Part shown: positions 1 through 64,000 of the stretch, piece by piece
Layout of the letters: each line of letters begins with the position of its first letter
Position numbering within the stretch: the first letter of the stretch is position 1
Assembly (NCBI GenBank): GCA_031292625.1
Contig: JARLGU010000012.1
Location: 62,001 to 126,000, forward strand
Source of the DNA: Capsulimonadaceae bacterium
Lineage (GTDB): Bacteria; Armatimonadota; Armatimonadia; Armatimonadales; Capsulimonadaceae
Reading direction: 5' to 3'
DNA length: 64,000 bases
Position numbers and translations under genes: made by a program
The notes under the pieces: generated by a model
Databases searched by the model: none
Told to the model about the DNA's origin: nothing
The model's input: the letters and a program-made list of their open reading frames with translations, nothing else

Positions 1-105
1 CAAACGCACCTGCATTGGTCGCTACGGGCAAAAAGGATATAGACGGCGATGATATTTCGCGATGATCGTTAGTTTCTATATAAGGCGCGCCGCAGATTTT
101 TATTG

Positions 106-519
106 TCATAATTTGGGCATCCCTTGGGCCTGCATTACTGTAAACTTACGCGACATCAAATATTTGTCGCCAGATGTCAATTCGATCCTGTATTCGCCAA
201 ATTCCGGTAAAGGGAACCCAAGTAGCTGCACGACAATATCCAGCACTTCCAGCGGGTTATTGCCGTTGGCTTCACCATTGGCACTTAGAACCTCTGAACC
301 ACTTGGCCCTAATACCGAAAAACGAACCGGCACCTTGCTTCGTATATTCGTTATGGAAGCAACCAAACACATCTTGGGGTGCCTGGCGGGTACACTTTGC
401 GCCGTGATGCCATTGAACAGGTTAACCAACGTCTTGTTGTTGGTTGTCTTGTCTTCAATGACATCATTGCAGATCGCCAATAGAACGCATAACGGAGAAT
501 CAACGATGCTATCGTTCAT
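106..519 (-). CDS. DUF6941-family protein
   Basis: A 137-residue soluble protein with no signal peptide. The early segment around residues 17-45 (a hydrophobic strand, then TTNNKTLVNLFNGITAQ-like residues) resembles the opening of DUF6941 proteins, a small beta-rich family of unknown role. The ATG shares one base with the TAA of the upstream small gene (TAATG), so the two are almost certainly translated together. No catalytic motif is visible, and the function is unknown. The family call is from recognition of the N-terminal pattern only. Confidence 0.7.
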   Translation of the reverse strand: MNDSIVDSPLCVLLAICNDVIEDKTTNNKTLVNLFNGITAQSVPARHPKMCLVASITNIRSKVPVRFSVLGPSGSEVLSANGEANGNNPLEVLDIVVQLLGFPLPEFGEYRIELTSGDKYLMSRKFTVMQAQGMPKL

Positions 520-680
520 TAACTTGGGTCCTTGCGCAATCCGCCGACTTTCTCTTTGTCAGCTCGAACCCGCGACGGACCAGCATTAATGGCTTTACGG
601 ACAAGCGATTCAAATCGCTTCCACGTCTCGGATGGATTCGCCGCGATCTTGGGATCTGGTTTGGCTACCTGATCGGCCAT
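519..680 (-). CDS. Small conserved-type protein, function unknown
   Basis: A 53-residue, charged, probably helical protein (METs upstream at 695 or the TTG at 707 are alternative starts). Its centre reads TWKRFESLVRKAIN, followed by a basic and acidic tail, a pattern seen in small hypothetical proteins of several phyla. It overlaps the DUF6941 gene by one base, which argues that it is real and functionally tied to that gene. No ribosome binding site decides the start. Function is not known; a small partner or antitoxin-like role is speculation. Confidence 0.5.
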   Translation of the reverse strand: MADQVAKPDPKIAANPSETWKRFESLVRKAINAGPSRVRADKEKVGGLRKDPS

Positions 681-707
681 ACGACACGCTTTCATGGGAG
701 GACACAA

Positions 708-1066
708 ACGAAGACGAAGCTAGCTCACGGTCGCTCGTGTCCTTTAGCGCGACCGACGCAGCAGGCATCAAAGATCCGCGGATGCGCGAATCACACGGCC
801 ACATTATAGCGCGACATGCGATACAAGTCAATCAAAATGATAAACTGAGCTTATTATCGGTTTTCGTCACCTACATCTTTAATGCTCTCCGAAGCCCGTT
901 CGTTCCGTATATCCACCCTTCACCTCCAATATGCCTTGCGAACATCCGTGCGTAAACGCTAACCTAGTGTGTCAGTTATATAATCGCCAAAATTGCGACG
1001 ATTCGTACGACGGTTCCCCGGCCGCCTTGGCGGCTTGAGGCGGCCGCGAGCGCGCATTCCGTTCGT
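708..1066. other. Intergenic region with a weak repeat fragment
   Basis: No gene is supported here. The upstream part is AT-rich and may hold the promoter of the small-protein/DUF6941 pair. At about 1007-1035 a short stretch resembles the GC-rich end of the dispersed repeat found elsewhere in the window. A tight GCCGCC-TT-GGCGGC hairpin sits at 1021-1034 just past the stop of the SRAP gene, without a T-run. Confidence 0.4.
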
Positions 1067-1756
1067 CTACAGGCCCAGCGTAGGCTCCTCGAGTAGCGGC
1101 GCGATGTACGATGGATCGTCAGCGCCAACGCGGTTTACCTTTTTGTCCACTTTGAACGCAACCATTTCGAGCGATGGGAAGGGCTTCAGAAGGGACATTG
1201 CCGCATGGGGATCGGTCAAGACCGGATCCAGCCACGCCGCTTCGTCCTCGCGCCGCAACATTGCAGGCATGCGCGTATGGTAGGCGGCTATCAATTCGTT
1301 CGCGGGGATGGTAATAATCGTAAAGCTATGCAACGCCCGGCCATCGGGTCGCCTCCACGTTTCCCACAGGCCCGCGATGCCAAACACCGAAGCGTCACTG
1401 AGGCGAATATACAGCGGCTGCCGCTCTTTGCCGTCGGCAACCCATTCGTAGAAGCCATCGGCCGGGATAATGCATCGACGCGATCTGAGAGCGTTCTTGA
1501 ACGCCGGTTTCTCGGCCAACGTCTCCGCACGCGCATTGATCAGCTTCTGCCCGGCACTTTCATCGGCTGCCCAAACTGGCGTTAAGCCCCACCGGAAGCC
1601 TGCGAGATGACGGCCGTTGCCGTCCACCAAGATCACGGCCGCGGTGTTCGCCGGGGCGATGTTATAGCACGGCTCGACATTAAATAATACGTCCGGGTCG
1701 TCGAATCGCTCAAGCACTTCGGCGAGCGAATGATACAGCGTAAATCGTGCGCACAT
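1067..1756 (-). CDS. SOS response-associated peptidase (SRAP/HMCES family)
   Basis: A 229-residue protein that starts Met-Cys-Ala-Arg. In the SRAP family (E. coli YedK, human HMCES) Cys2 becomes the N-terminus and forms a covalent thiazolidine crosslink to abasic sites in single-stranded DNA, shielding them during replication. The key residues appear in place: Cys2, Asn74 (in LINARAET), Glu104 (in GFYEW) and His160 (in AYHTRMP). Length fits the family. The gene appears monocistronic and its ATG lies exactly six bases after a TACACT box, so the mRNA is probably leaderless. Confidence 0.95.
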   Translation of the reverse strand: MCARFTLYHSLAEVLERFDDPDVLFNVEPCYNIAPANTAAVILVDGNGRHLAGFRWGLTPVWAADESAGQKLINARAETLAEKPAFKNALRSRRCIIPADGFYEWVADGKERQPLYIRLSDASVFGIAGLWETWRRPDGRALHSFTIITIPANELIAAYHTRMPAMLRREDEAAWLDPVLTDPHAAMSLLKPFPSLEMVAFKVDKKVNRVGADDPSYIAPLLEEPTLGL

Positions 1757-1762
1757 GCGATG

Positions 1763-1770
1763 AGTGTACC
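1763..1770 (-). promoter_or_regulatory. GGTACACT promoter element, leaderless start
   Basis: Read on the minus strand, GGTACACT ends six bases before the SRAP ATG at 1756. That places the expected transcription start on the start codon. The same spacing is seen at 19203, 42757 and 42895. Confidence 0.5.
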
Positions 1771-1837
1771 CATGCGAACCAGCGGGATCCGGCGAAGGTC
1801 CCGCTGGTTCGCTGCGGCGGGCCGACGGCTTGGCGGT

Positions 1838-2294
1838 TTACTTGTCTCCGGCAACTGCCTGCCGTGCCGGCGGGCATTCAAACGTTAGCGTCATCCTTGT
1901 AATCCCCTCGTAATGCACGTCGACGAATGGACCATTCTTCACTGCCCTATAGTCGCTTGCGTCTGAAGCGACTCGAACCGTTAGCCCGGGGAGCTTCCAC
2001 TCGGTCTGCGCCGCGTCGCCTGCTGAGATGCCTGGAGCGCATATACGAAAGCTTACGTCGCCTGTTGCCGTAATCGCTATTCCATGTTCGTCCGCGCAGG
2101 CATCAAGGGGCGGACGTTGCGTCAAATTGATCCAGCCAATCTTGCCAGGCGCTTGCCATTGAACCGTGACGGGATGAAATTGGCTCTTGGCGTCTACTCC
2201 CCTCCGGATGTCGCGAGGCGCTGCTTGCCGGCAACGCCGAAAGAACGGCAACACAACAGATTACGAGAACAGCCTGCCAGAAGGAAGAGTTCAT
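1838..2294 (-). pseudogene. Small secreted protein, frameshifted near its signal peptide
   Basis: The ATG at 2294 overlaps the amylase stop by one base (TGATG) and opens a clear signal peptide (MNSSFWQAVLVICCVAVL then LPASSA). That frame then becomes arginine-rich nonsense and ends at 2103. The adjacent frame carries a plausible mature domain of about 120 residues to the stop at 1838. The frames meet around 2205-2230, near a GGGG run. Either one base has been gained or lost (mutation or sequencing error), or the downstream frame starts on its own at 2254. The mature part is beta-rich and not recognised. Position suggests an accessory to the amylase. Confidence 0.55.
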
Positions 2295-3670
2295 CAGCGC
2301 ATCACCCGGTAGACAGCGAATTGTTTTGGCTGGAGAGAGTAGGCGGTTACGTCATCCACCGCTTTCTTAGAATCTCGCGTCTCGGGAAACACGCACTGCC
2401 AAAACGCGCGGTCGCTTAAAGTGATCTTACCAGCAGCAGGAGCCATGGACAAATTGATCACGATAAGAAATTGTGATTTGCCGCTTTGACGAGTGTATGT
2501 CAGGACTTGATCGGGAGTTGAGTTTGGACGCCATGTCAACGAACCGTCTCGCAACGCTGCATTTTGCGCACGCAATTTGATCAGATCGCGATAGAAGGCG
2601 GCAATGCTCGGATCGGCGCGGTCCCAGTCAATCATGCTGTGTGAGCCCGTGTTGCCGACCTCCATTCCATTGTTAATGAGCGGCACGCCGCCGATTGTGA
2701 AGTTGAAAACAGCCGCCGCTTTTGCGCCGTCGATGCCGTGGAACGCAAGAACATCCCGCACCTCGTCAAAATCGTCCTGGATCATCATATGTTGGGCTTT
2801 TGGCGGATACTCGCTGACAATCTTGTTCCACGCATCCACAACCGATGTGGCGCTGGCGCCTGATGAGGCGCTCTTGAGAGCCTTGTAGACATTCCATGTG
2901 TAATCGATGTCGAACGGCTTGCCGGAGAGTTCCGGAGATTGGCATTCGCCCAACAGGAACAGGTCCGGCTTAATGCGGCGAATATTGTCGCCCGCCTGCT
3001 GCCAAAAATCGGCGGGTATCTTGCGATTGGAACCTGCGGGGTTGTCGCAAGCGTCGAAGCGAAATCCGTCAATATTATATTCGGTTACCCAGTAGGCAAG
3101 CATCCGATCCATGTATCGCCACACGTCGTGGTTGGCGTAGTTCAGTTGTGCAACGTCCGTCCAGCCGAATGCCTGTGCGATGCTCTTTGGGTTCGTTGAA
3201 TTGCCGTCTGTGTGAACGTAATATTCTGGATGGTCGGTAATGAGCGCGTTGTCCCACGACGTATGGTTCAAGACCTCGTCCAGAATGACTCGCATGCCCA
3301 GCTTGTGAGCCGTCCCGACAAAGCGCTTCAGGTCCGCCGGGGCGCCGTAGCGGGGCTCGACGCCATAATAGTCATGAACGCAATATACGCTGTCTATTGA
3401 AGGATGACCATTCACCGGCTTGCCGACCGGAGTTACCGGGTGCAACCAGAGGACGTTTACGCCTAGGCGCTGAAGCCTTGGAAGCTGCGAGATGGCCCCG
3501 TTGAAGTCGCCTGTCGGCGAGAATATTCGCAGATATATGCTGTAAATAACCGGCGCTGAGCGGTCATATTTTGAATGCGCCGACGCTTGCTGAGTGGACA
3601 CGCCTTGGCAGACTGACAGAATCGTCAGACAGAAAAGAAACGCGCGAACTTTGGGGAGGGCTTTCAACAT
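2294..3670 (-). CDS. Secreted alpha-amylase family protein (GH13)
   Basis: A 458-residue exported protein with a signal peptide over about residues 1-31 and a GH13 TIM barrel that hydrolyses or rearranges alpha-glucans. Conserved regions are visible: DEVLNHTS (region I, residues 131-138), GFRFDACD with the nucleophile Asp206, and LLGECQSP with the acid/base Glu242. Region IV reads DFDEVR at 300-305 where NHD-x-x-R is usual, so the stabilising Asp302 is kept but the usual His is Phe. A short beta-sheet C domain follows. It lies downstream of a prepilin and a sugar regulator and overlaps the next gene by one base. Confidence 0.92.
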   Translation of the reverse strand: MLKALPKVRAFLFCLTILSVCQGVSTQQASAHSKYDRSAPVIYSIYLRIFSPTGDFNGAISQLPRLQRLGVNVLWLHPVTPVGKPVNGHPSIDSVYCVHDYYGVEPRYGAPADLKRFVGTAHKLGMRVILDEVLNHTSWDNALITDHPEYYVHTDGNSTNPKSIAQAFGWTDVAQLNYANHDVWRYMDRMLAYWVTEYNIDGFRFDACDNPAGSNRKIPADFWQQAGDNIRRIKPDLFLLGECQSPELSGKPFDIDYTWNVYKALKSASSGASATSVVDAWNKIVSEYPPKAQHMMIQDDFDEVRDVLAFHGIDGAKAAAVFNFTIGGVPLINNGMEVGNTGSHSMIDWDRADPSIAAFYRDLIKLRAQNAALRDGSLTWRPNSTPDQVLTYTRQSGKSQFLIVINLSMAPAAGKITLSDRAFWQCVFPETRDSKKAVDDVTAYSLQPKQFAVYRVMR

Positions 3671-4009
3671 GAGATTTGTATCCTTTACACATTCTTAAAG
3701 CGTGTGGAATCATGGGGCGTTGCGAGAAAGATTCAGGACGGCTCGGGCCGCCGGGGCAATTGTCCGCCCACGCCTCGTTCACGGCGGTGATTTACGATGC
3801 CTCGTCAACGCGCGTACGGCCTTTTGCAGTCAGCGTTCGACTGCAAGGCGCGTCGAGGACCGGTGAAAGCGCTGCGACGGCCCTTTTTCAAGAACGGCCA
3901 CGGCAGCCGCGGAGCCGTCCTAACTCTTCACCGCTCGCATCTAAAGCGAATCTCCTAGCACTATTTAAGTCGCCCTGTGCGGCGTGCATGGAGCTTGTAA
4001 TATCGTTTT
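3671..4009. other. Intergenic region between amylase and prepilin
   Basis: No gene is supported. Most of the space is copy A of the dispersed repeat. Because the amylase is separated from the prepilin by this element, it may have its own promoter or depend on read-through. An AAGGA stretch lies about a dozen bases before the amylase ATG. Confidence 0.5.
3698..3920 (+). repeat. Dispersed intergenic repeat, copy A
   Basis: Shares long near-identical blocks with 18780-19007 and with the reverse complement of 53290-53496. They include AGGACGGCTCGGGCCGCCGG, GCGGTGATTTACGATGC, CGCGTACGGCCTTT and a GGCC-CTTTTT-CAAG-AACGGCC hairpin near 3879-3900. It carries no open frame shared between copies. The first part (3698-3755) also matches the separate module at 53222-53285. 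Confidence 0.8.
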
Positions 4010-4876
4010 CTATATGGGGCTGAACGTCACAGCCGCCGTTGCGCCGTACATCGAGAGGCTGCTGGTTCCGGCCGCAGCGCCGCCGCTTTCGGCAGTCGCG
4101 GCGGAAGCGCTTGCCGCGCCGCTTGATACCTGTGAACCGCGCAGCCATTTGACGTGCCCGTCGCACATTACAAAATTTGAACCCAAGCTATGAATGCCCA
4201 GCGGTCCAACGAAGCAGACATTTCCCTGGGCGTACGTGCCCGTTGCGATGCTTCCGCGGTTGCCCATGTCGCCGGTGACGTATTTCAGCGTCTCGCCCGC
4301 GGTGCTGCACGTCGCTGCGCGACCGGCTCCCTGCGGATCCCACGTGTTCCCGTTCTCGTTCCCTAACCCGTAGCCGGCAGGCGATGAGTATTCCAGTGGC
4401 TGATCTACGCCCTGAGACGCCGACGCGGGCGAATTGCCGGTTACCTCGAAAAGCATGACCGTGAGAGACGCGGCATTCATCTTGGCAACGTTTAAGCCCA
4501 TATTGTCATTGTACGCAAAGTTGCCGACGTGAACATATGCCAAATCCATGTTGATCGCATAAGACGAGAAGTTAAATGCATTATTGGTTTGGTCGTCCGG
4601 ACATCTGAATGCGTTGGGGCTCTTCACGAACGGATATACCTGCCCGGCCCAGCCCATGCTTGCGCCTTGGTTCCAGGTTCCGCCAGGAAGACATTCGTCG
4701 TAGTCCTGCGAGTACTGGATGAGGGCCAGTCCCAGCTGCTTTTCGTTGTTCAGACACGACGTCTGACGCGCCTTTTCACGAGCCGTGGCGAAAACAGGGA
4801 AAAGTATTGCGGCGAGAATTGCTATAATTGCGATAACAACTAGCAATTCGATTAAAGTGAAAGCTTTCGGTTTCAT
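4010..4876 (-). CDS. Prepilin-like H-X9-DG protein
   Basis: A 288-residue pseudopilin-type protein. A short basic leader precedes [14 protein letters not shown], a class III signal read by prepilin peptidase, and the following hydrophobic helix runs to about residue 30. The C-terminal half holds the defining His-x9-Asp-Gly pattern (His229, Asp239-Gly240) followed by HVKWL, as in the H-X9-DG processing-associated family common in Planctomycetes and Armatimonadota. It ends in TFSPI after an Ala/Ser-rich linker. A strong AAGGAG sits before the ATG, and the gene follows the GntR-type regulator by 20 bases, so they form one operon. Role unknown; surface display is likely. Confidence 0.93.
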
Positions 4877-4896
4877 GGATATATCTCCTTCTCTAA

Positions 4897-6246
4897 TTAC
4901 CCCGGCATTCGGGACAGAATGGACTCGTTCTGCGTCTGCCCGGTGGAACCGTCGCGCAACGCATTGGCTGTCGATGCGCGCGTCAGCAGGTGAGATCGCA
5001 GCTTGACGTGTTGCGCCACTTGTTTTCCCTCGATTACTCGAGTCAACATTTCCGCCGCCTCGTAACCCATTTGTTCAAGAGGCGGCCGGACCGTGCTCAA
5101 GTTGTAGATACGAGAGTTGGGAACGTCGTCGAAACCAATGAGAAGAAAGTCTTCACCGGGGACTTTGGACATTTCGGCAGCAGCTTGCATTATCCCAAAC
5201 GCAACATGATCGTTCGCCGCAATGACCCCCTGTGGAAGACCGGTCGACTCGAATAACGCCCTGGCGCACCTGTAACCGGCAGCTTGCGTCAATTGCTTGT
5301 ATACGTCGCGGCCTTGATCCCATCCAGGCAAGTTCCATGGCGCGATTTGAGGTCCATCGGGGAAGAAGCGACATGATCGCGCCGGCACGTCAGCGGCCGA
5401 CAACGCATCTTGAACTCCCATCGCGCGCCGCTCCGCCCAGAGTTCGACATACGGTGAAATCATTACGATTTCGCGGCAACCCTGATCCAGAAGGTGCTGC
5501 GTCGCCTGGAAACCCGCGTCACGGTTATCGTAGTATACGTGCGGCAACGGCATCTCAAGCTCGCCCGATGAGACATAGACAAGGGGCAGATCCAGCCTTC
5601 TGGCGGCGGTATAAGCGCGCCTTACCTTGTCCGCGTCATTGCAGAATGCCACGACGATCCCGTCGACATGCGCTTCCGCCAATGCTTCGATGACCTTATC
5701 GATAAGCAAATGGCTCCCATCGGGCCGCGAAATACTCATGAAGCGCGTCGGAAAGCCGCGCTCGGCATAATACCGCTCGATCGCCTGGAGAGCGACGCGG
5801 TTTTCAAAATAATAGTTGTCGGAAGGATCGTTGCTTGATGCCGGCAGCTCCGCAATTATGCCCAGAGCCGGTTTGGAATTGAACCTCTCGCGATTGTATG
5901 CGGTGGTCTCTCGCAAACTGATCCCGGCGGAAGCGAGGTGGTTGCCATCGCCGGACGCCACTGGTTGACCGTCGAAGGCGGCGCCGCGCGAGACGAATGT
6001 TCCGCGACCGCCGCTGGCTTCAAGCGTCCCCTCGGCAAGCAGGATGTTAACCGCCCGTTCAGCCGTCGCGAGGGCGACTCCATATTGGCGAGCCAATTTG
6101 GACCGGCTTGGCAACATCTCGCCCGGCCGCAGCAATCCGCTGGCTATCCGATTTCTGAGGTCGCCTTCGATCCTTTTATACGTGGGTTCCATGCCGACGA
6201 CCCCTTTTTTCGAGGAACCCGTTTTTGTCATTTCTCTGCTCGCCAT
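4897..6246 (-). CDS. GntR-headed transcription regulator with LacI-type sensor
   Basis: A repressor-type protein of 449 residues from this start. It has a GntR winged helix ([16 protein letters not shown] onward, about 80 residues) joined to a periplasmic-binding-protein-like sugar sensor, the AraR architecture. The sensor contains a typical [10 protein letters not shown] segment and ends with an [10 protein letters not shown]-like stretch. Starts at 6288 (GTG), 6246 and 6192 are all possible; 6246 is chosen for an upstream GGAAGAG. It lies first in an operon with the prepilin and probably controls itself through the palindrome at 6291-6302. Confidence 0.9.
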
Positions 6247-6290
6247 TGTTGCTCGCTCTTCCGGTCCCAACGTTCGATTCCGTACCACAC

Positions 6291-6334
6291 CATACTAGTA
6301 TGAATATAATAGCATGGCAATGCGTGATTGTCAA
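6291..6334 (-). promoter_or_regulatory. Promoter and palindromic operator of the GntR-type gene
   Basis: On the minus strand TTGACA (6334-6329) is followed after 17 bases by TATTAT (6311-6306). A perfect 12-base palindrome, CATACTAGTATG, covers 6291-6302, where transcription should start. This is the geometry of a repressor site that blocks the promoter, and the adjacent GntR-type product is the obvious candidate binder. Confidence 0.65.
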
Positions 6335-6507
6335 GGCGATTTGGAATTGCGTTGCAGTTGTTCGCGGAGTGGCCTCTGCCCTACGAACCCGCTGGCGGCC
6401 ATTTGGCCGCGCAGCGCATTTACGTCACACGGGGAAGGTTCCGACGGGGGAGCGCTCCCGGCGGTCATCGAATACGCCGGGGCGCGGGTTCGCCAGGCGG
6501 CAGGCGG

Positions 6508-7962
6508 CTACCGCCCGACGCCATCGCCGATTGCGTGGGCGAGGGCGGCGCGGGATTGGTCCAGGGCGGAGCGGGCGTTCACGAGGTCCGTTTGCGCGGA
6601 AAGCAGCGCTGCCTGCGCATCGGTTACTTCAAGAAAGATCGCGATGCCTGCACGGAAGCGGCCGTCGGCCAATTGGACCGCGACCTGCGCGTTCGTGACG
6701 CCGTCTTGCGCGGTCGTGACGCGCTGATCCGCCAGGAGCGTGTTCAGGTAGGCCTGCGCGACATCGGATGCGATCGACTGCTGAACGGATGTCAGGTTCG
6801 CCTTCGCGGTCGCGAGATTTCCCTGCGCTTCCTTAATCCGGCCGCTAGTCAGCCCGGAGTCGAACGGATCGAATGAAAGAGAAACGCCTGCCGATACCGA
6901 GCCGGAATTGGGCGGAAAGACGGTGTCCTTTCCCGTATATCCGGCCGTGCCGACGACGACAGGGGCGTTGGCCGTTCGCGCGGCGCTCAGTGCATCCTCT
7001 GATGCGCGTTCGTTTGCCTCCGCGGCCAAAACGTCCGGGCGCGCGCGAAGTGCTGTGGCGATCAGGGAGTTGAGATCCGTTGCCGGGGGCGCGGGTTCAT
7101 CGCTGTCGGCGGGCTTGACCGGCGTTCGCGGGTCGAGGCCCATCGACACGGCGAGGGTGACCTGGGCGATTTGGGCCGTATTACGCGCGATATTCAGCTG
7201 CAACGCGGCGTTTGACACCGCCGTCTGAGCGGTTACGACGTCGCTCACCAGGCCGATTCCGGCAACTTGCCGGGCCCTAGCTTCTTCCAGATGCTGGTAC
7301 TGAGCGCGGTAGTTGTCCGCATTGACCGTGACCAGTCTGAGGTCTTGCGCCAGATTATAGAAATTCTGTTTGACAAGCAGCACCGTATCGGCCTGCGTTT
7401 TCGTTAACGTGTAAGCGCCAACAGCCTCGAGCGCCGACGCCTGTGATGCGAGGCGGGACCGGTGCCCGAAGTCGAACAAAAGCTGTTGCAAGGCGATCGC
7501 ATCCGTGCCTTCCGGTCCTACGGCATTTGCCGCGATGACCGAAGAAGACGCCCCTGCCTTTTCAACGATCTTTGACTCCGCGTATCCGCCTGTCACGGTG
7601 ACTCCTGGCAAAAGCTGCGAGCGCGCCTGCTTCGTCCGTCCCGCGGCCGCGGTCAACGCGCCTTGCGCGGACGCGATCGAGGGCTGATAATGCAGAGCGA
7701 TGTAGGCGGCTTGATCGGCCGTAATCGGAGTTGCCGGCACATCCGCCGGCGCGGCGGACGGCGGAGGCGGGATGGTAATCGCGGGGGGCAGCGGCGTGTC
7801 TCGCGTGTTAACCGGCAGCGGCGCGGGCGCTGGGACCGGCTGATCGGGGGTAGTCTGTGCCGTCGCCGCGGATGAAACGACGCAGAGCGATAAAAGCGCG
7901 GCGGATCCAAGGGCTACGGATGAAAGTCTTCGCGAATGCAGTTGGTGCTTGATTGTCATCAT
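6508..7962 (-). CDS. TolC-family outer membrane efflux protein
   Basis: A 484-residue exported protein with a signal peptide ending near residue 36 (SSAATAQ), a Pro-rich linker, and two homologous alpha-helical/barrel repeats typical of TolC/OprM channels. The second half repeats the RPDVLAAEANERASEDALSAA-type helix pattern (split here across residues near 310). It would form the outer-membrane exit duct for the RND pump encoded upstream. Two ATGs (7962, 7959) lie next to a GGAAAG sequence, so the start could be either. It is the last gene of the four-gene efflux operon, about ten bases after marR. Confidence 0.93.
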   Translation of the reverse strand: MMTIKHQLHSRRLSSVALGSAALLSLCVVSSAATAQTTPDQPVPAPAPLPVNTRDTPLPPAITIPPPPSAAPADVPATPITADQAAYIALHYQPSIASAQGALTAAAGRTKQARSQLLPGVTVTGGYAESKIVEKAGASSSVIAANAVGPEGTDAIALQQLLFDFGHRSRLASQASALEAVGAYTLTKTQADTVLLVKQNFYNLAQDLRLVTVNADNYRAQYQHLEEARARQVAGIGLVSDVVTAQTAVSNAALQLNIARNTAQIAQVTLAVSMGLDPRTPVKPADSDEPAPPATDLNSLIATALRARPDVLAAEANERASEDALSAARTANAPVVVGTAGYTGKDTVFPPNSGSVSAGVSLSFDPFDSGLTSGRIKEAQGNLATAKANLTSVQQSIASDVAQAYLNTLLADQRVTTAQDGVTNAQVAVQLADGRFRAGIAIFLEVTDAQAALLSAQTDLVNARSALDQSRAALAHAIGDGVGR

Positions 7963-7972
7963 TCTTTCCGGT

Positions 7973-8464
7973 TTACGGCTGTTTTTCTTCGGCTGGCGGC
8001 GTCTGACGTCCGGGGTTGTCCGGCGTCGGCTGTTCCGTCGCGGCGTTCAGCAAGGCATTGATTGCGTCCGCGATCTCAGTGCGGCGAGCGGAGGGCAGAG
8101 AGCTAAGAACCTGCGCGACTCTGGCGGTGCGCCGGTCTCGTCGCGCCGTCATGAGCGCCCGGCCGTGTTCGGTCAGCGACAGGTACCGCACGCGACGGTC
8201 CTGAAGGCCTGGGTCTCGCTGTACGAATCCGATTTTTTCCAGCCGGTCGGCGATCTGACACGCGGCGCTCGCCGTGACTCCGAGCTCCTCGGCGATCTCC
8301 GTGATCGGGCTCGCGCCCACCGAGAGCAGGTGCGAGCACAGCCTTGATTGAGCGACCGGCAGTTCTCCCGCCGGTTCGTTGATCGACAGCGTAAAAAGGC
8401 GCCGCATCATGCGCGGCAGTTTGCGTTCGATCTCCGCGGCTAAACTGTCTATGTCGTCTTGCAT
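7973..8464 (-). CDS. MarR-family regulator of the efflux operon
   Basis: A 163-residue MarR-type winged-helix protein with the recognition region ITEIAEELGVTASAACQIAD, followed by the DRR wing (LQDRRVRYLSLTEHG). The C-terminus is Pro/Gln/Glu-rich and unusually polar. It lies inside the pump operon between the RND gene and the TolC gene, so it probably represses its own operon and releases DNA when it binds a pump substrate. The likely site is the AT-rich palindrome at 13521-13543. Confidence 0.92.
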   Translation of the reverse strand: MQDDIDSLAAEIERKLPRMMRRLFTLSINEPAGELPVAQSRLCSHLLSVGASPITEIAEELGVTASAACQIADRLEKIGFVQRDPGLQDRRVRYLSLTEHGRALMTARRDRRTARVAQVLSSLPSARRTEIADAINALLNAATEQPTPDNPGRQTPPAEEKQP

Positions 8465-8519
8465 TTAAGGCCTTCCAATAACGCGCGGCTGCTCCGAGGC
8501 TCGTAAAACCGGACCATCG

Positions 8520-11500
8520 CTACTCGTCCCCGACTCCCGCCGGCGTCGGTTCGACAAGGGCTGGCTGGGCGAGATCGCCTTCATTCGTCGAGAACCTCCG
8601 ACCCAGGTCGTCGAAGAGCGTGTAGACGGTCGGTACGACAAACAAGGTCAGCAGCGTTGACGTCAGTAATCCGCCGATTACCGCGGTCGCCATCGGGGCG
8701 TTGGTTTCCGAACCTTTACCGATCGCCATTGCGATGGGCATCATGCCAAGCACCGTCGCGCTCGTGGTCATCAGAATCGGTCTGAGCCGGGTCGGCGCGG
8801 CTTCCATGACCGCGGCGTTGCGCTCCATGCCGCGACCTCTTAGCGTGTTTGTGTAGTCAACGAGCAAGATGCCGTTCTTGACGACAATGCCGACGAGCAT
8901 GAGAATGCCGATCAGCGCGGTCAATCCGAAGGAGCGCCCGCAGAGAAACAGGCCAAGCAACACGCCGACGATTGACACCGGCACGGAGCAGAGAATGGTC
9001 AGCGGGTGCGTAAACGACTCAAACTGAGCTGCGAGAAGCATGTAGATCAACGCGATCGCGAGGAAGATTGACGCGCCCATGCTGCCGAACTGGTCGTCTC
9101 GCTGCTTCTGATTGAGCCCCCAATCCCAATAGTACCCTTGCGGCAGATCCATCCCGTTGAGGGCCTTGGCCACATCCTTCTGGATTTCGCCTTCCGAGCG
9201 GCCCTGGGGCTGGCCGCTAACCGCGATGTATCGCTGGCGATCCAGGCGCGTGATGTCGCTGGGGCCGACGCCGATTGACGGCGTGGCGACCTGTTGGAGC
9301 ATCACGGTGCTTGTCGTGCCGGCGGGCGCAAGCGAGGGCGTGATCGGGACGGAGGCTAGCTGACTTTCGGTAAGGCGTCTGTCCAGCGGATACTGAACCT
9401 GGATTGGGTACTGAAAGCCGTTCTCCTGATAGTAGCTGGAGACGTAGCCGTTTGTCGCCGTATTGAGCGTATTAGCGACATCGGAGAACGTTACGCCCAT
9501 TTGTACGGCCTTCTCGCGGTCGACGTGCCACTGGACCTCCGGCGCGGCCTCTTGCCAGTTCGTGTCGGCGTCCACGAAACCCGGAATGCCCTTCGTTCGT
9601 TCAAGCACCTGGGCGCCGAGCTTTGAAAGCGTGTCCAGATTCGATCCGAAGATATCAACTTCTACGGCCGTGTTGCCGCCAGTTAGAATTCTCGTGACGA
9701 CATCCGTCGAAACAACCTGAATTCGTGCGCCTGGGATGCCGCGTAGTTGCTTTCTTAGGTCGGCCATGACCTTGAGCGTGCTATCCGGTCTGCGATCCTT
9801 TAGCTTGATGACGATCGCGCCCTGGTTGCCGTAGAGCGTAGTCGACGTTCCTCGCAGGCCGAGCTGAGAGCCAATGGCGGTAAAGGCCGTCTTGACGTTC
9901 TTATTGGCAAGTACGACTTGCTCGATGTGAAGCATCACGGAACGGGTTTGACCAAGCGCGGTCCCCGGCGGCAGCTTGAGGTTGATTTGGAAGTCGCCGC
10001 TGTCCGTCGCGGGCATCAGTTCGACGCCGATCTGTGGAGCGAGCAGAAGGCTGAGCGCCGTGATCCCGGCCGCGAACGAGACGACGGTCAGACGATGCTT
10101 GAGCGCCCAGCGCAACCCGTGCCGGTAGCTTTCATCCAGGGCGTCGAACCACTGTCCAAATTTCCGGAACACGCGGTATCCAAACATGTTCGGGTTCTCG
10201 TGCGTATCCTCCGGCTTGATGAAGCGCGATGCGATCATCGGAACGACCGTGGTTGCGTCGAGCCAGGACATCGCGATCGAGAAGATGACCACGAGTGCGA
10301 ACTGCGTGAACATCTCGCCTGCCTGTCCCTTGATAAGCAGGAGGGGGAGAAACACGACCATGACCGTCAGGGTTGACGCCAAGACCGCCTGCATCATTTC
10401 CGCGCCGCCCGAGACCGCGGCCTCAGGCGCGCGCACCTTGCCCTTGCCGCGTTCCATGTGCCGGTAGATGTTCTCGAGCACCACGACGGCATCGTCGGCG
10501 ATCAGGCCGGTCGCAAGCGCCAGGCCGCCCAGGGACATCGTGTTCAGGGTGAACCCGCAGAGGTAGATCACCGCAAATGTCGATGTGATGGAAATCGGAA
10601 TGGACAGCGCAACGACGACCGTGCTGCGATAGTTGCGGAGGAAGAACAAAAGGACCACGACCGCCAGACACCCGCCGAAGATTGCGTTGCTCTGAAGATC
10701 TTTGATCGAGTCGTCGATAAACTCAGCCTGATCGTACGCAACTTCGAAATGGAGATAGGGATACCGCTTGGTTATTTGCGCGATCTTTGTTGCAACCGCC
10801 TCTGCCGTTGAAACGGTATTGACGCCGCTCTGTTTGCTGATGATTATGCCGACGGCAGGCGCTCCGTTCATCCGCGTCCAAACGCGCGTGTCGGTATGCG
10901 AATCCTCGATTGCCGCCACATCGCCAACCGAGATCAACCGGCCGTTAACCGACTTTAGCGGGACGCGCGCGATTTGCTGAGGGTTGATGAACCAGCCGAG
11001 GCTTCGGATCGTTAATTCTGTTTTGCTTTTAAGCGCGATGCCGGCGGGAACATTCTGGTTTTCCTGGGCGATCCGCGCGACGAGGTTGTCGAGCGAGAGG
11101 CCATAGGCGCGCAGACGGTCGGGATCCGCGTTTACCAGAATCGCTCGCTGCAAACCACCGGTCGAGACCGCCGATGCGACTCCATCCGCCGATTCGATGA
11201 TCGGCGTAATCTCGTTGTCGAGCAGCGTACGCAGCTTCACGGGATCGGAGATGCCGGTAACGCCGTATTGGAGGATCGGCAGCTGCGAAGGATCGTATTT
11301 GAATACGATTGGTTCCTGTAGCGTAGGATCCGTCGGGAATTTCTGCCGGGCGCGTTCGACCAGCTGAAGGACATCCACGGCGCCCTGGCCGATATCGGTT
11401 CCCCACTGGAACTGGACGCGTACGGTGGACGTCCCTTCGACCGTGTCCGACGTCACCGTGTACATGTTCGGAACCGCCGAAACAGCCTCCTCGATCGGAC

Positions 11501-11693
11501 GCGTTACCTGTGCCTCAATGTCTTCGGGCGAGACGTTTGGCCACTGGGTAATGATCGCAACCGTCGGAATGCTGACGTTGGGCAGCAGGTCGACCGGAAG
11601 CCGTCCGAGGCAGACGATGCCGAGAAGCACAAAGCCCAGGATGCGCATCGAGACGGTGACCGGATGGGTCACGGATAATTGCGGTAAGTTCAT
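8520..11693 (-). CDS. RND efflux transporter permease (AcrB/HAE-type)
   Basis: A 1057-residue inner-membrane pump of full family length. It has the usual plan of 12 membrane helices and two large periplasmic loops. The proton-relay Asp pair is present in helix 4 (GLIADDAVVVLENIY), and the helix 10 Lys is present in GIVVKNGILLVDY. The family exports drugs or other hydrophobic compounds by proton antiport as a trimer joined to a periplasmic adaptor and a TolC channel; both partners are encoded in this operon. The pattern fits the multidrug branch better than heavy-metal pumps. Substrate is unknown. Confidence 0.95.
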   Translation of the reverse strand: MNLPQLSVTHPVTVSMRILGFVLLGIVCLGRLPVDLLPNVSIPTVAIITQWPNVSPEDIEAQVTRPIEEAVSAVPNMYTVTSDTVEGTSTVRVQFQWGTDIGQGAVDVLQLVERARQKFPTDPTLQEPIVFKYDPSQLPILQYGVTGISDPVKLRTLLDNEITPIIESADGVASAVSTGGLQRAILVNADPDRLRAYGLSLDNLVARIAQENQNVPAGIALKSKTELTIRSLGWFINPQQIARVPLKSVNGRLISVGDVAAIEDSHTDTRVWTRMNGAPAVGIIISKQSGVNTVSTAEAVATKIAQITKRYPYLHFEVAYDQAEFIDDSIKDLQSNAIFGGCLAVVVLLFFLRNYRSTVVVALSIPISITSTFAVIYLCGFTLNTMSLGGLALATGLIADDAVVVLENIYRHMERGKGKVRAPEAAVSGGAEMMQAVLASTLTVMVVFLPLLLIKGQAGEMFTQFALVVIFSIAMSWLDATTVVPMIASRFIKPEDTHENPNMFGYRVFRKFGQWFDALDESYRHGLRWALKHRLTVVSFAAGITALSLLLAPQIGVELMPATDSGDFQINLKLPPGTALGQTRSVMLHIEQVVLANKNVKTAFTAIGSQLGLRGTSTTLYGNQGAIVIKLKDRRPDSTLKVMADLRKQLRGIPGARIQVVSTDVVTRILTGGNTAVEVDIFGSNLDTLSKLGAQVLERTKGIPGFVDADTNWQEAAPEVQWHVDREKAVQMGVTFSDVANTLNTATNGYVSSYYQENGFQYPIQVQYPLDRRLTESQLASVPITPSLAPAGTTSTVMLQQVATPSIGVGPSDITRLDRQRYIAVSGQPQGRSEGEIQKDVAKALNGMDLPQGYYWDWGLNQKQRDDQFGSMGASIFLAIALIYMLLAAQFESFTHPLTILCSVPVSIVGVLLGLFLCGRSFGLTALIGILMLVGIVVKNGILLVDYTNTLRGRGMERNAAVMEAAPTRLRPILMTTSATVLGMMPIAMAIGKGSETNAPMATAVIGGLLTSTLLTLFVVPTVYTLFDDLGRRFSTNEGDLAQPALVEPTPAGVGDE

Positions 11694-11763
11694 GACTGGC
11701 TACTTTCCAAACCAGGCCGGGCCTGGACGTTTACTACGCCGCGAAAATCACGGTCCCGATCGT

Positions 11764-13440
11764 TCAATCTTTCTCCCCGGCTGCCGGTGCGTGCTTTTGA
11801 GCGCCCTTGGAGTGCTTGCCGCCGGCTAAAGGCGCCGCGTCGTCCTGCTTGCCAGCGCCGGCATGCTTGCCCTTGCCCCCGACCCGCACGATCGCACCGT
11901 CCTTTAGCTTGCCGGTATACAGTGTAACGACCTTGTCGCCCGCATCCAGGCCCGCGAGGATCTGCATCCCCTGGTCGTCGGACAACCCGATCTTGACCGG
12001 CTTCTTTTGCACCGTCGACTGGCTGGTTACGACCCACACGTAGGATCCGCCGTCATCGCTCGATTGTATGGCCTCGATCGGAACCGTAATGACGTTCGTC
12101 AGCTTCTGGGTGATGAACGACGCACGACCGAACATACCGGTTTTGAGCAAGTTTTGCGGGTTGTCGAGCTCGACGCGAACCGTAAACTGGCGACTGAGCG
12201 GATCCGCGGCCGGGTTCAGCTGGATGATTTTGCCGGCAAACTTCATGCCTGGAAAGCTGTCTACCGTTACGGTTGCCGGCATGCCGTCGTGGACATACCG
12301 GATCTGTTCTTCGGGAACAGGAATATTCGCCCATACCTGTCGCGTCGATTGAAGGGCAAGTATCGGATTGCCAGGCGATGCCATCGCACCCGGGTCCATG
12401 TAGCGGGCCGTGACGAATCCGTTCATCGGGGCGCTCAAGACGGTCTGGTCGAGTTGAGCCTTCGTGTTGGCAAGATCCCCTGCGGCCGCCATCACATCGG
12501 CGGCAAGCGCCTGCAGGTTTGCGACATAGGCGGGCTTCTGAGCGACGCTGGCTCGAGCGTTTTCCAATGAGGCTTTCGCCTGTGCAAGACGCGCATCGGC
12601 CGCATCGATATTGGCCTTGCCGCTTGTCCTTGCGATGTCGGCCTGGTGCTGCGCGGCGTCTCGCTGAGCAATCGCGGACGCAATGGCTGCCTTCGCCGCA
12701 TTCAACTGCGCTTGCGCGGCATCGACCGCGCTCTTCTGGACGCTTACGGCGGCGCGCTGGTCGTCGACATCCTGGGCCGCGATAAAGTTCTGACGATAAA
12801 GGCTTTCGAGACGCGCCAATTTGGTCGTGGCATCGCCGAGATTAGCTTCTGCGCTACGGATGGCTGCTTGAGCGCTTGCCTGGGACGCCTTTGCGTTGTC
12901 GACGCGGCCCTGTGCGTCCGTGACAGCCGCATCGGCCGCCGCGATCTGTGCGGCGTAGTTCTGCCGGGTCTGGTTATCGTCGGCTTGCGCGTTGATCAAG
13001 CCGGCTTCTTGTTGACGGATGCCGGTTCCAATGCCGACATTGACCTGGTTCTGCGTGACCTTAGCCTGCGCGAGTCGCGCCTTGGCTTCCGCCAGCGTCG
13101 CCGACTTTTGGCGAAATTGCGCGATGAGTTCGGACTGGTCCAGCTTAACGAGAACCTGGCCCGCCGTCACTGGATCGCCTTCGTGCACCTGCAGGAAATC
13201 GATTTGATCGGAGAGCTTTGGCGTGAGTTTGACAGTCTGCGGCGACTCGATATTCGTAGTCGCTTCAAACGACTTTGTGATGTCGCGGCGCGTAGCTGGA
13301 GAGACGCCGACCGTTGCCGGTCCTTTACGCGACTGTCCGGCGACAGTGGTCGCAGCAGCCATTTTGTTAACATGCAGCCGCCAGCCGATGAGAACGCCAA
13401 GTACGGCGACTGACACGACGATCCAAATCCAACGCTTCAT
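11764..13440 (-). CDS. RND periplasmic adaptor subunit (HlyD/AcrA type)
   Basis: A 558-residue membrane-anchored adaptor, longer than the usual 350-420. An N-terminal helix (MKRWIWIVVSVAVLGVLIGW) anchors it. A biotinyl-lipoyl half follows (VHEGDPVTAGQVLVKLD), then a long Ala/Gln-rich coiled-coil hairpin at about residues 110-330, which explains the extra length. The second lipoyl half, beta-barrel and membrane-proximal domain come next. The tail is Gly/Lys/His-rich. It is the first gene of the operon, with GAGGAAG before the ATG, and bridges pump and TolC channel. Confidence 0.94.
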   Translation of the reverse strand: MKRWIWIVVSVAVLGVLIGWRLHVNKMAAATTVAGQSRKGPATVGVSPATRRDITKSFEATTNIESPQTVKLTPKLSDQIDFLQVHEGDPVTAGQVLVKLDQSELIAQFRQKSATLAEAKARLAQAKVTQNQVNVGIGTGIRQQEAGLINAQADDNQTRQNYAAQIAAADAAVTDAQGRVDNAKASQASAQAAIRSAEANLGDATTKLARLESLYRQNFIAAQDVDDQRAAVSVQKSAVDAAQAQLNAAKAAIASAIAQRDAAQHQADIARTSGKANIDAADARLAQAKASLENARASVAQKPAYVANLQALAADVMAAAGDLANTKAQLDQTVLSAPMNGFVTARYMDPGAMASPGNPILALQSTRQVWANIPVPEEQIRYVHDGMPATVTVDSFPGMKFAGKIIQLNPAADPLSRQFTVRVELDNPQNLLKTGMFGRASFITQKLTNVITVPIEAIQSSDDGGSYVWVVTSQSTVQKKPVKIGLSDDQGMQILAGLDAGDKVVTLYTGKLKDGAIVRVGGKGKHAGAGKQDDAAPLAGGKHSKGAQKHAPAAGEKD

Positions 13441-13520
13441 TGCTTCCTCAAATCCTGTGTTCGCAAAGAATAGGTAACCGCGTCTCGCGAGCGCGCCCGC
13501 CGCGTGGAAACGCTTAAGGT

Positions 13521-13543
13521 GTATTAATTATAATACTTAATAC
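13521..13543. promoter_or_regulatory. Efflux operon promoter with MarR-type palindrome
   Basis: GTATTAA (13521-13527) and TTAATAC (13537-13543) form perfect 7-base arms around a nine-base centre. A TATAAT -10 box for the minus strand lies inside (13532-13527). The size, AT content and position over the promoter fit a MarR-family operator, and the only local MarR gene belonging to this operon is at 7973-8464. Confidence 0.6.
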
Positions 13544-13665
13544 GTCTAAAGCATCACCTATTAACATTGCGAATCGAAAAAATCGAAAAATAGTGGTGGA
13601 TGTGGAGACTGACGCGCCGGCCAGGGAGAGCGCGGATCGGCGCCGCCGCTTACGTGCGCGTGAGA

Positions 13666-13706
13666 AATGCGGCGGTCCCGGCGGCGCGAGCCGTTCTGAA
13701 TCTTGT
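13666..13706 (-). repeat. Dispersed repeat, partial copy D
   Basis: Read on the minus strand it gives AAGATTCAGAACGGCTCGCG followed by CCGCCGGGAC. This matches the head module of copies A and B, including the CGGC-TCGn-GCCG hairpin with a different loop base. Only the head module is present. Confidence 0.6.
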
Positions 13707-14170
13707 CCTCGGCATGCCCATGAATTACGCAGCCGCTAAGAAATAGAACCCCGCGAGTGCCGTGTGCCGAACACGTTTTTGAACCCGCATAGCACGGGCG
13801 GGTTGCCGCCGGATGGCATTGCGATTCCCCCGTAAGGGCTGCCACGTTGCTATCCTGTCACGACCCCCATTAACATGTCATCGTTGGCTCAAAACGACTG
13901 TTGACATCACGCAAACACCGCAGGGACGGATAATGTTAGCACAGCATATCGGCCCTGTCAAGCCGAAATACTCCGAATGAGCGACCCAGTCTGCAGGGTT
14001 ATTTGCCACGATTGCTGCTTACGGCAAGGCGGATTGCAACTCCCTCGTTTTTAGGCTCACTCATCCCGTCCGCTTTCCTTCGCACAATCAGACGATCAAT
14101 CGGTTGAATGCGCGACCTGCCGCGAATTTGGCGGCTTATGAACCGATTCTTCGGTCCTTAACGCCAGGGT

Positions 14171-14178
14171 GGTACAAT
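14171..14178 (+). promoter_or_regulatory. GGTACAAT promoter element of lepA
   Basis: GGTACAAT lies 16 bases before the lepA ATG. No good -35 box is visible at the usual distance. The same octamer recurs before other housekeeping genes in the window. Confidence 0.5.
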
Positions 14179-14194
14179 ATATTCCCGAAAACCC

Positions 14195-16003
14195 ATGGCA
14201 GACGCGACTCAAAACCACATACGTAACTTTTGTATCATCGCCCACATCGACCACGGCAAGTCGACGCTCGCGGATCGTATCCTCGAATTCACGGGAGCCG
14301 TCCAGAAGCGCGATATGCAGGAGCAGCTTCTCGATTCGATGGACCTCGAACGCGAACGGGGCATCACGATTAAGATGGCGGCTGTTCGGCTGGCGTATCA
14401 GGCTGACGACGGCGTCGAATACGAGCTGAACCTGATCGACACGCCGGGACACGTCGATTTTACCTACGAAGTCTCGCGCAGTCTTGCGGCCTGCGAAGGC
14501 GCCGTGTTGGTCGTCGATGCCGCTCAGGGCGTCGAGGCGCAGACTTTGGCCAACGTCAACCTTGCGATGAACAGCAACCTGGCGCTGGTGCCCGTGATCA
14601 ACAAGATCGATCTTCCCGCAGCCGATCCGGACCGCGTGGCCGAAGAGATCGAGGAGGTTTTGCAGATAGACGCCACCGAGGCAATCCGGGCGTCGGCTAA
14701 GCAGGGCATAGGGATCAAGGAGATCCTCGAGTCCATCGTTCGCAATGTGCCCGCTCCGTCAGGCAACCCGGATGCGCCGTTGCGCGCGTTGATCTTCGAT
14801 AGCCACTTCGATGCTCACCTCGGCGTCGTCGCCTACGTCCGCGTCGTCGATGGCGAGGTCCGCGAAGGGACGCAGATCCGCATGATGGCGGTCAACAAGG
14901 TGTTTGAAGTGAACGGCGTCGGCACGTTTACGCCGCGCATGCGTTCCGCCTTGCGCCTGGGACCGGGCGAGGTGGGATATCTGACGGCGTCGGTAAAAAC
15001 CGTGGGCGATTGCCGCGTGGGCGACACGATTACATTGGCGCATCACGGGGCGACGGAGCCGCTGATTGGCTACAAACAGGCCAAGCCGATGGTCTTCTGC
15101 GGCCTCTATCCGATCGATTCCAACCAATTCCAAGACCTCAAGGAAGCGCTTTCCAGATTGCAACTCAACGACGCCGCATTGACGTACGAGCCGGAATCGT
15201 CCGCCGCCCTCGGATTCGGCTTCCGTTGCGGGTTCCTAGGACTGCTTCACCTTGACATCGTTCAGGAGCGGCTCGAACGCGAGTTCAACCTCTCGCTGAT
15301 CGCAACCGCGCCCAGCGTAATTTACAAGATCTTCAAGACGACCGGCGAGGTTATCGAAATCGACAACCCGGCGGACCTGCCGGCTCCGCAAACGATCGAG
15401 CACATCGAAGAGCCGCTCGTCGATGCGACCATTATCGTCCCGTCCACGTATGTTGGCACCGTGATGGATCTGGCCCGCGAGCGACGCGGCGAGTATAAGA
15501 CGATGGAGCACGCCACGCGGGGCCGCGTAGTGCTTCATTACAAGCTGCCGCTCAACGAAATCTTGATGGATCTCTTCGACCAGCTGAAATCTCGAACGAA
15601 GGGCTACGCCTCCTTCGATTACGAGTTTGCCGGCTACCAGGAGAGCAAACTCGTCAAGCTGGATATCCTGCTCAACTCGGACCCGGTCGATGCGCTGTCG
15701 TTTATCACGCACAAGGACAAGGCTTACGGACGCGGCAAGCAGCTTGTCGAAAAGCTCAAGGAGATCATCCCCCGCCAGATGTTCGAGGTGCGCATTCAGG
15801 CCGCCATCGGAAGCAAGGTTATCGCCGCCGAGCAGATCAGCGCGATGCGCAAGAATGTCATCGCCAAGTGCTATGGCGGCGACATTACCCGGAAGCGCAA
15901 GCTGCTCGAAAAGCAGAAAGAGGGCAAGAAGCGCATGAAGGCAATCGGCAGCGTCGAGATTCCCCAGGAAGCGTTTATGTCCGTCCTGACGATCGGGGAT
16001 TGA
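14195..16003 (+). CDS. lepA: Elongation factor 4 (LepA)
   Basis: A 602-residue translational GTPase of normal LepA length. G motifs are clear: [10 protein letters not shown] (G1), RGITI (G2), DTPGH (G3) and NKIDLP (G4). The EF-G-like domains follow, and the C-terminal domain specific to LepA ends with basic [16 protein letters not shown]. The protein binds ribosomes at the membrane or under ionic stress and affects translocation or initiation. It stands alone on the plus strand. The ATG chosen gives the usual N-terminus starting just before [14 protein letters not shown]. Confidence 0.98.
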
Positions 16004-16168
16004 CGATAGGCTTTGCGAAAGCTGGAAGATAAGACCGCTCGCCGTTTGGCCCGCCTCCTCGGCGAGGGCCAACGCGCGGTTGGATCGTAAGCGCACTTCC
16101 GCGCGGTAATAACGAATACGTTCAGGGCGTGTTGTCAAGCCGCGCTCAGCTTTTTGTTACAGCAAGAG

Positions 16169-16188
16169 AAAAATGGCCGGCCCGGCCA
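16169..16188 (-). terminator. Rho-independent terminator after ybaK
   Basis: On the minus strand TGGCC-GGGCC-GGCCA (16188-16174) is followed directly by TTTTT and a pyrimidine-rich stretch. It lies about 45 bases past the ybaK stop. Confidence 0.65.
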
Positions 16189-16232
16189 CGGAGGGCTCTT
16201 AACCGCTTCGCTCTTCTTCCGCCGCCTCATCC

Positions 16233-16703
16233 TTAGCTTCGCCCGAAATCCCCGAGCGTCGCGCTCGTTAGCCGAACCAAATCGTCAGGAGCGAGCAGGA
16301 TTTGCAGGCCGCGCAAGCCCGCGCTGACGCTGATTTCGTTGTAGAGAATGGCGGTTTCATCGATATAGACGGGGAAGCGCTTCTTGAGCCCGAGGGGCGA
16401 GACGCCGCCGCGAATGTAACCGGTGACCGGTTGCACTTCCTTAAGCGGCAGCAGCTCGCAGTGCTTGTTGCCGCTGGCCGATGCGATCGCCTTGAGGTCC
16501 AGTTCGGTCCCCGCCGCGACCAACACCATCAGCACCCCGGTCTTGTCGCCGCGAAGAGCAAGCGTCTTGAACACTTGCTCCTCGGGCATTCCGATCTTGT
16601 GGGCGACATTCTCGGCCGACAGATCCGATTCGTCGACGTCGTATTCCGCCAGCCGGTAGGCTACTCCGGCCTCATCCACAACCCTAACGGCATTCGTCTT
16701 CAT
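16233..16703 (-). CDS. ybaK: Cys-tRNA(Pro)/YbaK-type editing deacylase
   Basis: A 156-residue single-domain protein of the YbaK/EbsC family. These proteins hydrolyse misacylated tRNA such as Cys-tRNA(Pro), a trans-editing step in translation fidelity. Seen here are VFKTLALRGDKTGVLMVLVA, the conserved HCELLPLKEVQPVTGYIRGG stretch (split across residues 86-106) that lines the active site with its Lys, and the family's SPLGLKKRFPVYID. The ATG at 16703 gives the standard N-terminus and lies only seven bases after the upstream stop, so the gene is in an operon with the ADP-ribosylglycohydrolase-like gene. Confidence 0.92.
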   Translation of the reverse strand: MKTNAVRVVDEAGVAYRLAEYDVDESDLSAENVAHKIGMPEEQVFKTLALRGDKTGVLMVLVAAGTELDLKAIASASGNKHCELLPLKEVQPVTGYIRGGVSPLGLKKRFPVYIDETAILYNEISVSAGLRGLQILLAPDDLVRLTSATLGDFGRS

Positions 16704-16710
16704 GCCGATA

Positions 16711-18723
16711 TTATGGCGTAACGCGCACCTCGCGCGCGACGGCGTTGCCTTCTTCGACAACGATTGCGACCGCGCCGGATAGCAGCGGGCGGGTTGCGTC
16801 CACGACGTCGAAGAGCTCCTTGCCGTCGACGGACGCCGTGATGCGCGTTCCATGCACGTTCACGCGCACGTCGTACTCGCGGTCGAATGCGAAGGCGAAC
16901 GGCGTCCGGGCTAGCACGGCTTCGCCATCGAGCCGCTTGACGAGCAGCGCTTCGTTTTGCGCGGTGAGCAGCAGGGCGTAGTATCGCTTAAGGCCCTGCA
17001 CACGGACGGCGAGACCGGCGGAGCTTGCCATGTGAGCGCTGATCTTGCCGGTAAGCGCGTAGTTTTCCCATTCACGCGTCCCGGTGATCGCCATTCCGCG
17101 ACCCGCGTTCTGTATGGCGTGCACGCCGTTTTCACCGCGTTGCTCAAAGCGGGTAAAGGAGTGCACCCAGGCCGCTTTTGCATCCTTCCCTTTTGTGAGG
17201 TCTGCCGTTGGCGTGCCGTCCCACGTGAGCCATTCCATCGTGACGGCTCCTCCGTGCGTGTCGATCTGGAGCCCGATCGTCGTGATCGCCACGCCGTCCG
17301 TATCAGGGATCGTCCACTCGACGGTCTTATCCTTGCCTTCGCCGATCGAGAAAATGGGGCCATCGATCGGTTTGTTGCCGTCCGCCGCGGTCGTTACGAA
17401 GAGTTGGCCAGTGACCGGCGTCGAGCCTGCGCCGAACTTGGCGCGAAGCGTTTGCCCGGGATAGATCGACGGCGAGGTGACGAGGCCGTACCCTGGTTGC
17501 TTTGCATCGGTCTGGACGAATGCCGGCGTCGATACGCGTCCCGCTCCTTTTAGGAGCAATCCCGCGCCGCCGGGGTTGGTTATGCGAAGCAGGCCGGACT
17601 GTCTCGTGAAGCCCTGGACGCTGCCAGGCAGGAAGAACGAAAAGCGCGCGCCGCCTTTCGGGGAGATCGGTTCCAGGCCATGCAAGCGCAAACCCATGTT
17701 GGCGATGTGCAGCGTTTCCTGTACCGCATCGGTTATGCCTCGCCCGCCGTCGGCCGTTGGCAAGTAAAGCTTGTCTGCCACGGGACCGCGCCAATCGCCG
17801 GCGTCCTTGAGACCTGCGAGACCGCCAAGCACGCCGAGAATGCAGCCGACGTTGCCGGAATTGCAGTCGGTATCCCAGCCGCTCGTATTGACAATCTTGA
17901 GCGATTCGCCAAACTTGCCGTCGCCGTAGACCAACGCCAGAGTGATCAGTGCGTGGTTGGGGACCATGTGGCAGCCGCCGCCGAACTTCGCGTAGCCGTA
18001 CTTTTCATCGATCCGAACTCGCGTCTTCCGCCAGTCACGGTCTACGGTTTTCCACTCGCGAATGTCCGCGATGAGCTGGAAAATGACAGAATCCCTCGGA
18101 ATAAGCGAGACCGCAGTATCGAGAAGCTTATCAATGTTCGACTCCGTAAATGCGCCCGCGACCAGCGCCGCGACGATTTGGGCGCCGTAGATCGCCTCGC
18201 CGTCGTGGCTGACGCTGCCTGCGCGGCGCGCGAAGTCCGCGGCGCGCTCGGGATCGCCGGGATTGATCAATCCCCAGCCGTCGATGAAAATCTGTGCGCC
18301 GATCTGTTCGGCGACCACCTGGCCGTTGCGCGCGATCGAACCGCTCTCCGGGGCGGGGATGCCGCGCTTTAGGCGCAGGTAGGCCGTGTGTTCCGAGGAG
18401 ACTCCAAGACCGCCCCACCACAGGATCGTGCGCTCTTCGATGATGTAGTTGAGCCACGTTTGCCCGATTTGCCCGGCGGTGAGGGCCGGATTGCAGTCGT
18501 AGTCCTCAAGTGCTCGCAGGAACGTGAACGTACCTGAAATATCGTCGTCGGCGACGATGAGCGGGACGCCGAGTTGGTCGTGGACGTATTCCGTTATCTC
18601 GCCGAACCGCTCAGTAAGCCGGTCGTAGGACCAGCCCTCAAATGGCCGGCCAAGGTAAACGCCGATGATCTTGCCGAGTACGCCAGCATAGACGCGTTCG
18701 GTGTAATCCAATGGAAATGACAT
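16711..18723 (-). CDS. ADP-ribosylglycohydrolase-like protein with C-terminal concanavalin-like domain
   Basis: A 670-residue cytoplasmic protein with no signal peptide. Residues 1-350 form a DraG/ARH-like all-helical domain. The two metal-binding clusters are visible: ADDDISGTF (Asp59-61) and WDTDCNSGN (Asp284, Asp286). A middle beta domain follows. A C-terminal module of about 150 residues resembles the DUF1080/LamG sandwich found in sugar-active proteins (REWENYALTGKI, YYALLLTAQNEALLVKR). The fusion and the divergent AraC regulator suggest a glycoside or nucleoside-sugar substrate rather than ADP-ribosylated protein; that is inference. An AAAGGA site precedes the ATG. Confidence 0.85.
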   Translation of the reverse strand: MSFPLDYTERVYAGVLGKIIGVYLGRPFEGWSYDRLTERFGEITEYVHDQLGVPLIVADDDISGTFTFLRALEDYDCNPALTAGQIGQTWLNYIIEERTILWWGGLGVSSEHTAYLRLKRGIPAPESGSIARNGQVVAEQIGAQIFIDGWGLINPGDPERAADFARRAGSVSHDGEAIYGAQIVAALVAGAFTESNIDKLLDTAVSLIPRDSVIFQLIADIREWKTVDRDWRKTRVRIDEKYGYAKFGGGCHMVPNHALITLALVYGDGKFGESLKIVNTSGWDTDCNSGNVGCILGVLGGLAGLKDAGDWRGPVADKLYLPTADGGRGITDAVQETLHIANMGLRLHGLEPISPKGGARFSFFLPGSVQGFTRQSGLLRITNPGGAGLLLKGAGRVSTPAFVQTDAKQPGYGLVTSPSIYPGQTLRAKFGAGSTPVTGQLFVTTAADGNKPIDGPIFSIGEGKDKTVEWTIPDTDGVAITTIGLQIDTHGGAVTMEWLTWDGTPTADLTKGKDAKAAWVHSFTRFEQRGENGVHAIQNAGRGMAITGTREWENYALTGKISAHMASSAGLAVRVQGLKRYYALLLTAQNEALLVKRLDGEAVLARTPFAFAFDREYDVRVNVHGTRITASVDGKELFDVVDATRPLLSGAVAIVVEEGNAVAREVRVTP

Positions 18724-18779
18724 GTGGTAATCCTTTTTGGGGGGCTTAGTCCTCAGGTAATAAACTGGCGTATTGCAAA

Positions 18780-19007
18780 AAAGATTAAGGACGGCTCGTG
18801 CCGCCGGGGCACTTTTTTGCCCGCGCCTCGTTTACTGCGGTGATTTACGTTGTCGCGTCAACACGCGTACGGCCTTTTTCCGCCATCGTCCGATTCGAGC
18901 GCACATCATGAGCAGTGAAAGCGCTGTAATGGCCCTTTTTCAAAAACGGCCACGGCGGCCGCAGAAGCCGTCTTACAAGACCTTTCGATTTTTTTACACG
19001 CTCATAG
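18780..19007 (+). repeat. Dispersed intergenic repeat, copy B
   Basis: Matches copy A in order (AAGATT-AGGACGGCTCGTGCCGCCGG, then CGCCTCGTTTACTGCGGTGA, then CGCGTACGGCCTTT). It shares its right half with copy C (GAAGCCGTCTTACAAGACCT, CTCATAG). The strongest hairpin, at 18930-18952, is TGGCC-C-TTTTT-C-AAAAA-C-GGCCA. Confidence 0.8.
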
Positions 19008-19188
19008 AACCCTTTGCGACCGCGCTGCCGATCTCTATGAGCTTCGCGACGGATCGTTTCGATTGACTATCGCCGCTATGGTTTGGCGGCCTGAGACGCC
19101 TTGTTAGTGATCCGGCGGTATCCCGTCTCCGAGAGCATTATCCCAACATCGGAACGAACTGTCTTTCGCGTTACGAACCGGATATTAC

Positions 19189-19196
19189 GGTATTAT
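19189..19196 (+). promoter_or_regulatory. GGTATTAT promoter element, leaderless start of araC-type gene
   Basis: GGTATTAT ends six bases before the ATG at 19203, so transcription should begin on the start codon. This decides the start of the regulator against an upstream in-frame TTG-type start at 19101. Confidence 0.55.
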
Positions 19197-19202
19197 GCAC
19201 TC

Positions 19203-20057
19203 ATGGAGGAATTAGGGTCGGAAGACATCCCAATCAGCGTGCACGGCTTTGACGCCAACTCGTGTCACTTTGCGACAAGCGCAACCGTACACCGGCACAA
19301 CGAAGTGGAGCTCGTCTACGCGCGCGGGGGAGATGTCACGTTGATCTTCGACGGTCGTCCGGTCCTGCTTGCGGAGGGCGGGTCTGCCGTGTTCTGGGCG
19401 GTCGTGCCTCACTTTGCACGCCAGTGCCGGGAAGGCGCTGAGTTGTGCTGGGTGCACGTCCCGCTCCGTCAGTTCTTGGATTGGCGAATTGCCCCTGATT
19501 TCACGCAGCGAATTCTACGCGGTCAGTTAATCCGCGATCCTAGCCCGCGTCCTCCGGCCGTGTTTCTCGCGCAGCTCGACAAGTGGCGGGACTTTTCGCG
19601 GCGTGGCCCTGGCGAATCCCGCCGGATCGTCGATCTGGAAGTCGAAGCGCTCTTTCGCGAAGCGGCGTTGCGTGTGGTGGGCGGCGACGCTGCCGCAGCT
19701 CATGGCCGGGACGCGGGGGATGTCGATGCGGTGGAGGCGATGGTGAGTTTTATCGCGCGCCATTATCAGGAGCCGATCACCGTCGCCGATGTGGCGGCAT
19801 CGGCTGGGCTTAAGCCGGGGTACGCGATGCGCCGCTTTCGGGCAGCGGTTGGAACCACGATTGTAGGTTACATCAACGAGCACCGTGTCGGTCAGGCCCA
19901 GCGCATGCTGGTCACGACGGATGCCACGGTCCTCGATATCCTTCTTGAGGCTGGCTTTGGATCCGTGACCCAATTTTACAGCCTATTCGAGCGGAGCTGC
20001 GGCTGTACGCCGACGAAATACCGCGAGCAATCGCTCGGCGCCGCATTCAGGGGATGA
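19203..20057 (+). CDS. AraC-family transcription regulator
   Basis: A 284-residue regulator. The N-terminal half is a cupin-like sensing domain (HRHNEVELVYARGGDVTLIF, typical of MelR/AraC sugar sensors). The C-terminal 100 residues carry the two AraC helix-turn-helix motifs: ITVADVAASAGLKPGYAMRR, then VLDILLEAGFGSVTQFYSLF and the closing CTPTKYR. It is divergent from the ADP-ribosylglycohydrolase-like gene and followed by the GH106-like gene; both are candidate targets. The start is set by the promoter element six bases upstream, since no ribosome site is present. Confidence 0.9.
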   Translation: MEELGSEDIPISVHGFDANSCHFATSATVHRHNEVELVYARGGDVTLIFDGRPVLLAEGGSAVFWAVVPHFARQCREGAELCWVHVPLRQFLDWRIAPDFTQRILRGQLIRDPSPRPPAVFLAQLDKWRDFSRRGPGESRRIVDLEVEALFREAALRVVGGDAAAAHGRDAGDVDAVEAMVSFIARHYQEPITVADVAASAGLKPGYAMRRFRAAVGTTIVGYINEHRVGQAQRMLVTTDATVLDILLEAGFGSVTQFYSLFERSCGCTPTKYREQSLGAAFRG

Positions 20058-20143
20058 TCTTGCCGCCGCGAGCTTCCGCTGGCGCGTTGGCCCGATAGTG
20101 CGAATATTTGACCCAATAGTCGTGGACGCCGCGCGGCGCTTGC

Positions 20144-20156
20144 AGGATAATATCCT
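20144..20156. promoter_or_regulatory. Small palindrome upstream of the GH106-like gene
   Basis: AGGAT-AAT-ATCCT is a perfect five-base inverted repeat in a region that also looks like a -10 box (GATAAT). It is about 90 bases before the GH106-like ATG. An operator role is possible but not shown. Confidence 0.3.
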
Positions 20157-20246
20157 CTAGTCCATCTAGCGCACCAATCTCGGAACGCCAGGACTATCCA
20201 ACGTGCAATTCGATGCGTCCGTTACGTCATCCCTCCAGGAAACTCC

Positions 20247-23200
20247 ATGAAACGATTAGCCTCGCGTATCTCGATTGTCCTTCTCGCCTCAGCTGCGATG
20301 TTCGTGCCGGTCGCGGCCTCTCAGCCCGCGCGCGCCCAAAACGTTTCCGCGACGACGTTTGCCGCTCCGCCGGATTCCGCCAAGCCGCAAACCTGGTGGC
20401 ACTGGGTGAGCGGCAATGTGACGCGCGAAGGCATCACGGCGGATCTGGAAGCCATGAAGCGGATTGGACTGAAGGGCGCACAGATTTTTACCGTGAATCA
20501 GGGGCCCAAGGGACCGGTTCAGTACATGAGCCCTGAGTGGCGCGCTCTCGTCCAGCATGCGATCAAAGAGGCGCACCGCCTTGGCCTGGAACTGAGCATC
20601 ACGGATTGCGAAGGCTGGAGCGAATCGGGCGGTCCGTGGATCACGCCGGAAATGTCCATGCAGCATGTGGTCTACTCGGTGACGCCAGTCGATAGCGACT
20701 CGGCATTGCCGATCGTCCTTCCTCGCGGCGCGGATTACAAGGGGTACTACCGGGATATTGCCGTATTGGCCTTCCCATCGCTTATCGGGGAAGAGAAGCC
20801 GCTTGGCAAGCTGGTTGCCGCCGTAACCTCGTCGGACGGTCCGCTGGACACATCCGCGCTCGGCAGGCCGGTCACCCTTCATCCGGCCAATAGCGATCCC
20901 TCGTTTATGCGGATCGAGTTCAAGCAGCCGGTCACGTTTGGCTCGATAACGATGGCTCCCGTCACGGGGCAGGCGTTTGTCGACGTGTCCGTGAGTGACG
21001 ACGGGCAGAACTATCGATCGATAGGGCGGATTTCCGGAGGTCCGAAAGGAGAGCCGGAAGTCTCGATCTCGTTTCGATCGGTAACCGCTCGCTACTTGCG
21101 CTTCTCGTCGGTCGGCGGTTCGTCGGCTCCGAACCTGCCGTTGGGCGTTATCGGTGTGGGCGCGGCGCGCATTTCAAGCATTGGCGCGAAGTCTGGCGTG
21201 GAAGCGTCCGCCTCCGCATGCGCGTCGCCGGATGTCGATGGCGGTCCGGGATCGGTGATCGATCCGGCGAAGATCGTCGACCTCACAGCCAAACTCGGAG
21301 CAGACGGGGCGTTATCCTGGACACCGCCGCCAGGGGCGTGGACGATTATTCGCTTTGGGATGACGTCGACCGGGACGCCGGTGCACCCGGCGATGCCCGA
21401 GACGATTGGCCTCGAATGCGACAAGCTGAGTGCGGATGCGGTGCGCGCCAACTGGAACGGCCAGATGACGAAAGTGATCGCCGATTCCGGTCCGCTGGCG
21501 GGAACGACGCTCAAGACCGTCCTGATGGACAGCTGGGAGGCTGGAACCGGGAACTGGACGCCGCTCATGCCCGAGGATTTCCGCAGGCTTCGCGGCTACG
21601 ATTTGCGCCCGTGGCTGCCCGCGCTGACCGGCCGCGCGGTCGGCGGCATCGACCAAACGGAGCGCTTTTTGCGTGACTACCGGCGCACCATGGCGGATTT
21701 GCTCGCGGTCAATCACTACGGCCTGATGAGCTCGCTGGCCCATAAGAGCGGCATGCAATTGCAGGCGGAAGCCGTCGGCATCGGATTGCCCACGGTTGCG
21801 GATGAGCTGCTTTGCAAGGGGAACACCGATATACCCATGGGCGAGTTCTGGATCGGGAATCCCGGCACGCTCACCGACGACAAGGAGGCGGCGTCGGCGT
21901 CCCACACCTACGGAAAGCAGTATGTCGCAGCGGAATCGTTTACGGCGGTTCCCGATGCGGCGTCGTGGACCAATGATCCCTTTTCGCTCAAGGGCCTTGG
22001 CGACAGGGCGTTCTGCACGGGCGTTAACGACATTAGCTTCCATCGCTATGCCATGCAGCCCTATCTCGATCGCTATCCGGGAGTGACAATGGGGCCGTGG
22101 GGCCTGAACTTCGAGCGAACCAATACCTGGTGGGAACCGGGCAAGGCTTGGATAAGCTACCTGACGAGATCACAGTTCATCCTGCAGCAGGGCCAATTCG
22201 CAGGCGACATCTGCTACTTCTATGGCGGTGGCGCACCTCGCGACGTAGGCGGGTTCAGTTTCAGCCCCGCGCCGCCGCCCGGCTACGATTACGACGTTTG
22301 CAACGCGGATGTCCTGCTCAATCGCATGACCGTGAAGGATGGCCGCATTGTGCTCTCCAGCGGCATGAACTACCGTGTTCTGGTGTTGCCCAATAGCACG
22401 AACCTGACGCCCGAATTGGCCGCCAAGGTTAGGGATCTGGTCGCCGCGGGAGCGACCGTGGTAGGCCCCAAGCCGCTCGCGTCGCCCAGTCTTACGGGAT
22501 ATCCGGGGTGCGATGCGGCTGTCCGCAAGATCGGCGACGAAGTGTGGGCGAATCTGGATGGCGTAACGACGACGCGCCGGTCATACGGCAAGGGCTTCGT
22601 TGTTTGGGGCGAGCCGCTCGACAAGGTTCTGGCAGGCGTAGGCCCCGACTTTACGTACGAAGCGGGCGATGCGAAGACCGAGGTCAAATACATTCACCGG
22701 CGCATCGATGGGGCGGACTACTACTTCGTTTCCAACCAATCGTATGCGCCAGTTGAATTTTCCGCCAGCTTCCGCGTAGACGGTAAAGCGCCGGAGCTCT
22801 GGCATCCGGATACGGGAGAAATCGAGAACGCCGCGCTATTCAGCGAGCGCGAAGGCCGGACGAATGTTCCGTTGCGCCTCGATCCCGCAGGCAGCGTGTT
22901 CGTGGTTTTCCGCCGGCCAATCGCGGGGGTGCGGCATTTGGCCATGCTAAAGGCCGGCCAGCCGATGAAATTCGTCGCTCCGGAGGCGCGGCCGAAGATC
23001 TCGATTCTCAAAGCGTCCTATGGTAGTACGACATCGGCGGATGTCACCGCCGTGTTGAAGCGATGGCTGGACGGCGGACGGAAGGCGATGGTCGCCAACA
23101 ACGACCTTGCCGGCGGCAATGACAAAGACCCCGCGCCCAATGTCGTAAAGAGCCTCTTTATTGATTATTCGGTCGATAAGGCTCCGTGCTCGACCGTGAT

Positions 23201-24134
23201 CACGGAAGGAGAGACGATTTCGCTTCCAAAGGCAGCGCCTGGCTCGAAGGTTGAGATACTGCGAGCATCGTACGGCTTGAGAGGCTCAGCGGTCGATGTG
23301 ACCGGAGAACTGGCGAACTGCGTCGAAAAAAGCGATGAGCCGATCAGAATCGGCAACGCTCTTTGCGGAGGCGTCGATCCGGCTCCCAATATCGTCAAGA
23401 CGCTCGTCGTGACGTATACTTTGAACGGGGGCGCGCCAGTCACGAAGACGGTGAAAGAGAACGGCACGTTCTCGTTCGGCACGAGCGCCGTCAAAGTTGC
23501 CGTTCCGGATTACACGGTTCGGTCCGCCTCGGACGGCGACGTGCTTCTGACGAACTGGCGAAACGATACGGTGACGTACGCGACGGCAACCGGAGAAGCG
23601 AAAACGCTGACGATCTCATCCGTTCCAGAGCCCCTGCCGATCAGCGGACCGTGGACGGTGCATTTTCCAAAAGGGTGGGGGGCGCCCGAATCCGTGATCT
23701 TCGATAAGCTGGATTCGTGGACGAACAGCGCGGATGACGGCGTCAAGTATTTCTCGGGTACGGCCGTTTACGAAACGACGGTCAATATTCCGGCGGACCG
23801 GTTTGGCAAGAACAAAGCATTGCTGCTCGACCTTGGCAACGTCAAGAATCTGGCGGAAGTGACGGTAAATGGCCACAACAAGGGTGTGCTCTGGAAATCG
23901 CCGTTCCGAATCGATGTCACCGGCGACGCGCACGCGGGCTCCAACACGATCCGGATCAAAGTGACCAACCTTTGGCCAAATCGTCTGATCGGCGATCAGT
24001 TTCTGCCGGAAGACAAACGATTTACGTGGACGACGTTCAATCCATACAAGCGCGAATCGGAGCTTCTCGAATCGGGCCTTCTCGGTCCGGCGCTGCTCCG
24101 AAGCGGCGTTACAAGCGTGCTGTCCGCTCGTTAG
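20247..24134 (+). CDS. Large secreted glycoside hydrolase, GH106-like (alpha-L-rhamnosidase)
   Basis: A 1295-residue exported enzyme. The signal peptide ends near residue 31 (ARAQ). The mature start, PPDSAKPQTWWHWVSGNVT, with TADLEAMKRIGLKGAQIF and LGLELSITDCEGWSESGG, is characteristic of the GH106 rhamnosidase family. An insertion with a discoidin-like fold lies near residues 220-300. Residues 916-994 and 1001-1083 are two tandem copies of a DUF3395-like module (I-L-A-SYG, DVT, GG-DPAPN-VK). The C-terminus is the jelly-roll domain usual for the family (LLLDLGNVKNLAEVTVNG). It probably cleaves rhamnose from plant or microbial polysaccharide. A prepilin gene follows 146 bases downstream. Confidence 0.87.
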   Translation: MKRLASRISIVLLASAAMFVPVAASQPARAQNVSATTFAAPPDSAKPQTWWHWVSGNVTREGITADLEAMKRIGLKGAQIFTVNQGPKGPVQYMSPEWRALVQHAIKEAHRLGLELSITDCEGWSESGGPWITPEMSMQHVVYSVTPVDSDSALPIVLPRGADYKGYYRDIAVLAFPSLIGEEKPLGKLVAAVTSSDGPLDTSALGRPVTLHPANSDPSFMRIEFKQPVTFGSITMAPVTGQAFVDVSVSDDGQNYRSIGRISGGPKGEPEVSISFRSVTARYLRFSSVGGSSAPNLPLGVIGVGAARISSIGAKSGVEASASACASPDVDGGPGSVIDPAKIVDLTAKLGADGALSWTPPPGAWTIIRFGMTSTGTPVHPAMPETIGLECDKLSADAVRANWNGQMTKVIADSGPLAGTTLKTVLMDSWEAGTGNWTPLMPEDFRRLRGYDLRPWLPALTGRAVGGIDQTERFLRDYRRTMADLLAVNHYGLMSSLAHKSGMQLQAEAVGIGLPTVADELLCKGNTDIPMGEFWIGNPGTLTDDKEAASASHTYGKQYVAAESFTAVPDAASWTNDPFSLKGLGDRAFCTGVNDISFHRYAMQPYLDRYPGVTMGPWGLNFERTNTWWEPGKAWISYLTRSQFILQQGQFAGDICYFYGGGAPRDVGGFSFSPAPPPGYDYDVCNADVLLNRMTVKDGRIVLSSGMNYRVLVLPNSTNLTPELAAKVRDLVAAGATVVGPKPLASPSLTGYPGCDAAVRKIGDEVWANLDGVTTTRRSYGKGFVVWGEPLDKVLAGVGPDFTYEAGDAKTEVKYIHRRIDGADYYFVSNQSYAPVEFSASFRVDGKAPELWHPDTGEIENAALFSEREGRTNVPLRLDPAGSVFVVFRRPIAGVRHLAMLKAGQPMKFVAPEARPKISILKASYGSTTSADVTAVLKRWLDGGRKAMVANNDLAGGNDKDPAPNVVKSLFIDYSVDKAPCSTVITEGETISLPKAAPGSKVEILRASYGLRGSAVDVTGELANCVEKSDEPIRIGNALCGGVDPAPNIVKTLVVTYTLNGGAPVTKTVKENGTFSFGTSAVKVAVPDYTVRSASDGDVLLTNWRNDTVTYATATGEAKTLTISSVPEPLPISGPWTVHFPKGWGAPESVIFDKLDSWTNSADDGVKYFSGTAVYETTVNIPADRFGKNKALLLDLGNVKNLAEVTVNGHNKGVLWKSPFRIDVTGDAHAGSNTIRIKVTNLWPNRLIGDQFLPEDKRFTWTTFNPYKRESELLESGLLGPALLRSGVTSVLSAR

Positions 24135-24280
24135 CTGCGAGTAAGCGTGGGATTAAGCAATCGAGTTTATGAAGCGATGAAAAGCGTCGCCCTGAGTTTT
24201 GGCGGGACCGCGCCGATAATGGCATTAGCATGGGGCATTTTAGAGATACGTCGCCGCCGTGCAACGATGGGTAAACTGAT

Positions 24281-24664
24281 ATGCTAAATTCCTCGCTGTC
24301 GCGTCGCCGCGCCTCTATGCGCCGCTCCGCGTTTACGTTGGTTGAGTTGATGATCGTGGTGTTGATAATCGGCATCTTGTTCAATATCGCTTTGCCGACC
24401 TTGATAATGTCACGTGATACCGCGCGCACGAAGGCTTGCGTTCGGAACCTCAAGACAATCTCCACGGCGAAAGAAGAGTGGGCGTTCGATACGAGGCAAG
24501 GGGCAACGGCGACGCCGACGTGGAGCAACATATCGTCGTACGTCAAGCAGAGCTACGGTACGGCCGGACCGGTGTGTCCCGCAAGCAACTTGCCTTATAA
24601 CATTAACGCCGTCAATACGGACCCCACCTGCGCGGGATATCCAGTTACGCACACGCTTACGTAG
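24281..24664 (+). CDS. Short prepilin-like protein
   Basis: A 127-residue pseudopilin with an arginine-rich leader and a class III signal, A/FTLVELMIVVLIIGIL. The helix continues into TLIMSRDTARTKACVRNLKT, resembling type II secretion pseudopilins. It lacks the H-X9-DG motif of the other three prepilins in the window. The C-terminal part is short, with two cysteines that could form a disulfide. It may be transcribed with the GH106-like gene. An alternative ATG lies 36 bases downstream. Confidence 0.85.
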   Translation: MLNSSLSRRRASMRRSAFTLVELMIVVLIIGILFNIALPTLIMSRDTARTKACVRNLKTISTAKEEWAFDTRQGATATPTWSNISSYVKQSYGTAGPVCPASNLPYNINAVNTDPTCAGYPVTHTLT

Positions 24665-24726
24665 AGCGCGTGCCGCTTGCGAGTTCGGATCGCGTTCCTT
24701 TAGGACGGGCAGCAGATGAGTTCGGG

Positions 24727-25782
24727 TTATCGAATGTCGGCGATTGTCTCACGCTCTACGAGCGTGGCGCTCAATGTGAGCTGGCGCGGGGTGGAGTTGG
24801 GTTTTGCGACTCGCTCGACGAGCATACCGACCGCGATCTCCGGCATTTGGCGTAACTGCTGATCGATGGAACTAAGGCGAGGATACGTGTGCTCGCACGT
24901 TTCCGAATTATCGAAACCGACGATCGACAGGTCTTCAGGCACGCGCACACCCTGTTCCGTCGCCATGCGAAGCACGGTTGACGCAAACAAGTCGTTCGCA
25001 CAGATTATTGCCGTTGGGCGGTTGTCGTCAACGCGAAACTCATCGAACGCTCGTTGCATTCGCACGGGGAATGCAAGTCCGGTCGCGCGTTCGTCGAGAT
25101 AGAGTCGTTCGTACCCTCCACGCATTTTCATCGCGGTTCGATAACCGTCGAGCCGCCGTTCGATGCGGCTTGATGAAGGCGGTATGTCCATCCAGAAGCC
25201 GATTCTTCGGTGCCCCAGGCTGAAGAGCCGCCTCACGGCGCCGCCGATGCCGCCGAAGTCATCCGATGCCACTGCATCGATTTCAATTTCCCCCAATGGG
25301 GCATTAATCTGCACGACGGGACACAGTTTCGCCAATTGATCGAGACCGCCCATGTCGCCCTGAATGCTGAGCAAAATCCCGTCCGCCTCGGCTTCCTTGG
25401 CCAGTCTTGCGATCCGAGACACGACGTCATTGGTCTTTGGTAGATTGGATACGAGCAAATGCCCTCCGCGTTTTGCGACAGCGTGCTCGGCGCCGTAAAC
25501 AAGACGGCCTACCAAGTTTTCCTGCAGCGATGTCATTATCGAAGTCAACTCGCGGCCGTCTTCTGGCTCCACTTTCGTGAATCCGACCGTGACAATCATG
25601 ACCTTTCCAAGGCCGATCTCGGACGCTGCCTGCCCGCTTCCGTAGCCCATCTCGCGAGCCACGCGTATAATCTGGCGCTGCCCCTTGGACGAAGAATGAC
25701 CCTTCGCACTGAGCGCCCTGCTCACCGTGGAAACGGAGACTCCGATCTGGCTCGCAATATCGGCGAGACGAACGTCAGGCAT
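24727..25782 (-). CDS. LacI-family transcription repressor
   Basis: A 351-residue LacI-type regulator starting at MPDVRLADIASQIGVSVSTV, a standard helix-turn-helix with the hinge helix further on. The rest is a sugar-binding-protein-like sensor (GHRRIGFWMDIPPSS, ICANDLFAST, IVGFDNSETCEH). AAGGGG lies before the ATG. It is divergent from the GH-A-like gene. Two near-identical 15-base palindromes of the LacI half-site type flank the divergent promoters, so it should repress the glycan gene and perhaps itself. Confidence 0.93.
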   Translation of the reverse strand: MPDVRLADIASQIGVSVSTVSRALSAKGHSSSKGQRQIIRVAREMGYGSGQAASEIGLGKVMIVTVGFTKVEPEDGRELTSIMTSLQENLVGRLVYGAEHAVAKRGGHLLVSNLPKTNDVVSRIARLAKEAEADGILLSIQGDMGGLDQLAKLCPVVQINAPLGEIEIDAVASDDFGGIGGAVRRLFSLGHRRIGFWMDIPPSSSRIERRLDGYRTAMKMRGGYERLYLDERATGLAFPVRMQRAFDEFRVDDNRPTAIICANDLFASTVLRMATEQGVRVPEDLSIVGFDNSETCEHTYPRLSSIDQQLRQMPEIAVGMLVERVAKPNSTPRQLTLSATLVERETIADIR

Positions 25783-25843
25783 TTTTGACCCCTTCTGTCC
25801 GCTGCGCCCTGTTAGCAGATATCGGCGTGTGATCCATACGACA

Positions 25844-25894
25844 ATCATACCGATTTGTTGCAATTCTGTCAATAATTTATGCAACTGGTTTGCA
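25844..25894 (-). promoter_or_regulatory. lacI-type gene promoter and operator O1
   Basis: On the minus strand TTGACA (25872-25867) and TATGAT (25849-25844) are separated by 17 bases. The palindrome TGCAACTGGTTTGCA at 25880-25894 lies just upstream of the -35 box. It shares both arms (TGCAA, TTGCA) with O2 at 26009-26023. Confidence 0.65.
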
Positions 25895-25980
25895 GGCCGT
25901 TAGGGCGGCGCACACTAAATCCTCCGAGGAGCAGACGAGAATCCAAATTTGTCCGACTATGAGAACATGCGATTTGGGTG

Positions 25981-26023
25981 TTGACAAAGTGAATGATTTG
26001 CGATACTATGCAAATGGATTGCA
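25981..26023 (+). promoter_or_regulatory. GH-A-like gene promoter and operator O2
   Basis: TTGACA (25981-25986), a 17-base spacer and TACTAT (26004-26009) form a strong promoter. The palindrome TGCAAATGGATTGCA (26009-26023) covers the expected transcription start. The O1-O2 centre distance is 129 bases, compatible with a repression loop. The promoter excludes the upstream in-frame start at 25993. Confidence 0.7.
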
Positions 26024-26028
26024 ACATT

Positions 26029-29000
26029 ATGAAAATCATCGCGCTCGAATTCCTCTGCTGCAGCACAATACGTTGGCGCTCCCTCCTGCGGGCCAGACGG
26101 CTCGCTTGTACGATTGCCGTCATTGCATTCGGGCTTATCATGCCTGTCGCGCCCCAGCCTGTGGCGCTTGCGGCCGGGGCGCCGGTTACCGAAACGCCCT
26201 GGGGAACGGTCTTCGTTGCTCTTGAACATCCCGGCGATCTGGTGTATGTCTCCCAAACTCCGGTATCATCGCTTGCCCATTTAACGCCGTATCGGCCGGC
26301 GTATTCCAACCTTGCCCTCAATTGGGATACAAGCTACCGCTTCGATCCGGAGACCGACAGCGAGGCCGTTCGCAATGACGCGCGTAAGGGCTGGAATGTG
26401 TATCCGCATCTGGCGGATGGCCGTTATGGCGACGGCGACACGGACACATGGACGTCGTACGCGCCCGGCACGAAGAAAATCGTCACGCCTGAGTTTGACT
26501 TCGGTCAACGAAGCCTTGTCTCCTCCGTCGTCGTAACCACGAAGGCGAGTTCCATGACGGGGGATGCGCCAGTGCGCGTCGAAGTCTATTCGGGCGATGG
26601 AGCGGGGACATGGACGTCGGTGGGGGCGGTTGACGCCCGCGTTTCGTCTGCAGCGTACTCATTTCCCGAGGTGGCGTTTGCGCCGTTCACCGCGCGCTTT
26701 GTGAAGGTTCGCATTACGGCGGCAGTTTCCGGTCTGGACGTGGGAGAGGTTTGCATCAATGGCGTTCCGAATGGCGCACGGCGAATTGAAGTGAGCGGTC
26801 TCGTTCGCGGAAAATCGTATTGGATAGCCGTTGCCAGTGGACCTGGTGCAACCGCGCGTTCCTTTCACGTGTTCCAGATCCGCGTCCACTCGGCCTTCGA
26901 GGACGGCAGCGCGTGGGCGCGCTATGGCGTCAACGTTCATCTCGAACACCTCATGTCGCAGCCCGCTCTTCTCGAACGCGCGGTGCAAATGATTGCGGCT
27001 GCTGGCATTCGCTGGGTCCGTTGGTATCCATGCGGCGGCTCGGACCGCGTGGCGACATTGCTGGCGAAGTATGGGATAGGGGCCATGATGGGACCGACGA
27101 GTCCGGTCGCGTCTCTGGTTGGCGTTTTCAACGAGCCTGAGCTTGCGCGCAAGGCTCCGGACTTCGTAGCGGCTCAGATTGCCGGGATGCACGCTTCGGT
27201 GCACGCCGCGCATCCTGACCTTGTAGTTGGCGGTCCGGCCTGCATGGGGGAGAGCACCCAGTATGAGGCGAAAGTGTTGTCTATGTTGTCGCCCAAGCAA
27301 CTCGACTTCTATGACTTTCATCCGTACGTGAAATCCACAACCCAGCCCGTGGACGGCCTTGCGCGCAATGAGCCCGAAAACGTGGCTACGATCTACCGGC
27401 GTAATCTAGCGGTACTCGAAGCATCCGGCATGCACGCAATGCCAATAGTCGCGTCAGAGACCGGCTATTCGACATTCGAGGGAAGCAGCTGGACGAAATC
27501 CGTAAGCCGAGATGAGCAAGCGGCCTATTTGACGCGTCTGTTCTTGGCTCAGATTGCTCTTGGCGTGAGAGGGATTGCGTGGTACGACTTCCAGGACGAT
27601 GGCTTGGCGCGCTCAAATATAGAGCATAACTTCGGTATCGTATTGAACGATCTTCAACCAAAGCCCGCATATTTCGCGTACCAGGCCATGACCCGGCTTG
27701 TTGGCAGTCGACCGTATCTGAGCGGCAACTCGAAGCCGACTTCGCCCGACTACTGCTACACCTTCGGCCCCTGCGACGATTATAAAAATACTTTGACGGT
27801 CTTCGTAAATGCCGTTGGGCGAACGTCCCTCGATATCCCAGACCCAAACCGTCAGGCGCGCTTATACAACCTTTATGGCAATCCCGAAAAAATTCGTTAT
27901 GCGGGAAAAATCGCATCGATTGACTTCGCCGGCGAGCCCGTGTATTTGGCGACCTTCGCGCCCCCCCGGATCATCGGCGTTCGCCACAGCGAAATCCCGG
28001 CGCCGCAACGACTGACGCTTACGGGGGCGGCCAATGGCGTAACCGCCTTTTCGAGATCGTCCGCAGGCATCGACGTAACCGTCGCGAGTTCGTACCATCG
28101 TCTGATGCCAATCGCCGTTCGCGCGAACAGCTCAGCGTTCCTGGGGCCAGCGACGAGATCGCTTAATCTTGCACCAGGGAAATCCGTCAAGGTTCATCTC
28201 GACGCTCTCTTAGCGCCAGGAGTCGACGGAACATATCCCGTCGATCTCACCGTGAGCTCGCCGGAGGGGAGCGTGCAGCGGGCATCGTACCTCGCGGTGT
28301 CGCCTGCACCGCCAGGATCGCCGCCGACGGCGCGCTTGATCCAAGTTGGCGCGCCAGGACGGCGGATGGCCGTGATTGAAAGCACGGGACTTTACGTGGT
28401 TGTCTCGCCTGACACCGGCTCGCGCGTTCTTCGGATCGTGGACAAGACCACGGGATGCGATCAGCTTTATGTTCCTCCCACAATACGAGGTGGATTGACG
28501 AGCTATACGGACAATCTTGAGGCGGGCGAATGGCTCAGCTTGGGCGGGTATCCCGGATCCGTCTGCAAGGCCGTATTTGACGCGGTTCCCCTGGTGACTA
28601 CGAACTCGGCCATACTCGATATGACGTCTGTTGTCGACGGATGCCGGATCATGCACCGCGTTGAGATAAGCGCGGACTCGCCGAAAACACTGTGCGAAAC
28701 GTACTTCGTTGCCAACACGACGTCTCAACCGATCGTTATATCTGCACAGACTCATCCGGAATTCACTCCGGGTGGAAGTATCGATTCGGGCGGCGTGGAG
28801 ATCATTGTTCCAAGCGAGGGGGCGGTCAAGCGCGGATCCTTCCTAGCGTACGGTGGCGATCTTGGAACGTTGCCGCCCGATCAAGGTTGGTGGAATGCCA
28901 TTAACACCGACAATCACGCCGCGATAAGATGCGCCTTCGATTCCGCGACGGTTGCAGGAATCCGGCAATGGCATGACGGCTCCTACTTCAATATGGAACT

Positions 29001-29118
29001 TGGCTTTCGAAAATCAGAAATCAAGCCAGGAGAGAGCCTGTCATTTCACTACGCTTACACATTTGGTACGACGCTTGACGACGTTGCGCCACAGGGAAAG
29101 GGTACGGATCTGAAATGA
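26029..29118 (+). CDS. Secreted multidomain glycan-active protein, GH-A clan-like
   Basis: A 1029-residue protein, counted from the ATG that fits the promoter. It has a long basic N-terminus and a hydrophobic signal segment ending near VALAA. Residues about 80-220 look like a discoidin/F5-8C sandwich. The central barrel has hallmarks of a clan GH-A glycosidase related to GH39/GH5: [11 protein letters not shown] with candidate acid/base Glu369, and VASETGYST with candidate nucleophile Glu477. A beta-rich C-terminal half of about 450 residues is unrecognised. It is controlled by LacI-type operators. Its stop overlaps the next prepilin start (ATGA). Substrate is unknown. Confidence 0.8.
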
Positions 29119-29900
29119 AACTACGTGGGTTCACTCTTATTGAATTGCTCGTTGTTATCGCAATTATCTGCATACTTGCCGCGATACTGTTTCCCGTTTT
29201 CGCGACGGCTCGCGAGAAAGCCCGGCAGACGACGTGCTCGAGCAACCTGAAGCAGATCGGGCTTGGGTTTGCACAGTACGAACAAGATTTTGACGAACGG
29301 ACGCCTTGTGGCATTCTTTCGGGCACGGCCAGTGGTTGCTCGACCCTCTATGGCGACGGTTGGGCTGGGCAAATTGTGTCCTACGTGAAGAGCGTCCCGG
29401 TCTTCACGTGTCCGGACGACCAGACACAGACGGTCTATCCCTGGGCGGGGCATCCGTATTATCCCATCTCTTATGCGTATAACTGGTATGCCGTCAACCA
29501 GCCCATGTCGAGTTTCCAGGAACCAGCGCGGTCTGTGTACCTGTCCGAAATCAGAGGCGTGAATGCCGAAGACTTGATGTATCCTAATGAACTGATCTCG
29601 TCGCAATCCCCGGTTGACAAGGGCTACAACTTCTTCGTCATGTGGGGCACGGGCGCTGCCTGTGCCACAAACGCGCCGGCAACGATTGCCTACGCGACTG
29701 GGCTCTACTACGACAGCAACCACAACCAGGGCAATAATCAGGACGGCGCGGCGCGCCATACCGCGGCCGCCAATTATCTCTTGGCCGATGGTCATGTCAA
29801 GTGGCTGCCGGGCTCGCATGTTATGTCGGGCTGGACGTCGAGTTGGACGATCCTTCCCCTCGCCAATTGCACGACGATAGCCTGCTACCAGATTAAATAA
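29115..29900 (+). CDS. Prepilin-like H-X9-DG protein
   Basis: A 261-residue pseudopilin, translationally coupled to the GH-A-like gene by a four-base ATGA overlap. The leader [17 protein letters not shown] is a class III signal, and [16 protein letters not shown] is shared almost exactly with the other two family members here. The H-X9-DG pattern is His215 with Asp225-Gly226, followed by HVKWLPG. Cysteines in the middle and at the end may form disulfides. Coupled synthesis with a secreted glycosidase suggests that the two work in the same place on the cell surface. Confidence 0.93.
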
Positions 29901-29951
29901 CGCACTGGGAATAGTGGATGGTGCGCGCCGCCGCGGATTATCGGAGGCGGG

Positions 29952-29968
29952 GGCGCTTAGAAAGCGCC
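29952..29968. terminator. Hairpin after the prepilin gene
   Basis: GGCGCTT-AGA-AAGCGCC is a perfect 7-base stem about 50 bases past the prepilin stop, without a T-run. It may assist the stronger terminator at 30012-30040. Confidence 0.4.
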
Positions 29969-30011
29969 TGTCAAGGTTTACGTGCGACCGTCGCGATCCC
30001 ATCACACGCAG

Positions 30012-30040
30012 AAACGCCCGCTCGAATGGAGCGGGCGTTT
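30012..30040. terminator. Bidirectional terminator between convergent genes
   Basis: A perfect 12-base stem (AAACGCCCGCTC with its complement) around a five-base loop. It begins with AAA and ends with TTT, so it can act on both the prepilin operon and the HDOD gene. Confidence 0.75.
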
Positions 30041-30071
30041 GTTCAATCCGGCGGGGCGCCGATCACGTCGG

Positions 30072-30962
30072 TTAGCTCGTCGTGATCTTCATAAACTCTT
30101 TGGCGTCCTCAAACTTCTTGATCGTATCCTGTTCAATGGCTTCCCACACTTGAGGGGTAAACGCAAGCCATTTCTCGACCTGCGGATCGAGAGGCGGAAC
30201 GCCCGGATCGCCGCCGTCGCCCAGTCCCAGTTTGCGTGCAAGACGGTCCGCAGCGTGCACGATCGCGACGATTTCAAAGTAATCCTTGGCGAAGGCCGGC
30301 TGGTGATGCAGCGCGACCATTGCGGTCAGGGTCGGCGGAAGGTTCCATTTTTCGGCGATGCGTTTTCCCACCAGAACGTGGCCGATGCCGAGGGCCGTCT
30401 TCTCGGCGTCCCAAATGCTGATATTGGCTGCGCGGGCCAGCTTAATGGCGATTGCATACTGATCGGGAAAATATTGGTCTAGGAAGAGCTTTCCAAGATC
30501 GTGCAGCAAACCGCCGACAAAGACTTCCTCGGTCACTTTGGCGTTCAGATTGCGTCGTCGCGCGATAATCCACGCGGCGACGGCGACGGCGACCGAGTGC
30601 GACCAGAACTTGTCCCGATCGAGGGCCGTCTGTCCGCGCGCTTCAAACGCCTTGGCAACGCCCAGGGAAGTGGCAAGGTTGCGTATCGTATTGAAGCCGA
30701 GGATGACGATCGCGTGCGTGATCGTTGCGATGCGCCGTGGAAAACCGTAGTAGCTGGAGTTCACCAGTCGAAGGATCTTGCCGGAAAGAGCCTGATCGGA
30801 CGATATCAGCCGGTTAAGGTCCGCAGCGGATGTCGTGGGCTCATTTATCGTCTGCATGACCCGCACGACCACGGCTGGCAGAGGCGGCAAGTCTTGCAGC
30901 TCGCTCTCGATGATGCTCAAGAGGCGTTCCTGCTTGATCTTGGTTTCGATTACAGTCGCCAA
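30072..30962 (-). CDS. HDOD domain protein
   Basis: A protein of about 296 residues made of one HDOD domain, a relative of HD phosphohydrolases found in bacterial signalling proteins. LPPLPAVVVRVMQTINEP opens the domain, and SGKILRLVNSSYYGFPRRI is typical. The metal-site motif LHDLGKL and a distal HH-like LHHQP remain, so some HD chemistry may persist. The start is uncertain. The open frame runs up to a TTG at 31082, but a GGCCC hairpin lies inside that extension, so the TTG at 30962 just before ATVIETKIKQERLL is preferred. Confidence 0.85.
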   Translation of the reverse strand: MATVIETKIKQERLLSIIESELQDLPPLPAVVVRVMQTINEPTTSAADLNRLISSDQALSGKILRLVNSSYYGFPRRIATITHAIVILGFNTIRNLATSLGVAKAFEARGQTALDRDKFWSHSVAVAVAAWIIARRRNLNAKVTEEVFVGGLLHDLGKLFLDQYFPDQYAIAIKLARAANISIWDAEKTALGIGHVLVGKRIAEKWNLPPTLTAMVALHHQPAFAKDYFEIVAIVHAADRLARKLGLGDGGDPGVPPLDPQVEKWLAFTPQVWEAIEQDTIKKFEDAKEFMKITTS

Positions 30963-31202
30963 TGGGGTTGCTCCATACCGGCAGTCCGGCAAAACACTTT
31001 CGAGTTCATTATTGGCCCTTACCGGGCCAATCTTTAGCGACAAAAGCGCCAAAGGCCGACGCGGAGTGCTGCAAAAAAGCAATCGAGCTCTAAACGCTGG
31101 CTTGCTGGCGGCGCAAAACGATCGATTGCTATAGAGGACCTAGAAAACCGCAGATGTTGCGAGCGTAAACCGTGAAACCTTGTTTCTGCAGTAGGCCGCA
31201 TT

Positions 31203-31210
31203 ATTGTACC
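31203..31210 (-). promoter_or_regulatory. GGTACAAT element of the HDOD gene
   Basis: Reads GGTACAAT on the minus strand. It implies a leader of roughly 115-235 bases, depending on which HDOD start is used. Confidence 0.4.
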
Positions 31211-31277
31211 ATCTATCGACGAGTATTGCAGCGATCGCATGTCGATCGCTTACAATCTCAGCGGAAGGCGGAGGCAA

Positions 31278-31285
31278 GGTATAAT
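31278..31285 (+). promoter_or_regulatory. GGTATAAT element of prfA
   Basis: GGTATAAT with a consensus TATAAT box, about 90 bases before the prfA ATG. No matching -35 box is obvious. Confidence 0.5.
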
Positions 31286-31373
31286 GTAGAAGCGCCCCTG
31301 AAGACCCTCCGCGCGCCGCAATTGAGACGCGCCGCAGGGATTACTGGCGGCTCAGGATTATTGCCAATACCTT

Positions 31374-32447
31374 ATGTTTGAAAAATTGCACGAAGTAGAC
31401 GCACTCTACGAGGAACTTGGGGCTAAGCTTTCGGATCCGGCGACGATGTCGGACATTAGCGAATACCAGCGGATTGCCAAGCAGCATAACGATCTGACCG
31501 AAATCGTAACTCGATTTCGCGAATACAAGCTGGCATGCCGTCAGCTTAACGAGACCGAGGATATGCTCCATGGATCGCTCGACGACGAGATGCGTGAATT
31601 AGCGCAGGCCGAACTCGATGAGCTGAAGGAGCGCAAGGCGGGCTTGGAGCAGCAGCTCAAAGTCCTGCTTCTCCCGACCGACCCGAACGATGATAAAGAC
31701 GTCATCCTCGAAATCCGCGGCGGCGCGGGCGGCGAAGAGGCGGCGCTGTTCGCCGGCGAATTGCTCCGAATGTATCTGCGGTACGCGGACCGGCAGGGAT
31801 GGAAGTACGAGTTCCTAAGTACGAACGAAACCGGGATTGGCGGGTATAAGGAAGCGATTGTCGAAGTCCATGGGCAGGGGGCGTATTCCAAGCTCAAGTT
31901 TGAAGGCGGCGTCCATCGTGTCCAACGCGTCCCCGCGACGGAGAGCGGCGGGCGAATCCATACGAGCACGGTTACCGTCGCCGTAATGCCTGAGGTCGAG
32001 GATGTCGAGATCACGATCGACATGCGCGATATCATTCGCGAACACACGCTTTCGCAAGGCGCGGGCGGACAGAACGTCCAGAAGAACGAGACCGCCGTAC
32101 GGCTTATTCATAAACCGACCGGCATGGTGGTGACCTGCCAGGATCAGCGGTCACAATTGCAAAATTTTGAAAAGGCAATGCGCGTTCTGCGAGCTCGCCT
32201 TTACGAGATTGAAATGGAAAAGCAGCGCGCCGAGTCGGATGCCAGCAGGCGCGGCATGGTCGGAAGCGGAGACCGGAGCGAGAAGATCCGGACGTATAAT
32301 TTCCCGCAGGACCGGATGACCGATCATCGGATCGGCCTGACCTTGCACAACTTGCCCACTCTGCTCGATGGCGATATCCAAATCGTTATCGACAATTTGG
32401 TCGCCGCCGATCAAGCGGAAAAGCTCAAGGGCGAGAGCGCAGCCTGA
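31374..32447 (+). CDS. prfA: Peptide chain release factor 1
   Basis: A 357-residue RF1, which reads UAA and UAG stop codons and triggers peptide release. The Gly-Gly-Gln catalytic motif is at residues 231-233 ([12 protein letters not shown]). The codon-reading tripeptide Pro-Ala-Thr, typical of RF1 and not RF2, is at 187-189. Length fits RF1 without a frameshift site. The flanking residues after GGQ ([11 protein letters not shown]) differ from the more usual HVNTTDSAVRI. Its modifying enzyme PrmC is encoded two genes downstream, on the same strand. Confidence 0.97.
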
Positions 32448-32473
32448 CGCGATCAGTTTGATAGGCACCTAAC

Positions 32474-33658
32474 ATGAGACGGAACGTTCGAACCTTGGCC
32501 GCTGTCTGTAGCCTGTCTGCTTGCTTGCTGGCAGCGCCATTTTTGACGGCGCAAATCTCCGGACGCGCCCAGGCCGCATCCAGTGTCCTAGCCACGCTTC
32601 CCGCCGACGATACTCCAACGCGGGGCGATCTCGCGAAGCCGTTGTCGCCTCCGCCCGCGCCTCCGTCGGCTCCCGCTCCCGCGTCCGTCGCGCCTACGCC
32701 TACGCCCGTCGCACCCGCGTCGAAGCCGGCTCCCGCGCCCGCGCCCGCCGCGCCTTTGTCGAAGCCCGCGCCTACGTCGAAGCCGGCTCCCGCGCCCGCC
32801 AAGGTTGCTCCTAAATCCTCGCCGCAGCCTGCGAAAGTGTCCGCGCCTCCGCGTCCCGCGCCCGCTGCGTCGCCGGTAGCCGCCTTTGTTGCGCCGAAGA
32901 CCACTGATAACGTGCCATCCGGCCATCGCCCTGTGCACAACTTCGTTCCGGTTGTGTTTCCTGAGCCGACAATGGATACGTCGGCGACTTCCAACGCGTC
33001 AAATATCAAGGCGAGCGAGCTAATGGGGCGTATGGATAAGGCTTATCAGCAGCTCCAGTCGTTTTCGGCTGAGTTCGACTCGCGCAGCTCCGACGATCCG
33101 TCCAAGCCGGTCATGCATGCGCGCCTCGCGTTTCAAAGGGAGCCGGAAAGGGCGATCGCGACGATTACCCAGCCAGACCCAGGCGCTTACGTTTACGATG
33201 GCGCGAACTTCTTTCACTATCCCGCACCGGACCGGACGCACTTTACGATGACGGCGAATACCTGGAACAATCTTGCCGGCTCCGGCATCGCGGTCGTGTT
33301 CGGTCGACTCGTTGCCGATCCTCGGCAGGACCTGCTTTCGCGAATGCTCACATCCGGATTCCAGACCCAGAACGACCTTGGAACGATGTCGCAGCTGAAC
33401 CTTCTGCCGCAGGCGGTCGTGGACAATCAACTTTGTGATCGACTCCAGGCCGTGCTTGATGACGGCTCGCGCGTGTTGCTCGTAATTGGAAGCCGCGATC
33501 ATTTGCTGCGCAGAGCGACTTGGTCGCGGATCGATACGGACGGTAAGAACCGCTATTTCGTGGAGCAGTACACGGATATCCGGATCAACCCGAGCATCTC
33601 GTCCACGGAGTTCCAATTCCATCCTCCGGCTGGCGTCACGCTTGCGGAGACGCCCTAA
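32474..33658 (+). CDS. Exported LolA-like/DUF2092-type protein
   Basis: A 394-residue exported protein. The signal peptide ends near ISGRAQA. Residues about 50-150 are a Pro/Ala/Lys repeat region (KPAPAP-type units) that probably spans the cell wall or periplasm. The C-terminal 220 residues form a LolA/LppX-like half-barrel (MDKAYQQLQSFSAEFD, then strands ending FQFHPPAGVTL), like the DUF2092 family. Such domains carry lipids or lipoproteins, or sense them. It starts 26 bases after prfA and may be in its operon. Confidence 0.75.
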   Translation: MRRNVRTLAAVCSLSACLLAAPFLTAQISGRAQAASSVLATLPADDTPTRGDLAKPLSPPPAPPSAPAPASVAPTPTPVAPASKPAPAPAPAAPLSKPAPTSKPAPAPAKVAPKSSPQPAKVSAPPRPAPAASPVAAFVAPKTTDNVPSGHRPVHNFVPVVFPEPTMDTSATSNASNIKASELMGRMDKAYQQLQSFSAEFDSRSSDDPSKPVMHARLAFQREPERAIATITQPDPGAYVYDGANFFHYPAPDRTHFTMTANTWNNLAGSGIAVVFGRLVADPRQDLLSRMLTSGFQTQNDLGTMSQLNLLPQAVVDNQLCDRLQAVLDDGSRVLLVIGSRDHLLRRATWSRIDTDGKNRYFVEQYTDIRINPSISSTEFQFHPPAGVTLAETP

Positions 33659-33835
33659 GATGTGGCACGCGCGGGGCTCAGACGTTCTTCGCGGACGGCG
33701 TCAGCGATTTCCCGATTGTTTTGAGCTTGTGCCGTTTTGGGGGCGAGCGCCCTCTAGGCGGTGGACCAAATAGCGGGACGATGCGTCCGCTTTTGCGCGC
33801 GATTTCATCACACTTTCGTACTCTGATTGCCAACA

Positions 33836-34696
33836 ATGCCCACATCGCCAACCGTCGCCGCCCTCCTGCTACAAGCCGCGAAGCGCCTGAGCGCCGCCGG
33901 GATCGATACGGCTCGTCTGGACGCGCAACTGTTGCTCGCGATGGCGTTGCGGGGTCGTCGTGAAGACCTTGCGCGCGCGCCGGAACGGCTCGTGAGCGTC
34001 GCCGAGCAGGAGGCTTTCGCCCGGGTGCTCGCGGAGCGTGAGAAGCGCCGCCCGTTGGCATACGTGTTGGGCGAGTCTTGGTTCCACGGCCACCCATTCT
34101 TTGTCGGTGAAGGGGTGCTCGTTCCGCGACCCGAAACCGAGATGCTGGCAGACCTTGCGTGCGAACGCGCTCCGTCGGGCGGCCTGGTCGCCGATATCGG
34201 CACGGGATCGGGCTGCATCGCGCTCAGCATTGCGCTGGCGCGGCTGGATCTTCGGGTTATGGCGACGGAGATCTCGGAGACCGCGATGGGGTTCGCCAGT
34301 CGCAACGCGAGCCGCCACGGCGTAGGCGATCGGGTGGCTATCGCGCTTGGCGATCTGCTTGCGCCGCTGGCGTCAACCCATTTCAATGTGATCGTATCGA
34401 ATCCCCCCTATATCGCGACTGGCGATGTCGCCGGACTGATGCCCGAGGTGCGCGACTACGAGCCGTCGCGCGCCTTGTACGAAGGAACGGGAGCAGATGG
34501 GCTGGCTGTTTACCGGCGTCTGATCCCAGAGGCTGTCGCGAACCTGACCTCCGGAGGATGGCTCGCGGTTGAGGTCGGCCTTGGCCAGGCGCGCCATGTT
34601 GAACGGTTGTATGTCGACGCGGGGTACAACAACATTGAGGTGTTGCCCGACTTCGCGAACATTGAGCGCGTTGTCGCCGGACAATGGTTGGGGTAA
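33836..34696 (+). CDS. prmC: Release factor glutamine methyltransferase
   Basis: A 286-residue SAM-dependent enzyme that methylates the Gln of the GGQ motif in release factors. Hallmarks are an N-terminal helical release-factor-binding domain, the SAM-binding VADIGTGSGCIALSIAL, and the catalytic NPPY motif (VSNPPYIAT). The FVGEGVLVPRPETE linker is diagnostic. The ATG at 33836 is preferred over the in-frame TTG at 33827. Its substrate RF1 is encoded two genes upstream. Confidence 0.96.
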   Translation: MPTSPTVAALLLQAAKRLSAAGIDTARLDAQLLLAMALRGRREDLARAPERLVSVAEQEAFARVLAEREKRRPLAYVLGESWFHGHPFFVGEGVLVPRPETEMLADLACERAPSGGLVADIGTGSGCIALSIALARLDLRVMATEISETAMGFASRNASRHGVGDRVAIALGDLLAPLASTHFNVIVSNPPYIATGDVAGLMPEVRDYEPSRALYEGTGADGLAVYRRLIPEAVANLTSGGWLAVEVGLGQARHVERLYVDAGYNNIEVLPDFANIERVVAGQWLG

Positions 34697-34709
34697 ACCG
34701 GGAGGCGTT

Positions 34710-35156
34710 ATGAAACCGATGACCATCCTTCTTCTGGCGGGTGTTGCCGCAATCGGAATGGCGGGATGCAGCGCGCATACCGAGTACGCCAAGACGCCCG
34801 TCCTTGTCGGGACGACGCCGACTTACCGGTCGACGGTCCTTTCAACCGATCCGAGAGTCGAGCCGTTTTACACGCAGCCGGGCGTCAATTCGGGACCTCC
34901 CGTTTCGCTCCCATTGATTCCATCGCAGGATCGCTGGGATCCTAACGATCCGGTGGCGACATCGGTTTACAACGCGCTGACAACGTCTTCGGACGTTCAC
35001 CTGAGTTTCCTCCGCGTGAGCGCTCATAAGGGGACGATCCGCCTGCAGGGCTTGGTTGCCAACGGCACTGCGCGCAAGCGAGCCGAGGCGATCGCGAAAT
35101 CGGAGCCGGGCGTGCGAGCCGTGCAGGACGAGGTGACGATCTCGAAGAGGCCGTGA
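34710..35156 (+). CDS. BON-domain lipoprotein
   Basis: A 148-residue lipoprotein. The signal ends in a lipobox (GMAGCSA), with the lipidated Cys near residue 20. The C-terminal 70 residues form a BON domain (VATSVYNALTTSSDVHLSFLRV, GTIRLQGLVANGTARKRAEAI), a small fold thought to bind phospholipids or stabilise the envelope. A good GGAGG lies four bases before the ATG, which fixes the start, 13 bases after prmC. Function in detail is unknown. Confidence 0.9.
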   Translation: MKPMTILLLAGVAAIGMAGCSAHTEYAKTPVLVGTTPTYRSTVLSTDPRVEPFYTQPGVNSGPPVSLPLIPSQDRWDPNDPVATSVYNALTTSSDVHLSFLRVSAHKGTIRLQGLVANGTARKRAEAIAKSEPGVRAVQDEVTISKRP

Positions 35157-35280
35157 GGGTGACGAGCGATCTTCCGCGCTCGAACGCGCATCTGGCGCAG
35201 CGGAAAGCTGCCGCCGTCCGAGGAGAACGCCAGCTCGGATAGCGCTCTTGCCCTATCTTTACACCGAAACGTAAACATTG

Positions 35281-36696
35281 ATGCCATCTCGTATCACCGT
35301 TGCTATTGCTTTCTTCGTCGGTTGTCTCGCCGTCGCGCCGCTTGCCCAAGCTGCTCCTCGCTTGCCTGCTCCGCCGCTCGCGAATATGCGCGCGACGCCG
35401 CTGCCGGTGCTTGCGCCTCCCAGCATCGCGGACGCGATCGCGCAGATCGGGGGGCGATACCGGGTAGCGGTCGTAGCGTTCGTCCCTGCGTACAAGGTGG
35501 ACCTTTCATCCGTGAAGCCGGCAGGCGCGCTCGATCAGGCTCTTGGGCAGCTCGCCGAGGCAATTGACGGGCACGTCCAGCAGGTTTCGCCGGTGCTTTA
35601 CGCAATCGTACCCAACTTCCGCGTCGATGCGCCGTCGGCTCCGCTCGTTCCTCAGGTGCATGCAGCCGTGCAGGCAAGCAACGGGCTTGCCTATATCGTC
35701 GACGATCTTCCGGATGCGGCGACCCGCGCTCGCGTCTTTTCGTCGCCGGGCATTTCGGTCGGCGGGCTCTCCGAGACAGCGCGCGCCGCGATTATGGCGC
35801 TGACTATACGAGGACGGCCGCTTCGCGATGAGTTGTGGGGCGGGGCGACTGGCCCCGGATTGATGGTTTGGCTGCAGCCAGAGTGGATTGTCACGGTGCG
35901 TTACGGAACGCTCCGGCTGGGGTCCTACGACGCCTGGGAACAATCCGGGAACACCGCCGTTTCGTGGGACGCGAACACGTTTGTTACGGCTGCCCAGATC
36001 GCGGCCGCGCATCCAGCCGCGCCGATAGCGCCGCCGTCGGAAGAGACGATTAGCATCCCGCACCGTATGCTGACTGTCAATCGAAGCCGATTGACGGCGA
36101 ACGATCTCGCGAAGGTGATCGCGCGGGAGCCTGGCGGCGTGATTATCGATTCCGCGGTGGCCGGGCAAGCCGTCGCCATAACACGCGGCGTCTACGACTC
36201 CCAATTGCTGCTGAATGCAATCTGCCGGTCGCTTCAACTGACGATCCTCGAGGTAAAGGAACCTTCCAGCGCCGCTGACGGCGGGACGCCTCCGGCGCAG
36301 CCGAGGTTAGTCGTAACAGGTGCGCCGCCTGGCGACGATGACAGAATCGTACACGAGGCGGTCGATCGGGAGATCGTTAGGGCGTGGTCAATCGCGCTGG
36401 CGATGGCGCAGCAGGCGATGCCTGTTTCGAGCGCAGGGCCGTTCGGTTTCGGTCAATGCGCGGGGTTCGCAACTCTCTCTTACCGGGATCTCAATGAGGC
36501 GCAGAAGGTCGCGGTGGATGGCCTTTTGCCGATGTTGCCGGTTCGCCTATCCGCTGAGCAGGCGGCGAATATCACGGTTGCGATCCGGCCCGGTCTCGTG
36601 GCGCAAGGAAGGGTGCACGGAGATTTAGTAAGCACGGTCGAACAGTCGGCGACGATCTTCGCGGATGTGCCGTTCGGCGGGGCAAGCGGGCGCTAA
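35281..36696 (+). CDS. Exported protein with STN-like segment, function unknown
   Basis: A 471-residue exported protein with a signal peptide ending near AQAA. Residues about 45-100 (YKVDLSSVKPAGALDQALGQ, then strands) resemble an STN or secretin N0-type domain. A second similar segment occurs near 260-310. No membrane helix, catalytic motif or known full-length family was recognised. It converges with the DUF1385 gene, overlapping it by four bases. The ATG is chosen over the TTG just upstream. Confidence 0.7.
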   Translation: MPSRITVAIAFFVGCLAVAPLAQAAPRLPAPPLANMRATPLPVLAPPSIADAIAQIGGRYRVAVVAFVPAYKVDLSSVKPAGALDQALGQLAEAIDGHVQQVSPVLYAIVPNFRVDAPSAPLVPQVHAAVQASNGLAYIVDDLPDAATRARVFSSPGISVGGLSETARAAIMALTIRGRPLRDELWGGATGPGLMVWLQPEWIVTVRYGTLRLGSYDAWEQSGNTAVSWDANTFVTAAQIAAAHPAAPIAPPSEETISIPHRMLTVNRSRLTANDLAKVIAREPGGVIIDSAVAGQAVAITRGVYDSQLLLNAICRSLQLTILEVKEPSSAADGGTPPAQPRLVVTGAPPGDDDRIVHEAVDREIVRAWSIALAMAQQAMPVSSAGPFGFGQCAGFATLSYRDLNEAQKVAVDGLLPMLPVRLSAEQAANITVAIRPGLVAQGRVHGDLVSTVEQSATIFADVPFGGASGR

Positions 36697-37724
36697 GCGA
36701 TCGATGAGGCTGGTTCCGGCGGCGTCTCCGCTGCCTGCTCAGCTTCTGCCTCCGTAGCGGGCTCGTGCTCTTTATCCCAGACGCTCGACAATGCTGCGAG
36801 CGCGACTTCGATCATTGTATCGTCGGGCAGACGGGTGGTCAGGTATTGCGTCGCAAGTCCTGGCGCAATCAGCAGCTTCGCCCACCACTGGTCGCGATAC
36901 TTGCCGGCGAACTTGAGAATCTCGTACGAGATGCCGACCACGAGGAGAACACATCCAAGATTGATCGGGATGCGGATGAGAACCGGCGGGCGTCCGAACA
37001 GCGCGATCACGAAGATGCTGACGATCAGGACGACGAAGATGAAATTCGTTCCGCAGCGCGGATGGATGCGGCTCGCCTTGCGCGCGTTCTCTAGCGTCAG
37101 ATCCTGTCCGGCTTCCAGCGTATTGATCGCTTTGTGCTCGGCCCCGTGATACTGGAACACGCGCCGGACGTTGGGAAGGCGGGAGATCAGGCCAACATAG
37201 GCGAGGAAGAAGACGATCCGGATCAGGCCGTCGCTAAGGTTTGCGAGAAACTGTCCTTCGTGCGACGCCGCGCTTAAGTGGAGGAGACGTTGCGCGCCTT
37301 CGGTGATAAGCGTCGGCAATACCCAGAACAGCCCGATACCCAGGGCGAGCGATATAAAGACGGTGCTGCCGATTACGATGCCGTTGATCGGCTGCGAGCC
37401 CGGCGCTTGCTTACCCTGTGCTTCCGGGATTCCTTCCGTACCGATATCGGCCGCCTGAACGTTCGCGGAATAGAAAAGCGCCCGTGTGCCCATATAAAGG
37501 GCATCCACGAGCGCTAAGACTCCTCGTAGGAACGGCTTATTCATCCACTGCATCGACCGCGTTACGCTCTCGACGTTTTCGCGTTCGACAACAATTTGAC
37601 CGTCCGACTCTCGCCGGCACGCTACCGCGAAGTAGCGGGGACTGCGCATCATGACGCCTTCGACAACGGCCTGACCGCCGTACATCTGGCGTTCTTTCAC
37701 CGTCGAACTCTGGATGTCGCCCAT
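36693..37724 (-). CDS. DUF1385 membrane protein
   Basis: A 343-residue inner-membrane protein of the DUF1385 family. It shows the conserved start YGGQAVVEGVMMRSP, several membrane helices (residues about 130-190 and 215-290) and the FQYHGAEHKAINTLEAGQDL motif. It lies 50 bases after rpmE, a widespread pairing, and a role linked to ribosome or tRNA function has been suggested but not shown. The C-terminal tail is Glu/Ala-rich. Start fits the family. Confidence 0.95.
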   Translation of the reverse strand: MGDIQSSTVKERQMYGGQAVVEGVMMRSPRYFAVACRRESDGQIVVERENVESVTRSMQWMNKPFLRGVLALVDALYMGTRALFYSANVQAADIGTEGIPEAQGKQAPGSQPINGIVIGSTVFISLALGIGLFWVLPTLITEGAQRLLHLSAASHEGQFLANLSDGLIRIVFFLAYVGLISRLPNVRRVFQYHGAEHKAINTLEAGQDLTLENARKASRIHPRCGTNFIFVVLIVSIFVIALFGRPPVLIRIPINLGCVLLVVGISYEILKFAGKYRDQWWAKLLIAPGLATQYLTTRLPDDTMIEVALAALSSVWDKEHEPATEAEAEQAAETPPEPASSIA

Positions 37725-37773
37725 GGACAGTACCGCTCCTGCTGTTTCCGGCGCGTTCCCAGCCGAGCTGAGA

Positions 37774-37977
37774 CTACTTCTTCATTCCGTACTTTTGCAG
37801 GAACTTCTCGACTCGTCCTTCGGTATCGACGAGTTTTTGCTTCCCGGTAAAGAACGGATGGCAGCTCGAACAAATTTCCACGTGAATGTTGTCCTTGGTC
37901 GAGCGCGTATGGATCACGTTGCCGCATGCGCACGTGATGGTGGCATCGGCATATTTCGGATGGATTCCTGGTTTCAT
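37774..37977 (-). CDS. rpmE: Ribosomal protein L31, zinc-binding type
   Basis: A 67-residue L31 with the four zinc-ligand cysteines (Cys16, Cys18, Cys36, Cys39), starting MKPGIHPKY. It belongs to the 50S subunit and stores zinc. GGGAG lies before the ATG. The gene has a leader of about 120 bases with hairpins and is followed by DUF1385. An open frame extends far upstream, but the family length and ribosome site fix this start. Confidence 0.97.
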
Positions 37978-37996
37978 TTCTGACGGCTCCCTTGCA

Positions 37997-38111
37997 TTAA
38001 CAATGTTAAAGCCGGTCCCCGAGGGGCCGGCGCAGTGGACGCCTCCATCGCATCTGCGGCGATGCGCGGAGTCCATTGAACGACACATGATGATAACCCA
38101 ATCATTATACC
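37997..38111 (-). promoter_or_regulatory. rpmE promoter and structured leader
   Basis: On the minus strand GGTATAAT (38111-38104) should start a leader near 38097. The leader holds CGCATC-TGCGGC-GATGCG (38066-38049), a GC hairpin GCCGG-CCCC-TC-GGGG-CCGGC with a bulge (38031-38011), and the palindrome TTAACATTGTTAA (38009-37997). Candidate roles are L31 autoregulation or a zinc-responsive operator. Confidence 0.55.
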
Positions 38112-38270
38112 CATGCCGCGACCGAATTGCAACTTTTGTTTTCAGCGATTCGTTTACCTCGAAGAGGATCGATTTTCGCGCGGATGCTTCCGCGGGCCGC
38201 AGGTTCGCCAGTAGCCCGCGCGCGTCTTCCATCCCCTCGCCGCGCGCGCGTCGCTCATCGCGCCGTCGAA

Positions 38271-38278
38271 GGTATAAT
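38271..38278 (+). promoter_or_regulatory. GGTATAAT element of surE
   Basis: GGTATAAT overlaps the first possible ATG (38277) and lies ten bases before the second (38289). The second is therefore the more likely start, with a leader of only a few bases. Confidence 0.5.
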
Positions 38279-38288
38279 GACCGTCATT

Positions 38289-39047
38289 ATGCGGCTGCTC
38301 GTTACTAATGATGACGGCGTTCATTCGCCGGGGATTCTTGCGCTGAAAAAAGCGCTGGATCCGCTAGGCGAAGTGATCGTTGTTGCTCCCGAGCGGCCCC
38401 GGTCGGCGGTTGGGCACGCCATTACGCTGCATAAGCCGTTGAGACTGCATCGCGGCAAGATGGCGGACGGCTTGCCGGCATGGTCGTCGAACGGCACTCC
38501 GGCGGACTGCGTGACCCTCGGCATCCTCGAATTGATGGACGGCAAGGCCGATTTAGTCGTCAGCGGGATCAACCATGGGCCTAACCTCGGCTGGGACGTC
38601 CACTACTCGGGGACGGTTTCGGCGGCGTTTGAATCGGTGATGATCGGAGTTCCCGCCATCGCCGTATCGGTGGCGTCGTGGGATGATGATATCCGCTGGG
38701 ATGGACTGGCGCGCTTTGCGGCCAAACTTGCGTCATGGCTTTCAGAGCACCCGCTCGGACCGCATACGCTGCTTAACGTAAACGCGCCGAACCTGCCGGC
38801 CGGTGAACTGAAGGGGATCGAAATCACTCGCTTGGGCAGCCGCCAGTACGTGGACCGCCTCATCAAACGAGTCGATCCAACGGGACGTCCGTATTTTTGG
38901 CTCGGCGGAACTCTTCTGGACGGGCAGAGCGAAGCGGGCTCCGACGTTCACGCGGTTGCCAATGGAAAGATCAGCGTTACGCCGCTGCAGCTGGACCTTA
39001 CGTCAAATGCCGCGCGCGCTGACCTCAGGGCGATCGAAGGATTGTAG
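38289..39047 (+). CDS. surE: 5'/3'-nucleotidase SurE
   Basis: A 252-residue SurE phosphatase, metal dependent, acting on nucleoside 5' and 3' monophosphates in stationary-phase survival. Seen here are MRLLVTNDDGVHSPGI with the metal-binding Asp pair, VVAPERPRSAVGHAIT, GTPADCV and SGINHGPNLGWDVHYSGTV, all SurE hallmarks. The start at 38289 gives the normal N-terminus; the one at 38277 lies inside the promoter element. Confidence 0.96.
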   Translation: MRLLVTNDDGVHSPGILALKKALDPLGEVIVVAPERPRSAVGHAITLHKPLRLHRGKMADGLPAWSSNGTPADCVTLGILELMDGKADLVVSGINHGPNLGWDVHYSGTVSAAFESVMIGVPAIAVSVASWDDDIRWDGLARFAAKLASWLSEHPLGPHTLLNVNAPNLPAGELKGIEITRLGSRQYVDRLIKRVDPTGRPYFWLGGTLLDGQSEAGSDVHAVANGKISVTPLQLDLTSNAARADLRAIEGL

Positions 39048-39163
39048 GGGCGTGGACGCTCTCGATGCAACCCAGCGCGGCTCCTGCGGCGAGCCCCGCG
39101 CCCGGCGAGCGCTGGCAAGAGGTCTTGGACAATATCCCAGCACTGGAGGTGCTGATCGAAACC

Positions 39164-40474
39164 ATGAGTATTACGGCTAAATTCGGAGGGACGTCGCTTG
39201 CCGACGCCAACCAGATTCGCAAAGTCGCGGACATTATCAAGTCAGATCCGCGACGTCGGCACATTGTCCTTTCCGCTCCAGGAAAGAGGACCAGTTCCGA
39301 CAAGAAGATTACGGACCTCCTCTACCTATGCCATTCTCTGGCGAACCAGGGGCTGGATATCCAGACTGCCTTCGGCCCGATCAAGCAGCGCTTTCTCGGG
39401 ATCGCGGAAGAGCTTGGCGTCGACGAGATGGCTGGCTGGTTGGCGGAAGTCGAGTTGCGCATTGCGGACGGGGCCGATGTCGACTGGATTGCGTCGCGTG
39501 GCGAGTACCTGAACTCCCGCATGGTCGCGCGTTTCCTAGGGGCGACGTTTATCGACGCCGCATCCGCCATACGGATGGCAGCGGACGGCCGTCTTCGCGC
39601 CGCCGAGACCTATCAGCTGCTCGCCGAGGCGCTCACGGGAGACGGCCTATTCGTCGTTCCCGGGTTTTACGGCGCCGATCCATCCGGCCATATCCGGTGC
39701 TTTTCGCGAGGCGGTTCGGACATTACCGGGGCGATCGTAGCACGGGCCGCGGGCGATCAGGTTTACGAGAATTGGACCGACGTGCCAGGTCTGCTCATGG
39801 CGGATCCGCGCATCGTGGATAATCCGCGGCCCATTGCGGAGGTCACTTACCGCGAGCAGCGTGAACTTTCGTATATGGGCGCGACGGTGTTGCACGACGA
39901 AGCTGTCTTCCCCGTTCGCGAGGCAGGCATTCCGATCAACATTCGCAATACGAACGATCCGTCCGCGCCAGGGACGCGCATTGTCACCACCCGGGATTCT
40001 TCGCGGCATGCGGTCGCTGGGATTGCGGGACGCGTCGGCTTCTCGAACGTCTACACGGACAAGGCGCTCATGAATGCGGAGCTGGGGTATGGCCGCCGCA
40101 TGCTGGAGATCCTCGAAAAGCGCGGCATTACGTTCGAGCATGCCCCGACAAGCATCGACACCATGTCCGTCATCGTTCGCGACGAGGAAATTGCGGGCAA
40201 GGAAGATCTGGTGCTCGGCGATATCGAGAACCAGCTCAAGCCGGACCGGGTCGAGATCGACAGCGACATCGCATTAATCGCGACGGTTGGCGAAGGAATG
40301 AGCAAGAAGGTCGGCATCGCGGCCAGGCTTTTTGGAGCGCTCGGCAAATCGGGCGTCAATATCCTGATGATTAACCAGGGCGCAAGCGAGATCAACATTA
40401 TCGTCGGCGTCGCGGCGTCCGACTATGAAAAGGCGGTTCGCGCAATATACGGCGAGTTTGTGAAGCCCGCATGA
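39164..40474 (+). CDS. lysC: Aspartate kinase
   Basis: A 436-residue aspartokinase, the first step from aspartate to lysine, threonine and methionine. The kinase domain opens with AKFGGTSLAD. ARGGSDITGA-like residues (CFSRGGSDITGAIVA) and WTDVPGLLMADPRIV follow. The C-terminal half has two ACT domains for feedback inhibition (TVGEGMSKKVGIAARLFGAL). An open frame extends to 39065, but the ATG at 39164 puts the kinase motif at the usual distance and has GGAGG 14 bases upstream. Confidence 0.93.
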   Translation: MSITAKFGGTSLADANQIRKVADIIKSDPRRRHIVLSAPGKRTSSDKKITDLLYLCHSLANQGLDIQTAFGPIKQRFLGIAEELGVDEMAGWLAEVELRIADGADVDWIASRGEYLNSRMVARFLGATFIDAASAIRMAADGRLRAAETYQLLAEALTGDGLFVVPGFYGADPSGHIRCFSRGGSDITGAIVARAAGDQVYENWTDVPGLLMADPRIVDNPRPIAEVTYREQRELSYMGATVLHDEAVFPVREAGIPINIRNTNDPSAPGTRIVTTRDSSRHAVAGIAGRVGFSNVYTDKALMNAELGYGRRMLEILEKRGITFEHAPTSIDTMSVIVRDEEIAGKEDLVLGDIENQLKPDRVEIDSDIALIATVGEGMSKKVGIAARLFGALGKSGVNILMINQGASEINIIVGVAASDYEKAVRAIYGEFVKPA

Positions 40475-40512
40475 CGGGCTCCCTGCAGCGGCAAAAGCGC
40501 CGTCAAACGATT

Positions 40513-40553
40513 ATGAAATGCGCGTCTGCCACACTCCTTCGTGCGCATTTCAT
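40513..40553. promoter_or_regulatory. 11-base inverted repeat between lysC and a marR gene
   Basis: ATGAAATGCGC (40513-40523) and its exact complement (40543-40553) flank a 19-base loop. There is no T-run, so a simple terminator is unlikely. An operator of the MarR-type gene downstream, or an RNA hairpin that shields lysC mRNA, are both possible. Confidence 0.4.
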
Positions 40554-40726
40554 CAACGGCGGCTATCATGATCGCTCCGCCGTTTGCGGTTTCCGCTCTT
40601 GCAGCTCCGCGGATCGTTGACGCTTATCTGTTCTCCTTATCGTCAGGTTATTTCCCATCGACCTGGGTGATATTTAGCTCTATTGCCTCCTCGTTGGGAT
40701 CTGCTCCGGAAAAAGGCAGGTGCTGC

Positions 40727-41194
40727 ATGAAGGAATTTTCGACACCGTACGGAAGCCGAACGCGGAGTCCGGGCTATCAACTCTGGATAGTCAGCAATTC
40801 GTGGCAGCGCCGCGTGCGCGCGGCGCTAAAGGAATTCGATCTGACACATGTTCAGTTCGCCTTGCTCATGGCAACGCGGAAGCTATCGTCTTTGGGCATC
40901 GCGGCTAACCAGGCCAGGATTTCGGAGAACGCCGGGACCGACAAGATGATGACGTCGCAGGTCTTGCGAAGCCTGGAAGTGAAGGGGCTTGTTAAGCGCA
41001 CCACCGACGAAGCGGATGCTAGAGCGCGTAGGATCGTTTTAACGGAAGCGGGCGAGGCGATTATCGTCAGAGCGTTTGAGCGCGTCGTGCAGACCGACGC
41101 CGATTTTTTCGCGGAGCTTGGCGATGAAACCGGAAAGCTAACGGAGTTTCTGCGCCGTCTTGCCGAGGCGAACAACAACGCGAACGCCGGCTAG
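40727..41194 (+). CDS. MarR-family regulator
   Basis: A 155-residue winged-helix protein. The helix-turn-helix region is RISENAGTDKMMTSQVLRSL, the wing carries the ADARARRIVLTEAGEA pattern, and the dimerisation helices are at both ends. The conserved Asp-Arg of the wing is present in altered form (DARARR). No obvious target lies on the same strand, and the next gene is convergent. The inverted repeat at 40513-40553 may be its own operator. The start at 40727 is typical of the family; the longer open frame is not supported. Confidence 0.88.
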   Translation: MKEFSTPYGSRTRSPGYQLWIVSNSWQRRVRAALKEFDLTHVQFALLMATRKLSSLGIAANQARISENAGTDKMMTSQVLRSLEVKGLVKRTTDEADARARRIVLTEAGEAIIVRAFERVVQTDADFFAELGDETGKLTEFLRRLAEANNNANAG

Positions 41195-41248
41195 ACTTGC
41201 CCTGCGAAGACCGGGCAGCGTCAGGCAAGCGAATCTTCTTCTCCGCCC

Positions 41249-42757
41249 TTACCCGCCGTCTCTCGATCGCGCCGCCGTAAGCGTATGCGGGGATTGCGAT
41301 ATTTCGTGCCGGCCATCGGCATGAACGACGATCGCATTCGTGAGCTGCCGGCCCGGCCGGGCAAGCATGCGGCCGTTGCAGTAAAAGCCGGTAGACGTTC
41401 CCGCATCCAGATTCATTGCCTGCGTGCAGCCCAGGCTTGCCATCACCTTCGCCAGCCGTCCCAGGTAGATGCGATCGCGGGTCATCACGAAAACGAGCTT
41501 GTTGCCGGGCGTTATCCCGACAGCGATCCGGCTATTGGGCGAGAGCATCTCACGATCGTGGAACCGTTCTGCGTGCGGGTCGAGGACGATGTACCCGTCC
41601 TTCAGGAGGCGCGGTCCGCAGGCGACGACGCAATCGTAGCCGGCCCAGCTGTGATGGCGTCCCCAATCGACGGTCACCATGTCCGCGCGATTGTTGGGCG
41701 TGATCGCGAGGGCGGTGCCCATGCCGCCGAAATAGGCCAGGTTGCCGTTGATCACGATATCCCCGACGGGCTTCAAATTATCGAGCGAGAAGAACGTTCC
41801 CGTTACCGCGACCGCCGGATGCGTTCGCTCGATCATCTGGCCGAACGGCTCGGAACTGCCGATGCCGTTGCGGGCGATCAGCGCGGTGACCTTGATATTG
41901 GGCTTGTTCAGATCGACCATAATCACCTGAAGCGGGACCCCGCGCGTGTAGGAGCCGTACTGGACGATGCCGTTGGCGGCCGCCAAATCGATCTGTGCTT
42001 GCTGCTCGCGACGCCAGGCTTCATGCTGGGCGACGCGCGCTTCGTAAGCCGCTACTCTCGCGTTGTGCGCCGCAAGGCGGGCGTTGTGCGCGGCCTGTAG
42101 GCTGGACTGCTTGGTGTTGCGCGCGGATGCTTTGCTGGCCAAGGCTGCTTGTTTCCGGGCGAGGCGCTCTTTGTGTTCCGCCGCGGATGTATATCGTGCG
42201 ATCCGGGCGCTCGCGGCCATCCGGCTCTTGCGCGCCTTCCGTTCCTTGGCTTCGAGGCGTGCTAGGTGGGCTTCATGTTCGTGTTCGAGCTTCGCCAGGC
42301 GGGCGAGATGCTGGCGGTAAGCCTTGCTGACGTGCTTCTTCGCGGCGGCGCGGCGTTCGTGCTGCTCTTTCGCGGCGAGCCTCGCGAGATGCGCCTTTGC
42401 CTTTGCGCTGACCTTCTTGTGCTTGGCGCTCCGCGCTTCGGCCGCGTGCTGCTTTTTGAGCAGCTTGATCTCGTGAAGACGGGCGAGATGCTCCTTGTGA
42501 GCGCGCGCCTTTTCGGCTGCGGCATGCTTAGCGTGCTTGGCTGCCTTCTTGTCGTGCTTGGCCTTCGCTTCCGAAACATGCTGCTTATGATGCTTGGCGG
42601 CAACGCTCTTTTTGTGGTGCTCGGACGCGACCGCGCTGGCTGCCCATGGGAAGGGCGCCGCCGCCGGAAATGTAATCAAAATGATGACGCACAGTGCGAG
42701 GATGCGGCGATAAACTGTCATTGACGTTCCCATTCCGGTTGGTGCGACTTGCTCCAT
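41249..42757 (-). CDS. Exported phosphodiester glycosidase-like protein with Lys/His/Ala-rich coiled coil
   Basis: A 502-residue exported protein. A signal segment is centred on ILALCVIILITFPAAAPF. Residues about 50-260 are Lys/His/Ala/Arg-rich with LARL-type heptads, predicting a long, very basic helical rod. The C-terminal 230 residues are a NAGPA/phosphodiester glycosidase domain: GTFFSLDNLKPVGDIVING, YDCVVACGPRLLKDG, TPNNRADM, and the Asp-rich MNLDAGTSTGFYCNG near the end. The rod may bind anionic wall or capsule polymers. A TATAGT box six bases before the ATG at 42757 favours that start over the one at 42721. Confidence 0.85.
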   Translation of the reverse strand: MEQVAPTGMGTSMTVYRRILALCVIILITFPAAAPFPWAASAVASEHHKKSVAAKHHKQHVSEAKAKHDKKAAKHAKHAAAEKARAHKEHLARLHEIKLLKKQHAAEARSAKHKKVSAKAKAHLARLAAKEQHERRAAAKKHVSKAYRQHLARLAKLEHEHEAHLARLEAKERKARKSRMAASARIARYTSAAEHKERLARKQAALASKASARNTKQSSLQAAHNARLAAHNARVAAYEARVAQHEAWRREQQAQIDLAAANGIVQYGSYTRGVPLQVIMVDLNKPNIKVTALIARNGIGSSEPFGQMIERTHPAVAVTGTFFSLDNLKPVGDIVINGNLAYFGGMGTALAITPNNRADMVTVDWGRHHSWAGYDCVVACGPRLLKDGYIVLDPHAERFHDREMLSPNSRIAVGITPGNKLVFVMTRDRIYLGRLAKVMASLGCTQAMNLDAGTSTGFYCNGRMLARPGRQLTNAIVVHADGRHEISQSPHTLTAARSRDGG

Positions 42758-42894
42758 TGAAAAACTATATCACAGCTCTTGGCCAAATAAGACATCCATT
42801 CTGCGGGGAATCATTGAGATGCGGCTCCTGACGATTCAATTGCGGCTCGCCGCATGCGTCGTGGAGCGTAAATGCGATTGGGTACAATGCGATC
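42758..42894. promoter_or_regulatory. Back-to-back leaderless promoters
   Basis: TATAGT on the minus strand (42769-42764) lies six bases before the ATG at 42757. GGTACAAT on the plus strand (42881-42888) lies six bases before the thiE ATG at 42895. Both genes should therefore be transcribed from their start codons. Neither has a recognisable ribosome site. Confidence 0.6.
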
Positions 42895-43575
42895 ATGCCT
42901 CGGGCAATCCCAAAGCTGACCCTCGTCATAGATCGTGTATTATACCGCACGCGACCGGCCGAGCGCCATGGTCAACCTGTGGATGGGACCGGCTCGCCGG
43001 AGGAGCAGCCGCAACCGGTGTCGCTCGTCGATGAAGCGATCGCCGGCGGCGTTTCCCTGGTCCAGCTGCGGTATGGCGCGTCGCAAGGCGATGGGTTGGA
43101 AGCCTTTGCCATCGCGCAGCGCCTGCGGGAGATCACGCGCGATCGCGTCCCGTTCGTGGTGACGGACGACCTGCACCTGGCCGAAAAGTGCCATGCGGAC
43201 GGCGTCTTGCTCACGTCGGAGCACTCGTACCATCCCAATGCCGTGCGCGCGTACATCCGATCGACGTCGGCGCTCGTTGGTTGTTTCGTTCGCAGCGTCC
43301 GCGGCGCATCCCGCGCCGAACGCGGCGGCGCGGATTATGTTCAGGTCGGGCCCGTTTTCGGGCCTGATGGCGACAGCGGGATCGCGTTGTTGCGGAAAGT
43401 GCATGATGCGATCCATCTGCCCATCGTCGCGTTCGGCGGAATTGCGACGTCTGAGCGGGTGCGGATCGCCATCGATGCGGGGGCGAGCGGCATTGCGGTG
43501 AGCGAACCGATTCTTGCGGCTGACGATCCCCGGGCCGTGGCCGCGCTGTTTGCCGAGGCTCTTGGAGCCGCTTGA
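42895..43575 (+). CDS. thiE: Thiamine phosphate synthase/TenI-type protein
   Basis: A 226-residue TIM-barrel protein of the ThiE/TenI family. ThiE joins the pyrimidine and thiazole parts of thiamine. Visible are AIAGGVSLVQLRYGAS (pyrophosphate side), RVPFVVTDDLHLAEKCHADGV-like strand 4 residues, and VQVGPVFGPDGDSGIALLRK and FGGIATSERV at the phosphate site. The expected HLGQ-type segment is replaced by LLTSEHSYHP, closer to TenI, so true synthase activity is not certain. It is followed by an MFS transporter 19 bases downstream. Confidence 0.85.
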   Translation: MPRAIPKLTLVIDRVLYRTRPAERHGQPVDGTGSPEEQPQPVSLVDEAIAGGVSLVQLRYGASQGDGLEAFAIAQRLREITRDRVPFVVTDDLHLAEKCHADGVLLTSEHSYHPNAVRAYIRSTSALVGCFVRSVRGASRAERGGADYVQVGPVFGPDGDSGIALLRKVHDAIHLPIVAFGGIATSERVRIAIDAGASGIAVSEPILAADDPRAVAALFAEALGAA

Positions 43576-43594
43576 ATCGCCGTAAGAGAGTGGA

Positions 43595-44824
43595 GTGAAC
43601 GTTACCATCAGTTCTTCAATCGACGCACGCGTCAGACAGAAATACCTCGGTCATAAGGGCCTGATTGCTTTTCTCGCGCTGCTGAGCGCCTTTGTGCCGC
43701 TGTCGACAGACCTCTACCTCCCCGCTCTGCCAACGATGACGGCGTACTTTCACGTGCGCGTATACCAAACAAACCTCACTTTGATTCTGTTCTTCATTTT
43801 CTTTAGCCTGGGGATGTTGCTCTGGGGGCCGTTAAGCGACAAGTGGGGACGCCGGCCAATACTGCTCGCCGGACTGGCCCTTTATGCGATCGCAAGCGCG
43901 CTGTGCGCCGCGTCGCTTAACATTGAGCAACTGATATTTTTCCGCGTCTTGCAGGCGCTCGGCACGGGCGCTGCCGGCGCAGTGGCCACGGCTATTGTAA
44001 AGGACGCGTATGAGGGAAGGAAGCGCGAATCGATCCTGGCCCTTGTTCAAGCGCTGGTCATAATCGCCCCCGCCGTTGCGCCGGTGGTCGGCGCGCTTCT
44101 GCTAAAGTTTACGTCGTGGCGGGGCGTTTTCGTCACACAGGCGATCCTTGGCATCGTTGTCGTCGCTGGTTCGGCCGCGTTCCAAGAAACGCTGGAAGCG
44201 AGCAGCGATGGGAACATTGCTCAGACGATCGGGCGACTCGGCGTCGTTTTAAGGAACCCTGGATTTACGGCGTTGCTGCTCATTTTTTCGATGTCGAGCA
44301 TCACCTTCATGGCGTTTATTTCATCGTCCTCTTACATTTACCAAAACGTCTTTCATTTGAGCAGTCAGATTTACAGCTATTTCTTCGCATTCAACGCCAT
44401 GGGAATGTTGGTGGGGCCGGCGGTCTATGTCGTGCTCGCGACCCGGTTCAAGCGATTTTCGATTATCAACGGCTGCTTTGCCATAATGATTTTCAGCGGG
44501 GTCTTGGTAAGCGTTTTGGGACGCTCAAGCGCTTGGCTGTTTGCCCTCGCCCTGTTGCCGGCGACGATCGCGGGAAGCTGCATGCGGCCGCCGAGCACAA
44601 TGCTTATGCTGGATCAGCAGGAGGGCGACACCGGCTCGGCGTCGTCGCTAATGGGTTCCGTTGCGACCGTGATGGGAAGCGCTGGCATGATCGTCGTCTC
44701 GATCGGCGGCATCAATCTCGTGCAGACGATTGGAACCCTGAACATCGTGTTTGGCCTGCTATGCGGGGGCTTATGGCTGCTTGCGACCACGATGCCAATG
44801 CTGCGCGAAGCACGAAGCGTTTAA
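43595..44824 (+). CDS. MFS transporter, Bcr/CflA drug-efflux type
   Basis: A 409-residue membrane protein with about 12 helices. The start region LSAFVPLSTDLYLPALPTMT is diagnostic of the Bcr/CflA drug-resistance branch of the major facilitator superfamily, and the loop 2-3 motif GPLSDKWGRRPIL is present. It uses proton antiport. GTG start with a purine-rich site before it. It lies in an operon with the thiE-like gene, so a vitamin-precursor cargo cannot be excluded. Confidence 0.93.
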   Translation: MNVTISSSIDARVRQKYLGHKGLIAFLALLSAFVPLSTDLYLPALPTMTAYFHVRVYQTNLTLILFFIFFSLGMLLWGPLSDKWGRRPILLAGLALYAIASALCAASLNIEQLIFFRVLQALGTGAAGAVATAIVKDAYEGRKRESILALVQALVIIAPAVAPVVGALLLKFTSWRGVFVTQAILGIVVVAGSAAFQETLEASSDGNIAQTIGRLGVVLRNPGFTALLLIFSMSSITFMAFISSSSYIYQNVFHLSSQIYSYFFAFNAMGMLVGPAVYVVLATRFKRFSIINGCFAIMIFSGVLVSVLGRSSAWLFALALLPATIAGSCMRPPSTMLMLDQQEGDTGSASSLMGSVATVMGSAGMIVVSIGGINLVQTIGTLNIVFGLLCGGLWLLATTMPMLREARSV

Positions 44825-44840
44825 CGGGACGAACGCTTGC

Positions 44841-45158
44841 TTAGCTCATCATGAGTTCGTCGAGGTTATCCGCCGCGCGTGACGGAGTAAACTCGATGAT
44901 CTCGTAGGTAGCGACGCCGTTTCGAACGAATGGATCGCCGTCCTCGAATGCTCGCACCTCTTCCGCCGACCCGCCTCTTACGAGAATTACGCCGCCGATT
45001 CGAGGAGTGCGCCGGCCCGAGAAGAGGATTTTGCCGGCCTCATAGCCTTTACTGAGAAACTCTTTGTGTGCGGGCAGAAACGCGTCTACCTCTTCGAGCG
45101 GCTTGGCGTAGGTCAAAATCAAAAGAAACTTCGACGCAGGGGTTTGGGGAGTTGTCAT
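44841..45158 (-). CDS. YciI-like protein
   Basis: A 105-residue soluble protein of the YciI/dimeric alpha-beta barrel family. PAHKEFLSKGYEAGKILFSG and the DGDPFVRNGVATYEIIEF ending are typical, with the conserved His in AHKEFL and Asp in DGDPF. The family is implicated in small-molecule catabolism, but most members have no known role. It converges with the MFS gene at a 16-base gap. A GGTACAAT promoter lies at 45184-45177. Confidence 0.9.
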   Translation of the reverse strand: MTTPQTPASKFLLILTYAKPLEEVDAFLPAHKEFLSKGYEAGKILFSGRRTPRIGGVILVRGGSAEEVRAFEDGDPFVRNGVATYEIIEFTPSRAADNLDELMMS

Positions 45159-45176
45159 ATGCTATCCTCGGTAGAC

Positions 45177-45184
45177 ATTGTACC
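45177..45184 (-). promoter_or_regulatory. GGTACAAT element of the yciI-like gene
   Basis: Reads GGTACAAT on the minus strand, 18 bases before the ATG, with GAGG between them serving as a ribosome site. Confidence 0.5.
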
Positions 45185-45214
45185 ATCGTGAATGCCTCCC
45201 GCGACTGCGCTCCG

Positions 45215-47443
45215 TTACCCAACCACCTGCGTCACCTGTTCGACCAGATATTCGATGGCAACTGAAGCGTCGATGGATTCGCCGCCGAGATGGAAGTGGA
45301 TTTCGTCGGCGGTGATCTCTTCGGTCTCGATCACGATCGGGATCCTGGCGACATCTTCTTCCGATTTGAGCGCCCGCATCATTTCGAACAGCGCCGCGTC
45401 GTCCGTCTGGTCGATGTCAATTACGATTACATCCACCTTTTCCGTGACGGCGCGAGTAATTGCCTGGGCTGCGGTAAGCGCCACGACAGGGTGGATCCCT
45501 TCGTCATTGAGCGAGGCCGACGTGGCGGACAACGTCTCGTCGCCGGGCACTGTATTGCAACTTACCAGCAGCGCGGTTGGGCATTCGTCTCCGCTGACAC
45601 GCTCGCGCATCGCATTTGCCAGCGCCTTCGCGTCGAGGGGCTTGCGCATGAACGAGAACGCGCTGAGCGCGAGTTGGCCGTGGACCGGATCGCCCTCCAG
45701 GGAGAACGCGACGACGGGCACCGACTTTGTAAGCGGGCTTGCGTGGAGTGTCCGCAGGACCTTGAAGCTGCCCATGTCCGCCAGCATCATGTCAAGCAGG
45801 ATCACGTTCGGCCGCGTCAGACGCGCTTTGGGCAGGACCTCCGCGGGCTCCGCGAGACAGACCACGGTGTAACCTCGCCGGTGCAACGTGTGCTGAAGCT
45901 GGTCGCGCACGAAAGTTTGGTCGTCGACGATCAGGACGAGGCCGCGGCCGCGGTCGGCTCCGACAACTTGCTGAGAGCTCTGGCTGGTCTCCGAGGAGAT
46001 CGCCGCCTGCGCCGCCTCGTTGTAGAGAGGCAGCGTGAAATAGAACTTACTGCCGCGCCCCGTGTCGCTGTCCAGCCAGATCGACCCGCCAAGCAGTTCG
46101 ACCATGGTCTTGACGATCACGAGCCCCAGGCCGGTGCCTCCCGCTTCTCTCGTGAGCGAGTTGTCCGCGCGGAAGAATTTCTGGAAGAGCTTCTTCTGGT
46201 CTTCTTGCGAAATCCCGATTCCGCTGTCGGCGACGCAGGTCGTGATGCCGGCTTCGCCGTTGACCTCTATGAGCAGCTTGACGAAGCCGCCGGATGGGGT
46301 GTACTTGATTGCGTTGCTGAGCAGGTTCGTCAGGATCTGGCCAATCTTATCGGCGTCGCCTCGAACAGTCGGCCACACCTCCGGCAGGCTGGCATCCAGC
46401 ATAATGTCTTTTTCGTCCGCCGCGGCTTTCATCAGACGGAGCGTGTCGCCGACGATGCGGCTGTAGTCGACCGCATCCTGCTTGACTTCGAGCCGGCCCG
46501 ATTCGATGCGCGAGATGTCCAGGATGTCGTTGATTAGGTTTCCGAGGCGCGTGGCGGATCCTTGCAGGATGCCCAGGAACTCCTTCTGGATCTCGTTGAT
46601 GTCGCCCGCCTGACCGCTCAGCAGGATATCCGTGTAGCCCTTGATGCTGGTCAGCGGCGTTCGCAGCTCGTGGGAGACGACCGAGATGAACTCATTCTTC
46701 ATCTTGTCGAGCTCTCGCTCGCGCGTTATATCGTGAAGCGCGATAATCTGTCCGGAGATCTCGCGGTTGTCGTCGCGCACGGGGGCCGTGTACAGTTGCA
46801 AGAAAGAGCTGCCGCCGCGGACTTCGATCGTATCCTCGCTGACTCCGGCGGCCGGATCGATGTTTGGCGTGAGCGCGCGGAGCATCTTCTCGGGCTGAGC
46901 GAACCGGTCTTCCACGGTGGCCTGGATATCGTCGACGCGATGGAGCACCAGATCGTCGCGGCGCATGGCGAGCATTTCGCAGAACCGGCGGTTAACGACG
47001 ATGATGTACCCGGCGGCGTCCAGCAGAGCCAGACCGTCGTCGGTGGCATCGAGGATCGCCTCCATGCGGTGGTTGACGACGGTAAGCGCCAGCGTTTCTT
47101 CCCGCAGCGCCTGTTCGCGGGCCGCCATGACATAGCGCATGGAATTGAACGCCGATGCCAATCCGCCAAGCTCTTCGTCGCCGTCCAGCGGCAAACGGTC
47201 GAAGTGGCCTTGCGAGATTCGCTCCGCGGCTGTCCGCGCCTGCATGAGCCGCGTATCCGCGAGCCAAAGGTGACGTCTAATTGCGGCGAGCGGACCAATC
47301 AGCAGCGCCGCGCCCAACAAAGCAAACGCGAGCGCCCAACTGGCGCCGCGCTGCTCAAAGACCATCCATGTCGCCATCGCCACGATCGCGCCCAGCGTCG
47401 TGCCGAGAAACAGGAGCAGTTTTATGCCGAACTTACGTTCCAA
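45215..47443 (-). CDS. Hybrid sensor histidine kinase with receiver and pseudo-receiver
   Basis: A 742-residue signalling protein. It has two membrane helices (residues 8-28, 36-56), a HAMP-like linker, a PAS domain (about 125-240), a HisKA domain with phospho-acceptor His258 (SVVSHELRTP), and an ATPase domain with DSGIGIS and GGTGLGL boxes. A receiver (501-615) has Asp508-Asp509 and phospho-acceptor Asp551. A second receiver-like domain (about 623-742) lacks the acidic pair (LLVSCNT) and the usual Lys, so it is probably inactive in phosphotransfer. Only a very short periplasmic loop is present, so the signal is probably cytoplasmic or in the membrane. TTG start. No partner regulator is adjacent. 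Confidence 0.93.
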   Translation of the reverse strand: MERKFGIKLLLFLGTTLGAIVAMATWMVFEQRGASWALAFALLGAALLIGPLAAIRRHLWLADTRLMQARTAAERISQGHFDRLPLDGDEELGGLASAFNSMRYVMAAREQALREETLALTVVNHRMEAILDATDDGLALLDAAGYIIVVNRRFCEMLAMRRDDLVLHRVDDIQATVEDRFAQPEKMLRALTPNIDPAAGVSEDTIEVRGGSSFLQLYTAPVRDDNREISGQIIALHDITRERELDKMKNEFISVVSHELRTPLTSIKGYTDILLSGQAGDINEIQKEFLGILQGSATRLGNLINDILDISRIESGRLEVKQDAVDYSRIVGDTLRLMKAAADEKDIMLDASLPEVWPTVRGDADKIGQILTNLLSNAIKYTPSGGFVKLLIEVNGEAGITTCVADSGIGISQEDQKKLFQKFFRADNSLTREAGGTGLGLVIVKTMVELLGGSIWLDSDTGRGSKFYFTLPLYNEAAQAAISSETSQSSQQVVGADRGRGLVLIVDDQTFVRDQLQHTLHRRGYTVVCLAEPAEVLPKARLTRPNVILLDMMLADMGSFKVLRTLHASPLTKSVPVVAFSLEGDPVHGQLALSAFSFMRKPLDAKALANAMRERVSGDECPTALLVSCNTVPGDETLSATSASLNDEGIHPVVALTAAQAITRAVTEKVDVIVIDIDQTDDAALFEMMRALKSEEDVARIPIVIETEEITADEIHFHLGGESIDASVAIEYLVEQVTQVVG

Positions 47444-47500
47444 TATCTTGTATCGTGGTCTGCCCGCGTCAACCGCGCCAGACCGGCGTTATCGCCAGAC

Positions 47501-47530
47501 TTGACATTAAGGGCTGGTTTGCGGAACAAT
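47501..47530 (+). promoter_or_regulatory. Promoter of the glycosyltransferase gene
   Basis: TTGACA (47501-47506), an 18-base spacer and AACAAT (47525-47530) preceded by GG. It lies 28 bases before the ATG, divergent from the histidine kinase gene. Confidence 0.5.
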
Positions 47531-47557
47531 GACCTGAGCCCGCTCCCCATTCCTCAT

Positions 47558-48322
47558 ATGAAGACAATATTCGTTATTCCAACGTACAACGAGGCCGATA
47601 ATCTGCCCGTCATCGTAAAAGCGCTGATGGAGCTAGAATTACGCGATCTCCACCTTCTCATTGTAGACGATAATTCGCCTGATGGGACAGGGCAAATTGC
47701 CGACCATCTCGCAACCGTTTTCGACGGACGCATTTTTGTCATGCACCGGCAAGGCAAAGAAGGCCTCGGCCGCGCCTATGTCGCAGGATTTACCTGGGCG
47801 CTCGAACATGGCTACGATGCCATTGGCGAGATGGACGCCGACCTCTCCCACGATCCCAAGTCGGTGCCGGATCTGGTCGCGCGCATTGCCGGCGGCGCTG
47901 ACGTTGTCCTTGGTTCGCGCTATCTCAACGGTATCTCTGTGATTAACTGGCCGCTGCGGCGTATCCTTCTTTCGTTGGGCGCCAATGAGTATGTTCGGCG
48001 AATTACGCGGATTCCTATACATGACGGAACCAGCGGATTTCGAGTCTATGCTCGCCAGGCTTTGGAAGCGATCAATCTCCCTACGATTCGTTCGAACGGC
48101 TATTCGTTCCAGGTCGAAATGTCGTACCGCGCCTGCTTGACCGGCTGCGAGATTGTCGAGGAACCGATCGTCTTCACCGAGCGTCATGCCGGCGAGTCGA
48201 AAATGAGCCGCGGGGTGATCATGGAGTCTGCGTTGATGCCCTGGCGTCTGCGCGCCAATCGCGGCAAACTGCTCAAGACCGTTAAGCAATTGCGCAGGGA
48301 TGCGCAAGCGGAAACTGTCTGA
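47558..48322 (+). CDS. Polyprenol-phosphate mannosyl/glycosyltransferase (GT2)
   Basis: A 254-residue GT2 enzyme of the dolichol/polyprenol-phosphate mannose synthase type, which loads a sugar from a nucleotide donor onto a lipid carrier. FVIPTYNEADNLPVIV opens the Rossmann fold, LLIVDDNSPDGTGQIA binds the nucleotide, and GEMDADLSHDPK carries the metal-binding DAD motif. FTERHAGESKMS near the C-terminus is conserved in the group. No membrane helices, so it is a soluble DPM1-like form. Start fixed by homology to the usual N-terminus. Confidence 0.92.
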   Translation: MKTIFVIPTYNEADNLPVIVKALMELELRDLHLLIVDDNSPDGTGQIADHLATVFDGRIFVMHRQGKEGLGRAYVAGFTWALEHGYDAIGEMDADLSHDPKSVPDLVARIAGGADVVLGSRYLNGISVINWPLRRILLSLGANEYVRRITRIPIHDGTSGFRVYARQALEAINLPTIRSNGYSFQVEMSYRACLTGCEIVEEPIVFTERHAGESKMSRGVIMESALMPWRLRANRGKLLKTVKQLRRDAQAETV

Positions 48323-48455
48323 GCGGGTCTCGCTCCGTGGCGCAACCGGCGCTTCGCGCCGCGTTGCCTGATCTCCTCGCGCCGCGCCTGGCTTGTCCTC
48401 CCGTTCGTTCTTCACGTTCGCAAATCATAATCTCACGGGAACCATTTCGCGCCCG

Positions 48456-48488
48456 TTGACATTTCCACATTGAGCAATGTATACTCAA
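48456..48488 (+). promoter_or_regulatory. hsp20 promoter with HAIR-like element
   Basis: TTGACA (48456-48461), 18 bases, then TATACT (48480-48485). The inverted repeat TTGAG-n9-CTCAA (48470-48488) covers the -10 box. It matches the core of the HAIR element (CTTGAGT-n7-ACTCAAG) bound by the heat-shock repressor HspR. Confidence 0.65.
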
Positions 48489-48593
48489 ATAACAAGATTA
48501 ATAGTCGTATGTTTGAGCGCGTCATCGCCGAGTCATCGGGCGGTTCATGCCGCTTCGATAAATGGGCGCGCGCCGAGTGAGGCAGGTTCCACG

Positions 48594-49109
48594 ATGACAT
48601 TCAAGGACTACCGGGACATTATTCGCCAGATGGAGCGGGATATGCAGCAGCTAACCGACGATGTATTTCGGGGCTATTTCGATCGTCACGTAGGCGGCGG
48701 TCGATTCTGGGTTCCTTCTGTGGACATCCATGAAACGCAGGAGAGTCTTCTCGTGAAATGCGAGCTGGCCGGGGTCAAAGCCGAGGACTTGCAAGTCTCG
48801 CTTTCGGCGGACGACAAGACGTTGACGATTGCCGGCATCCGCAAGGAGGCTCGCGACGAGCAGGGCGGGAGGCTGCAATGTCACCAACTCGAGGTTTATT
48901 TCGGTCCGTTCGAGCGCGAGGTGGCCATGCCGCCGCAGGTTCGCGTCGACCGGGACCGGTTGTCCGCTGCATATAAGGACGGCTTCCTTATTGTCTCGCT
49001 GCCGAAGTTGACTCAGGTGGTTGAGAGCCAGCCGCGCCGAATTCCGATTACGGGCGAGGAGGACGTACCTGAACCGACGACGGCGGATACGGCGGAAGAG
49101 GCGAGTTAA
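48594..49109 (+). CDS. Small heat shock protein, Hsp20 family
   Basis: A 171-residue holdase chaperone. The alpha-crystallin domain runs from about residue 40 (VPSVDIHETQESLLVKCELA) through VYFGPFEREVAMPP to the conserved AAYKDGFLIVSLPK. A C-terminal I-x-I-like anchor follows (RRIPITG). The tail is acidic. The ATG at 48594 gives a normal N-terminus and has a leader of about 100 bases from the promoter. The lon gene follows 167 bases downstream, so both may answer to heat shock. Confidence 0.95.
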   Translation: MTFKDYRDIIRQMERDMQQLTDDVFRGYFDRHVGGGRFWVPSVDIHETQESLLVKCELAGVKAEDLQVSLSADDKTLTIAGIRKEARDEQGGRLQCHQLEVYFGPFEREVAMPPQVRVDRDRLSAAYKDGFLIVSLPKLTQVVESQPRRIPITGEEDVPEPTTADTAEEAS

Positions 49110-49276
49110 GCGAGCGCTCGTTGCGTACGGTCGCGCGGCGCGCCGAGTCGATGTTAATGATCTCCTCCCGTTTTGGGAGTGGGCTCCCGCTTTGCGAGAA
49201 GGGGCCACGAGGCGGGAAATTGGTTTTCCGGCTTCGCGCGTAATTTGCAGCGGCCCGATGATTTGAGGCAATCACG

Positions 49277-51841
49277 ATGACGGAAGTTAAAGAAGAAGAA
49301 GAAACGGTACTCGTTGACGAGAAGACATCCAAGGGCGATGAGGTGCGGGCGGTTGCCGACCCGCGCAACGGCAAGGCGGCGTCTTCCAATGGCATTGAAG
49401 AGGATCACGCGCTGACGATTCCGGAGGTGCTCTCGATTTTGCCTCTGCGCGACATGGTCGTATTTCCGGTACTCGTGAGTCCGATTGCGGTGTCGCGCGA
49501 GAGCAGCATCCAGCTTGTCGACGAGGCCGTTGGCGCAGGGAACCGGATCATTGGCGTCGTTGGCATGCCGGATCCGATGGTCGAGTCGCCCACCGCGAAG
49601 GATATTAGCCCGATCGGGACGGCCGTGGTTATCCGGATGATGGCGAAGGCGCCGGATGGCGTCAAGATGATCGTCCAGGGCCTTGTGCGCGTCGAAATCC
49701 TGGAAGTGATCCAAGAACAGCCGTTCTTCAAGGCGCGCGTCAAAGTGCTTGAGGATGTCGTGCCGGAAGGAGCGGAGGCCGCCGTTGAGATCGAGGCGCT
49801 TCGCCGCCAGATCGCCAGCGTCTTTCAGCGTATCGTTCAGTTGTCACAGAATCTGCCCGACGAGCTGACATCGCTGTCGACCGCGATCGAGTCGCCCGGG
49901 CACATGACCGATCTGATCGCGGCGCATCTTGCGATCGCGACATCGGAGAAGCAGAAGATCATCGAGAAGGTGGACCTGCGCGAACGGATGCAGGATCTGC
50001 TGAGTATCCTCACGCGCGAAGTGCAGGTGCTCGAACTGGGAAGCAAGCTGCAAAATCAGGTTTCGACCGAGATCAACAAGACTCAGCGGGATTACTACCT
50101 GCGTGAGCAACTCAAGGCGATTCAGAAGGAACTCGGCGACGGCGACGAGCGAACGGCCGAAATCGATGAACTGACGCAGAAGGTTCAGGACGCCGGCATG
50201 ACCGAGGAGGCGCTCAAGGAGGCCACTCGCGAACTCGACCGCCTGCGCCGCATGTCCGCTGGCTCGCCCGAATATTCGGTCGCGCGCTCGTATGTCGATT
50301 GGCTGATCGCGCTGCCGTGGAAGACGGCGACGCCGGACAACCTCGACATTCGCGAAGTGAAGCAGGTTCTCGATACGGACCATTCGGGCCTCGACAAGGT
50401 TAAGGATCGCATCCTGGAATACCTCTCGGTTCGCAAGTTCAAATCGGAAGGCGAGCTTCGCCAGCCGATCCTTTGCCTGGTTGGTCCTCCGGGCGTCGGC
50501 AAGACGAGCTTGGGGCGGAGCATCGCCAGGGCGATGGGCAAGAAATTCGTACGCCTCTCGCTGGGGGGCATACGGGACGAGGCGGAAATCCGTGGCCACC
50601 GGCGCACGTACATCGGAGCGCTGCCGGGGCAAATTGTACAGGGGCTCAAACGGGCGGGGACGAACAATCCGCTTTTCATGTTGGACGAGATCGACAAGGT
50701 AACATCCGATTTTCGCGGCGATCCGTCGAGCGCCTTGCTTGAGGTGCTCGATCCGGAGCAGAACAATACGTTCCGCGACAACTATCTGGACGTCACGTTC
50801 GACCTTTCGCGCGTGCTTTTCATCACGACCGCGAACATGTTGGACACGATCCAGCCCGCGTTGCGCGACCGCATGGAGATTATCGAGATCTCGGGCTATA
50901 CGGAGGAAGAGAAGACGGAGATCGCAAAGCGCCACCTGATCCCCAAGCAGCTCAGCGAGCATGGGTTGACCGCGGACAAGGTGACGTGGACCGAGGACGG
51001 AATTTGCGCTCTTATCCGAGGCTACACACGCGAGGCGGGCGTTCGCAATCTTGAGCGCGAGTTGGCGTCGGTCTGCCGGAAGGCGACCCGCGAGTTTGCC
51101 GAAGGGCGCGAGGAGCCGGTCGAGGTCGATGTCGAGCAGGTGCACAAGTATTTGGGTGCGCCGCGCTTCGAGTACGAAGAGGTGCGTGAGCGCGGAGCGA
51201 TCGCCGGCGTGGCGACCGGGCTTGTCTGGACTCCGGTCGGCGGGGATGTCGTGTTTATCGAAGCGTCGCGCATGCAGGGCGGCAAGAGCCTGCAGCTTAC
51301 CGGACAACTCGGCGACGTGATGCGCGAATCGGCGCAGGCGGCGCTGAGCTATTTGCGAGCCCACGCCCACGAGCTGCACATACCGGAGGACTTCTATCAG
51401 AAGTCGGACCTTCACATACATGTCCCGGCCGGCGCGATCCCCAAGGACGGACCCTCAGCGGGCGTGACGATGGCGACTGCAATCGCGTCGTTGGTTACGG
51501 GGCGGCCGATCAAACCGTTGCTCGCGATGACGGGCGAGATTACTCTCTCGGGCAAGGTGTTGCCCGTGGGCGGCATCAAGGAGAAGGTGCTCGCGGCTCG
51601 TCGCGCAGGCATACGGACGGTCATTCTGCCGGCGCGCAACAAGAAGGACCTTGAGGAAGATATTCCCGAGGAGCTTCGCCGGGATATGACGTTCATCTAC
51701 GCTTCGGACATCACGGATGTGCTCGACAACGCGTTAACGCCCGGACGAAACGGATCGAAGTCGCCCAAATCGCGATCGTCGAAAGGCCGCAAGAATGGCG
51801 ACCTGCTGTCGCCGGCCGTGAGCGGGCACGCCAAGGGGTGA
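49277..51841 (+). CDS. lon: ATP-dependent Lon protease
   Basis: An 854-residue AAA+ protease that degrades misfolded and regulatory proteins. An acidic N-terminal extension of about 45 residues precedes the Lon substrate-binding domain (SILPLRDMVVFPVL). The ATPase has GPPGVGKTSL (about 403-412) and FMLDEIDK. The protease domain carries the Ser-Lys dyad, Ser727 (KDGPSAGV) and Lys770 (GGIKEK). The C-terminal tail is Ser/Lys-rich. GAGG precedes the ATG. A hairpin terminator follows. Confidence 0.98.
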   Translation: MTEVKEEEETVLVDEKTSKGDEVRAVADPRNGKAASSNGIEEDHALTIPEVLSILPLRDMVVFPVLVSPIAVSRESSIQLVDEAVGAGNRIIGVVGMPDPMVESPTAKDISPIGTAVVIRMMAKAPDGVKMIVQGLVRVEILEVIQEQPFFKARVKVLEDVVPEGAEAAVEIEALRRQIASVFQRIVQLSQNLPDELTSLSTAIESPGHMTDLIAAHLAIATSEKQKIIEKVDLRERMQDLLSILTREVQVLELGSKLQNQVSTEINKTQRDYYLREQLKAIQKELGDGDERTAEIDELTQKVQDAGMTEEALKEATRELDRLRRMSAGSPEYSVARSYVDWLIALPWKTATPDNLDIREVKQVLDTDHSGLDKVKDRILEYLSVRKFKSEGELRQPILCLVGPPGVGKTSLGRSIARAMGKKFVRLSLGGIRDEAEIRGHRRTYIGALPGQIVQGLKRAGTNNPLFMLDEIDKVTSDFRGDPSSALLEVLDPEQNNTFRDNYLDVTFDLSRVLFITTANMLDTIQPALRDRMEIIEISGYTEEEKTEIAKRHLIPKQLSEHGLTADKVTWTEDGICALIRGYTREAGVRNLERELASVCRKATREFAEGREEPVEVDVEQVHKYLGAPRFEYEEVRERGAIAGVATGLVWTPVGGDVVFIEASRMQGGKSLQLTGQLGDVMRESAQAALSYLRAHAHELHIPEDFYQKSDLHIHVPAGAIPKDGPSAGVTMATAIASLVTGRPIKPLLAMTGEITLSGKVLPVGGIKEKVLAARRAGIRTVILPARNKKDLEEDIPEELRRDMTFIYASDITDVLDNALTPGRNGSKSPKSRSSKGRKNGDLLSPAVSGHAKG

Positions 51842-51873
51842 CGGCACCTTTTTAGCTCCTAATCGCGTTCAAC

Positions 51874-51919
51874 AAATCGCGCCGGTTCCGATTCGCCTGA
51901 TTCGGGACTGGCGCGATTT
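51874..51919 (+). terminator. Hairpin terminator after lon
   Basis: An imperfect stem of about 18 bases (AAATCGCGCCGGTTCCGA against TTCGGGACTGGCGCGATTT) with a short loop, 33 bases past the lon stop. No long T-run, but the size and position fit a terminator. Confidence 0.6.
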
Positions 51920-52094
51920 GACGTGTGATCGCAGGCCCCTCGAATCGGCGGATTTAGCCCTATCAATTTCGCTTTGATCTGGCATAATTTTACTATGTGT
52001 GGCAAAATGTAAGTGCTAATGGCGGATAATGGCGAGAACGCGCTTTTTCAATGTGGACGAGCACGTTCTTGAATTTGGCACAAATTCTGCACGG

Positions 52095-53009
52095 ATGATG
52101 TTTGGTTACGTGGAGAAGTCGTTGAAACGGACACTCAAAAACATAACCGCGGCGTTTGCGTTTGCGGTCGCAAGCGTTGGATGCGCGGTGGCGCAGAGTC
52201 CATCGAGCGGGAATCTTGATTTGCTGCGGACGGATCGAGTCGCGCTTCCGATGAGCGTAGATCGCGACTCGTCGCTTCATCTTACGCTGTCCACTCAATC
52301 CGATTTGCAAGGCGCCGGGGAGCGAATGAGCATTTCGGCGGCGAGCGTTAACGATCTCCGCGCGTTCGGCCGCGCGCCGTTTACGTTGGACGCGCAGGTC
52401 GGTTACGATCCCTCATTTCCAGACGCTACATTGGCGACCAGCAATCCCCTTAACACGAATGAGCTCTGGAAAGCTCTGGTCGGGTACCAGTGGGGCGCCG
52501 TCAATTTTAAGGCGGGCGTCAACCAGTTTAACACGAGCCTGAACCAGCCCTTCGATCCGAGTCGCGCAGGAAACGGACTCAACGTCCTTGAGGGTGCTGA
52601 GTTCGACGGAATCTATACGTTCAGTCCGACCCTTCGGTTGCGCGCTGGCGGCGAGTTTTACGATGGCCGCGCGAACGCGGGGCAGCAATCGCTGCTGGGC
52701 GCCGGCGATCACATGAACCGCGCGAACCTGGGAGTGAGTTACGGCATCTCGCATCAATCGCACCTGGAACTCGGCTATGAATGGGTGCAGTGGGATCTGA
52801 ACAACAGCCAGGGTTCTCTCAATGGCGGCGGCAGACCGAGCGAGCAATACATTACGATCGGCGTCGGCCAGAACCTCAGCAAGCACGCGGCATTTAAGCT
52901 GCTCTACCAGGTTGCCGATTACAGGGATAACGGCACGGGCTTTGCCAGCGCCAACCTCCCCAACAACGAAGGCAGCTCCCTCGTCGGCCAAGCGACGCTC
53001 AAGTTCTAA
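52095..53009 (+). CDS. Outer-membrane beta-barrel protein, function unknown
   Basis: About 304 residues, exported: the signal region ends near VGCAVAQ. The mature part is made of alternating-residue strands such as NTNELWKALVGYQWGAVNFK, YGISHQSHLELGYEWVQWDL and FKLLYQVADYRD, and it ends in Phe, as outer-membrane barrels do. It is probably a small porin-like or receptor protein. The start is unclear: ATG 52095 or 52098, or a TTG further down with a GGAG before it, are all possible. No family was recognised. Confidence 0.7.
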   Translation: MMFGYVEKSLKRTLKNITAAFAFAVASVGCAVAQSPSSGNLDLLRTDRVALPMSVDRDSSLHLTLSTQSDLQGAGERMSISAASVNDLRAFGRAPFTLDAQVGYDPSFPDATLATSNPLNTNELWKALVGYQWGAVNFKAGVNQFNTSLNQPFDPSRAGNGLNVLEGAEFDGIYTFSPTLRLRAGGEFYDGRANAGQQSLLGAGDHMNRANLGVSYGISHQSHLELGYEWVQWDLNNSQGSLNGGGRPSEQYITIGVGQNLSKHAAFKLLYQVADYRDNGTGFASANLPNNEGSSLVGQATLKF

Positions 53010-53221
53010 GAGCGTGCGTAAAGATCGAATCGCCTCTTACTACGGCTCCTCTATGCAGTAGAGCCGAGCAATATAAACAAAGCTCGGAACCCTCTGTGGC
53101 CGGCCCTTCGGCGCTCTCAGGGCGGTGAGCTTGTCGAACCGGTTGGCCATTTTTCGTGCGCCGAAGACATCGATTTTGTCGCAAGCAGCTGGCTGTGATT
53201 AACCTGGAGCGAAGCGACCAC

Positions 53222-53496
53222 GAATAAATGCCCCGGCGGCACGAGCCGTCCTGAAATCTCTTCACGCCATGCGGAGTTATTCACGCCCTCTATGAGTGCG
53301 TGTCAAATCGAAAGGTCTTGTAAGACGGCTTCCCCGGCCGCCGTGGCCGTTTTTGAAAAAGGGCCGTCACAGCGGTTTGACTGCTTCACGACGCGCGCCG
53401 GAATCGGGCGATGGCGGCAAAGGCCGTACGCGTCTTGACGAAGCATCGTAAATCACCGCTGTGAACGAGGCGACCGCGAAAAATCGCCCCCGCGGC
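53222..53496 (-). repeat. Dispersed intergenic repeat, copy C with extra head module
   Basis: On the minus strand 53496-53290 matches copies A and B through the core (CTCGTTCACAGCGGTGATTT, CGCGTACGGCCTTT, the CTTTTT-CAAAAAC hairpin, GAAGCCGTCTTACAAGACCT). It is followed, not preceded, by the head module at 53285-53222 (AGGACGGCTCGTGCCGCCGG). The order is therefore permuted, as if cut from a tandem array at a different phase. Confidence 0.8.
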
Positions 53497-53517
53497 AATA
53501 GAGCTGCTGCGGGGGCG
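53485..53517. terminator. Terminator of the TrpB2 gene
   Basis: CGCCCCCGC (53485-53493) and GCGGGGGCG (53509-53517) form a strong stem. On the minus strand it is followed by ATTTTT. It abuts the TrpB2 stop codon. Confidence 0.75.
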
Positions 53518-53526
53518 TTGTCGTGA

Positions 53527-54885
53527 TTAGATCGCCGATTCGGCGAGCGCTGCTTGGAGCGTCTCTTCGGGCAGCTCGAAATCCGTCAGGTTGCCGTCGA
53601 TGTAGGACTCGTACGACGCGAGGTCGAGGAAGCCGTGTCCGGAGAGGCAGAACAGGATCGTCGGCTCTGTCCCCTTCGCCTTGGCGAGAATCGCTTCGTC
53701 GATCGCGGCGCGGATGGCATGGCTGCTTTCCGGGGCGGGTACGATGCCTTCGCATTTAGCGAAGATCTCGGCGGCGGAGAAGCAGGAGTTCTGCGTATAG
53801 GCGTTGGGCTCGATGATGCCGTCGTGCGCCAGACGGCTGATGATGGTGGACATGCCGTGATACCGCAATCCTCCGGCATGGATTCCCGCTGGCATGAACG
53901 TGTGTCCGAGCGTGTACATCTCGACGAGCGGCGTGAACTTGGCCACATCGCCGAAATCGTAGCGGAACTCGCCGCGCGTAAGCGTCGGGCAGGCCGCCGG
54001 TTCCGCGCCGACAAAGCGGGTCGCCTTGGGCGCTTCGCCGCGCAGCTTCTGGCCGATGAACGGAAGCGCGATTCCGCCGAAGTTGGATCCGCCGCCGCAG
54101 CAGCCGATCACGATGTCGGGGTATTCATCCACCGATTTCAGCTGCTCGTACGCCTCCTGGCCGATTACGGTTTGGTGGAGCAGAACGTGATTGAGCACCG
54201 ATCCGAGCGCATAGTTGGTGTCGGCCCGCTGAGCGGCATCTTCGACCGCCTCCGAGATCGCAATCCCCAGACTTCCGTTGGATTCGGGATCCTGCGCGAG
54301 CACTTCGCGGCCTGTGTTCGTCTTGTCGCTGGGGGAAGCGAACACTTCCGCGCCCCAGAGCCGCATCAGCGTCCGGCGGTAGGGCTTCTGGAAGTAGCTG
54401 ACCTTCACCATGTAGACGGTGCATTCGAGACCAAACCAGTTGCAAGCCAGAGCGAGCGACGATCCCCATTGACCAGCTCCCGTCTCGGTGGCGAGTCGCT
54501 TGATCCCAGCCTTTTTGTTATAGAAGGCCTGTGGGATTGCGCTGTTGGGCTTGTGACTTCCGGCGGGGCTGACGCCTTCGTACTTGTAGTAGATCTTCGC
54601 CTTCGTGCCGAGCGCCTGCTCGAGCCGCAATGCGCGGTGCAGCGGGGAGGGCCGGTATTGATTGTAGGCGTCGATTACCTCGCCCGGTATATCGATATAT
54701 CGCTCCGTCGCGACCTCCTGGCCGATGATGGCGTCAGGAAAGATCGCGCTGAGGTCATCGGGGCCGACTGGCTGGCGGGTCCCCGGATGGAGGTACGGCG
54801 CGGGCGGGGTCTTCATGTCCGCGACGACATTGTACCAGGCCGTCGGCATCTTGCCGGGCGGCAAATAGATTCTTCGTTCAGGCAT
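53527..54885 (-). CDS. trpB: TrpB2-type tryptophan synthase beta chain
   Basis: A 452-residue PLP enzyme, longer than classic TrpB and typical of the TrpB2 class. TrpB converts indole and serine to tryptophan. Seen are RPSPLHRALRLEQAL, the PLP Lys in AGSHKPNSA, ETGAGQWGSSLA and the phosphate-binding CCGGGSNFGG. TrpB2 lacks the loops for pairing with TrpA, and no trpA lies nearby, so it may salvage free indole or use another serine-like substrate. It stands alone between a terminator and a gene-free stretch. Confidence 0.95.
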   Translation of the reverse strand: MPERRIYLPPGKMPTAWYNVVADMKTPPAPYLHPGTRQPVGPDDLSAIFPDAIIGQEVATERYIDIPGEVIDAYNQYRPSPLHRALRLEQALGTKAKIYYKYEGVSPAGSHKPNSAIPQAFYNKKAGIKRLATETGAGQWGSSLALACNWFGLECTVYMVKVSYFQKPYRRTLMRLWGAEVFASPSDKTNTGREVLAQDPESNGSLGIAISEAVEDAAQRADTNYALGSVLNHVLLHQTVIGQEAYEQLKSVDEYPDIVIGCCGGGSNFGGIALPFIGQKLRGEAPKATRFVGAEPAACPTLTRGEFRYDFGDVAKFTPLVEMYTLGHTFMPAGIHAGGLRYHGMSTIISRLAHDGIIEPNAYTQNSCFSAAEIFAKCEGIVPAPESSHAIRAAIDEAILAKAKGTEPTILFCLSGHGFLDLASYESYIDGNLTDFELPEETLQAALAESAI

Positions 54886-55175
54886 AATTCACCATTTCGA
54901 GAGAGTAGTGTTGATAGGTAATTCTGCCAAGTAAGCCGATAATCCTTTGTCCGGCGGCCGGCGGGGCGCGATTCATCGCCGCATGCGCTCAGTGACGTTC
55001 CGTGCCGCGCGACAAGCTTTTGCCGGACTTGAGAATATCCTTCTGAACGTTGCCGAAAGGCCACCGGCGGAATCGAGCCTCGAAAGAGCTGTACGACCGA
55101 CGCGCTGGCATGGTCCAATGCCAGCGCGCCGGCTGAATACTGCCGCAAAACGGCATTCGCTCTAACCCGTCGCTT

Positions 55176-56351
55176 CTACTTCGCCAGCGCAGGGACCTCT
55201 ACCCAGGCCCGCTTCTCCCACGACTTGATGCCGAGTTCGGCGAGCTGGACGCCCTTTGCGCCTTCGCGCAGGTCGTATGGAAACGGGAACTTCTCGGGGC
55301 GAACAAGGTGCTTCAAGAAGAGCTCCCATTGCGCCTTGAAGCCGTTGTCGAAGACCTGATTGGTCGGAACCTTCGTCCAGCCGTCGAAGAAGTCGATCGG
55401 GCTGTCGATGTCCGGGTTCCAAATCGGCCGAGGGGTCGCGTTGTACGACTGGATAACGCAGTCGCGCAGTCCGGCGACGGCGCTGCCGCGGCTGCCGTCC
55501 ACTTGCAGCGTGAGCAGGTCGTCGCGGCGAACGCGGACGGTCCACGATGAGTTGAAATGCGCGATGACGCCTCCGGCCAGCTCGAATGTCGCGTAGGCCG
55601 AGTCGTCGGCTGTGCACTTATAGCGCTTGCCGTCTTCATCGATTCGCTCTTTGACATGCGTCGCGCCCAAGCACGAAACGGCCTTTACGTCGCCAAATAG
55701 GTTGTCGAGGACGTACCGCCAGTGGCAGAGCATGTCGACGATAATGCCGCCGCCATCTTCCTTGCGATAGTTCCACGAGGGGCGCTGAACCGGGATCTGG
55801 TCTTCGCCGGTGTACACCCAGTAGCCGAACTCGCCGCGGACGGAGAGGATTTCGCCGAAAAATCCGGAGTCGATCAGCCAGCGGAGCTTCTGTAGGCCGG
55901 GGAGGAACAACTTGTCCTGGACGACGCCATGCTTGATGCCGGCCTTCTTCGCCATGTTATAGAGCTCGTACGCTTCTTCCGTCGTTACGCCTGTCGGCTT
56001 TTCGCAATATATATCCTTGCCCGCCGCAATGGCCTTCGCGATTGCCGGGGCGCGAAGCTGGGTCAGCTGCGCGTCGAAATACAGCGAGTTGTTCGGATCG
56101 GCAAGTGCACTGTCGAGATCGGTGGTATAGCGTTCGACTTTGGTTTCCGCGGCCAGCTTTTCGAGTTTGGCTTCGTTGCGGCCGACCAGTATTGGGTCCG
56201 GGAAGATCACTTCGTTATCGCTGAGCTTGACTCCGCCCTGCTCGCGAATGGCCGCGATCGAGCGGATCAGGTGCTGGTTGGTTCCCATGCGCCCGGTCAC
56301 GCCGTTCATGATGACGCCGATTTTGTGGGTTTTGATGCTTGAGTTCGACAT
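55176..56351 (-). CDS. Gfo/Idh/MocA-family oxidoreductase
   Basis: A 391-residue NAD(P)-dependent dehydrogenase-like protein. The N-terminal Rossmann fold starts KIGVIMNGVTGRMGTNQHLI, an unusual variant of the Gly-rich loop. The conserved EKP of the family is in DIYCEKPTGV, and the C-terminal substrate domain includes GGGIIVDMLCHWRYVLDN with the catalytic-type His. The family acts on sugars and inositols. GAAGGAAT before the ATG fixes the start. The cupin gene upstream on the same strand may belong to the same pathway. Confidence 0.92.
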   Translation of the reverse strand: MSNSSIKTHKIGVIMNGVTGRMGTNQHLIRSIAAIREQGGVKLSDNEVIFPDPILVGRNEAKLEKLAAETKVERYTTDLDSALADPNNSLYFDAQLTQLRAPAIAKAIAAGKDIYCEKPTGVTTEEAYELYNMAKKAGIKHGVVQDKLFLPGLQKLRWLIDSGFFGEILSVRGEFGYWVYTGEDQIPVQRPSWNYRKEDGGGIIVDMLCHWRYVLDNLFGDVKAVSCLGATHVKERIDEDGKRYKCTADDSAYATFELAGGVIAHFNSSWTVRVRRDDLLTLQVDGSRGSAVAGLRDCVIQSYNATPRPIWNPDIDSPIDFFDGWTKVPTNQVFDNGFKAQWELFLKHLVRPEKFPFPYDLREGAKGVQLAELGIKSWEKRAWVEVPALAK

Positions 56352-56463
56352 TAGGTTATTCCTTCAATATGAGAATGATCTAAGATGCCCTCTATGGCCG
56401 GGCTGCCAATTTCCTATTGATGTAGCACGCTACGCGTCTCGATTATTCGTCTCGCTTCGCCTG

Positions 56464-56940
56464 CTACGCCTTTGGCTTTTCGGTGCACTGCGGATGCGCG
56501 CCAGCGGGCAGTTGCGGGGCTTCGACGCCGGCTTTGGGGAGGGTTCCCTCCAGCTCCTGCCGCCAGTGGGCGACGTCTCCGGCGGGGCCGTAGATATACA
56601 TCATCGTCGCGGGCGTATCGCCGATGTTGGTCAATTGGTGAAACACGGTTGGCGGGATATAGGCAGCCTGGCCTGCCGTGAGGATCTGGCGCTCTTCGCC
56701 GAGACACATCTCGGCGGCGCCTTTGACGATAAAGTAGACCTCTTCCTGTTCCTGGTTGTGCCACGGAACTTGTCCGCCGTTGGGCTCAAGGTCGACATAG
56801 CCGACGCAGAAGTTTTTCGCCTGGATCGGCGCTGCACCGCCGACGACATTGCGCGTTCGGCGCCGGGCCGGGTATGTTTTGCCTGGAAGCTGCTCTATAT
56901 CGGTAACGATCACGTTGGTCATCCTCCGTTTCGCGCGCAT
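56464..56940 (-). CDS. Cupin-domain protein
   Basis: A 158-residue single-cupin protein. The two cupin motifs are seen as PWHNQEQEEVYFIVKGAAEM and PPTVFHQLTNIGDTPA; the metal ligands His, Glu and the distal His are present. The Pro/Gly-rich tail is polar. It may be a sugar isomerase, dioxygenase or sensor. The gene is 112 bases before the oxidoreductase and may be cotranscribed. The start could be 56940 or the ATG at 56922, whose GGAGG is too close to serve it well. Confidence 0.88.
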   Translation of the reverse strand: MRAKRRMTNVIVTDIEQLPGKTYPARRRTRNVVGGAAPIQAKNFCVGYVDLEPNGGQVPWHNQEQEEVYFIVKGAAEMCLGEERQILTAGQAAYIPPTVFHQLTNIGDTPATMMYIYGPAGDVAHWRQELEGTLPKAGVEAPQLPAGAHPQCTEKPKA

Positions 56941-56959
56941 CGCGGCGTGCGTCGGATAT

Positions 56960-56967
56960 ACTATACC
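56960..56967 (-). promoter_or_regulatory. GGTATAGT element of the cupin gene
   Basis: Reads GGTATAGT on the minus strand, 19 bases before the ATG at 56940. Confidence 0.4.
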
Positions 56968-57064
56968 ACCGATTCGTCAGATGATGCGAATGATTTGAAA
57001 ATTCATCAGATGTTTATTATGGGGAACATTGCTCGAACCGCTTCTAGCAATTCTAGAATAACTC

Positions 57065-57140
57065 TTGACACATGAAGGATTCGGTGATACCATATGGTGG
57101 TTGGTATGAGGCATGTACCATATGGTCTGCGGCCATATGC
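57065..57140 (+). promoter_or_regulatory. Promoter with tandem CCATATGG palindromes
   Basis: TTGACA (57065-57070), a 17-base spacer and TACCAT (57088-57093). The palindrome ACCATATGGT covers the -10 box (57089-57098) and recurs exactly at 57117-57126, 28 bases on. A related half, GGCCATATGC, lies at 57131-57140. The GntR-type regulator at the end of the operon (59939-61120) is the likely binder. Confidence 0.7.
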
Positions 57141-57211
57141 AAGCATCCCTGTCGCCTATTTAGATGGACGGCATTTTGATCAGGCGACTCGACAATTGGA
57201 GACCATCGTAC

Positions 57212-58120
57212 ATGAAACGGAATAATGCCTTTACATTGATAGAACTGCTAGTTGTTATAGCGATAATTGCGATATTAGCTGCGGTGTTGTTTCCCGTGTT
57301 CGCTACGGCTCGAGAGAAAGCCAGGCAATCGAGTTGCACGAGCAACATGAAGCAGCTTGGATTAGCGCTCCTGCAGTATGTACAGGACAGTGACGAGCAT
57401 TATCCATGTGTTGGCCAGAGCACGACGCCGGGCGCAGGCTGGGCAAGCCTCGTGTATAGTTATGTCAGGTCGACTAACGTGTATTTGTGTCCCGACGATA
57501 TGACCCAGACCAACACGGTTAGCGTCTCGTCGCCGTACGTGATCTCTTACGGCATCAACGAAAATCTCACGGCTGCGCTCAACAATCCGATTGTAACCCC
57601 GGCGGCCGGAGTAGGCGCGACGGGGGCGAGCGACCTGCTAATGCCTGCCGCTACAATTTTGCTCTTTGAGTGCCAAGGCGAGGAAGGGGCTTTGCTAACT
57701 CTTAGCGATACCAACTCGCCGTCAGGCAATGGCGCGGATTCGCTCTCTGTCGGTAAGTTCAAGCCGCTTGGCGGAAAAGCGGGCGCTAATCCAAATAGCT
57801 ATGATTATCGCAAGTATACCGACATTATCGGTGGCCGAAAGGCTGCGTTTACGACCGTAAACGGTGCGAACATGACCGTGAACGACTTTCCGCTCCAACC
57901 TGCGGTCCATAGCGGCGGATCCAATTGGCTCCTTGCTGACGGACACATCAAGTGGCTGCACGGACAGAATATTTCTGGCGGCCCCACGCCGTCCAAGCAG
58001 ACCGGCTGCGCCCAGGACGCGTGCGTGCAAACCGCCGCAACGGGGGCACTCTACGAAAGCGCCGCGACTACGGACCAAATGACGGGCGCCCCATTTTTGG
58101 CGACGTTCAGCCCTTTCTAG
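57212..58120 (+). CDS. Prepilin-like H-X9-DG protein
   Basis: A 302-residue pseudopilin with [17 protein letters not shown] and the shared [16 protein letters not shown] block. The H-X9-DG pattern is His233 with Asp243-Gly244, followed by HIKWLHG. The C-terminus ends TFSPF, close to the TFSPI of the protein at 4010. It lies under the tandem-palindrome promoter and is followed at once by the beta-helix protein gene. The ATG at 57212 gives the normal short leader, with GGAG about ten bases upstream. Confidence 0.93.
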
Positions 58121-58124
58121 TCGT

Positions 58125-59894
58125 GTGATTGACAAGAGGATATCCTTGAGACGAATTGAAACGATCTGCATCTTGGCTGCATGGGCTATAGCGTTATTCG
58201 GTCAGCCCGCCGCCGCGGTCACGCTCGCTGGCGATGGCGTCACCGACGATACAGCGGCATTACAAGCAGCGCTGGACCATGCTGGGCAGACGGCATCTCA
58301 GGTCGACCTGCCGCCCGGTCAGTATTTGATCAAGGGCAGCCTCGACGTTCCGCCGGGAGTCGCCTTACGCGGAAGCTGGATTGCCGCGCATGACGCGAAG
58401 TTATGGACCAAGGGGACGACGCTCCTGCTCACCGGAGGCAAGGGAAACGAGAGTGGAACTCCCGCGATTACCCTCAACCAGAGCAGTGCGCTTTGCGGCG
58501 TGACGCTCGCTTGGCCCGAGCAGCAATGGGACGCCATCGTTGCTTATCCGTGGGCCATCAAGAGCCAGGGAAACGATGTAACGGTTGAAAACGTCTCGCT
58601 TGTCAACGCTTATCAGGGTATCGACGAGGCACTCAGCCCTTGTCACCTCGTTCGCAATGTCTACGGGACCGTTTTGCGCCGCGGTATCTGCATCGATCAG
58701 TGCTACGATGTTGGGCGCCTCGAAAATATCCACTTCAATACATCCTATTGGATCAACAGCGGGCTCGGCACGATGCCTGAGCATATTGGAGGCGCGCGGA
58801 AGGACGTTCCTAGGTATACGATGCAGAACCTGGAGGCTTTTACTTTCGGACGAACCGATTGCGAGTATGTGTTCAACACATTCGTCTGGGGCGCGAAGTA
58901 TGCCTACCATTTTATAAAAACAGAGGCGGGAGATGCCTACGGCCAGTTCGCCGGGATTGGCGCTGACTGTTGCAACGTAGACATCCTTGTCGACGCCCTG
59001 CAGAGGCCGGGTTTGCAGATTACAAACGGAAATTTCACGGCGTTTGCGAAACCGATCAGCGTCGGTCTCATGGTCAGTTCCGGCGTGAGCGCACCAGTCG
59101 AGTTGGTCAACTGCACTTTTTTCGGTACACCGAATGGCGCTGCCGTATTGAGCGGCGACAACCAGGTAACGCTTAGCGGGTGCCATTTTGTCCACCGTGG
59201 CAAGCCGGCCGTGATTGTAGCGAACAGCGGGAGCGTTAGCATTGGGAATTGCAGCTTCGGCGAAAAAGGAATCGCGGCGCTCCTTGGCTCCAGAGTCCGC
59301 GGCGCGGCCGTGACGGGAAACTTGCAACCGGGCGGGCTTCTCGTGGAGAACCAGGCTGGCGATAGAGCGCAAATCGTTGGGAATGAAGCACCGGTTGTTT
59401 ACTCGGATGCGGTCCTCCAGCACTACGTCGTGAACATCGGTGATCTGGGAGACGACGAATTCATTGGCGACGGTTGGTATGGCCGAGAAGGCGCCGCAAG
59501 CTCGTCAGATAAAGGCAAACCTGCTTATAATCGATCGCGCTGGACTGAAGGCGAAGCCACGGTGACCTTGCCGGTAAAGTCTGGCGCTGCCTACACGGCA
59601 AGGATCAGGCTCGCGGTGATATCCAATAAACCGCCCGCCACGGTGTCGATCGAAAACGGCTCAGCCGTAATCGTGCAAGGCGGGCCTCCTACGGCCGTGA
59701 CCCTGGAGATCCCAGCGCAGCTCACTACGGGACATCGCTCGTTGCTACTCAAGATCGCAAGCAAGGGGTGGGTGCCCGCGCATGATGAACCGGGTAACGG
59801 AGACAAGCGCTTGTTGGGCGCTCGAGTGTTTGCCGTCGAAATGACGGCAGCGGGTTCGCCGGGCGACGCGATGGAGCTGACCGCTTCTCCTTGA
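58125..59894 (+). CDS. Exported pectate-lyase-like beta-helix protein
   Basis: A 589-residue exported protein with a signal peptide ending near QPAAA. The mature start DGVTDDTAALQAALDHA, followed by VDLPPGQYLIKG, is the signature of pectate_lyase_3/GH28-related right-handed beta-helices. About ten helix turns follow (VENVSLVNAYQG, CHLVRNVYGT, LSGCHFVH). The last 130 residues form a separate beta-sandwich, perhaps a carbohydrate-binding module. It could be a lyase or hydrolase on pectin-like polymers; no catalytic residues can be assigned by eye. It starts five bases after the prepilin stop, so one operon. Confidence 0.87.
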   Translation: MIDKRISLRRIETICILAAWAIALFGQPAAAVTLAGDGVTDDTAALQAALDHAGQTASQVDLPPGQYLIKGSLDVPPGVALRGSWIAAHDAKLWTKGTTLLLTGGKGNESGTPAITLNQSSALCGVTLAWPEQQWDAIVAYPWAIKSQGNDVTVENVSLVNAYQGIDEALSPCHLVRNVYGTVLRRGICIDQCYDVGRLENIHFNTSYWINSGLGTMPEHIGGARKDVPRYTMQNLEAFTFGRTDCEYVFNTFVWGAKYAYHFIKTEAGDAYGQFAGIGADCCNVDILVDALQRPGLQITNGNFTAFAKPISVGLMVSSGVSAPVELVNCTFFGTPNGAAVLSGDNQVTLSGCHFVHRGKPAVIVANSGSVSIGNCSFGEKGIAALLGSRVRGAAVTGNLQPGGLLVENQAGDRAQIVGNEAPVVYSDAVLQHYVVNIGDLGDDEFIGDGWYGREGAASSSDKGKPAYNRSRWTEGEATVTLPVKSGAAYTARIRLAVISNKPPATVSIENGSAVIVQGGPPTAVTLEIPAQLTTGHRSLLLKIASKGWVPAHDEPGNGDKRLLGARVFAVEMTAAGSPGDAMELTASP

Positions 59895-59912
59895 AGCCTG
59901 CCTACCAAGGGT

Positions 59913-59919
59913 GTACAAT
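59913..59919 (+). promoter_or_regulatory. Possible internal promoter of the GntR-type gene
   Basis: GTACAAT with a nearby AAGGAG (59924-59929) before the GTG at 59939. The regulator may thus be expressed both from the operon promoter and on its own. Confidence 0.4.
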
Positions 59920-59938
59920 ACCGAAGGAGTAATCAATC

Positions 59939-61120
59939 GTGGGCGAACTGAACAGCCAACCGGCCGCGACCACAATTTACAGGCGTATCGAGCAGGACCT
60001 TCGGGCGAAGGTTCGCGGCGGAAAGTGGCGGCCCGGAACCTTAATTCCGAGCCGTAAGGCCTTGTCGCGGGAATACGGCGTCGACCTGAGCACGGTGCAG
60101 CGTGCGATCGGAATTCTACTCGCGGACGGAACGCTATCCGCGGAAAACGGCCGGGGGACGTTTGTCGCGGACAACTCCTCTGGCAATTCGCGCCTGTCCG
60201 GGTGGCTAGAAGTACAGACGATCGGGCTGATTGTCGATCATATCGGCACGACCGCCGAGGCGGGCCCTCGGGCGATTACTCAGGCAATCCACGCGGCCGT
60301 TCGCGCGGCATCAGCGGACTGCCGGATCGTCATCTTTGACACTTACGATGCCACTGTGGAGGCGGCCGCCAAGCATGAAGCCGACGCACTCGCGCTTCTC
60401 GAACACCAAGGCGTGGCGGGGGCCATTGTCTGGCACTGCGGCAGCAGCCAAACCATCCCGATTATGCGCCGGATTATGCAGCGTCGAATCCCCATGGTGC
60501 TCATCGACCGGTTGCCCACGGGTCTCAATTGCGATTTCGTCGGTATCGACAATGTCTACAGTGCTCGGGAAGCGACCGAGTACCTGCTTTCGCTTGGGCA
60601 CCGGCAAATCGCCTTCCTGGCCCCGCAGGAAGAAATTTCGACGCTCGAGGGTCGATTAAAGGGGTATCGCCAGGCGCTTGAAAAGGCGGACATCCCCGTG
60701 CGGCAGGAACTGGAATTCCGGCCCCCGCTAGCGGAAAGCCTCGTCGTGGAAAAGCTCAAGGCGCAACTTGTGCAACTTGTTGAGCGGATCAAATCCATGG
60801 CGAATCCGCCGACGGCGATTTTCGCGGCGAACGATGTATTGGCCCAACATCTTATCGTGGCGCTTGCGGAGAACGGACTGGGAGTTCCGGATGACATGAG
60901 TGTCATCGGCCTGGATGATCTGGAGCGCTATTCGAGCAGCGCTCCGTTTTTGACGAGCATGCGGCAGCCGTTTGACTTGATTGGCGAACGCGCGGCGCAG
61001 ACTCTGCTCGAACGTATTAACGCCGTCCCTTCCGCAGACGATGCTTACGCGGCGTATACGCAAATTCTTCTTCCTACGAAGCTCATCGAGCGCAAATCGT
61101 GCCGCTCGGTTGCATCTTAA
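59939..61120 (+). CDS. GntR-headed transcription regulator with LacI-type sensor
   Basis: A 393-residue AraR-like protein. The winged helix is TTIYRRIEQDLRAKVRGGKW onward with LSREYGVDLSTVQRAIGILL, and the sugar sensor starts near residue 93 (QTIGLIVDHIG) with IFAANDVLAQ and VIGLDDLERY. It is close in plan to the regulator at 4897-6246 and also sits with an H-X9-DG prepilin and a glycan enzyme. GTG start with AAGGAG nine bases upstream. Expected to bind the CCATATGG palindromes ahead of the prepilin gene. Confidence 0.92.
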   Translation: MGELNSQPAATTIYRRIEQDLRAKVRGGKWRPGTLIPSRKALSREYGVDLSTVQRAIGILLADGTLSAENGRGTFVADNSSGNSRLSGWLEVQTIGLIVDHIGTTAEAGPRAITQAIHAAVRAASADCRIVIFDTYDATVEAAAKHEADALALLEHQGVAGAIVWHCGSSQTIPIMRRIMQRRIPMVLIDRLPTGLNCDFVGIDNVYSAREATEYLLSLGHRQIAFLAPQEEISTLEGRLKGYRQALEKADIPVRQELEFRPPLAESLVVEKLKAQLVQLVERIKSMANPPTAIFAANDVLAQHLIVALAENGLGVPDDMSVIGLDDLERYSSSAPFLTSMRQPFDLIGERAAQTLLERINAVPSADDAYAAYTQILLPTKLIERKSCRSVAS

Positions 61121-61142
61121 AATTTCTAGCGCGCAGTTCAGC

Positions 61143-61799
61143 TTAGAAGATCGTTGCCGGCGTGAAGAGGGCAAATCCGATGTAGTTGGCGGACCCGAAA
61201 CGCTCGTACTGAAGTGACGCCGAGTTTGACAGCGACCATGCGAGGCGGCCGTTGAAGTCCCGGCTGTCCCATTCCACTGTCCAATGAAAATTGAACGGCA
61301 GATCGGCGGACACGGAGCCGAACGGTCCCTTGATGCCAAAGCCGCCGGCGCCCACCGTGTAGGACAGGTTGCGAATCGGATAGGGCGCTGCGGCCAGCTG
61401 GATGGGTTTGCGACCGCCGACTACGTACGCAGACCGGCCGTAGTAGCCGGACGCGCCGTAATTGTAGGTGTTGTTGCCGAGATCGCGAATGCCGATGGCC
61501 AGCGATGGAAGCCCCGATGTCTCGGGCAGGAGCTGGCTCTCAATGCTGATTGCGCCCGCGTCTTCGTTGGGCTTATGGAGAGCGGCGACTTCAATCTCGG
61601 TAACCGCGGACCCGAAATTCGCCCAGTAGCTTGTCAGCGGGTGTTCCCCAGTACCGACCGCGACTTCTCCTCGCGCGGCATCCGGCGCGAGCGCGCTCGG
61701 CGAAGGGCTGAGGATCACCCGGTCCGCGTACGCGATTGACATCAACAATCCGAGAAGACCGCACAGAGCGGCCGCAATAATCCCTGGTTTTGTGCTCAT
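61143..61799 (-). CDS. Exported protein, YjbH/barrel-like, function unknown
   Basis: A 218-residue exported protein with a signal peptide ending near SIAYA. The mature part is made of short amphipathic strands (IEVAALHKPNEDAGAISIES, LSYTVGAGGFGIKG, FNFHWTVEWDSRDFNGRLAW) and ends in Phe, consistent with a small outer-membrane barrel, perhaps related to YjbH-type proteins. Family assignment is tentative. It converges with the GntR-type gene and is followed upstream by a 316-base gap. Confidence 0.6.
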   Translation of the reverse strand: MSTKPGIIAAALCGLLGLLMSIAYADRVILSPSPSALAPDAARGEVAVGTGEHPLTSYWANFGSAVTEIEVAALHKPNEDAGAISIESQLLPETSGLPSLAIGIRDLGNNTYNYGASGYYGRSAYVVGGRKPIQLAAAPYPIRNLSYTVGAGGFGIKGPFGSVSADLPFNFHWTVEWDSRDFNGRLAWSLSNSASLQYERFGSANYIGFALFTPATIF

Positions 61800-62115
61800 C
61801 GTACTTTGCTATCTTGTGGCGGGCAAAAGCCCTGTCGGGATCGAAACGCAGTCTTGGCGCGTTCTCGTCCCCCTTATATTGTCGGGTCTTTTGGACTCGA
61901 AGTACCATACCTTTCAATAGTTAGCCGCCATATTCCTGCTTGAAATTTCATGGCGCAGGTTCCCGCGAGCGCCGGAATTGGCGGAAAACATCGCCTCTAC
62001 GGGCTGAACAGTGAGTTCGCCCTTTCGTACAATGAACGTCATGACAAAGCGCAATGGTTCCGTGGCGCTTGCGTTTCATGCGATCAGACGCGTGTTTTCG
62101 CTTCAAGCAAGAAGC
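61800..62115. other. Intergenic region with no recognised features
   Basis: Lies between the exported protein start and the stop of the YfhO-like gene. No gene, repeat copy or clear terminator was recognised. Confidence 0.4.
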
Positions 62116-64000
62116 TCAAAGGCTGGACGATAGGTTACTTTGCCCAACGGAGCGCGCTTGCCGTCCAAGACGCCAGGTTAGTCCGCACGCCAGGAGGTAG
62201 GCAGCGAGGCCCGCCAGGGAGATCGCCGCGCCCTTGCGAAGGCCCGGTGGACGGTAGGCAAGCTCAAAACGATGCGTCCCGGCTTCCAGCGGCACCGCAA
62301 TCAAAGCGTAGTCGCCCGGCATTGGGCGATAGACGCGCTGGGTCGAGCTGGGGAGCGCGTTCGCGATCCAAAATCGGCTGTAGGCATCGGTGATTAGCAA
62401 GATGCCCGGCGCATCGCACTTTGCGTTCACTTCCAGAGTGTCGCTGTCCTTCCATCTTACTTGTGCGCTGTCCTGGATGAGCGCTGGTCTCGGCGCGATC
62501 GACGGCGGGGTCTCTAGCACGACCACGCGCCAGCGCGGGAAATTGGCATCGGCGACTTTGTAGAGGATCTTCGTGCTCGCCGGCATGATTTTGCACCGAT
62601 GGACGATGAGCCCATGCGGGAGAGGATTGTCGATGACGTTCATGCCGACAGTGTCCGCGGTAAACCTTCTTTTGTTCCTGGGCACGTAGGTGAAGCCGTT
62701 GACATCGTTCGTTACGAAAAAGACCCTGCTGCAGCGAAGCAACGCGAGCGACGGATTGGGATCCGTGTACATAACGTACATTTGCGCCTGATTTGCGTCG
62801 CAGTGCTGGGTGGCCGTGACCAACTGAGCGTAGCGTAGCTGCACCATCGGATCGTAGCCCCAAACGTCGTAGCTGCCTGAGCCCATCGCCCCTTCGGTAA
62901 GTAGACCCGCAAGATAGACGCGCTGGTCGCCCGGGTGTGTCCGCTCCCAGTTCATGACGACAGCTGGACGCGGGTGCGTGGGATCAAAGGTCGTGATCGT
63001 CGACCGGTCAAACGCGATGAGCTCGACCAGTACGAGCGTGGCGAGCGTGGGGGCGGCCCATCGAGTGGAGCGCGCTCGCGCAAGCAGCACGGCGGCGAGC
63101 GAAGCCGTGAGCGTTGCGGTCGCAAATCCCCACGCGGCGAATCTTCCCGCCTCTCGGGCAAAGACGGTGAACTGCGGGATGCTGACGCGGTAATACGAAT
63201 CGGATGCGACGCGCAACGTGCGAATAAACCAAATGCAAGTGAATGGATCCGCCATCCAGATCCCCGCCATCGCGCACATGGCCGCGACGCCAGCGGTTGC
63301 GGCCGCCAGGCGGGAGCCGCTTCCGCTCGATCCTTCCTCGCGGCGGGCTACAAGCGCATCAAGGCCTGCGCCGGCCAGCATCGCGGTAAAGATCGTTACG
63401 GGAAAGATGAACTTGGCGAAGGCTCGAAACTTGGAGAAACCGGGGACATACAGGTAGAGCAATCTAAAGAGCGGCGTATACGCGCCCATTGCCAGGACGA
63501 AGAGCGCAATCGCCATGGTAATCCAGAGTTTACGGCGCGGCGATTCTCCTCGGAACGCACCCAAAATGACCAGCGGCAGGCTGGCGACGCCGATGAAGGC
63601 GCACATCTCCCACTTGTTCCATGGTCCCCAATACGGCATGTGGAAGATGTCGCCGAAAAGATGCGGTACGAGTAGCGTCCACAGGTTGACCGCCTGGTAC
63701 GAGATCTCCGCTGCGAACGCGTAGCCCACCGCATGGCTCCGGACGCCCTCGGTGCTCACTTCGAGGCCCGCCAGAAGTTGAACGGCCGTTATCGCCGCGC
63801 TGCCGGCGGCGGCGACGGCGATCGCCGCGGCGGTTTGCAGCCGTTTACGCGCGCGAATAATCCGCAAGCCGGTGTAGAGCGCGAGAACCACCAGCGTGTT
63901 GAACAGCGTCTGCGGATGTCCGGCAAAAAGCTGCATCGAAAACGAGAATATCGCCAACAGGACCGAGCGCGGATTGGGCGAATCGATCAGGTCGTCGAAC
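62116..64000 (-). CDS. YfhO-like membrane protein, 5' end outside the window
   Basis: At least 627 residues; the frame is still open at the window edge. About eight membrane helices are visible in the first 330 residues of the visible part, with QLFAGHPQTLFNTLVVLALY, typical of the YfhO family of large polytopic proteins. YfhO-type proteins help glycosylate lipoteichoic acid in Bacillus, and related GT-C-fold proteins use lipid-linked sugars. The C-terminal 280 residues form a soluble outer domain, with one more helix at the end. The true start lies beyond 64000. Confidence 0.85.
   Translation of the reverse strand, partial: FDDLIDSPNPRSVLLAIFSFSMQLFAGHPQTLFNTLVVLALYTGLRIIRARKRLQTAAAIAVAAAGSAAITAVQLLAGLEVSTEGVRSHAVGYAFAAEISYQAVNLWTLLVPHLFGDIFHMPYWGPWNKWEMCAFIGVASLPLVILGAFRGESPRRKLWITMAIALFVLAMGAYTPLFRLLYLYVPGFSKFRAFAKFIFPVTIFTAMLAGAGLDALVARREEGSSGSGSRLAAATAGVAAMCAMAGIWMADPFTCIWFIRTLRVASDSYYRVSIPQFTVFAREAGRFAAWGFATATLTASLAAVLLARARSTRWAAPTLATLVLVELIAFDRSTITTFDPTHPRPAVVMNWERTHPGDQRVYLAGLLTEGAMGSGSYDVWGYDPMVQLRYAQLVTATQHCDANQAQMYVMYTDPNPSLALLRCSRVFFVTNDVNGFTYVPRNKRRFTADTVGMNVIDNPLPHGLIVHRCKIMPASTKILYKVADANFPRWRVVVLETPPSIAPRPALIQDSAQVRWKDSDTLEVNAKCDAPGILLITDAYSRFWIANALPSSTQRVYRPMPGDYALIAVPLEAGTHRFELAYRPPGLRKGAAISLAGLAAYLLACGLTWRLGRQARSVGQSNLSSSL

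Follow-up and report, generated by a model that had tools for sequence, protein, structure and literature searches.

Tandem palindromes on a DUF1559 prepilin promoter as probable operators of the operon's own GntR/LacI-type regulator

Two exact copies of the palindrome ACCATATGGT lie on and just behind the promoter of a prepilin operon, and we consider it likely that they, perhaps with a third site, are private operators of the regulator encoded by the operon's own last gene (59939-61120), which would act as a ligand-released repressor. The window analyzed here is the whole stretch of 64,000 nucleotides, and positions refer to it unless a contig or locus is named. The preliminary description had ACCATATGGT occurring twice, 28 bases apart, with the first copy on the -10 box of a TTGACA/17/TACCAT promoter, and the sequence agrees exactly, with the copies at 57089-57098 and 57117-57126. 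Promoter and operon contain the following features.

57065..57070, plus strand: -35 box TTGACA with a C before it (sequence reading, promoter scan and pattern count)
57088..57093, plus strand: -10 box TACCAT after a 17-bp spacer, with an extended TG (promoter scan)
57089..57098, no strand: site 1, ACCATATGGT, on the -10 box; equivalent position occupied in the promoter of a paralogous operon on contig C48
57117..57126, no strand: site 2, ACCATATGGT, 28 bp downstream of site 1
57133..57139, no strand: site 3, CCATATG, weaker (sequence and repeat search); a leader-RNA hairpin with site 2 is possible
57087..57107, no strand: alternative half-site reading made by eye, a putative inverted repeat ATACCA-N9-TGGTAT through site 1
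57212..58120, plus strand: DUF1559 prepilin (PF07596) with an N-methylation motif and an H-X9-DG C-terminal motif (Pfam profile and motif search)
58125..59894, plus strand: beta-helix/pectate-lyase-like protein (Pect-lyase_RHGA_epim, from Pfam), with a counterpart at 49% identity in another genome of the family
59891..59919, plus strand: possible internal promoter for the regulator, TTGAAG-17-TACAAT, 9/12 (from a promoter scan near background)
59939..61120, plus strand: regulator with a GntR winged HTH and a LacI-type Peripla_BP_3 sensor (Pfam, structure match and alignments)

The promoter scores 10 of 12 in the promoter scan and also has the extended -10 TG. Its CTTGACA-N17-TACCAT begins at 57064, and the more general pattern CTTGACA-N17-TANNNT was found at 3 places in the 64-kb window against 0.07 expected. 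Another is a regulator promoter on the minus strand (CTTGACA-17-TATTAT, 6291-6335) with a perfect CATACTAGTATG palindrome directly after its -10 box, and the third is CTTGACA-17-TAACAT, also on the minus strand, at 13933-13962. Site 2 would fall at about +17 to +26, counted from a predicted and unmapped transcription start. Tandem palindromes on a promoter are operator-like, as had been proposed, and the third related site mentioned at that time is real but weaker, its CATATG starting 15 bp after that of site 2. We also considered a second copy of the promoter at site 2 and rejected it, as no -35-like sequence was seen by eye at the proper distance and the promoter scan returned none.

The first gene of the operon encodes a protein with all the marks of a DUF1559 prepilin (N-terminal methylation motif, PF07596 and H-X9-DG motif), and a start at ATG 57212, after GGAG at 57198-57201, is favored over ATG 57164. 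Gene order and the domains PF00392 (residues 14-76) and PF13377 (214-388) bear out the earlier statement that the last gene is a GntR-headed regulator. This order is unusual: among the 150 DUF1559 and 150 regulator matches listed, the nearest same-strand regulator within 1.5 kb preceded the DUF1559 gene in 68 cases and followed it in 2. The possible weak promoter at 59891-59919, which comes from a scan that found 5 candidates against 2.3 in shuffles, could uncouple the regulator from the operators and counts against our reading of the sites. A plasmid search with the regulator returned only matches below 60% identity.

We propose that without ligand, a sugar-type small molecule, a regulator dimer would occupy both site 1, on the -10 box, and site 2, at the transcript start, that the dimers would probably assist each other, and that their occupancy would close the near-consensus promoter. 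Ligand bound to the LacI-type domain would free the regulator from DNA, and prepilin, lyase-like secreted protein and regulator would then be produced together, with negative feedback.

The word ACCATATGGT alone does not stand out from chance. With at most one mismatch it occurs twice in the window against 0.71 expected, a count that 18 of 100 shuffles reach and that is not significant, and in the 5.77-Mb genome it is not enriched, with 5 exact occurrences against 4 for a reversed control and 98 against 83 when one mismatch is allowed. On the exact counts we rejected a genome-wide regulon of the 10-mer; the other three exact sites lie inside ORFs (two) and in a gap between ORFs (one). The spaced pair of ACCATATGGT, with up to three mismatches in total, has its sole genome occurrence at this promoter. 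Its core, CATATG-N22-CATATG, is exact at 2 places in the genome against 0.12 expected (from the word frequency in 932,028 fetched bases) and 0 for the control, and 6 more places match with one mismatch. Both exact core pairs sit on the -10 box of prepilin operons, each with one of the two paralogous regulators. The genome search for site pairs suggested in the preliminary description therefore led to this promoter and the operon of the paralogous regulator, rather than to unrelated housekeeping genes only, an outcome in favor of that description.

These counts also bear on whether the sites serve a different or global regulator, such as one of many carbohydrate operons, while the operon's own regulator acts elsewhere. 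CATATG is present at the -10 of 4 of 147 promoters, two of them before other regulators (L191 and L136), as might be expected of such a protein; however, the lack of genome-wide enrichment of the word, and an exact spaced pair that follows this regulator group only, make this unlikely.

Contig C48 carries the second exact core pair, which sits on the -10 box of the promoter for an operon of two DUF1559 prepilins, a secreted protein with a GYQGW motif and a regulator that is 73% identical to the window regulator (next-best genome match, 38%). That the exact pair tracks the prepilin operons of two regulators this similar counts in favor of private operators. In a comparison of these promoters, 17 of 22 site positions are identical, whereas the 22-bp spacer agrees at 7 of 22, which is chance level, suggesting selection on the sites rather than mere recent copying; conserved sites around a decayed spacer are, as judged from sequence, a footprint. 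Shared ancestry without function, with the promoters as recent duplicates or the palindrome as chance, could draw on the likeness of the two promoters between -35 and -10 (10/17 identical), but is very unlikely given that both sites persist around this spacer and that so few exact pairs are expected in the genome. A second prepilin promoter of the C48 operon has the same -35 and degenerate sites, and this, like the presence of the full pair at one other promoter only, counts against private operators.

No third site was found at the matching place in the C48 promoter, which speaks against a role of sites 2 and 3 in the leader RNA, where their hairpin (CAUAUGGUC-UGC-GGCCAUAUG) would tune translation or stability. 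This 9-bp stem is present in the fold of 57100-57214, as this explanation would have it. Copies of a palindrome nevertheless pair automatically with each other, the fold is modestly better than shuffles (z -1.73, 13/200 as good), and site 1 precedes the expected transcription start, so that we hold control by leader RNA to be the least probable of the explanations considered.

Private operators are also favored by part of the evidence from two genomes of the same family, G002 and G006 (one of which is Capsulimonas sp. RYN_270), with regulators 48 and 45% identical to that of the window. These regulators adjoin a divergent gene for a GYQGW-motif protein (the C48 and G002 versions being 28% identical), and in G002 the cluster continues with genes for three DUF1559 prepilins and for a lyase-like protein that shares 49% identity with the one in the window. 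In both genomes the divergent GYQGW promoter reads TTGACA-N17-TAAGATATGGTCGTACTC and has AAGATATGGT, a two-mismatch form of ACCATATGGT, exactly at the place that corresponds to site 1; its presence near regulators of 45-48% identity supports private operators. The G006 regulator promoter carries ACCGTATGGG, one base off the expected position of site 2. The full site pair was not found in G002 or G006, where ACCATATGGT-like sites with at most two mismatches occur at no more than one place per promoter, and this counts against. When the divergent promoters of G002 and G006 are compared position by position without gaps, the match is lost behind an indel (24/46), and the figure was not used. Parts of the layout, on the sequences compared, extend beyond the genus and the full pair does not.

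Regulators and prepilins of this kind are numerous in the genome, which holds at least 150 matches to DUF1559 (151 with 150 of 410 first-look candidates scored) and at least 175 to the window regulator. Among genes with a free upstream region, a near-consensus promoter (TTGAC-16/18-TATAAT-like, within 200 bp upstream or inside the frame's initial 60 bp) was found for 92 of 105 regulator, 23 of 48 prepilin and 23 of 180 other genes; without the free-upstream filter the counts were 111 of 140, 33 of 143 and 29 of 378. The sample was 80 tiles (244 of 300 listed hits) plus L077, L081-L083, L086 and the window, with a few genes counted twice. An inverted repeat (shuffle p ≤ 0.05) follows the -10 box directly in 21 of 106 regulator promoters compared with 4 of 147 random segments, exact 7-bp direct repeats follow it in 21 of 147 promoters against 5.75 expected, and words of at least 9 bp are common to 12 of 116 pairs of promoters from the same locus compared with 1.2% of the 10,615 pairs whose members come from separate loci. 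Together these counts suggest that each cassette has its own private set of operators, in many cases tandem, and the promoter, inverted-repeat and direct-repeat counts favor private operators in the window as well. At prepilin promoters inverted repeats are at background level (2/41), which counts against, and we rejected them as a general feature of such promoters. Fixed 28-bp spacing was likewise rejected as a rule for all promoters, as lags vary from 8 to 33.

L126 and L141 (contigs C43 and C31) have ATATTAAGACTA common to three prepilin promoters and GTCATATTAAGACTA to two of them; one L126 regulator promoter carries TATTAAGAC, and with these prepilin promoters it could form a small regulon over two contigs. 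L123 (contig C44) has two adjoining regulator genes with the identical 15-bp word CAAGTAGACAATAGT after the -10 box, perhaps from a recent duplication. At L131 the gene after a regulator-prepilin pair (6914-9637) encodes a protein with the domains ART-PolyVal and PBECR1, whose names derive from phage polyvalent proteins, and may represent a mobile element at the cassette end.

Genes directly after a regulator-prepilin pair (n = 31) matched glycan-related, beta-helix, BNR or lectin-like Pfam families in 16 cases, others in 3 and none in 12, so the link to polysaccharides is partial. Over 61 genomes, the numbers of prepilins and regulators had a rank correlation of 0.65, or 0.46 given genome size, based on unconfirmed first-look candidates and with kinship ignored. 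DUF1559 was present in 61 of 61 Armatimonadota genomes searched (first-look counts 9 to 409), and a published statement that confines it to the PVC superphylum is at odds with this. We found no description of regulator-prepilin cassettes in open-access literature in searches that combined DUF1559 with GntR, Armatimonad, or pilin and polysaccharide, or Armatimonadetes with LacI and pilin.

The preliminary description had called the regulator AraR-like. This stands for the order of domains, a GntR winged HTH and a LacI-type sensor as in AraR of Bacillus subtilis (AraR subfamily of the GntR family), and the HTH matches AraR structure 4egy with an E of 7e-8; it does not stand for the recognition arginines or the operator type. 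AraR is described (PMC4218819) as having several target promoters with two palindromic operators, polysaccharide-linked targets and autoregulation, and its residues E30, R41 and R45 are tied there to DNA reading. In the alignment to 4egy these correspond to R39, L50 and Q54 of the window regulator, which thus has neither recognition arginine. The AraR consensus, At(T/A)tGTaCGTAcaa(A/T)T, is a GT..AC palindrome, whereas ACCATATGGT is of the AC..GT type. The usual GntR operator is given as NyGTNxACNy in a paper that lists several exceptions and considers the recognition Arg-G contact as possibly conserved across the family (PMC4494728). The AC-N6-GT site of the window does not match this consensus, and the missing arginine and the site type are departures that would fit each other.

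Spacing also sets the window apart from AraR, as AraR promoters with two operators require these to be in phase (PMC4218819). Sites 1 and 2, at 28 bp, are about 2.7 turns apart, so an AraR-style in-phase loop between them is not expected, and the earlier comparison fails in this respect; sites 1 and 3, at 43 bp or about 4.1 turns, are close to in phase and could fit. NanR of E. coli has a GntR-type HTH with a FadR-type sensor, where the window regulator has a LacI-type one. Several NanR dimers are reported to pack onto neighboring repeats in a cooperative manner, downstream of where the polymerase sits (PMC8012715). The window sites, too, allow a reading as TGGTAT-like half-sites, although NanR uses direct GGTATA repeats less than half a turn apart and the window has palindromes 28 bp apart; for sites 1 and 2, NanR-like close packing would be a better model than an AraR-type loop. 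Local LacI-family regulators of sugar-use operons are described as mostly autoregulated, with about 20% of the operons under their control having two or more sites (PMC4052901); they resemble the window regulator in local control but carry a LacI HTH rather than a GntR HTH, and the first target in the window is a prepilin. This kind of operator pair is thus already known, and the variant details are the site type, the missing arginines, the spacing, the prepilin target and the scale of repetition.

Most likely, the palindrome pair is a private switch that puts a pilus-like surface protein and a secreted polysaccharide-lyase-like protein under the operon's own sugar-type repressor, and switches of this kind recur dozens of times in the genome. 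As a wider reading, which we regard as possible but doubtful, the lineage might own a 'pilin wardrobe' of about a hundred independent switches, each with a near-consensus promoter, private operators and its own ligand-sensing GntR/LacI repressor, that would re-tailor the pilus-like surface to the polysaccharide present. Each switch would release one or a few DUF1559 prepilins and a matching polysaccharide-active secreted protein, and the GntR-headed branch would have lost the usual recognition arginines and would read AC..GT palindromes. Taken alone, the promoter would be a common case of local repression with a neat pair of operators. Its genome, with numerous paralogous repressors of which many are encoded beside their own presumed operator on a common promoter skeleton, amounts to a natural library, which would permit changes in HTH residues to be read against changes in operators and would connect particular polysaccharides with the hitherto unexplained DUF1559 prepilins.
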